Positions 1 to 33,998 of a stretch of 33,998 bases of DNA are shown here, one piece after another; within the stretch, counting starts at the first letter, position 1; each line of letters starts with the position of its first letter. The DNA comes from Bacilli bacterium. GTDB taxonomy: Bacteria > Bacillota_I > Bacilli_A > RFN20 > CAG-826. The DNA is taken from contig JAILIP010000027.1 in NCBI GenBank assembly GCA_024695235.1, positions 1-33,998 on the forward strand, in the 5' to 3' direction. The translations under genes and the position numbers were made by a program. The notes under the pieces were generated by a model. The model had not been told where the DNA came from, did no database searches, and saw only the letters and a list, made by a program, of their open reading frames with translations.

Positions 1-1080
1 TGTGATTAATCCCTCATCAACCATGTCGCAAGCCATCTTTAAGGCAGCGGCTGGTGTTCTCTTACCATTACGTGTTTGTAAGAAATATAATTTTCCTTCT
101 TCGACTGTGAATTCCATGTCTTGCATGTCACGGTAGTGTTGTTCCATGTTTTTGATTGTGGACATGAATTGTTCGTATACTTCTGGCATACGTTTCTTTA
201 ATTCGTCGATATGAAGTGGTGTACGGATACCGGCAACGACGTCTTCACCTTGAGCGTTTGGTAAGTATTCAGCTGAGACGACTTTTTCACCAGTAGCTGG
301 GTTACGTGAGAAGGCAACACCTGTACCTGATGTTTCGCCCTTGTTACCGAACGCCATTGATTGAACGTTAACGGCTGTTCCCCATGAATATGGAATGGAG
401 TATTGCATACGATAGACGTTAGCACGTGGGTTATCCCATGAACGGAAGACAGCTGTGACAGCTTCGATTAATTGAACCTTTGGATCAGATGGGAATTCTT
501 CACCAAATGTCTTCTTGTAATATTCTTTATATTTTCCAACCAATACTTTGAGTTCTTCTGCAGTAACTTCAGTATCAAGTTTGTAACCTCTTGATTCTTT
601 TAATTCATCAAGCATCTTATCCATTTCGGTACGTGGGTGACCTTTGGCGATGTTTGTGAACATGAGAATGAAACGACGATAGCTATCATAAGCAAATCTT
701 TCGTTGTTTGTTTCTTTAATCAAGGCAGCGACTGTGGTGTCATTTAAACCAAGGTTTAAGATGGTGTCCATCATACCTGGCATGGAGACACGTGCGCCTG
801 AACGGACGGAAACGAGGAGAGGTTTACTAGCACCGCCGAAGTTTTTACCTGTTTCTTTTTCGACTCTGGCGATACCGGCATAGATTTCTTGTTTTAATTC
901 TTCTGGGAGCTTTTTACCTAAATCGTAATAGAGGTTGCAAGCTTCAGTGGTGATGGTGAAACCTTCTGGAATTGGGACTCCAATGTGAGTCATTTCAGCA
1001 AGACCAGCACCTTTTCCTCCAAGGAGCTCTTTGCCTAAGCCATAAGCATCTTTGAAGTTATAGACATATTGTTTTGCCAT
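1..1080 (-). CDS. ppdK: Pyruvate, phosphate dikinase, N-terminal part (C-terminus lies beyond left window edge)
   Basis: Minus-strand reading frame open from ATG at 1080 to the window edge (not in ORF track because it has no stop): MAKQYVYNFKDAYGLGKELLGGKGAGLAEMTHIGVPIPEGFTITTEACNLYY...SVRSGARVSMPGMMDTILNLGLND..., typical PPDK ATP-grasp N-terminus; GGAGG SD upstream. Confidence 0.97.
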   Translation of the reverse strand, partial: MAKQYVYNFKDAYGLGKELLGGKGAGLAEMTHIGVPIPEGFTITTEACNLYYDLGKKLPEELKQEIYAGIARVEKETGKNFGGASKPLLVSVRSGARVSMPGMMDTILNLGLNDTTVAALIKETNNERFAYDSYRRFILMFTNIAKGHPRTEMDKMLDELKESRGYKLDTEVTAEELKVLVGKYKEYYKKTFGEEFPSDPKVQLIEAVTAVFRSWDNPRANVYRMQYSIPYSWGTAVNVQSMAFGNKGETSGTGVAFSRNPATGEKVVSAEYLPNAQGEDVVAGIRTPLHIDELKKRMPEVYEQFMSTIKNMEQHYRDMQDMEFTVEEGKLYFLQTRNGKRTPAAALKMACDMVDEGLIT

Positions 1081-1090
1081 ATTTTCCTCC

Positions 1091-1138
1091 TATGTGACAA
1101 ATAAATATTAGAGAGTATGAAAACTCTCAGGACACATA
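1091..1138 (-). promoter_or_regulatory. Structured 5' leader of ppdK (nested inverted repeats next to the SD)
   Basis: On minus strand: TATGTG-TCCT-GAGAGT-TTTCAT-ACTCTC-N14-CACATA followed directly by GGAGGAAAATATG; perfect 6-bp inner and 6-bp outer arms. Upstream TTGAAA-18-TATATT promoter-like. Confidence 0.4.
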
Positions 1139-1257
1139 AAATATATCAAATAAAGGCATTTATTTTCAATAAGTATCGTTAAATTTCTAATTTAAGCGGT
1201 TACATTGTTAAAAAATGAGCACATATACGTATATTCAAACAATAAATTGTTTCTTTG

Positions 1258-1266
1258 TGTTATCAT
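1258..1266 (+). promoter_or_regulatory. Extended -10 promoter element (TGTTATCAT) of FGGY kinase gene
   Basis: TG-T-TATCAT about 18 nt before ATG 1284, followed by GGAG SD at 1273; no clear -35. Confidence 0.4.
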
Positions 1267-1283
1267 TTTTATGGAGACCAATT

Positions 1284-2837
1284 ATGGATAATTCATTAAT
1301 GTTAACCGTTGACTTCGGCACTCAATCAGTTCGTGCCGCGCTTTTTGATAAGAAAGGAAACACTGTTTGCCTATATAAAAAGCAATATGATCCAGCTTAT
1401 CATTCACCAAAGCCAGGATATGCTGAGCAAGACCCATACTATTACTACGATTGTATGTGTGAAGTCACAAATAAACTCGCTAAAGAACACAAAGATTTAC
1501 TCAAAGATGTAGTGGGTATGACAATATCTTTCTTTAGAGATTCAATTGTCATTCTTGATAAAGAAAATAAACCACTTAGGCCAGCAATACTTTGGCTTGA
1601 TGAAAGAAGAGCAGAAGACAAAAACAAATTACCTGCCTTTTCTCGTTTCTTATTCAAGGCCATTGGCATGGCTCCAACTATTGAACTTAACCGTAAACGT
1701 TCAATGGCGGTTTGGATTCAAGAAAACGAACCAGAGTTATGGGCAAAAACTGATAAGTTCATGATGATTTCTACATTTATTAACTTGCAGTTACTTGATA
1801 AATATGTCGATTCACCAGCTGCCCAAGCAGGACACGTCCCAATCGACTTCAAAAAGAGACAATGGTACAAGAAAGATAACCACATCAAAGGTCAAATGTT
1901 TGGTGTTCCACGTCGCATGCTTTGTGAACTTGTTCCTGTTGGAGAAGTTATGGGCGGAATTACTGCTGAAGCAAGTAAGAAAACTGGTTTACCAGAAGGC
2001 TTAAAAGTATTTGCGGCTGGCAGTGATAAATCATCTGAAACTCTTGGTCTAGGAGCAATGGATGATAAGACTGCTGCAATTAGCTATGGAACAGCTTGTA
2101 CAGTGGAAGTCACCACCAAAAAATATTCAGATGCTGAACCATTCCTTCCAGCATATCCAGCAGTTGTAAAAGGTTACTATAACCTTGATGTTCAAGTATA
2201 TCGCGGATACTGGATGCTCAATTGGTTTGAAAAAGAGTTCGGCGTTAAAGAATCACTTGAAGCCCAAATTCAAAATAGATTAGCCCTTCACCTTCTAAAT
2301 GAAGAAATGATGAAGATTCCAGCTGGCTCTGATGGACTAGTATTACAACCATATTGGGGAGCAGGTCTTAGAAGACCTCTTGCTAAAGGTGCAGTCATTG
2401 GTTGGAGTGACACTCATACAAGAATTCACCTATATCGTGCAATTATTGAAGGTATCGCATATTGCTTACGCGAAGGTCTTGAACTATTTGAAAAGAAAAG
2501 ACTACATCACAAAGTTGATAAGATCCGTATCTCCGGTGGAGGATCACAAAGTGATGCAATATGCCAAATCACTGCAGATATCTTCGGCTTACCAGTAAGT
2601 AGAGTTCAAACATATGAGACATCTTCATTAGGTGCAGCTATTGCGGGATTTATTGCCGCTAAAGAATTTGAAAATGTTGATGAAGCTGTTAAAGCAATGG
2701 TTCATCCTCAAAAAGAATTCTTACCAAATGAAGAAGTTCATAAGAAATACGATTACCTCTTCGATAAGGTATATATGAAGATATATCCTCAACTTAAAAC
2801 AATATACAAAGACTTGAAAGAGTTTGAGAAAAAGTAG
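1284..2837 (+). CDS. FGGY-family carbohydrate kinase (xylulokinase-like)
   Basis: MDNSLMLTVDFGTQSVRAALFDKKGN..., AILWLDERR, SGGGSQSDAICQITADIFGLPV, ETSSLGAAIAG motifs. ORF-track start 1215 is probably an upstream extension that spans the promoter; GGAG at 1273 is spaced for ATG 1284. Confidence 0.92.
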   Translation: MDNSLMLTVDFGTQSVRAALFDKKGNTVCLYKKQYDPAYHSPKPGYAEQDPYYYYDCMCEVTNKLAKEHKDLLKDVVGMTISFFRDSIVILDKENKPLRPAILWLDERRAEDKNKLPAFSRFLFKAIGMAPTIELNRKRSMAVWIQENEPELWAKTDKFMMISTFINLQLLDKYVDSPAAQAGHVPIDFKKRQWYKKDNHIKGQMFGVPRRMLCELVPVGEVMGGITAEASKKTGLPEGLKVFAAGSDKSSETLGLGAMDDKTAAISYGTACTVEVTTKKYSDAEPFLPAYPAVVKGYYNLDVQVYRGYWMLNWFEKEFGVKESLEAQIQNRLALHLLNEEMMKIPAGSDGLVLQPYWGAGLRRPLAKGAVIGWSDTHTRIHLYRAIIEGIAYCLREGLELFEKKRLHHKVDKIRISGGGSQSDAICQITADIFGLPVSRVQTYETSSLGAAIAGFIAAKEFENVDEAVKAMVHPQKEFLPNEEVHKKYDYLFDKVYMKIYPQLKTIYKDLKEFEKK

Positions 2838-2860
2838 ACACTTAAGTGTCTACTTCTTTT
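2832..2860. terminator. Bidirectional Rho-independent terminator overlapping the kinase stop codon
   Basis: 24-nt perfect palindrome AAGTAGACACTTAAGTGTCTACTT (2832-2855) followed by CTTTTT on plus and TTTC on minus strand; sits between convergent genes. Confidence 0.85.
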
Positions 2861-2879
2861 TATATTCTCTTAGGAATAA

Positions 2880-3758
2880 TTATTCTTTTTTCATCTTCAA
2901 TGCTTGAACTAGAAGAGCTGCTCCTACACCAAGATAGCTTATGAAGTGAATCATAATTTCCATTGGCATTGAAGCAAGTCTTTCTAGAGGCATTGCTTCT
3001 GAAAGTGATGAGATGAATCCAGTATCGTTGATACCCATGAGTACGCTATAGACGAATAAGACAACAGCGACACCGATACCAGAACATGTCATGATAAGCA
3101 TTTTCTTTCTATCAATCATCTTGAAGATATATAAGACTTCAACAATACCTAAGAATAGAGGTACTAGTAAGAATAGATAGAACGGGAATGTCTTATAGAG
3201 GTTTCTTGCATAGACATAGAATGGCATTGTAACAAATGAGCTAAGTCTATTGAGCATTAAGCAAATGAATAATGACCATCCAATTGTCTTAAAGACATAA
3301 GAAACTTTGATCTCAACTTTTCCTTCGTCTTCTTTAACATCTTTAAGCTTGAGAAGTCCAAAGACTGAACAGCCAATAGATGCTAATTCAAGAACTAAGA
3401 AGATGATGTGGAATCCTGGGAATGGATTCTTGCTCACGAATGAGTGATAGTTAAAAGCGGCACTTAGAATATTGCCAACTAAACCAACAACACTGAAAGC
3501 AATTGCGAGAATTAGATATAATCTAGAAATTCTCTTGAAGCAATCTGGGTGCTTGTTGATTCTAACAACATATAAAATACCAATAACAAATAGAAGTGCG
3601 AATGCACATGCAGGAATTGTGGTGAAGATTGTGGTGTCTTTAAATGGAACATCTTTATTTGCAACATCAGCAAAGAACATTCCAGATGCTAAAGCTGCAA
3701 CAAATGCACCAACAAATGTGAGGCAAATTAAAGCGATAATTGAATATTTTCTTTTCAT
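2880..3758 (-). CDS. Multi-pass membrane protein of unknown function
   Basis: 292 aa with several hydrophobic segments; starts 1 nt after the stop of the upstream metallophosphoesterase gene (likely coupled). Confidence 0.8.
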   Translation of the reverse strand: MKRKYSIIALICLTFVGAFVAALASGMFFADVANKDVPFKDTTIFTTIPACAFALLFVIGILYVVRINKHPDCFKRISRLYLILAIAFSVVGLVGNILSAAFNYHSFVSKNPFPGFHIIFLVLELASIGCSVFGLLKLKDVKEDEGKVEIKVSYVFKTIGWSLFICLMLNRLSSFVTMPFYVYARNLYKTFPFYLFLLVPLFLGIVEVLYIFKMIDRKKMLIMTCSGIGVAVVLFVYSVLMGINDTGFISSLSEAMPLERLASMPMEIMIHFISYLGVGAALLVQALKMKKE

Positions 3759-3759
3759 C

Positions 3760-4749
3760 TTACTTTACCTCCTCATATGTGTGATAGTGATTCTCATATG
3801 AGACACTGTGATCATTCTTAAGAACTATTGTTCTTCCACCCATCATATCTTCTTTGTAATAGATACGATCTGTGGCTTTGATACCATAGGCAAAATCAAT
3901 GCCTTTATAGTTAGCGATAAAATCATTAACGTGATCATGTCCAAAATACATTCCGGTTGTGGATCCTTTTTCGACGATTTTGTCGAAGAAGTGGAAATCA
4001 TAATCTGGTGGGCATGCCTTTTCATTCTTTTGTCCTTCATAAACGAAGTGTGCACCATTTTCACCGGCTTTTGCCTTATCATATGCATCGTTAATTTCTG
4101 GAAGTGGGATGTGATAGAACAATAATGATGGAACAGTAACACCTCCATTTTGTTCTTTGGTGTAATCCACTAAATTTGAGTACCAATCGATTTGGTTTTG
4201 TTTGAAGCAATCATATCCGAAGTAGTCTCCGTAATAGTAACGATTGCTGTCCATGACGATAAGTTGTTCAAAAACCTTACCATCTTTCTTTAAGTTAATT
4301 GCAAAGTTCGCATTTCCTTGAACATCATCATCTTGAATATCTTTAAAGATGCAGTTTGAACCATAGTTATTGAGTAAACCGGTCATCCAATCTACTGAGA
4401 AGTAACATTGTTCATCATGGTTACCATAGGTAACGGTCCATTTGACCCCATAACTATCAAGGAATTTGAAGAATCTTTTAGCAGTTGTTCTTGATGCAAA
4501 TGTAAATAAGTCACCAGTAACAACAATTAAGTCAGGATTTGATTCTTTGATTGTGATATCCATGAACTTAAAGTGTTTTTCCAAATCATCTTTATCACCA
4601 AGGTGAGTGTCAGTGATTTGCAAGATTCTCATGTCTTCTTTGTAACCCATTTCTAGGATATATTCACTGATGTTGTGTTGAGCACCTGCGCAAGAGGTTA
4701 AAACAAGTGAACATAATCCAGAAAGGAGCATTAAACCTTTCTTTAACAT
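3760..4749 (-). CDS. Calcineurin-like metallophosphoesterase, predicted lipoprotein
   Basis: Lipobox MLKKGLMLLSGLCSLVLTSCAG; metallophosphatase motifs ITDTHLGD, VVTGDLF, YGNHDE, YHIPLPE, GHDHVND; GGAGG SD. Confidence 0.9.
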   Translation of the reverse strand: MLKKGLMLLSGLCSLVLTSCAGAQHNISEYILEMGYKEDMRILQITDTHLGDKDDLEKHFKFMDITIKESNPDLIVVTGDLFTFASRTTAKRFFKFLDSYGVKWTVTYGNHDEQCYFSVDWMTGLLNNYGSNCIFKDIQDDDVQGNANFAINLKKDGKVFEQLIVMDSNRYYYGDYFGYDCFKQNQIDWYSNLVDYTKEQNGGVTVPSLLFYHIPLPEINDAYDKAKAGENGAHFVYEGQKNEKACPPDYDFHFFDKIVEKGSTTGMYFGHDHVNDFIANYKGIDFAYGIKATDRIYYKEDMMGGRTIVLKNDHSVSYENHYHTYEEVK

Positions 4750-4806
4750 TTTGTGTCCTCCATGTAATTTATTATGCTTTTTATTTACAAATAATCAATC
4801 AATTAA

Positions 4807-6666
4807 TTATTCTGCCTCTTCGGTTGTGTATTTTAGATAGATGAATGAGTCATCTTGATGAAGGACAATATCCTCTTTTTTGTCTTGTTCTTGGTTAAGA
4901 AGAACGATTTCTTCACCTTGAACTAAGCCAATAAGAATACGTGTACCTTCAAAGGTGTTGTAATAGGTTCTAAGTAAATCAGCTTTTGATTCAAAAACCA
5001 TATCTTCTTTGATCACTACTGATTGAGCAGCTCTTGTGATAACAATATCAAAGTCATTTGCCTTTTTAGCAGTGGATATTGTTAATACTTTTTCAAAGAA
5101 TCTCTTGGATGATTTGTTAAGTGCAAGTTGAGTGATAAGAAGAGACATCATTCTGTTAGAAATAATTGTGTTGTGAATGTTAAAGTCTCTTACACTTGCA
5201 AGGTTTCTTGAATCAAGAAGTTCGGTGATATATGTAATACCTTCTTTTTGAGGGAATGCTTTCGATAATTCAATAAGGGCAACGAAGACATTCGCGTCAT
5301 AACTATCTGCACTGACTTTATCATCAGAAAGAATGAGGACTTTTCTTTCTCCCTCTGCTTCTTTAACATCGTTAATGAGTGATTTAATATCCATTTTTTC
5401 ATAGTGTTTATAATGGAAATCAATATCACCATATTCATGGCTTCTTGTTAAGCTTTGGAGAAGGAATTTTGTCTTCGCATTTTCACCAATAATGAAGATG
5501 TTTGCAACATCGAGTGAATCTTTTTCAACTGCCTTGAATTTCTTATCGTTTGAATATTCTTCTGCTCTAACTTTTTGACAGTTTTCTTCAGAGGTTGCTA
5601 ATACGAATAAGTTATCTTCTTTGTACACTGGAATTGCGTCACAGTGAGTCTTCATATATTGATCAATATCAAGTTCTGATTCTATTGAATAGAATTGTGA
5701 TCCTTCGAATGAGAATAATTCAGAATATAAATTACTCATTTGAGGCATAACAAGTGATTGAGCGATAATTTGGCCAATCTTCTTGTTGAATGAAACAGCG
5801 GTGATGTTGAGTTTCTTAAGTGATGCTAGTTTTCTGGATAAGCTATCAATTTGAGTTCTTGCTTCATCAGAATCTGTTTCAACGACGATTTGACAATCTT
5901 CTTTGATGTTGAATGAACCAAGTTTAAGAACAATCTTGAGGTTGAGAAGATCTGAGTTAACGACATTATCATCATCTAAATCAACCATGCCTTCTTTAAC
6001 CATGACACATATTTGAGATGCTTTATCAATTGAGATATCTTCTAAGTTTCCTCTTAAAAGAGAATCCCCTTCTTTAATAATGAGGTTAGCTTTAATTTTT
6101 TGTTTTACATCATTTGTGAGGAACAAAGATTTAAGCTCACCTTCAATGTATTCTTTTGATTTGTCGGAAAGGATGATGATGTTATGTTTAAAACCTTTAA
6201 GCATAAGGTTATAAATCATTTCAGGAACTTTGCTTGACCAGTTAAGAATAACAAAGTGATTGTTAACGATGATTTTACCTTTAGCTTTTGATTTTCTTTC
6301 AATGAATCCACGTAAAGCGGTGGTGACTGTCGCGATGATAGCGCCAGAGAAGAGGACCATGCCGATAATAACGATAATGACAGCAAGCATCATGAGCATT
6401 CTGTTCTCACCAACATCAAGAAGTGTTAATGAGTTAGGAGAAATCATCCATCTTGCATTGGTGATAAATGCAGATAGGAAATTCTTATCAAAAAATGCAC
6501 TCGCATAGTACTTGCTATCAATAGCAAGAGCGATTCCTGCACCTATACAAAGTACAGCAAGGTTAATTAAAAGTAAGGTTACTAAAGTAATTAGCAAAGG
6601 TTGTTGATACGTCCTTAAAGTTTTCTTTGCCTTCAACTTTAAGAAAAGTGATTTCAAGAATTTCAT
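4807..6666 (-). CDS. CASTOR/POLLUX-like ion channel protein (two TM segments plus TrkA-N/RCK-like domains), paralog 1
   Basis: N-terminal TM, pore-like loop, TM2, then KGKIIVNNHFVILNWSSKVPEMIYNLMLKGFKHNIIILSD and later IFIIGENAKTKFLLQSLTRSHE...KVLILSDD; resembles CASTOR/POLLUX/TrkA-N proteins and the paralog at 8272..10203. Confidence 0.82.
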   Translation of the reverse strand: MKFLKSLFLKLKAKKTLRTYQQPLLITLVTLLLINLAVLCIGAGIALAIDSKYYASAFFDKNFLSAFITNARWMISPNSLTLLDVGENRMLMMLAVIIVIIGMVLFSGAIIATVTTALRGFIERKSKAKGKIIVNNHFVILNWSSKVPEMIYNLMLKGFKHNIIILSDKSKEYIEGELKSLFLTNDVKQKIKANLIIKEGDSLLRGNLEDISIDKASQICVMVKEGMVDLDDDNVVNSDLLNLKIVLKLGSFNIKEDCQIVVETDSDEARTQIDSLSRKLASLKKLNITAVSFNKKIGQIIAQSLVMPQMSNLYSELFSFEGSQFYSIESELDIDQYMKTHCDAIPVYKEDNLFVLATSEENCQKVRAEEYSNDKKFKAVEKDSLDVANIFIIGENAKTKFLLQSLTRSHEYGDIDFHYKHYEKMDIKSLINDVKEAEGERKVLILSDDKVSADSYDANVFVALIELSKAFPQKEGITYITELLDSRNLASVRDFNIHNTIISNRMMSLLITQLALNKSSKRFFEKVLTISTAKKANDFDIVITRAAQSVVIKEDMVFESKADLLRTYYNTFEGTRILIGLVQGEEIVLLNQEQDKKEDIVLHQDDSFIYLKYTTEEAE

Positions 6667-6689
6667 AACAGATGATCCTTTTTAAGTTA

Positions 6690-6700
6690 CCTATATTATA
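6690..6700 (-). promoter_or_regulatory. Candidate -10 box (TATAAT on minus strand) for paralog 1 channel gene
   Basis: Minus strand reads CATATTATCGTATAATATAGGTAAC...AAAAAGGATCATCTGTTATG; no strong -35. Coordinates approximate. Confidence 0.35.
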
Positions 6701-6721
6701 CGATAATATGAGTTTTTATAT

Positions 6722-6751
6722 AAAAAAGATTCGCCATTATGACGAATCTTT
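6722..6751 (-). terminator. Rho-independent terminator after the TetR gene
   Basis: Perfect 9-bp arms AAAGATTCG (6725-6733) / CGAATCTTT (6743-6751), followed on minus strand by a T run; overlaps TetR stop codon. Confidence 0.8.
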
Positions 6752-7316
6752 ACTTAATATAAGGTGCTTTTTGGAATATCTTCATGACATTATCGAATGC
6801 CGGATTTGGATATTTGAATTTCTTATTCGTGATGTGACATAGATATATTCCTTTATACAAAAGGAAAGCGCACATCGTTATCTCACGAGGATCTCCACCT
6901 GTAACTTCTCCTTCTTTTTGGCCTCTTGCTACAAGTGAAGTTACTTTATCAAACAATGATTTCTTTCCTTCTAATGAAAGAATGATATTTGCAAAACACA
7001 TATCTTGATATGAAGAAAGTGAATGAAGTTCTTTCATAATGTCTTTAATGACTTCATATGCATATCTACCTTTATCATCGATAAATAGTTTGTTCACTAA
7101 AGATAGATATGTATCTGATGAAAGTAGTTCATTAAATATCTCATCTACATTTTTGAAGTAATGATAAACAAGTCCATGTGAACATTTAGCAGCATTGCTC
7201 ACCATATCAATTGTGACTTTGTCACCATGAATAGAAAAAAGAGGAAGAGCAGCTTCTAAAATAGAGAGCTTTCTTTCATCTTTCATCTTTTTAAATTGAA
7301 GTGATGTTCTAGGCAT
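6750..7316 (-). CDS. TetR/AcrR-family transcriptional regulator
   Basis: MPRTSLQFKKMKDERKLSILEAALPLFSIHGDKVTIDMVSNAAKCSHGLVYHYFKNVDEIFNELL: classic TetR HTH. ATG 7316 preferred over ORF-track start 7367; overlaps the end of the DUF368 gene by 8 nt. Confidence 0.88.
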   Translation of the reverse strand: MPRTSLQFKKMKDERKLSILEAALPLFSIHGDKVTIDMVSNAAKCSHGLVYHYFKNVDEIFNELLSSDTYLSLVNKLFIDDKGRYAYEVIKDIMKELHSLSSYQDMCFANIILSLEGKKSLFDKVTSLVARGQKEGEVTGGDPREITMCAFLLYKGIYLCHITNKKFKYPNPAFDNVMKIFQKAPYIK

Positions 7317-8244
7317 TTTCTTTTGCTTCTTCTTGAGGTTTTTCCTCTTGTGGATGCTTTCTAACATATACGACCATAAGGTAGGAAATAGCTAGACCAA
7401 CGATGAATAAAATTGGTCCAAGAATCCAATCTAAAATCCAACCTCTGAAAACAACTTCTCCAATATAAGTAAACATGTTGTAGTTAACGAATATGGCCAC
7501 TAAAGAACCACACACAAAACCAATGATTGTGTAGTATGTTGATTTTGCGTGTTTATCTAAAAGATAATTCATAAGTTTTGACCACAAAACAAACCCAATC
7601 ACAACACCTACTGCAAATGTTGCAAGTAGACCAATGCTATGACCGACGCTAATTCCGTGAACAATCTTGTGTGGCAAGTCAAAAATTGGTTTATAAAATC
7701 CTGCAACAAGAAGAATTAAAGATCCACTTAATCCAGGAACGATTAATCCAGCTGCTCCAACGATACCAACTGCTAAAACAATTAGATACAAATACCATTC
7801 TGGATTAGCAAAAACGTTACTTAATTTATCGCCGGTTACAAATGATAACGCGCCGATTCCACCAGCAACCAAAAATCCAACAACCAGTAAAACAATATTA
7901 GCAGCTGTTGGCCTTTCACCTTTAACTTTGTCGGTTACTCCTGGAACACTTCCAAGAATGAAACCTGCAAATAAGCAAACAATTGCAAACATGCAATATT
8001 TGAATGCGTATTGGAATGGAATATATAAACCCGCAACAGCAAGAATTGCTCCAATAACGAATGGTAAAAGGATAAGTAGACTTCTCCAAAATTTCTTAAA
8101 GAGTCCGCTTACTGCTCCAACAATTTTCTTAAAAGCACCGAAAACTAAAGCAATAGTTCCAGCAGAAATACCTGGAACGATGATAGCGGTGCCCATTGCT
8201 AGACCAACTGCGCCATCTTTGAGGACTGATACAACTTTTTTCAT
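7309..8244 (-). CDS. DUF368-family membrane protein (PopT-type undecaprenyl-phosphate translocase family)
   Basis: MGTAIIVPGISAGTIALVFGAFKKIVGAVSGLFKKF and GLIVPGLSGSLILLVAGFYKPIFD: duplicated PG(I/L)S motifs of DUF368; many TM segments. Confidence 0.88.
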   Translation of the reverse strand: MKKVVSVLKDGAVGLAMGTAIIVPGISAGTIALVFGAFKKIVGAVSGLFKKFWRSLLILLPFVIGAILAVAGLYIPFQYAFKYCMFAIVCLFAGFILGSVPGVTDKVKGERPTAANIVLLVVGFLVAGGIGALSFVTGDKLSNVFANPEWYLYLIVLAVGIVGAAGLIVPGLSGSLILLVAGFYKPIFDLPHKIVHGISVGHSIGLLATFAVGVVIGFVLWSKLMNYLLDKHAKSTYYTIIGFVCGSLVAIFVNYNMFTYIGEVVFRGWILDWILGPILFIVGLAISYLMVVYVRKHPQEEKPQEEAKENA

Positions 8245-8271
8245 GGGTCTATTATCTAATAAATGTTTCCT

Positions 8272-10203
8272 TTATGGAAGATTAACTAAGATAAGAACAC
8301 TATCTTCTTTAAGAGTGATTTTTTGTTTTTTGTGGATGTTCTTATTAAAGATGACAACATCACTTTGATCAATTGGAGAATCAACTGCACTATCAGAAAG
8401 AGTAAGGGCATTTCCAACTGTGGATACAACATCTCCTACAACATTAACGACTGATGAAACTGCACCAGTGATACCTTGGATGATTGATTTTCTTTCTTTT
8501 AGACCAACCATACCAAGAAGCATGAGTTTTTCTTTGCTTGCTTCATATATTGATTCAACAAGTTCAGCTTTGGAGTTAAATGTGATTTCACCTTTAAAGG
8601 AGAGGATTTCTTTGGCTTGACGGATATCAAAGTCAAGCTTACCTTCACTACCTTCACTTGCCATAAGGATATCTTCATATAAAGATGTCTCAATTGGGTG
8701 AGCCATTAAGTTAGAGATATATAAGGCGACCATTTCATTCGCGACAATGACACCAGCGATATTTAAAGTTTGAAGGGAATATCTATTTGATGGGTCAAAT
8801 ACCTCCGCGAATATTTCAAGAGATTGATTCATCTCTTTATTTGTTTTGAGTTTGATGATGGTATCAATGACATTGCTATCAAGAGTTTCATCATCTGCTC
8901 TTTCATCAGATAAGACGAGGATTTTCTTTTTACCTTCGACCTTATTGATTTCAGAAACAAACTTATCAAGTTCAACATCAAATGGATATGGCTTTAAGGA
9001 TATCTTTCCTTTAGTGCCTATCTTATTGAAGATATTGATTTCCTCTTTAATTGCATGGAGTCTGATATTATCTCCAATGACAAATAAGGTGAAATCATTC
9101 TTGATGTAGTTTTGGACAAACGGAATAGCTTTTGATACAGGTTTATGTTTCACACCTGAATAAAGATCTCTTCTTTTATCAGCATAAAGGAACAAACGTT
9201 CCACTCCAAAGTCATTGTTATATCTTACAACTGGAAGAGCGTTGTTGTATTTTTGGAATGCTTCTTTAACAGTGAAATCTTTCTTTACTGAATAGAGGTT
9301 ACCCTTATTAAGGGAAAGAAGGTAGTAATAGACATCAGCAAAGGATGCATTGATAGATGATCTTCCTAAAGCACGTCCAACAATGACGTTTCTTGAGAAG
9401 ATTGAGATATTGAAATTCTTTAAATCAGAAGCTTCGGTTAAAGAGTTGATGTTCTTTGTAGCTTCTGGATTATCAGTTTCAATGATGATGTTACCTTTTT
9501 TAGCGGTGGATACCACGGACATGAGAAGTTTAAAGGAATCAACATCACCTTTATTGGATGTGTTGTTCCAAGTGGATGCACATAAAAGGACAATTGCTTC
9601 TGCTTTATCGATATTGATTTCACGAAGAGCTTTTCTACTTGATGGATTGGCTTGTTTTACAAAGACAGATAGTTTTTTCTTTTTTGTTCCTGTTTCAAGG
9701 AATAAAGTGTCAATTTGTTCAATGATTTGTTTTCTATCTTGATTAGAAAGAACCACGACAGTTTTTCTTCCTTCTAGATAAGAAAGATCACGTATGATAT
9801 TAGCGCCTATTGGTGACCAGTTAAGGATGACAAAGTGATGTTTGATTTTAACTTTGCCAACGTTATTGATTCTTTTATCAAACATATTTTGAAGCATCGA
9901 TGTTGCTAGACCAATAAGTGCACCTGTAAAGGAGATCATTTGGACAACAGCAAGAATGATCTTGATGATGATGACACCTTGTTTAGCATCATCATAGATG
10001 CCTCCAGAGTTCATCGTATAGATTGCTCCATATTCAAGAGCACCTAAATATGTTTCCCAATTAATCATTCCATCAGTTTGGATGTATGACATTAGTAAGG
10101 CTGCAATAGCGATGATGATAAGGTTCCAAATAATAAGCACACCCAAAATCATCAAATATGGATGTGAATAGTAGAAGATTTTTAATCTGTTTGGTTTTTT
10201 CAT
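8272..10203 (-). CDS. CASTOR/POLLUX-like ion channel protein, paralog 2
   Basis: TM1, pore-like loop (WETYLGALEYGAIYTMNSGGIYDD), TM2, then VGKVKIKHHFVILNWSPIGANIIRDLSYLEGRKTVVVLSNQDR; same architecture as 4807..6666. Confidence 0.82.
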   Translation of the reverse strand: MKKPNRLKIFYYSHPYLMILGVLIIWNLIIIAIAALLMSYIQTDGMINWETYLGALEYGAIYTMNSGGIYDDAKQGVIIIKIILAVVQMISFTGALIGLATSMLQNMFDKRINNVGKVKIKHHFVILNWSPIGANIIRDLSYLEGRKTVVVLSNQDRKQIIEQIDTLFLETGTKKKKLSVFVKQANPSSRKALREINIDKAEAIVLLCASTWNNTSNKGDVDSFKLLMSVVSTAKKGNIIIETDNPEATKNINSLTEASDLKNFNISIFSRNVIVGRALGRSSINASFADVYYYLLSLNKGNLYSVKKDFTVKEAFQKYNNALPVVRYNNDFGVERLFLYADKRRDLYSGVKHKPVSKAIPFVQNYIKNDFTLFVIGDNIRLHAIKEEINIFNKIGTKGKISLKPYPFDVELDKFVSEINKVEGKKKILVLSDERADDETLDSNVIDTIIKLKTNKEMNQSLEIFAEVFDPSNRYSLQTLNIAGVIVANEMVALYISNLMAHPIETSLYEDILMASEGSEGKLDFDIRQAKEILSFKGEITFNSKAELVESIYEASKEKLMLLGMVGLKERKSIIQGITGAVSSVVNVVGDVVSTVGNALTLSDSAVDSPIDQSDVVIFNKNIHKKQKITLKEDSVLILVNLP

Positions 10204-10322
10204 AATATATCCTCAAGCACATATATCATTTTAGAGAGTTTCCTTATCAATTTAAATCCGTTTATGAAGAAATAGCTTCAGTGGATGAGTTTCTTGTTAA
10301 TGCAAAACAATTTTAAAAAAAT

Positions 10323-10396
10323 TTACCTTTAATTAATTATATTAGTTAGCAGGATATCGATGATATATATAGTATTAATATGATTAATAAAGGTAA
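10323..10396. repeat. Long imperfect inverted repeat (about 21-22 nt arms, 31-nt spacer)
   Basis: Left TTACCTTTAATTAATTATATTA (10323-10344); right TAATATGATTAATAAAGGTAA (10376-10396), whose reverse complement TTACCTTTATTAATCATATTA matches with one gap and one substitution. Inner ATATC-GAT-GATAT hairpin. Confidence 0.75.
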
Positions 10397-10461
10397 CTTT
10401 AGTGGGCTTATTGACTCATCATTTTTCTTATGCGAATGTATATGGCGAAAGGAAGATATAA

Positions 10462-11127
10462 ATGATTTTTGTTACCGGCGACACTCATGGAGATATTGAT
10501 TTCAAAAAGTTGCTCCAACTAAAGGAGATGAACCTTTCTTTTGGTGACTATTTGATCATCTGTGGTGATGCAGGCATATGCTGGTCATCATTAAATTTTC
10601 AGCGCTTTCTTGATTTGTATAGAGGGATTGGCTGCACAACCATTTTCATTGATGGGAATCATGAAAACTTTGATATGTTAAAAGAATTTGAACTTGTTGA
10701 ATATTTGGGTGCAGTTATGCATAGAATCGATGAACATATTTTTCATGTTCTAAGAGGCGAGATTATGAAAATTGGAAACACAACTTTTCTATGCATTGGT
10801 GGTGCCGTTTCAATCGATAAGATGTATCGAATCAATCATGTTTCATGGTGGCTGGATGAAGAAATTTCAAATCACGATATTGATAATGCATTATACAATT
10901 TGGAAAAGATCAATTTTAAAGTTGATTATGTAATAACTCATTGTTGTGATTCACCTACTGTAACAAAGTCATTTGGTTTTAAAAGAGATGTGTGTACAGA
11001 TAAGTTAATGTTTATTGACAAACTCGTATCATACAAGCATTGGTATTTTGGTCATTATCACTTTGATAGAAAAATCAATGATAAGAAAACATGTTTGTAC
11101 CAAGAAATTATCAAACTGAACATCTAA
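10462..11127 (+). CDS. Metallophosphoesterase family protein
   Basis: MIFVTGDTHGDIDFKK, ICGDAGICW, FIDGNHENFDML, YVITHCCDSP, YFGHYHFD motifs; SD GAAAGGAAG upstream. Confidence 0.88.
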   Translation: MIFVTGDTHGDIDFKKLLQLKEMNLSFGDYLIICGDAGICWSSLNFQRFLDLYRGIGCTTIFIDGNHENFDMLKEFELVEYLGAVMHRIDEHIFHVLRGEIMKIGNTTFLCIGGAVSIDKMYRINHVSWWLDEEISNHDIDNALYNLEKINFKVDYVITHCCDSPTVTKSFGFKRDVCTDKLMFIDKLVSYKHWYFGHYHFDRKINDKKTCLYQEIIKLNI

Positions 11128-11161
11128 AAACATGACACACTGTGTAACAAATTGTTTAAAG

Positions 11162-11245
11162 AAAGGAGAGAAACAGTCCTTTACAAAAGTAAAATGTTCA
11201 TCTATTATTTAAGTGAAAATCCGTAAAAAGATTAAAACTACGGAT
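11162..11245 (+). promoter_or_regulatory. AbiE promoter flanked by two inverted repeats (putative AbiEi operators)
   Basis: TTTACA (11180-11185)-17 nt-TATTAT (11203-11208); IR AAAGGA/TCCTTT (11162-11167/11177-11182) touches -35; IR ATCCGTA/TACGGAT (11219-11225/11239-11245) lies just downstream of predicted +1. Confidence 0.55.
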
Positions 11246-11250
11246 AATTA

Positions 11251-11805
11251 GTGAAATTACTTATGATTTATAACTACGAAGAATGCTTAGCGCTGTTTGG
11301 AAGTAACTATTTTATTAAGAAAGCAATAAAAAGCTCGAAGATTTTTAAACTTAAAAACGGGTTATATTCAACAGAGAAGAAAGTCAAAGACATTGATATC
11401 TTTATTGCGAAGCATAAAAACTTTGTATTCACAATGGAGTCAGCACTTTATTATCACGGAATTAGTGATGTTGTGCCTGATCTATATGTTATTGCTACCG
11501 ATAAGGATGCTACTAAATATAAAGACAGTGACATAAAACAGTACTTTATGAATAACGGATTGATTAATATTGGTGCAACTGTTATTAGACACAACAATAT
11601 TGACATTCCTGTGTTTGATAAAGAAAGAATGTTGATTGAAGTTATCAGATATAAAAATAAACTCCCATTTGATTATTATAAGGAAGTCATTAGTTACTAC
11701 CGAAGTCATCTCTATGATATTGATTTCTCACTCGTATTGGACTATTTAAGATCATTTCCTAAAAAACAATTATTAGAGAAAACAATTCAATTAGAGGTAC
11801 TTTGA
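11251..11805 (+). CDS. AbiEi-family antitoxin-like protein (type IV TA system)
   Basis: Short N-terminal winged-helix-like region (YFIKKAIKSSKIFKLKNGLYS...) then FVFTMESALYYHGISDVVPDLYVIATDKD and DKERMLIEVIRYKNKLPFDYYKEVISYYR, typical of AbiEi-like proteins. GTG start 11251 (ATG 11263 is an alternative). Confidence 0.82.
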   Translation: MKLLMIYNYEECLALFGSNYFIKKAIKSSKIFKLKNGLYSTEKKVKDIDIFIAKHKNFVFTMESALYYHGISDVVPDLYVIATDKDATKYKDSDIKQYFMNNGLINIGATVIRHNNIDIPVFDKERMLIEVIRYKNKLPFDYYKEVISYYRSHLYDIDFSLVLDYLRSFPKKQLLEKTIQLEVL

Positions 11806-12608
11806 TGATTAACTTAGCAGAACTTAAAGAAATAATACGACAAGAAGAATCTAATGAAGAAAATATTGAGGCCAAGCTTTGCCAAGACATTATTTTAGAT
11901 TTGATTTCTAAAAGTAGATTTAACAAAAACATAACTATTAAAGGTGGAGTGGTTATGAGAAGTATTTCTAGCAATTCTAGAAGAGCCACTTTAGATTTGG
12001 ATATGGATTTAATCAGATATCCTTTAACAAATGCTGGGATTAGAACGTTAATCAAAGAACTTAATAATACTGATGGAATAAAAATCAAAACTATCGGCAA
12101 GATAGAAGAATTAAAGCATCAAGACTATAGTGGAAAAAGGGTACATGTTACTATAAGCGATGCTTTCAACAACAATTTGTCTAGCAAAATTGATATAGGC
12201 GTTCACAAATACTTTGCAATTAAACAGATAGACTATTGTTTTGATATTGCATCATCACAAGATGGTGCATCGTTATTAATCAACTCACTAGAACAAATGC
12301 TAACAGAAAAGTTAAAATCATTACTTCTCTTTGGCGCGTTATCAACAAGGTTCAAAGATATTTATGATATTTATTATCTATTTCATCATATTCATAAAGA
12401 TGACTTACTCAACTGTTTCAAAATGCTGATTTTTGATAATGAGACCATTAGAGAAAAGAACATAGATGATATTTTAGTTAGATTAAAAACTACGTTTGAT
12501 AGTGAATTTTATCTTACTAATCTAAATTCATCTAAGAAGAACTGGATTGGTGTTAACAACAAAGAAGTTCTTGAATATATTGTCAAATCAATTGAAGGAC
12601 TTAAATAA
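11805..12608 (+). CDS. AbiEii-family nucleotidyltransferase toxin
   Basis: Nucleotidyltransferase motif ITIKGGVVMRSISSNSRRATLDLDMDLIR; LEQMLTEKLKSLLLFGALSTRFKDIYDIYYL typical of AbiEii; TGATG overlap with upstream abiEi-like gene. Confidence 0.87.
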   Translation: MINLAELKEIIRQEESNEENIEAKLCQDIILDLISKSRFNKNITIKGGVVMRSISSNSRRATLDLDMDLIRYPLTNAGIRTLIKELNNTDGIKIKTIGKIEELKHQDYSGKRVHVTISDAFNNNLSSKIDIGVHKYFAIKQIDYCFDIASSQDGASLLINSLEQMLTEKLKSLLLFGALSTRFKDIYDIYYLFHHIHKDDLLNCFKMLIFDNETIREKNIDDILVRLKTTFDSEFYLTNLNSSKKNWIGVNNKEVLEYIVKSIEGLK

Positions 12609-12630
12609 CTGCCGATAAATAAAGTAAATG

Positions 12631-12639
12631 TGATATAAT
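12631..12639 (+). promoter_or_regulatory. Extended -10 promoter (TGATATAAT) immediately upstream of pth
   Basis: TG-A-TATAAT; TATAAT ends at 12639 and pth ATG is at 12649, so predicted 5' UTR is about 0-4 nt. Confidence 0.6.
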
Positions 12640-12648
12640 CCATTTACC

Positions 12649-13200
12649 ATGAAACTCATTGTTGGTTTAGGAAATCCTGGAAAAGAATACGCATTAACTC
12701 GCCACAACTGTGGCTTTCAAGTTATTGATGCTTTTGCTGATTTAGTAGGAGTGGATATCACTCGCGATGGATTTAAAGGAGTGTACACAAAGTTCACTCT
12801 TGATGATGAAGAAATCATTCTTTTTAAACCGATGACTTTCATGAATCTATCAGGAACAGCTGTTCAAGAGATTGTTCATTTTTATAAGATTCCTCTTGAA
12901 GATATCATCGTCATCTTTGATGATATGGCAATTGCTCCTGGAGAACTTCGCCTCCGTTTAAAAGGATCAAGTGGTGGCCAAAAAGGTATGCAAAACATCA
13001 TCGACAACCTTGGAAGCGAAGAAATTAAACGCATTAGAATCGGAATTGGAGAGCCTGAGTTTAATGCGATCGACTATGTCCTTGGTAAACCATCAAAAGA
13101 GGAAAGAGCCTTAATTGATGAAGCAATTGCTAAGGCAGTCAAAGCCTTAAAAGAAACTCTCCTATCCTCATTTGAAAAAGCAATGTGCGAGTATAATTAA
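12649..13200 (+). CDS. pth: Peptidyl-tRNA hydrolase
   Basis: MKLIVGLGNPGKEYALTRHNCGFQVIDAFA, FMNLSGTAV, VIFDDMAIAPGELRLRLKGSSGGQKGMQNI. Confidence 0.97.
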   Translation: MKLIVGLGNPGKEYALTRHNCGFQVIDAFADLVGVDITRDGFKGVYTKFTLDDEEIILFKPMTFMNLSGTAVQEIVHFYKIPLEDIIVIFDDMAIAPGELRLRLKGSSGGQKGMQNIIDNLGSEEIKRIRIGIGEPEFNAIDYVLGKPSKEERALIDEAIAKAVKALKETLLSSFEKAMCEYN

Positions 13201-13217
13201 AAAGTGAGGTGATACCC

Positions 13218-16200
13218 TTGACGAAAGATATTCTAAGTCTCGTCAAAAAATCAAACGCCTATACCTCCCTCCTTTCGAAAAAAGGAGATTTTGTCGTTGA
13301 TGATATCATTGGAATTTCACTTTTATTCTCCGCACTTTACCAAGATAAAAAAGGCAATTATTTGATAGTTGCCACTAATCTTTATAACGCTCAAAAAATA
13401 GCAGATTCAATTGCCTCATTTATTGGTGATGATAATGTTTTACTTTTCCCAAGCGATGACATTTTAAGGCTAGATCTTTTATCATCTTCAAAAGAGTTTT
13501 TATCACAACGAATTTATGTGTTAAATGAGTTACTCAAAAACAAGAAAAAAGTGGTGGTCACTCATCTTACATCTTTAATCACCCCTTTACCAAGCAAAGT
13601 TGAATATAAAGACTCAATTATCAACCTCAAAGTTGGTGATCAAATTGATCCAGAAAGCCTCAAAGAAAAACTTGTTAAATCAGGTTATTTAAGAGTGAAC
13701 AAAGTTGATCAAACTTTTGAGTTTGCGTCACGTGGAGATATCATAGATATCTTTTCCGTAAATTATCCACATCCAATTCGTATCGAATTCTTTGGAGATG
13801 AGATAGATTCAATTCGCTTTTTCGATATCGCTACTCAGTCTAGTGACACCAAAGTTGAAGAGGTTGAAATATTGCCTGCTACAGATGCCTTAATCAAGGA
13901 CGATGAAATAGAAAAATTTAGACAAAATTTAAGCGAACAAGTACGTAAAGATAGAGAGTTTTTATCTGACGAAAAAGGCGATGAACTTGCACGTCAATCT
14001 CAACTAGATTTTGAGAACATTTCCGAAAGAAAATTCACCCCCAGAATTTATAAGTACTATCGCTATATCAAAAACACAATTAACTCACTCACAAACTACA
14101 TTGATGCTGATATAACTTTCATTGCCAACAAGAAACAATTTGATGCTACATATGAGTTCGTATCCAACGAAGCTCGCGAATATTTAAGTGAGGCATCATC
14201 TAAAGGAAAGATCATTTCTCATCTTGAGTTATATCTTGATCTCAAGAGTGTTCTTAAGAATGAAAAATGTTTATTACATGCGAACGAATTCAAGATTGGA
14301 TATAACGATGTTGTTTTCAACACTCATCCAATCGTATATTCAAATGCAAATATTTCTGATTTAAAAATCATCATTGATTCATATCTATCAACATCTGAAA
14401 AACTTCTCCTATCAGTTTCAAACAAGAAACAGTTAGAAACTTTAGAGAATCTTCTAAAAGAAAATAAATATGAATATGAAGTGTCTGATAGTCTAACTAT
14501 TCCAAATACAAAGATTGGGATATCACTTTTCCCTCTAGAAGAAGGATTTGAACTTCCAGATGAAAAAGTCACAGTTATATCAAGCAAAGAACTATTCGGA
14601 TATCAAAATAAATCATCTAGATTCATGTCTCATTTTAAAGAGGCAATCATCATTAAAAACTATGATGATTTAAAACCAGGCGACTTTGTCGTTCATGAAT
14701 ATTATGGAATTGGTAAATTCTTAGAAGTTCAAACAACAGAGATTTCTGGTGTGCATCGTGACTTCTTAAGAATTCAATATGCCGGTAGTGATGTACTAAG
14801 TGTTCCTTTATCTCAATTTAGACTAGTTAGAAAATATGCTGGTAGAGAAGGGGCAGAACCAAAACTATCTCATTTAAATGGAACATCTTGGGAGAAAACA
14901 AAATCTCGCATCAAAGAAAGAGTCAATCTTCTTGCAGATAGACTATATCAACTATATTCCGAAAGAGCCCATATCAAAGGTCACGCCTTCTCTTGTGATG
15001 ATGAATTCCAAACACAATTCGAAAATGAATTTCCGTATGAACTCACCAAAGATCAACAAGTATCTTTGGCAGAAATCAAAAAGGACATGGAAAGCGAATA
15101 TGTCATGGATCGTCTATTATGTGGAGATGTTGGCTTTGGTAAAACCGAAGTTGCGTTCCGTGCGGCATTCAAAGCTATCCTTGATGGTAAGCAAGTTGCT
15201 ATCCTTTGCCCGACCACATTACTTGCAAGACAACATTATGAAAATGCAGTGGAGAGATTTAGAAATTTCGATGTTAATGTTGCGGTTATATCTCGTCTAA
15301 TTCCAGAGAAAAAACAAAAAGAATATATCAAAGATATAAAATCAGGAAAAGTTCACCTTGTAATAGGCACACATAGACTGCTAAGTAAAGATTTTGAATT
15401 CAAAGATTTAGGTCTACTCATTGTTGATGAAGAACAACGTTTTGGAGTGGAACAAAAAGAACTAATTAAAGAGCTCAAGAGCAATGTAGATGTTCTTTCG
15501 TTAAGTGCCACCCCAATTCCAAGAACACTTCAAATGTCACTTATTGGAGTGAGACCAGTTTCTCAAATCAATACACCTCCAACAAGTAGATCTACAATTC
15601 AAACATATGTCGCCCCATATCAAAGCGATATTGTTCGTGAACTAATTGAAAGAGAACTTGCTAGAAAAGGACAAGTTTTCTATGTCCACAATGTTGTTAG
15701 CACAATCGCAGCAACCGCAAATAAACTTCAACGTCAAATTCCTAATGCAACAGTAGGTGTTGTTCACGGAAAGATGGAAAAAGATGAAATCGAAGATGTC
15801 ATGATGCGCTTCTACGCTGGGGAAATAGATGTTCTTGTAGCAACTTCAATCATTGAAAATGGAATTGATGTTCCGAATGCTAACCTAATCATTGTTGAAG
15901 ACGCTGATCATTTTGGTCTTGCTCAGCTATATCAAATCAAAGGACGTGTTGGTAGGGGAGATAGAATTGCTTACGCTTATCTTTTCTATCGTGAACAAAA
16001 ATCATTATCCGCAATTGCAGAAAAACGTCTAAAAGCCATTCAAGACTTCGCTGAACTAGGAAGTGGATATAAGATTTCTCAAAGAGACCTCATGATTAGA
16101 GGAGCGGGAGATATCCTTGGTCCAGAACAAGCAGGTTTTATTGATACAGTTGGTCTAGATTTATATCTCAAGATGCTAAACGAAGTAATGGAAGAAAGAA

Positions 16201-16691
16201 AAACTGGTCAACCAGTTACTCCTCCTCAACCAGTTAAGATCTTTAAAATTGATGCTTATATTCCAGATGGATATGCATCAGTAGAAGATAAGATTGAGTT
16301 ATATCAAAAGATTGAAAACGCATCATCATTAAGTGATTTAAATGAAATCAAAAAACACATTAGAGATGTTCACGGACGTCTACCAGATGAAGTAATACTT
16401 CTTATAAAGAAGAGAAGACTAGATATTCTCCTAGAAGGTGAAGAGTTCTCTGGAGTAAAAGAATATCCAGATTCAATTGAAGTTACACTATCTAAGAAAT
16501 TCTCAAACATTGAAGGAATTGGTAACATGCTTTTTGAAGCACTTTCTTCAATGCTTGATAAAATCAAAGTCACATATCTACAAAAGACTCTTAGAATTCG
16601 AGTGCTCAAGAAAGATAACTGGCTACTTAGTTTAGAAACACTTGTAGATACAGTCGTGGAATTATATAAACGATTTTCTAAAAGAAAGTGA
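13218..16691 (+). CDS. mfd: Transcription-repair coupling factor
   Basis: [14 protein letters not shown] (RNAP-interaction domain), [57 protein letters not shown] at 13218 with GAGGTGAT SD preferred over GTG 13209. Confidence 0.97.
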
Positions 16692-16703
16692 TAAGATATA
16701 TCT

Positions 16704-16958
16704 ATGCGTTTAGATAAATATTTAAAAGTATCTCGAATCATCAAAAGAAGAACCGTTGCTAAAGAAGTTGTAGATAATGGTCATGTTTTACTAAACGATA
16801 AACCATGCAAAGCATCTACGAACGTTAACGTTGGAGATACTTTAACTATTTCTCTAAAAGGACATAAGTATTTCTATAAAATCGAAAATGTCTTTGAATA
16901 TGCAACAGAAGAAAAAGCTTTGAGCATGTATTCACTTATCAAGGAGGAAACCCTATGA
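16704..16958 (+). CDS. rqcP: S4-domain RNA-binding protein, RqcP/YabO-like
   Basis: MRLDKYLKVSRIIKRRTVAKEVVDNGHVLLNDKPCKASTNVNVGDTLTI; located between mfd and tilS. Confidence 0.88.
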   Translation: MRLDKYLKVSRIIKRRTVAKEVVDNGHVLLNDKPCKASTNVNVGDTLTISLKGHKYFYKIENVFEYATEEKALSMYSLIKEETL

Positions 16959-18181
16959 AAGTGAAACTAAATCTCAAACATAATCAAACATATCTTCTCG
17001 CGTGTTCTTATGGACCAGATTCAATGTTTTTGTTTCATCATCTTCTAAAGAAGAAAGCAAATTTTATTGTATGTCACGTTAATTACCATAAACGTCCAGA
17101 ATCTAATCAAGAAGAAGAGTCACTAAAGAAGTTCTGTAAAGATCATAATGTTCTTTTTGAAGTGCTTGATACATCAAAGATGAAATGCTCTGGAAACTTC
17201 CAAGCTTGGGCGAGAGATGTTAGATATGATTTCTTTAAGAAATGTTATGATAAATATAAAGCATCTGTTCTTTTAGTTGCTCATCAACAAGATGATGTCA
17301 TTGAAACATACTGTATCCAAAAAAGACGTATGGCTTTTGTCCATGCTTGGGGTATTGCTACATATTCAAAAGTTAATGGGATGAATGTGTATCGTCCACT
17401 TCTAAATCTTTCAAAGAAAGAAATTCAAGAATTTAACGATAAAAATTCTGTTCCGTATGCGATTGATTCATCGAACTTAAAAGATGACTACGAACGTAAC
17501 TCACTTAGACATCATTATGTGTCACAAATTTCTATGGAAGAAAGACAAAAACTCATTGATGAAATTGCTAAAGAAAACAAAGCCTTAAATGATATTAAAA
17601 ACAAAGTTTCTCCACTTATTTCATCTCAAAATAAACTAAGTGTGGAAGCTGCAAAATCATTATCATTTGAAGAGTTTGCCCAAGCATTATTCATCATCCT
17701 TGATAATGAAGGAATTGACTCACCAATTTCCTTAAAACAAATTAGAGATTTCATGAACAATCTCATTTCTGCTAAATCAAATATTGCCATTCCTTTAGGA
17801 AATGATGTCACATATTACCAAGAATATGGTGATATCTGCATTCGCAAAGAAGCTAAACCATATATCTACACGATTGAATCTCCAACTATGTTAGATGTTG
17901 ATGAGTTCTACATTGATTTATCTTTTGGAGGAGAAGATCGAAATATTCATCAAGATGACTATCCTATCTATATTCGCTCACCAAAAGAAAACGATACATA
18001 CAAAATCAAAAATTATGAGGCCTCAATCAACCGTCTATTTATTGATTGGAAGATGCCACCTCATCTAAGAAAGGTGTGGCCTGTTATTGAAAATAAAGAC
18101 GGTAAGATTATCTACATTCCTAGATACAAAAAGGAGTATGTTGATAATCATAAAACCCCATTTAAGATTAAATTAAATTAG
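16955..18181 (+). CDS. tilS: tRNA(Ile)-lysidine synthase
   Basis: PP-loop-like SYGPDSMFLFHHL, VCHVNYHKRPES, AHQQDDVIETY, C-terminal TilS-like RLFIDWKMPPHLRKVWPVIENKDGKIIYIP; ATGA overlap with rqcP. Confidence 0.88.
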   Translation: MKVKLNLKHNQTYLLACSYGPDSMFLFHHLLKKKANFIVCHVNYHKRPESNQEEESLKKFCKDHNVLFEVLDTSKMKCSGNFQAWARDVRYDFFKKCYDKYKASVLLVAHQQDDVIETYCIQKRRMAFVHAWGIATYSKVNGMNVYRPLLNLSKKEIQEFNDKNSVPYAIDSSNLKDDYERNSLRHHYVSQISMEERQKLIDEIAKENKALNDIKNKVSPLISSQNKLSVEAAKSLSFEEFAQALFIILDNEGIDSPISLKQIRDFMNNLISAKSNIAIPLGNDVTYYQEYGDICIRKEAKPYIYTIESPTMLDVDEFYIDLSFGGEDRNIHQDDYPIYIRSPKENDTYKIKNYEASINRLFIDWKMPPHLRKVWPVIENKDGKIIYIPRYKKEYVDNHKTPFKIKLN

Positions 18182-18182
18182 T

Positions 18183-18210
18183 CTCAATTATTCCCGTAAT
18201 TGAGCGTTTT
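18183..18210 (+). terminator. Possible weak terminator after tilS
   Basis: CTCAATTA-TTCCCG-TAATTGAG (18183-18204) followed by CGTTTT; short U tract. Confidence 0.4.
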
Positions 18211-18213
18211 GCA

Positions 18214-18241
18214 TTTACAAAAGCGCGAAACTTGTTATTAT
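18214..18241 (+). promoter_or_regulatory. Promoter of ftsH
   Basis: TTTACA (18214-18219)-16 nt-TATTAT (18236-18241) with TG extended -10. Confidence 0.5.
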
Positions 18242-18294
18242 CTTATTAGATTTTTTAAAATCTGAATCCAAAATATCTCTAAGGAGTAATCAGT

Positions 18295-20340
18295 ATGAAC
18301 GAAGAAAGACCAAAACGCAGTATATTCTTGTCACTTTTACCATATCTTTTAATGGTTCTTGCTATCGGCGCATTCATTGCTATCATTGTTACCCGCAATG
18401 TATCCAGTGCTGAAACATGGACCGTTTCAAATATTCAAGAAAAGTTAGACAAATACGAAATCAAAACTGCTGATATATATAACAAAGAAACAGTTGTTAC
18501 AGTGGAAGGTAAATACCTTGACCCATCTGACAACAAAGAACATAAGTACACATTCACTTGTGAAACTGCTTGGTTCAACTATTCCTTTGATGATGATGGA
18601 GATCCTCTAACTCCAGAACATCCATCATATAGAACCCTCTTTAGTAATGAAGTTGCTGAATATATGGCAGCTCATGAAGCAGATAAAATTGCTGGTAAGA
18701 CATATTTTGCAGATCATTATGCCTTTGAAGTATCTTGGTTTGATAAATGGGGACCAACACTTATTAGTGTCGGTGTCACATTAATCATCGCAATATTCTT
18801 GTTCACAAGACTTGCCTCATCAGTCAATGGTGCAAATAACAAAGCCATGGACTTTGGCAAGAGCCGTGCAAGACGTGTTGATGCTTCTAAGGTTCGCTTC
18901 AGCGATGTCGCTGGATGCGATGAAGAAAAAGCTGAAATGCAAGAAGTTGTCCAATACTTAAAAGAACCTCAAAAATTCTCTAAGTATGGTGCAAAACTTC
19001 CAAAAGGTATTCTCTTAGTTGGCTCACCAGGTACAGGTAAAACCTTGCTTGCTAAAGCAGTAGCAGGTGAAGCTGGTGTTCCATTCTACTCCATTTCTGG
19101 TTCCGACTTTGTTGAAATGTTCGTTGGTGTCGGTGCTGGACGTGTTAGAGATATGTTTAGAAAAGCCAAACAAACCGCTCCATGTTTGATCTTTATCGAT
19201 GAGATCGATGCTGTTGGTAGACAACGTGGTGCTGGTCTTGGTGGTGGAAACGATGAACGTGAACAAACACTCAACCAACTCCTTGTTGAGATGGATGGTT
19301 TTGAAGATAATTCTGGTATTATCGTCATCGCTGCCACAAATAGAGATGACGTCTTAGATCCAGCCCTTCTCCGTGCTGGTAGATTTGATAGAACAATTAC
19401 TGTCAATCTTCCAGACAAGAAAGGTCGTGAAGCTATATTTAAAGTTCACGCAAGAGGAAAACTTATCGATCCAAAAGTCGACTTTGAAGCTCTTGCGAAA
19501 CGCACTGTCGGTTTCTCCGGTGCGGATATTGAAAATATTTTGAACGAAGCTGCAATTCTTGCAGTGCGTCAGAATGAACCAATGATCACCGTCAAGGATA
19601 TTGACGAAGCTATCGATAGAAGAATTGCAGGTCCTGCTAAATCTTCTAAGGGTATGAATCAAGTTGAACGTAGGACTGTTGCATACCACGAAGCTGGCCA
19701 CGCCATAATTGGTTTAAAGCTCCCTCATTCTGACAAAGTTCAAAAGATTACAATCATTCCGCGCGGAAGAACCGGCGGTCACGTGTTAATGACACCAGAA
19801 GATGATAGATTCTTGATGAGCAAAGCTGAACTTGAAGCTAGAATCGTTGGCTACTTAGGTGGCCGTTCAAGTGAAGAATTCTTCTTCAAAGATGTCACCA
19901 CAGGTGCATCCAATGATATTGAAGTTGCCACAAGAATCGCTAGACTCATGGTCACTGAATACGGTATGTCCTCTTTAGGACCTATCCAATATGAAAAAGA
20001 TTCTGGTTCAGTCTTCTTAGGACGTGATTACACATCTACTCAAAAGAATTTCTCAACTCAAATTGCTTTTGAGATTGATACAGAAGTTAGAAAGATCATC
20101 GATGAAGCTCATAAGAAAGCTTTAGAACTCATTAAAGCTAACAAAGATGATGTTACATTAATCGCTGAGACACTTCTTGAGAATGAGACAATCACGGCCG
20201 AAGAAATCTCATATCTTCTTGAGCATAGAAGCTTAAAAGGATTTGGTGAACGTAAGGCCAAAGAAAAAGCTCCTGAAGCAAAAGAAGAAAAACCTGCTGA
20301 AAAAGTAGAACCTTCTATTGAAGAAAAGAAGGCTGAATAA
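18295..20340 (+). CDS. ftsH: ATP-dependent zinc metalloprotease FtsH
   Basis: GILLVGSPGTGKTLLAKAVAGEA, DEIDAVGRQRGAG, SRH ATNRDDVLDPALLRAGRFDR, HEAGHAIIG zinc motif; AAGGAG SD. Confidence 0.98.
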   Translation: MNEERPKRSIFLSLLPYLLMVLAIGAFIAIIVTRNVSSAETWTVSNIQEKLDKYEIKTADIYNKETVVTVEGKYLDPSDNKEHKYTFTCETAWFNYSFDDDGDPLTPEHPSYRTLFSNEVAEYMAAHEADKIAGKTYFADHYAFEVSWFDKWGPTLISVGVTLIIAIFLFTRLASSVNGANNKAMDFGKSRARRVDASKVRFSDVAGCDEEKAEMQEVVQYLKEPQKFSKYGAKLPKGILLVGSPGTGKTLLAKAVAGEAGVPFYSISGSDFVEMFVGVGAGRVRDMFRKAKQTAPCLIFIDEIDAVGRQRGAGLGGGNDEREQTLNQLLVEMDGFEDNSGIIVIAATNRDDVLDPALLRAGRFDRTITVNLPDKKGREAIFKVHARGKLIDPKVDFEALAKRTVGFSGADIENILNEAAILAVRQNEPMITVKDIDEAIDRRIAGPAKSSKGMNQVERRTVAYHEAGHAIIGLKLPHSDKVQKITIIPRGRTGGHVLMTPEDDRFLMSKAELEARIVGYLGGRSSEEFFFKDVTTGASNDIEVATRIARLMVTEYGMSSLGPIQYEKDSGSVFLGRDYTSTQKNFSTQIAFEIDTEVRKIIDEAHKKALELIKANKDDVTLIAETLLENETITAEEISYLLEHRSLKGFGERKAKEKAPEAKEEKPAEKVEPSIEEKKAE

Positions 20341-20344
20341 AATT

Positions 20345-20366
20345 AGGGAGGACATCCTCCCTTTTT
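20345..20366 (+). terminator. Rho-independent terminator after ftsH
   Basis: GGGAGGA-CA-TCCTCCC followed by TTTTT. Confidence 0.88.
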
Positions 20367-20373
20367 ATATGCA

Positions 20374-20379
20374 TATAAT
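20374..20379 (+). promoter_or_regulatory. -10 box (TATAAT) of the XRE/DUF6273 gene
   Basis: TATAAT ends 20379, ATG at 20389; no SD in the 9 nt between. Confidence 0.5.
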
Positions 20380-20388
20380 AATTATTGA

Positions 20389-21840
20389 ATGAATAATAAT
20401 TTTCTCCTTCAAAAAAGAATAGATGCTGGACTATCACAGTCTCGTATTGCAGATGTTTTAGGATATTCTATTCAGACAATTTCTTTATGGGAAAGCGGTA
20501 AAGGTTCTCCTGCACTTCCTGTTTGGGGAAAATATGCCTCACTTTTAAAAATCGATTTAGAAGGTTTTCTTTTTGATAAAGATAAAAGAAGTAATTTAAA
20601 TTGTGATACATACACTTTCAAAATAGAAAAATTTTCAAGTAATCTTAGGGTGCTAAGAAAAAAGAAAAATTTTACACAAGCAGCATTAGCGAAAGCAATT
20701 AATGCAAGCACGATATCTATCATTAGATTTGAAAAAGGAACATCGTTCCCTTCTTTAAATCAATTTGTGTCACTTTGCAATTTTTATCATCAAAGCATTG
20801 ATGAATTATATTTTGCAATGTCATTCAAAAAGAGTGACGAACCAAAGAAAAAGAAAATCATTTTACCAATCTTAATTCCGATTGTTATTGCTGTAACTGC
20901 TGGCGGCGTTACAACGGGTGCTATTGTTGCTAGAAATAGGAAGAACAAAAACGACACACAAAACATTTCAAACATTTCAAACGACACACATGGTAGAGAT
21001 AGGGATGATACCTCATCTACCTCATCTAATGTGACAAGCGATGATAGTGATCATGAGACTGGTGAGACAATTTATTATGGCCAATACCCACAAACACACG
21101 TTTCTGATAATTCTTTAATTGCTCAACTTGAACTTTTAGATTCACCAAATGCAGTTGGATTTTATGAAAATAATGGCAGTTATTATTTCAAAGAAACATC
21201 TCACCTTCTTGAAGAATCATTAAGAATCGATGGAGGATGCTTCTTTAACGATGACACTCCTATTAGTGATAACACTCCATATTGGTTTAAAGTAGAACCG
21301 ATTAAATGGAGAATTGTTGGTGAAGATGAGAATTCATACACTTTATTTTCTGATGTCATTTTAGATGCTTCTTTATTCTCTAGCGGAGAAGAAAAAACAA
21401 ATAATTATTCAACCTCGGAATTAAGACAGTTTCTTAATAACGATTTTTGTAATAAAGCATTTTTTGGAACAGATTTACCTTTGGTAACTGAGGTGGATAA
21501 TTCTTTATCTAGCACAGGCGATAGTGTCAATCATTTCACATGTGATAATACATTTGACAGAGTCTATGTTCCGAGTCGTGTTGAACTTGGATATATTAGT
21601 GGACATGATCCAGACGCAGACACGAAACGCGATAATAGAAAAAGACTCACGAGCGAATACACACGAATCAAAGCGACAGCATATTCTGATTATGCAGGGT
21701 TATATTGGACAAGAACTCCAAATGCTAACAATAACACTAAAACATTTGTTGTAGAACAAACTGGCGGACTCGTTAACATTTATTATGTTGACTCTCTCTT
21801 TGGCATTTCAGTATGCCCAATGATTCGTATCAGTAAATAA
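20389..21840 (+). CDS. Membrane-anchored regulator: two XRE HTH domains, one TM, extracytoplasmic DUF6273-like domain
   Basis: HTH1 LLQKRIDAGLSQSRIADVLGYSIQTISLWESGKGSPA; HTH2 NLRVLRKKKNFTQAALAKAINASTISIIRFEKGTSFPS; TM IILPILIPIVIAVTAGGVTTGAIVA; C-terminal IKWRIVGEDENSYTLFSDVILDASLF...STSELRQFLNNDFCNKAFF...VYVPSRVELGY...YWTRTP. Confidence 0.8.
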   Translation: MNNNFLLQKRIDAGLSQSRIADVLGYSIQTISLWESGKGSPALPVWGKYASLLKIDLEGFLFDKDKRSNLNCDTYTFKIEKFSSNLRVLRKKKNFTQAALAKAINASTISIIRFEKGTSFPSLNQFVSLCNFYHQSIDELYFAMSFKKSDEPKKKKIILPILIPIVIAVTAGGVTTGAIVARNRKNKNDTQNISNISNDTHGRDRDDTSSTSSNVTSDDSDHETGETIYYGQYPQTHVSDNSLIAQLELLDSPNAVGFYENNGSYYFKETSHLLEESLRIDGGCFFNDDTPISDNTPYWFKVEPIKWRIVGEDENSYTLFSDVILDASLFSSGEEKTNNYSTSELRQFLNNDFCNKAFFGTDLPLVTEVDNSLSSTGDSVNHFTCDNTFDRVYVPSRVELGYISGHDPDADTKRDNRKRLTSEYTRIKATAYSDYAGLYWTRTPNANNNTKTFVVEQTGGLVNIYYVDSLFGISVCPMIRISK

Positions 21841-21866
21841 ATTAATACTTTTATAAAAGTTTAATG

Positions 21867-21890
21867 ACTATCAAAATATGATAGTTTTTC
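21867..21890 (+). terminator. Rho-independent terminator
   Basis: ACTATCA-AAATA-TGATAGT followed by TTTTC. Confidence 0.7.
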
Positions 21891-21953
21891 TTTATATATT
21901 TGCTTCTAGATTGTGATGCCTCATGCATCAAACAAAATAAAGGTGGATATAAA

Positions 21954-22928
21954 ATGGAAAACAAAGTTTCTGAAGAAGTAATTTCTAATAATGTAGTTTC
22001 TGATGAAGAAATACTCATTGGAGGCACAAAGTTTAAAAAAGCAGAAGTAGAAGAAGTTGGTAGAAGACTCGCTAAAAGAAAAACAAACAAGCTTCGTTGG
22101 ACAGGTGCTGCATTCTTAAGTGCAGGCGCAACATTCTTGGTTGTTGGTATAGCTAACTTACCAGATGATGGTGGAGTCGGTTTAATAATTGTTGGTGGAA
22201 TTCTATTTATCTTAGGACTAATTTTCTTCCTCACATCGTTTAAAAGACGTGATCCAATTAGATTCGGCACAAGATATTACCAAAGACAACTTGCTATTCC
22301 AGCAGTACAAAGCGCTGGCGCCGCTCCAGGCCAACCAGCTATTTTAAGTGGCAGAATTTTGCAATTATCAAGAAGACCATTAGTAAGAATTATCTTCAAT
22401 GGTGATGAAAACAAACTTCAAGTTTTCTCTGAAAAAAAGTATTCAAGAATTTACTCAAAAAATGAGGTTCTTGATTATGAACTTAGAGTAGATAACGAAG
22501 TTGTCGTTACATCTGCAACCAAAAAAGGTATGGGTAAATCCATTGCCTTGGGTGCAATTGGTGGTGCACTTTTTAACACCGCTGGTGCAGGTATGTTGGC
22601 AGGTGGAATGTCTGCAAGCCAAAAGACAAAATCTTCCCAAAAAGAAGTACATCACTACACATTACTTATAAAAGTAAAAGATATCAATAGAGCATCTTAC
22701 TACATACCAATTGATACAGTTCAATTAGCAGAAGAAGTTATAACAATCCTGGACATCATTATCGGTAAAGGAAAACCAAAAGAAATCGAAGAACAAGTTG
22801 AAGCAAAACCTGTTCAAAAGAAAGAAGACACCGATAAGTTTGCAGAAATCAAAAAATACAAAGACTTATTAGATTCGGGCATTATCACCCAAGAAGAATT
22901 CGAACAAAAGAAGAAAGAAATTCTCTAA
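21954..22928 (+). CDS. Membrane protein with C-terminal SHOCT domain
   Basis: Two TM segments (GAAFLSAGATFLVVGIANL, VGLIIVGGILFILGLIFFLTSF) and C-terminal KFAEIKKYKDLLDSGIITQEEFEQKKKEIL (SHOCT). Start at 21954 with AAAGGTGG SD rather than ORF-track 21900. Confidence 0.8.
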   Translation: MENKVSEEVISNNVVSDEEILIGGTKFKKAEVEEVGRRLAKRKTNKLRWTGAAFLSAGATFLVVGIANLPDDGGVGLIIVGGILFILGLIFFLTSFKRRDPIRFGTRYYQRQLAIPAVQSAGAAPGQPAILSGRILQLSRRPLVRIIFNGDENKLQVFSEKKYSRIYSKNEVLDYELRVDNEVVVTSATKKGMGKSIALGAIGGALFNTAGAGMLAGGMSASQKTKSSQKEVHHYTLLIKVKDINRASYYIPIDTVQLAEEVITILDIIIGKGKPKEIEEQVEAKPVQKKEDTDKFAEIKKYKDLLDSGIITQEEFEQKKKEIL

Positions 22929-22933
22929 TAATT

Positions 22934-23017
22934 ATGAAAAAAAGAATTGTCTGCTCGCTAATTTTAGGATTGTTAGTTTTAACATCCTATCTTTCATGGT
23001 CAGATAAAGAATATTAA
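22934..23017 (+). CDS. Putative 27-aa small membrane/secreted peptide
   Basis: ATG...TAA encoding MKKRIVCSLILGLLVLTSYLSWSDKEY; below the ORF-track length cutoff; signal-peptide-like but no strong SD. Confidence 0.35.
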   Translation: MKKRIVCSLILGLLVLTSYLSWSDKEY

Positions 23018-23149
23018 AAATTTGGATAACAAATATATCAATATCTTTAATAATATTCGTTTTATTTTAAAAAAGTTCACTATCAATTAATGAATAATAA
23101 TGATGTCGACAAAATAGGTGCACCTCTTCAATTAAGGAGAGAACACAAG

Positions 23150-23368
23150 ATGAAAGTCTATAAAGGACAAGGCCTTCTATATATTTTCAATATGCTTATC
23201 GAAAAACATCAAATTATGAAGAACGACATCATGGAAGAACTTCAAATAACTGAATTAACTTTTTGGAGATATATCCAAGAAATCAAAGCTTTTATATATA
23301 ACTTTAACTTGCCATATGAACTTGTTTATGACAGATTTTCAGACACATACAAGTTGACTGGTAATTAG
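23150..23368 (+). CDS. Small putative winged-helix DNA-binding protein
   Basis: MKVYKGQGLLYIFNMLIEKHQIMKNDIMEELQITELTFWRYIQEIKAFIYNFNLPYELVYDRFSDTYKL resembles HTH_11/DeoR-type N-terminal domains; AAGGAG SD at 23134 supports 23150 over ORF-track 23090. Confidence 0.6.
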   Translation: MKVYKGQGLLYIFNMLIEKHQIMKNDIMEELQITELTFWRYIQEIKAFIYNFNLPYELVYDRFSDTYKLTGN

Positions 23369-23382
23369 TAAGCATTTATCAT
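23354..23382 (+). promoter_or_regulatory. Promoter upstream of dus gene
   Basis: TTGACT (23354-23359)-17 nt-TATCAT (23377-23382). Confidence 0.5.
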
Positions 23383-23408
23383 ATTTTCGGCAAATCGATA
23401 TAACGAAA

Positions 23409-24377
23409 ATGTGGAATATTAAAAACATCAAAATAGATTCACACGTTGTTCTTGGCCCAATGGCAGGAGTAACTTTCCTTTCATATCGCAATTTTATGAA
23501 ACCTTTTGGAGTGGGACTTTCTGTCTCTGAAATGGTGTCTGATTGTGGTCTTATCTATGGAAACAAAACCACGCTTGAATATATCAAAACAAGTGATATC
23601 GATAGACCATGTGCAATACAGCTATTTGGATCAAGTGCAGATACACTATGTAAGGCAATTGATATCGTTTTAGAAAACAACAAAAATATCGATTTAATCG
23701 ATATAAACATTGGTTGTCCAGTTCCTAAAGTCACAAAAACAGGAGCGGGAAGTGCTCTTTTAAAAGACACTAAAAAACTAAAAGAAATTATGACAAAAGT
23801 GGTGGAGCATTTACCTATTCCTGTTACTGCTAAAATTAGACTTGGTTGGGATGATAAATCCATCAATGTTTTTGAAAATGTTAAAGCACTTGAAGAAGCA
23901 GGTGTCGCAATGATTGCAATTCATGTTAGAACTACCAAACAAATGTATTCAGGTAAGGCTAACTACGAAATCATTCGTGATCTTGGGAAAAAGATGAAAG
24001 TACCTCTAGTGATAAGCGGAGATATCTACTCTTTAGAAGATGCAATTAAGGCAAAAGAAATTACAGGTGCAACTGCTGTTATGGTGGCAAGAGGAGGAAT
24101 GGGAAATCCTCATCTTGTTAAGCAAATAGATACATACTTCAATACAGGTGAAAAACTACCAGATGTTTCGCTTGAAGAAAACATCCAATACTTATATAAA
24201 CTCACCGATATGATGATTGAAGAAAAAGGTGAGACTAGAGCAATGATGATTCTTAGAGGAATCGCTCCTAAGTTTTTTGCCAATTATCCAAATACAAAAG
24301 CTCTTAAAAGTGAGCTTGCTCAACATTTATTCACAAGAAAAGATCTTGTTGGAATAGTTAACAAACACATTCACTAA
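23409..24377 (+). CDS. dusB: tRNA-dihydrouridine synthase
   Basis: VLGPMAGVTFLSYRNF, AIQLFGSSADTL, IDINIGCPVPKVTKTGAGSALL, IAIHVRTTKQMYSGKANYE, VISGDIYS. Confidence 0.93.
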   Translation: MWNIKNIKIDSHVVLGPMAGVTFLSYRNFMKPFGVGLSVSEMVSDCGLIYGNKTTLEYIKTSDIDRPCAIQLFGSSADTLCKAIDIVLENNKNIDLIDINIGCPVPKVTKTGAGSALLKDTKKLKEIMTKVVEHLPIPVTAKIRLGWDDKSINVFENVKALEEAGVAMIAIHVRTTKQMYSGKANYEIIRDLGKKMKVPLVISGDIYSLEDAIKAKEITGATAVMVARGGMGNPHLVKQIDTYFNTGEKLPDVSLEENIQYLYKLTDMMIEEKGETRAMMILRGIAPKFFANYPNTKALKSELAQHLFTRKDLVGIVNKHIH

Positions 24378-24393
24378 ACTTAGGCATGCATAC

Positions 24394-24422
24394 TTGCACA
24401 ACTAAGTTAAAAACAATATAAT
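24394..24422 (+). promoter_or_regulatory. Strong promoter predicting a leaderless mRNA for the HTH-DUF3990 gene
   Basis: TTGCAC (24394-24399)-17 nt-TATAAT (24417-24422); 7 nt later is the ATG at 24429. Confidence 0.75.
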
Positions 24423-24428
24423 GATGGT

Positions 24429-25280
24429 ATGTTAAAACAACCATCTTTAAAAGAATTCTTACAGATGTTCATTCTATTTGAAGACGCTTCAGTAGAAGAA
24501 CTAGCAAACGCTATTGGAGTGTCTCCAAGAACAATTTTCAATATCTTTGAAGACAAAAATGTTACTGATGATATCAAACAGAAGTGCTATTCATTTCTGT
24601 ATCGATATAATGGCTCTATTAATAAAGCCACCATTGAGTTCAATCAAGATATATTTGAAGGCAAACTTCTTTACCATGGTTCAAAAGATGGAGTACTTTC
24701 TCCAACAAAAGATGTTTCTAGAGATAAATGTGATTTTGGTAACGGCTTTTATCTAAGCGACAATTATGATCAAGCTGTTGATTTCGTCTGTGCTTATCCA
24801 AATTCAGCAATATATGGTTTTGAATTTCTAAAAGAAAAAGATTTAAATATCGTGACTTTGGATTGTGATTTAGATTGGATGATTTCCATTTGCTATTATC
24901 GTGGCAAGCTAAAAGAATACGAAAATTCCAAAGAATTAAAACGTGCTCTTAAAATAACACAAGATGCTGATGTGATTATTTGTCCAATTGCAGATAATAG
25001 AATGATTCAAATCATTACTAATTTTGCCGATGGAAAAATAACTAGTGAGCAAGCAAAGTATTCTTTAAGAGCACTCAATCTTGGGAATCAATATGTCTTT
25101 AAAACAGACAAAGCATTAAAATGCTTGAGACATATCAATTCCTTCTATCTATGTGAAGTTGAAAAAGCAGAGCATATTAGCAAAGTCAAAGAACGTGTTA
25201 ATGCGACAAGAAAGCATGTTGAAGATACAATCAAGAAATATCGTCGCGATGGCAAATATATAGATGAGGTATTCAAATGA
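24429..25280 (+). CDS. HTH domain fused to DUF3990 (ADP-ribosyltransferase-like) domain; putative toxin
   Basis: N-terminal HTH (FEDASVEELANAIGVSPRTIFNIFED) then GKLLYHGSKDGVLSPTKDVSRDKCDFGNGFYLSDNYDQAVDFVCAYPNSAIYGFEFLKEKDLNIVTLDCDLDWM...DADVIICPIADNRM, matching the DUF3990 pattern (YHGS ... GFYL(S/T) ... AD). Confidence 0.78.
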   Translation: MLKQPSLKEFLQMFILFEDASVEELANAIGVSPRTIFNIFEDKNVTDDIKQKCYSFLYRYNGSINKATIEFNQDIFEGKLLYHGSKDGVLSPTKDVSRDKCDFGNGFYLSDNYDQAVDFVCAYPNSAIYGFEFLKEKDLNIVTLDCDLDWMISICYYRGKLKEYENSKELKRALKITQDADVIICPIADNRMIQIITNFADGKITSEQAKYSLRALNLGNQYVFKTDKALKCLRHINSFYLCEVEKAEHISKVKERVNATRKHVEDTIKKYRRDGKYIDEVFK

Positions 25281-25783
25281 AAGAACTTGATAGTGCCGGT
25301 GTTGAATTAGTGAATTTTCAAGCTGAAGTATTTGAAAAATCAGTTAAGAGATTTTCATGCTCCTCGCCTATATTTATTAGAAGATACATGCTTTCAAAAC
25401 ACACGATGCTTTTAGGAAGAGATATATCTCCATTTGTCCCAACATTAGACTCTGATGAAATACTTGATTTAATTGAAGAAGAATATGGAGAATCTGATTA
25501 TGGAGCGACTAAATATCCAAAGGATGTTATGTCGTGGATTGGATATATGTACATGTACATTGTATACACAAGACAAGTGTCTATTAGACGTGTATATTCT
25601 CTTTTTCCACCTAACTTCATGTATGAGAACTACTATATTTGGCATTCGCAAAGTGAAGAAGTTGCTTTAGATCATTTCATTGAAGTGAACGGATATGATA
25701 AAAACGTTCTCGACAATGAATATCTTTTCAAAGCATATCTAAAAGACAAAGAAAGAGTAACAAAAATAATCAAAGGCTTATAA
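25277..25783 (+). CDS. Conserved-looking hypothetical protein, putative antitoxin/partner of the DUF3990 protein
   Basis: 168 aa; ATGA overlap with the HTH-DUF3990 gene (translational coupling); soluble, no recognised domain. Confidence 0.6.
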   Translation: MKELDSAGVELVNFQAEVFEKSVKRFSCSSPIFIRRYMLSKHTMLLGRDISPFVPTLDSDEILDLIEEEYGESDYGATKYPKDVMSWIGYMYMYIVYTRQVSIRRVYSLFPPNFMYENYYIWHSQSEEVALDHFIEVNGYDKNVLDNEYLFKAYLKDKERVTKIIKGL

Positions 25784-25788
25784 GCACA

Positions 25789-25818
25789 TTGCATGATATG
25801 CGTATATGAGCGTATCAT
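25789..25818 (+). promoter_or_regulatory. Promoter of lipoprotein gene
   Basis: TTGCAT-18-TATCAT followed by AAGGAG SD before ATG 25842. Confidence 0.5.
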
Positions 25819-25841
25819 TAAATTAACAAGGAGTCATACAT

Positions 25842-27239
25842 ATGAAAAAACTTCTACTAATAGCACCTTTAGCGTTGTCGCTTCTTTTAGTGAGCTGCAA
25901 TAACAAAGACAACGAAAATAAAGGCAGTGATGAGGAACAAACATCACAAGACACACCTACAAGTGGTGATCAAACTCCACCTGAGGATCCATGGAAATCT
26001 CTTTTACCAAAAGAGCTAACCGAATTTAAAAAACTCAATATCGTTGGTACTCAAACTGTAGCCGAAGCTCTCGGAGATGAATTTGATGAAGATGTAATGG
26101 TCAATCATTACCCAAAATTAATCAAAGATTCACAGAAAGAAATGACTGAATACGGCATTGATGAGGGCATGTCTGCTGATACTTCAGTTGCAGATTATTA
26201 TAAAGATGATTTCTACGTTGCTTCTCTCACAAGAAACGAAACTTTTGGCACTGTATATCAATACACAGAAAGTTACACTGATGTAGGATGTTTTTATAAC
26301 AATATTCCTATTATCCACGAACAGGGCTCAGTTGTTGTAACCGCCAGTGGTAGTACTTCAACAAAACCTTATGATAGTTGGAATACCTTCCCAAGCTCAG
26401 GAATGAGTGCGACACAGTCCGCTCTTCAAGGTTTAATTTCATTAATAGATGATAGAGTCATGGGCCTAGAAATGAGTGTTCTAACAACTGATGATTTTTA
26501 CTACATCGTTACAGAAAGAACAACAACTATGAATTACGTAAGCCCTATGGTGTATTCTACAACAGATTTTGAACAAAATATTCTTGAAATCAATAAAGAT
26601 CTTCAATTAACTGGTTATTACTATTTCTCTAACAGTATTGCTGATAAAAACCCCGATACCGGTGAAGAAGTCCCAACATTGATGCAACAAGAAGCATCGG
26701 TGGATTTTCTTACTTACGGCGAACAAGTTGAATATGAAAACAAGACAGAATTCCTTGCATCACTTCCTGGACATACAGTTATGATTGACTATAATGCTGG
26801 TGCAGAACAGTACGATCGTAAATCATACATCAATCTGAAATATAAAGATGCAACAGTAGATGGTGACGGCAATTTAACAGCTGTTGGTTCCTCCACCAAC
26901 GAGGGGAAAATGGCGTATTACCTCAATGGAATGCTAAATTATGAATATAACCTCACATCTTCAACAGGCTATGTCGCGATAAGCGAAATTGATATTGCAT
27001 TACTTATTAAACGCATCACAGAAACTCCTAATGGTGAAGAATTCCAAGTGAGCTTCCAATATAGCAATTCCGATGCGACATTCATGTCCTTACAAGCAGC
27101 AATCCCAAATTCGTCGTTACAGACACTTGATGGAACAAAATATATTGTTTTACAACAAAACTATGTTGTCTTTGTTGCTAGTTTCAATCCAACATTAGTG
27201 GAACCTAGTTTCACATTTGAGGCAGCAGACGCTCGTTAA
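25842..27239 (+). CDS. Predicted lipoprotein of unknown function
   Basis: MKKLLLIAPLALSLLLVSCNNKDNENKGSDEEQTSQDTPTSGDQ: signal peptide, lipobox, low-complexity linker, then ~410 aa with no recognised domain. Confidence 0.8.
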   Translation: MKKLLLIAPLALSLLLVSCNNKDNENKGSDEEQTSQDTPTSGDQTPPEDPWKSLLPKELTEFKKLNIVGTQTVAEALGDEFDEDVMVNHYPKLIKDSQKEMTEYGIDEGMSADTSVADYYKDDFYVASLTRNETFGTVYQYTESYTDVGCFYNNIPIIHEQGSVVVTASGSTSTKPYDSWNTFPSSGMSATQSALQGLISLIDDRVMGLEMSVLTTDDFYYIVTERTTTMNYVSPMVYSTTDFEQNILEINKDLQLTGYYYFSNSIADKNPDTGEEVPTLMQQEASVDFLTYGEQVEYENKTEFLASLPGHTVMIDYNAGAEQYDRKSYINLKYKDATVDGDGNLTAVGSSTNEGKMAYYLNGMLNYEYNLTSSTGYVAISEIDIALLIKRITETPNGEEFQVSFQYSNSDATFMSLQAAIPNSSLQTLDGTKYIVLQQNYVVFVASFNPTLVEPSFTFEAADAR

Positions 27240-27258
27240 AAAACAAGATACGTTCACG

Positions 27259-27285
27259 GCATGGCGGCAAAATCGCCATGCTTTT
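27259..27285 (+). terminator. Rho-independent terminator
   Basis: GCATGGCG-GCAAAAT-CGCCATGC (27259-27281) followed by TTTT. Confidence 0.75.
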
Positions 27286-27312
27286 GCATATATGCACATA
27301 TAAGTGTAAAAT
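27284..27312 (+). promoter_or_regulatory. Promoter of Ig-like lipoprotein gene
   Basis: TTGCAT-17-TAAAAT, starting inside the terminator T run; overlaps the palindrome TGCATATATGCA. Confidence 0.5.
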
Positions 27313-27337
27313 ATACACGTATAGAGGAGATTTTCAT

Positions 27338-30300
27338 ATGAAAAAAATCTTATTAATCGCTCCACTTGCATTATCACTTCTTCTAGCCAGTTGTAATGGC
27401 AATGAAAAGTCCGGTGATAATTCCGGTAGTGGAGATAATCCTACCTCCCAAACTACAGGCACTACTGGTGGAAGCACACCATCTAGTGGTGATCCTACTA
27501 GCGGAGATCCAACGAGTACTACTCAAGTAACTCCTGTCTCGCCAACTATTACTAAAGTGGCATGGCACAATATCAACACTGGATCTATTACTCTTGATAA
27601 CGGAGCAGAACAAATTGTTCAAGCTAACGTTTCAGGTACACCTGGTCGTGATGAAAATGGTAATACCATTGCTTATGATCACAGCTCATCATTTTCTACA
27701 GAACAAACTGATATTGTTGAGTTAACACCTATGGACCCATTATCTGCCAATGGTGGTTCAAGATGTAAAATCAGAGCCAAACATGTTGGAACAGCTTATG
27801 TTGTTGCAACCGCTAATGGCGATGATTCAAAGACAGTTACATTAACAGTCAATGTTCAATCTGATGGCACAGTTGCAGCAATCATTTCTGTTACAACTCA
27901 TCCAGATACCGTTTTCCTTGGTAAGGAAATCAAGGCAGACACAGTCGGTCTTAAAGTTAGACTTGATGATAATACTGAGGTTGACAACTATAGACCAAGT
28001 AGAGTTGCCTGTGATACAGCTACTCCGGGTGTAAAGACTGCTACTGCAATTATCGATTTAGATGATGAATTATTCTTATCTACTACATTTGAAGTTGAAG
28101 TACTTGATGTCGCTGAAACAAAAGCGTTGTTTACTAGTGCTAGCTTTGCCACAGAAAATAATATCTTTGACTCTTCAAACGATAACACACATTCTAAAGC
28201 TGGCAACAACTTTGATAGTAGTGGTTCAATTGAAACCGGTAAACGTGGTGTTCAAGTCACATACGGAAATAGTGCATTTACTACATCAAACGCATCATAT
28301 ACACATATTGTTGGATTTGAAGTAGTCTACTCATCCAATGGTGCTACAGGAAATATCACTGTTAGTGTCGGTGGAGTTAACAAGTTCCAAATCAACAATA
28401 ATGGTGGTTCATTAACAAACGAACACGCCATTCAAATGTTTGATACTGAAATTGCTGGTGATGTCAAATTATCAATTAATAACACTGGCACATCAAAATC
28501 ACTTTATGTCCAATCAATCTCTATTATTCAAAATAGAGTCCAAGAAGGTATTGAAGTACTAACTCCTGGAAAAGTTGAATATGCATACGGCGAAACATTT
28601 GACTTATCAGGCTATGTTGTTGTTCCAAAATACAATGTTGGACAAGCAACAGCTGCTGAAGCAATTGATCATTCTAATTTAAGTGTTTCACCTAATAGAG
28701 AACTTACTGCAGAAGATACAGAAGTTACAATATCTCTCAATGAGTCTGCATATTCGGTTACTCAAGCAATCACTGTTGTTGAAACATTACCAAGTTACAT
28801 CAATGTTTCATTTGATGATTCTATTTATGACGTTATCGATGAAGGTAATAAACAATTCAATCTTGAAATTGGTAATGCCTATGATTTTGCAACAACAATT
28901 ACTGTTGATCCAAGTGCATCAAGAAAAGAATATATATTTGATTCTGAAAATGCATGTGCAACATTTGATGACTCAACCAACACATTAGCTATTGATGTAT
29001 CAACATTAACTGATGAAGTTGATTTCGATATCACATTTAAATATGTGAACACTCCAACAGTTAAAGAAACATATAAAGTTCACGTCATCGATTCATCACA
29101 ACCTCACCTAAGTGAAGTTGTTGTTTCTGGTACTCCGAGTGCACCAGAACAATATGAAGGTGAAACACTCAATCCAGCCGGATTAACATTCACTGCTAAT
29201 TACACAAACGGTGGTGCATCAGTCAGCTTAACCGCCGAAGATATTACATTACCAACACTTGTTTACGGTGAAGATATCGTCTGCTCATACGAAGACGCTA
29301 ATGGTGATTCAGTCGAATTTACAGTCACAGGTATCACGATTCTTCAAGACGCAATCTCCGGATTGGTTATCGAAGGTAGTCTTGCTAATGATAGCTACGA
29401 AGTTGGCGAATATGTCAGTGCAGCAGGTCTTGTTGTCTATGCTGAATATCATGCACGTGAAAGAGAAAACGTTACCACTGAAGTTACATGGACATACAAT
29501 GATGAAAATTCACTTCAATTAAATGATGCAGGCAATATCTCTGTAACATTCAAAGCTTCCTATAGTGGTGAAGAAGCAAGTGTCACTTACGGTATTATCG
29601 TTAGTGATCAACAAACACTTGAATATGATTTCTCACAAATCAGTGGCTTTGATACTTGGACAGCAACATATGCTAACGATCATGAAGTTGAATACACAGA
29701 TGCAACTGTCAAGTTCTGTGGATCAGCACGTCAAACTACTACAATCACTGATGTCCCAATTGTCAAAGGAACTGATGTAATCTTCAAACTAAAAGATACA
29801 ACAAAATCTATAACAGAATTTGAACTTACCTGTAGACAATGGAATGATAAAGCTAAAACCATGAAAGCATATCCATCCACTGATAGTGGTGAATCATATG
29901 GAACTAGCATCGCTTCCACAACAGTTTCAAATTCAACAACTGGTACAACATTTAAAGTCAGCAAGAACTCAGGTATTGCCGATGGTGTTAATGCACTTAA
30001 GTTCAATGCTGGTGTATCTGGTGATACTGGATATAGCAATAACGTCGGTATTGTTTCATTAAAAGTTGTCTTAGGAGAAGCAACTCCTGCAAAACAAGTT
30101 ACAGAAATTACTTCTATTGAAGGTGGAGTTACTGCTCACCTCAATCATCCTTGGGATACAAGTGCAATTGTTGTCAAAGGAAAATTTGAAGGCGATAGCG
30201 TTTCTTCAGTGATTACCGATTTAGTTGATTTAGACATCAGTCCTGCTACTGCTACTTCTATGGATTTAGAAGAGGTAAGCGTGACTGCTACATTGACATC

Positions 30301-30757
30301 AGATAACACAAAGACATTAACAAACGAACACGTCGCAGCTACCGTTGAAGCTTCAACAAGTCAAGAAGTGACATATACATTCACAAACAAATCTTGGACT
30401 GATTCAACAAACTCATGGGTTAGTGATAACGATGGTGGTCAACTTTCTTCCGGAAAAGGCGTTCAAGTAACAGCGACTTATTCTGGTGCTGGAGCACACA
30501 CAAATGCATCCTTCTATGGTGTATCCAAAATCGTGTTTACATACTGCACAAACAAGAGTAGTGGTACAGGTGCCATCAATGTCCAAATTGGTGAAAATAC
30601 TGCTATTAGTCAAAGCGTCAATAGCACTGGTGGAACTACACTTAGAACAATGGAATTCGTGATTGATCCATCACAAACTGGTGTGATCACATTCTCTGTT
30701 GATTGTTCTGAAAATAGTATCTACATTAGTTCTATCGCAGTAACAAGCTTAGTCTAA
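27338..30757 (+). CDS. Large multi-domain surface lipoprotein with bacterial Ig-like domains
   Basis: MKKILLIAPLALSLLLASCNGNEKSGDNSGSG lipobox plus Ser/Thr/Gly linker; several Big_3/Big_2-like segments (e.g. YAYGETFDLSGYVVVPKY, QYEGETLNPAGLTFTANYTNGG, YEVGEYVSAAGLVVYAEY) alternating with repeated beta-sandwich-like modules. AGAGGAG SD supports 27338. Confidence 0.85.
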   Translation: MKKILLIAPLALSLLLASCNGNEKSGDNSGSGDNPTSQTTGTTGGSTPSSGDPTSGDPTSTTQVTPVSPTITKVAWHNINTGSITLDNGAEQIVQANVSGTPGRDENGNTIAYDHSSSFSTEQTDIVELTPMDPLSANGGSRCKIRAKHVGTAYVVATANGDDSKTVTLTVNVQSDGTVAAIISVTTHPDTVFLGKEIKADTVGLKVRLDDNTEVDNYRPSRVACDTATPGVKTATAIIDLDDELFLSTTFEVEVLDVAETKALFTSASFATENNIFDSSNDNTHSKAGNNFDSSGSIETGKRGVQVTYGNSAFTTSNASYTHIVGFEVVYSSNGATGNITVSVGGVNKFQINNNGGSLTNEHAIQMFDTEIAGDVKLSINNTGTSKSLYVQSISIIQNRVQEGIEVLTPGKVEYAYGETFDLSGYVVVPKYNVGQATAAEAIDHSNLSVSPNRELTAEDTEVTISLNESAYSVTQAITVVETLPSYINVSFDDSIYDVIDEGNKQFNLEIGNAYDFATTITVDPSASRKEYIFDSENACATFDDSTNTLAIDVSTLTDEVDFDITFKYVNTPTVKETYKVHVIDSSQPHLSEVVVSGTPSAPEQYEGETLNPAGLTFTANYTNGGASVSLTAEDITLPTLVYGEDIVCSYEDANGDSVEFTVTGITILQDAISGLVIEGSLANDSYEVGEYVSAAGLVVYAEYHARERENVTTEVTWTYNDENSLQLNDAGNISVTFKASYSGEEASVTYGIIVSDQQTLEYDFSQISGFDTWTATYANDHEVEYTDATVKFCGSARQTTTITDVPIVKGTDVIFKLKDTTKSITEFELTCRQWNDKAKTMKAYPSTDSGESYGTSIASTTVSNSTTGTTFKVSKNSGIADGVNALKFNAGVSGDTGYSNNVGIVSLKVVLGEATPAKQVTEITSIEGGVTAHLNHPWDTSAIVVKGKFEGDSVSSVITDLVDLDISPATATSMDLEEVSVTATLTSDNTKTLTNEHVAATVEASTSQEVTYTFTNKSWTDSTNSWVSDNDGGQLSSGKGVQVTATYSGAGAHTNASFYGVSKIVFTYCTNKSSGTGAINVQIGENTAISQSVNSTGGTTLRTMEFVIDPSQTGVITFSVDCSENSIYISSIAVTSLV

Positions 30758-30773
30758 TCACTTATAACAAACG

Positions 30774-30802
30774 GGTGGTATTCAACTGAATATCACCTTT
30801 TC
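30774..30802 (+). terminator. Rho-independent terminator
   Basis: GGTGGTATTC-AACT-GAATATCACC (one G-U) followed by TTTTC. Confidence 0.75.
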
Positions 30803-30852
30803 TTTATATTTCACGAGTAGATGTGATACTATTTATGACGAGGTTTTAAGAT

Positions 30853-32343
30853 ATGGAAGAAAAATTTACAGATCAAGAACAAGCAAGAAGAGATAAGCTT
30901 GCTAAATATAAAGAACTAGGAATTGATCCTTTCGGTCAAAAGTTTGAAAGAAGTGATTCTGTTAAGACACTTCGTGAAAAATGTGCCGGAAAGAGCAACG
31001 AAGAACTTGAAGCTAATAAAGTATATGTCACAGTTGCTGGACGTATCATGTCCATTAGACGTATGGGTAAAGCTTCATTTATGAACATTAAAGACTTAAC
31101 TGGAAATATCCAAGTATATATGGGTATTGATGTTGTAGGTGAAGAAGCATATAACTTGTTTAAACTTGCTGATATAGGAGATATCGTTGGAGTGTATGGC
31201 CGTGTCATGCTCACAAGAACTGGAGAAATGACAATTCGCGCTGAAAAGTATACTCACTTAACAAAATCATTGCGTCCACTTCCAGAGAAGTTTCATGGAT
31301 TAACTGATGTTGAAGAAAGATATCGTCATCGTTATGTTGATTTGATCATGAATGATGAAGCTATGAAAATTGCTCTAGCTAGACCAAAAATCATTCGTGC
31401 TATGCAAAGATATTTCGATTCTTTAGGATTTACTGAGGTTGAAACTAGTGTCCTTTCACCAATATTAGGTGGAGCAGCTGCTAGACCATTTGTCACACAT
31501 CATAACGCTCTTGATAAAGATTTCTATCTTCGTATTGCTACTGAACTTCCATTAAAGAAACTCCTTGTTGGAGGCATGGAACGTGTCTATGAAATTGGTA
31601 GACTTTTCCGTAACGAAGGCATGGATACAAAACATAACCCAGAATTTACAACTGTTGAGTTATATCAAGCATATGGCGATCTTCAAGATATGAGACATAT
31701 TGCAGAAGGTGTCTTCAAATATGTCGCTAAAGAAGTAGTGGGCTCAACAACTATTCCTTATGGTGAAGGTACACTTGATTTAGGAAAACCATTTAGATGG
31801 GTATCAATGGTGGAAGTAGTCAAAGAAGCTACTGGCATTGATTTCTCTAAAGATATGACATATGAAGAAGCTGTTGCATTAGCAAAGAAAAACGGCATCC
31901 AAGTTGAAAAACACTGGACAAGCGTCGGCTTTATTCTAAATGCCTTCTTTGAAGAAAAATGTGATCCATATTTACAAGAACCAACATTTGTTCATAGCTA
32001 TCCAATTGAAGTATCTCCTTTAACTAAGAAGATGCCAAATGATCCTAGATATACAGATAGATTTGAACTCTTCATTGGTGGAATGGAATATGGTAACGCA
32101 TATACTGAACTCAATGATCCAATTGATCAAAAAGAAAGATTCATTGCTCAATTAGAAGCTAAAAAGCTCGGTGATGAAGAAGCAAGTGAAATGGATACAG
32201 ACTTCCTTGAGGCACTTGAATATGGTATGCCTCCAGCAGGTGGTATTGGTATTGGCATTGACCGCTTTGTCATGTTAATGACCAATCAACAAAGTATTCG
32301 TGAAGTCATTCTCTTCCCTTGCATGAGAGATTCAAATAAATAG
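30853..32343 (+). CDS. lysS: Lysyl-tRNA synthetase (class II)
   Basis: VAGRIMSIRRMGKASFMNIKD, RYRHRYVDLIMN, FRNEGMDTKHNPEFTTVELYQAY, GIGIGIDRFVMLMTNQQSIREVILFPCMR. Confidence 0.98.
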   Translation: MEEKFTDQEQARRDKLAKYKELGIDPFGQKFERSDSVKTLREKCAGKSNEELEANKVYVTVAGRIMSIRRMGKASFMNIKDLTGNIQVYMGIDVVGEEAYNLFKLADIGDIVGVYGRVMLTRTGEMTIRAEKYTHLTKSLRPLPEKFHGLTDVEERYRHRYVDLIMNDEAMKIALARPKIIRAMQRYFDSLGFTEVETSVLSPILGGAAARPFVTHHNALDKDFYLRIATELPLKKLLVGGMERVYEIGRLFRNEGMDTKHNPEFTTVELYQAYGDLQDMRHIAEGVFKYVAKEVVGSTTIPYGEGTLDLGKPFRWVSMVEVVKEATGIDFSKDMTYEEAVALAKKNGIQVEKHWTSVGFILNAFFEEKCDPYLQEPTFVHSYPIEVSPLTKKMPNDPRYTDRFELFIGGMEYGNAYTELNDPIDQKERFIAQLEAKKLGDEEASEMDTDFLEALEYGMPPAGGIGIGIDRFVMLMTNQQSIREVILFPCMRDSNK

Positions 32344-32354
32344 GAGGATTATCT

Positions 32355-33242
32355 ATGGCTAAATATGCAATTGTAACTGACTCTGCTAGTGATCTTCCAA
32401 AGAAGTATCGTGATGAGAATCATATTGATTATGCCGCTACCATGATGGCGTATGAAGATGGCGAGAATAAATACGATGGACCAGCTTCAATTGACTGGGA
32501 GCATGTATCTGTTAAAGAATTCTACGATATCCTTAGAAGAGGAATAAGAATATATACAGATCAAGTCACTGAAAAGAATTATCTTGATACATTCATTCCT
32601 CATTTAGAAAAAGGTGAAGATATTCTTTACGTCGCGTGTTCATCTGGCTTAAGTGGTTCACTTAACAAAGCTAGAAAACTTGCTGAAGATGATCTTAAGA
32701 AAAGATATCCAGAAAGAAAGATCATTGTCGTAGATACACTTCGTGCAGGTATGGCCCAAGGCATGATTGTCATGCTTGCTAATGATCTTCGTAAAGAAGG
32801 TAAAACCATCGAAGAAAACGCCGCGATATTAGAATTAGAAAAACGCGCATATAAAGAAGTAGGTATTCCAGAAAGCCTATCTTATCTTAGACGTGCTGGA
32901 CGTGTGTCTGCTCCTGCGGCAGTATTTGGAAATATCATCGGCTTAAAGCCAATTCTTGTCTTCGATGAAAAAGGAAGCAATCTTGCTGTTGAAAAGACAA
33001 TTGGCAAAAAGAAAGCTTTCAAGCGTATGGCAGAGATGATTCGTGATGATATCGTCGAACCAGAAAAACAAACAATCTACTTAATGAACGCAGATTGTTC
33101 TGAACAAGATGTTAAAGACTTCACCGAAGCAATCCTTGCCGAAGTTAAAGTCAAAGACATCATTGCTGAAACACTTGGTCCTGTCATCGGAGCGTCCTCC
33201 GGTCCAGGCACAATAATCGTTAACTATAAAGGAAAACAATAA
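32355..33242 (+). CDS. DegV family (fatty-acid-binding) protein
   Basis: AIVTDSASDLPKKY, CSSGLSGSLNKA, VVDTLRAGMAQGMIV, GRVSAPAAVFGNIIGLKPIL; AGGAGG SD. Confidence 0.93.
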   Translation: MAKYAIVTDSASDLPKKYRDENHIDYAATMMAYEDGENKYDGPASIDWEHVSVKEFYDILRRGIRIYTDQVTEKNYLDTFIPHLEKGEDILYVACSSGLSGSLNKARKLAEDDLKKRYPERKIIVVDTLRAGMAQGMIVMLANDLRKEGKTIEENAAILELEKRAYKEVGIPESLSYLRRAGRVSAPAAVFGNIIGLKPILVFDEKGSNLAVEKTIGKKKAFKRMAEMIRDDIVEPEKQTIYLMNADCSEQDVKDFTEAILAEVKVKDIIAETLGPVIGASSGPGTIIVNYKGKQ

Positions 33243-33243
33243 T

Positions 33244-33831
33244 ATGAAAAAAGTACAAGAAATTATTAAACCATTCTTAGCAATTATATTGGGCGCTATT
33301 ATCCTACTTTATTACTTCAACTGGTTAACTCTTGAAGGAGCAGGACTTGCTATTGGCATTATTGCCTTAATACTCGCAGTCTATTATATTGCCACTGGAA
33401 TACTATCAGTTCTTTTAGGAGAAAAACTTAAAGGTGCAAGAAAAGTGCTTGATGCTATATCTATGGCATTATTCCCAATATTCATCTTTGTCTACTTCCT
33501 CATCGTTATCGTTAACGCTGGAAGTGGCTATGGTCCAACTGGTTGGGTAATTGCTATTTTAACTTTATCAGCATCTATTGCTGCTTCAGGTGCATTAATT
33601 GTTGCCTCATTTGTAAATGTTAAAGTTATCAAACGCATTGCAAAACTTATTGCAATGGTGTTTATCCTCACATTACTTTTAAATATCCTATTTGATATTC
33701 AAGGTAATCCAATTGTATTAGGTAACTTTGATGTCGTTTTATTTGTTATCTATTTTGTATATTCATATATGCTTCTATCTTCTTTATCATCTTTAGAAAG
33801 TAAAGAAGGTAACACTGTTAGTGAAGAATAA
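33244..33831 (+). CDS. Multi-pass membrane protein of unknown function
   Basis: 195 aa, several TM segments, 1 nt after degV stop codon. Confidence 0.78.
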   Translation: MKKVQEIIKPFLAIILGAIILLYYFNWLTLEGAGLAIGIIALILAVYYIATGILSVLLGEKLKGARKVLDAISMALFPIFIFVYFLIVIVNAGSGYGPTGWVIAILTLSASIAASGALIVASFVNVKVIKRIAKLIAMVFILTLLLNILFDIQGNPIVLGNFDVVLFVIYFVYSYMLLSSLSSLESKEGNTVSEE

Positions 33832-33890
33832 CATCAATCAAAACAAAAGGTCCTCAGATGAACTGAACCCCATTTAGTTCACAAGAAATA

Positions 33891-33930
33891 AAAAAGCCTC
33901 TTAGCGTAAAATATACGTTAGGAGGTTTTT
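33891..33930 (+). terminator. Terminator-like hairpin at IS left end that includes the orfA SD
   Basis: CCTCTTAGCGTA (33897-33908)/TACGTTAGGAGG (33914-33925) with two G-U pairs, A tract before and T5 after; AGGAGG is in the 3' arm. Confidence 0.7.
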
Positions 33931-33933
33931 ATT

Positions 33934-33998
33934 ATGGCGAGTAAAGGTCAGAAATTTAAGAGCTATTCTTCTGAATTTAAGGAGATGATACTCAAAGA
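33934..33998 (+). CDS. IS3-type transposase OrfA, N-terminal fragment
   Basis: MASKGQKFKSYSSEFKEMILK..., AGGAGG SD 8 nt upstream; runs off the window. Confidence 0.75.
   Translation, partial: MASKGQKFKSYSSEFKEMILK

What the first reader, a model, noticed from the sequence alone, without database searches (positions are those of the whole stretch)
24394..25783. Candidate toxin-antitoxin pair: HTH-DUF3990 (ADP-ribosyltransferase-like) protein with ATGA-overlapping partner of unknown fold
Seen: a compact two-gene unit with its own strong promoter (TTGCAC-17-TATAAT) and 4-nt gene overlap. The first protein has an N-terminal HTH followed by a DUF3990-like segment (YHGS...GFYLS...ADVIICPIADN). Established: DUF3990 belongs to the ART-like enzyme families and ARTs are toxins in known TA classes such as DarTG and RES-Xre. 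Inference: toxin fused to its own DNA-binding domain, with the 168-aa downstream protein as antitoxin or immunity factor. The HTH-on-toxin arrangement and the unrecognised partner make it a plausible undescribed TA/defence type.
Basis: partly seen in the sequence, partly recalled or inferred. Interest (0 to 1): 0.72.

Follow-up and report, generated by a model that had tools for sequence, protein, structure and literature searches.

The report
Self-repressing ADP-ribosyltransferase toxin–antitoxin pair (predicted)
A two-gene bacterial module in which a predicted NAD-using toxin carries its own DNA-binding domain, and probably switches off its own promoter, is followed by a helical antitoxin with no known structural relative; software has listed such pairs as a phage-defence candidate, but I found no experimental work on them.

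Summary
The two genes are real: A, 24429-25280, and B, 25277-25783, with an ATGA overlap. A is an Xre-type HTH fused to a DUF3990 domain (Pfam E 1e-31), an ART-clan family; the H-Y-Q residues (H83, Y108, Q221) are invariant in 78/78 relatives. B is confidently predicted as all-helical with no PDB or BFVD match. Its C-terminal half is DUF3791-like; its N-terminal half may be a second such unit. In 279 genomes of the order, 91/91 close HTH-type A genes or fragments have B directly downstream. Damage is lopsided: eight intact B genes lack A, and others follow a truncated or stopped A; the one standalone A with a long open frame has a ruined active site. One MAG shows the reverse. A 31-32 bp inverted repeat (AACTT-N21/22-AAGTT) lies upstream of A in 48/82 relatives (shuffles: 0.38), in the window over the -35 box, and in 0/23 related loci whose A lacks the HTH. 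Best reading: an ART toxin that carries the operon's repressor domain, neutralised by B. PADLOC already lists the pair as candidate PDC-M42. New here: the HTH on the toxin, the operator, the loss asymmetry, the kinship with PDC-M13. Toxicity, target and defence are untested.

The parts
24377..24408 (.). Predicted operator AACTTAG-N18-CTAAGTT (family form AACTT-N21/22-AAGTT), covering the -35 box
   Evidence: 48 of 82 non-redundant relatives have the motif upstream of A (shuffles mean 0.38, max 4); 0 of 23 loci whose A lacks the HTH; only one site in the host assembly. The window's 7-bp repeat alone is not significant, 50/200 shuffles reach it.
24394..24399 (+). -35-like hexamer TTGCAC
   Evidence: sequence; not above chance as a bare consensus match
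24417..24422 (+). -10 hexamer TATAAT, 6 nt before the start codon (near-leaderless message)
   Evidence: sequence
24429..25280 (+). Gene A, 283 aa: Xre-type HTH + DUF3990 (ADP-ribosyltransferase-like) + C-terminal helices; predicted toxin and autorepressor
24447..24611 (+). HTH domain of A (helices at residues 7-61)
   Evidence: AlphaFold model; Foldseek to ClgR, HigA, HipB; profile match to CylR2 E 3e-4 and HipB E 0.01
24663..25148 (+). DUF3990 ART-like domain of A (residues 79-240)
   Evidence: Pfam PF13151 E 9.9e-32; model strands 79-85, 107-110, 220-224 carry H83, Y108, Q221
24675..24677 (+). H83 codon, first residue of the predicted H-Y-Q triad
   Evidence: invariant 78/78
24750..24752 (+). 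Y108 codon, second residue of the triad (DFGxGFY motif)
   Evidence: invariant 78/78
25089..25091 (+). Q221 codon, third residue of the triad (LGxQYV motif)
   Evidence: invariant 78/78
25277..25280 (+). ATGA overlap of A stop and B start
   Evidence: sequence; exactly 4-nt overlap in 72 of 90 loci
25277..25783 (+). Gene B, 168 aa, all-helical; predicted antitoxin
   Evidence: PADLOC PDC-M42B E 1.4e-7; AlphaFold pLDDT 91.9, pTM 0.86; no PDB or BFVD relative
25277..25504 (+). B, N-terminal four-helix unit (residues 1-76), weakly similar to the second small protein of PDC-M13 loci
   Evidence: hhalign P 0.0024 to that family, 0.17 to DUF3791; helices 6-25, 30-38, 41-48, 59-70
25505..25726 (+). 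B, C-terminal four-helix unit (residues 77-150), DUF3791-like
   Evidence: hhalign 88.8%, E 2.4e-6 to DUF3791; Pfam DUF3791 hit (below cut-off) at this place in homologues L004, L082, L118; helices 82-99, 103-109, 112-122, 127-137

Best explanation
A and B form a type II-like toxin-antitoxin module. A's DUF3990 domain, an H-Y-[EDQ]-type ADP-ribosyltransferase fold, uses NAD+ to modify an essential cell component (or to cleave NAD+) and is toxic when free. B, translated coupled to A, binds A and blocks it. A's N-terminal HTH binds the AACTT-N21/22-AAGTT operator over the -35 box, probably as a dimer or as an A-B complex, and represses the operon, so here the toxin rather than the antitoxin carries the repressor domain. 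Loss of B, or a trigger such as phage takeover, frees A. Shown by computation: gene pair, domains, triad conservation, co-occurrence, loss asymmetry, operator-HTH correlation. Inferred: toxicity, neutralisation by binding, repression, trigger, target.
For: Co-conservation: 91/91 close HTH-type A genes or fragments in 279 genomes have B directly downstream; the 80 genome-wide loci with enough contig do too. Loss asymmetry: 8 B genes intact with A deleted or reduced to a C-terminal stump, 4 of them still downstream of the operator; A with an in-frame stop and intact B in L007; N-truncated A with intact B in L226. The standalone L220, with an otherwise full-length A frame, has Y108 to S, Q221 to R and PIADN to PQTNE. 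Triad H83, Y108, Q221 invariant in 78/78 and placed on strands in a model of pLDDT 93. DUF3990 is in Pfam's ART clan (PMC7955679), and H-Y-[EDQ] is one of three ART clades (PMC9503650). A DUF3990 domain forms the C-terminus of a Rhs protein with a neighbouring predicted immunity gene (PMC4524185). HTH resembles HigA/HipB antitoxin repressors. Operator: 48/82 against 0.38 expected, and 0/23 where A lacks the HTH. Related DUF3990 genes sit on Bacteroides and Lactobacillus plasmids, one record also holding a HipA pair. The locus is accessory: 16 of 19 congeners have dus directly followed by lysS.
Against: No experiment. L027 (a MAG) has an intact A with an in-frame stop in B, though an assembly or base error is possible. 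Two 145-kb viral contigs carry a full-length A homologue with no recognisable B. The ART assignment rests on Pfam clan membership and motif; Foldseek listed only HTH hits in its top 50, the tankyrase matches are marginal (E about 0.08) and were not reproduced by a DUF3990-only profile. The window's B departs from two nearly invariant residues, D47 to G and R93 to M. Antitoxin-first gene order is more usual in type II modules (my knowledge); here the toxin comes first.
Confidence: 0.72

Rival explanations
1. Same two-part logic, but A is an NAD+-consuming enzyme (hydrolase or phosphorylase, like RES toxins) and starves the cell of NAD+ instead of modifying a macromolecule; its role is abortive phage defence.
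For: RES-Xre toxins degrade NAD+ (reference cited in PMC9503650); A matches phage-defence candidate profiles PDC-M10/M13/M42; HTH relatives are typical of TA regulators.
Against: Residues fit the H-Y-[EDQ] clade rather than the H-H-h clade described as acting on RNA repair and small molecules. No defence island or prophage was seen around the window locus; its neighbours are dus, two lipoprotein genes and lysS.
Confidence: 0.25
2. B is not an inhibitor but a partner subunit or chaperone that A needs; the pair is one enzyme or stress regulator.
For: Strict gene order and 4-nt overlap are equally expected for subunits; B sometimes carries a GNAT or pyrophosphatase-like domain.
Against: Intact B is often found without A, sometimes still behind the operator, whereas A alone is seen in this clade only truncated or with a ruined active site. 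Subunits should be lost together.
Confidence: 0.12
3. A is an ordinary transcription regulator whose DUF3990 part senses NAD+ or ADP-ribose and controls its own operon; there is no toxin.
For: Strong conserved operator next to its own gene.
Against: The window's exact operator occurs once in the host assembly, so no regulon is apparent. The whole predicted triad is invariant. DUF3990 occurs without HTH in relatives and at the tip of a Rhs protein.
Confidence: 0.07

Closest known systems
PADLOC-DB phage defence candidate PDC-M42 (PDLC04640-04642)
   Same: DUF3990 protein directly followed by the B family; both window proteins match the two subunit models. Loci such as L210 match best (A 2e-39, B 9e-13).
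   Different: In L204 and L210-L212 the HTH is at the C-terminus of B and A has none; in the window family it is at the N-terminus of A and B has none. Window matches to PDC-M42 are much weaker than those of L210.
PADLOC-DB candidate PDC-M13 (DUF3990 + two small DUF3791-like proteins)
   Same: Same DUF3990 core; the two small proteins correspond to the two halves of B (the N-terminal half tentatively).
   Different: Three genes, or HTH fused to DUF3791 (L103-L114), instead of HTH-DUF3990 plus a fused double-unit partner; the AACTT operator is absent.
RES-Xre (Xre-RES) type II toxin-antitoxin systems
   Same: ART-fold toxin combined with an Xre HTH that regulates the operon (established knowledge; RES-Xre reference in PMC9503650).
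   Different: There the HTH is on the antitoxin and the toxin is a RES domain; here the HTH is on a DUF3990 protein.
DarTG and CmdTAC
   Same: ADP-ribosyltransferase toxins with antitoxins that act against phage (PMC9503650; PMC11618068).
   Different: Different ART families and unrelated antitoxins; DarG is an ADP-ribosyl-glycohydrolase, while B has no such domain (DarG from my knowledge; B).
Serratia Rhs5 C-terminal domain
   Same: DUF3990 domain with a neighbouring predicted immunity gene (PMC4524185).
   Different: Part of a secreted T6SS Rhs protein; no HTH.

Membership tests
PADLOC PDC-M42 | Protein A matches a PDC-M42A model | tested here: met
   PDLC04641 E 3.7e-13, PDLC04640 E 1.3e-6, but PDC-M13A scores better (5e-21)
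PADLOC PDC-M42 | Neighbouring protein matches PDC-M42B | tested here: met
   PDLC04642 E 1.4e-7, residues 10-131
PADLOC PDC-M42 | Shown to defend against phage | not testable with these tools
   no paper in the library names PDC-M42
Pfam DUF3990 (ART clan) | Score above gathering cut-off | tested here: met
   110.2 bits against 32.2
ART superfamily, H-Y-[EDQ] clade | Conserved H, Y and E/D/Q on the core strands | tested here: met
   H83, Y108, Q221 invariant 78/78, all in predicted strands
ART superfamily, H-Y-[EDQ] clade | ART fold recognised by structure comparison | tested here: inconclusive
   top 50 PDB matches are all HTH-type regulators; tankyrase sequence matches marginal and absent with a DUF3990-only profile
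Pfam DUF3791 | Partner scores above cut-off | tested here: not met
   no Pfam hit for B; homologues reach 15.6-17.4 bits against 25. Related (hhalign E 2.4e-6), not a member
Type II toxin-antitoxin system | Two adjacent, overlapping protein genes, co-conserved | tested here: met
   91/91 paired; 72/90 with 4-nt overlap
Type II toxin-antitoxin system | Autoregulation by an operator-binding component | tested here: inconclusive
   conserved operator tracks the HTH; binding not tested
Type II toxin-antitoxin system | Toxicity neutralised by the partner protein | not testable with these tools
   only indirect: loss asymmetry
RES-Xre | RES domain toxin with separate Xre antitoxin | tested here: not met
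   no RES match; HTH lies on the ART protein

The most novel reading that the evidence does not exclude
A toxin-antitoxin class in which the DNA-binding autorepressor is part of the toxin, so that free toxin both poisons the cell and sits on its own promoter, with a helical antitoxin built from two DUF3791-like units of a fold not yet solved; the HTH has moved between toxin and antitoxin during evolution.
Probability: 0.5. Interest if true: 0.65.

Novelty: new variant of a known kind. Interest (0 to 1): 0.52.

Why it matters
DUF3990/DUF3791 modules are common (3,324 PDC-M13 calls in one rumen survey, PMC13356809), yet I found no mechanism for them in the library. If correct, this family explains DUF3791 as an antitoxin fold, gives an ART toxin that is its own repressor (the reverse of the usual arrangement, in which the antitoxin represses), and supplies a concrete operator sequence and active-site residues that can be tested at once.

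Tried and rejected
The promoter as evidence on its own: not above shuffles. The window inverted repeat on its own: 50/200 shuffles reach it; it counts only through the family-wide motif. NCBIfam and PHROGs: nothing that bears on function. Foldseek of B in PDB and BFVD: nothing at E below 0.001; a 112-aa phage protein (A0A8S5PEP0, prob 0.51, 78 columns at 2.8 A) is a weak lead. Foldseek of A: only HTH matches listed. DUF3990-only profile against PDB sequences: no ART hit. DUF3791 as a direct label for B: rejected, below cut-off. Comparison of the B alignment with a single DUF3791 sequence: weak, P 0.009; only profile against profile was convincing. Of 13 B-only loci I set aside 3 at contig edges and 2 in which both genes are broken. 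A co-fold of A with B was not possible with single-chain jobs.

Full report
WHAT IS THERE. Gene A (24429-25280, 283 aa) and gene B (25277-25783, 168 aa) overlap by ATGA. A has DUF3990 (PF13151) on residues 81-234, E 9.9e-32. Its N-terminus is only weakly recognised as HTH in the window protein, but homologues hit HTH_3 and HTH_26, the alignment profile hits CylR2 and HipB structures, and the AlphaFold model (pLDDT 93.3, pTM 0.89) resembles ClgR, HigA and HipB. B has no Pfam, NCBIfam or useful PHROG match. Its model is confident (pLDDT 91.9, pTM 0.86), all-helical, and without a PDB or BFVD relative at E below 0.001.

ALREADY CATALOGUED. PADLOC-DB models PDC-M42A and PDC-M42B match the two proteins. 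No paper in the library names PDC-M42. PDC-M13, which is DUF3990 with two small DUF3791-like proteins, is abundant in the rumen (PMC13356809). DUF3990 and DUF3791 are almost absent from the literature held.

THE PAIR IS A UNIT. In 58 related genomes, 11 B homologues were found and 10 have A directly upstream, one of them interrupted by a stop; the eleventh (L006) keeps only a C-terminal stump of A. In a genome-wide scan of GTDB species, 80 loci (Lachnospiraceae, Erysipelotrichaceae, other Bacilli and Clostridia) show A then B, except L052, where the contig ends. The overlap is exactly 4 nt in 72 of 90 loci. In 279 genomes of the order, 91 of 91 close HTH-type A genes or fragments have B next to them. 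More divergent HTH-A proteins (L221, L223) also have an overlapping B-like partner.

WHICH ONE IS THE TOXIN. Of 13 B genes without A, 3 lie at contig edges, 2 loci are broken in both genes, and 8 have an intact B with A deleted or reduced to a stump. Four of these eight still have the operator upstream. L007 has a stop in A and intact B, and L226 an N-truncated A with intact B. The one standalone A with a long open frame in the order survey that I examined, L220, has Y108 to S, Q221 to R and PIADN to PQTNE; L225 is truncated. One case runs the other way: L027, intact A with an in-frame stop in B. Two 145-kb viral contigs carry A homologues without B. On balance A behaves like the component that cannot be kept alone.

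WHAT A DOES. H83, Y108 and Q221 are invariant in 78/78 relatives and lie in the strands expected for an ART core. Pfam places DUF3990 in its ART clan (PMC7955679). A survey of NAD+/ADP-ribose systems defines H-H-h, H-Y-[EDQ] and R-S-E clades of ARTs (PMC9503650). The A profile finds tankyrase catalytic domains with marginal E-values near 0.08, the only enzyme family with repeated hits in this region, but a DUF3990-only profile did not repeat this. So the ART fold is well supported by family membership and motif, and not independently proved here.

WHAT B IS. Its model shows two successive sets of four helices plus a C-terminal helix. The C-terminal set matches DUF3791 (hhalign 88.8%, E 2.4e-6), the N-terminal set matches the other small PDC-M13 protein weakly (P 0.0024) and not DUF3791 (0.17), and the two halves match each other weakly (P 0.003). 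Pfam's DUF3791 also picks the same stretch in three B homologues below the cut-off. B therefore looks like the two small PDC-M13 partners in one chain; the N-terminal part of that claim is tentative. Some B proteins carry a GNAT or pyrophosphatase-like domain.

THE HTH HAS MOVED. Four arrangements occur: no HTH (L095, L101); HTH fused to DUF3791, then DUF3990 (L103-L114); DUF3990, then B with a C-terminal HTH (L204, L210-L212); and HTH-DUF3990, then B (the window). The direction of the move was not resolved by a tree.

OPERATOR. Upstream of A, 48 of 82 non-redundant loci carry AACTT-N20-23-AAGTT, in practice N21 or N22, often as a near-perfect palindrome such as AACTTGTTTGTTCAACTTGAACAAACAAGTT, against a shuffle mean of 0.38. 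None of 23 loci in which A has no HTH carry it. The window copy (24377-24408) covers the -35 box, and its exact form occurs once in the host assembly. This points to autorepression by A's own HTH.

LOCATION. Sixteen of 19 congeners have dus followed directly by lysS. In the window A-B and two lipoprotein genes lie between them, so the module is accessory.

VERDICT. A predicted ART toxin-antitoxin module with the repressor domain on the toxin; a new variant of a known kind, already listed as a candidate defence system without mechanism. The toxin role is likely, the biochemical target open, and defence untested.

Noticed in passing
L199 5917-6810 and L200 5935-6825 (IMG/VR contigs of about 145 kb): Full-length A homologues without recognisable B, in a run of co-directional viral genes; triad residues retained in L199. 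Possibly a viral ART used against the host.
   Followed up: partly
L004, L082, L118; L062, L068, L078: B proteins with C-terminal extensions: pyrophosphatase-like (L082; similar sequence in L004, L118) or GNAT acetyltransferase (L062, L068, L078).
   Followed up: partly
L107 1189-2418 and L110 739-1935: HTH, DUF3791, the second small protein and a GNAT domain in one open frame, with no DUF3990 found nearby.
   Followed up: no
L218 (Parabacteroides plasmid NZ_OY725783.1) 3132-4060: DUF3791-DUF3990 pair on an 8.6-kb plasmid, in the same record as a HTH-HipA toxin-antitoxin pair and an SSB gene.
   Followed up: no
window 25842-30757: Two lipoprotein-like genes (465 and 1159 aa) with similar signal peptides, placed with A-B between dus and lysS; L181 has other lipoprotein genes at the same spot.
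   Followed up: partly
window 25277-25783: The window's B departs from two nearly invariant residues: D47 is G (69/70 have D) and R93 is M (68/70 have R).
   Followed up: no
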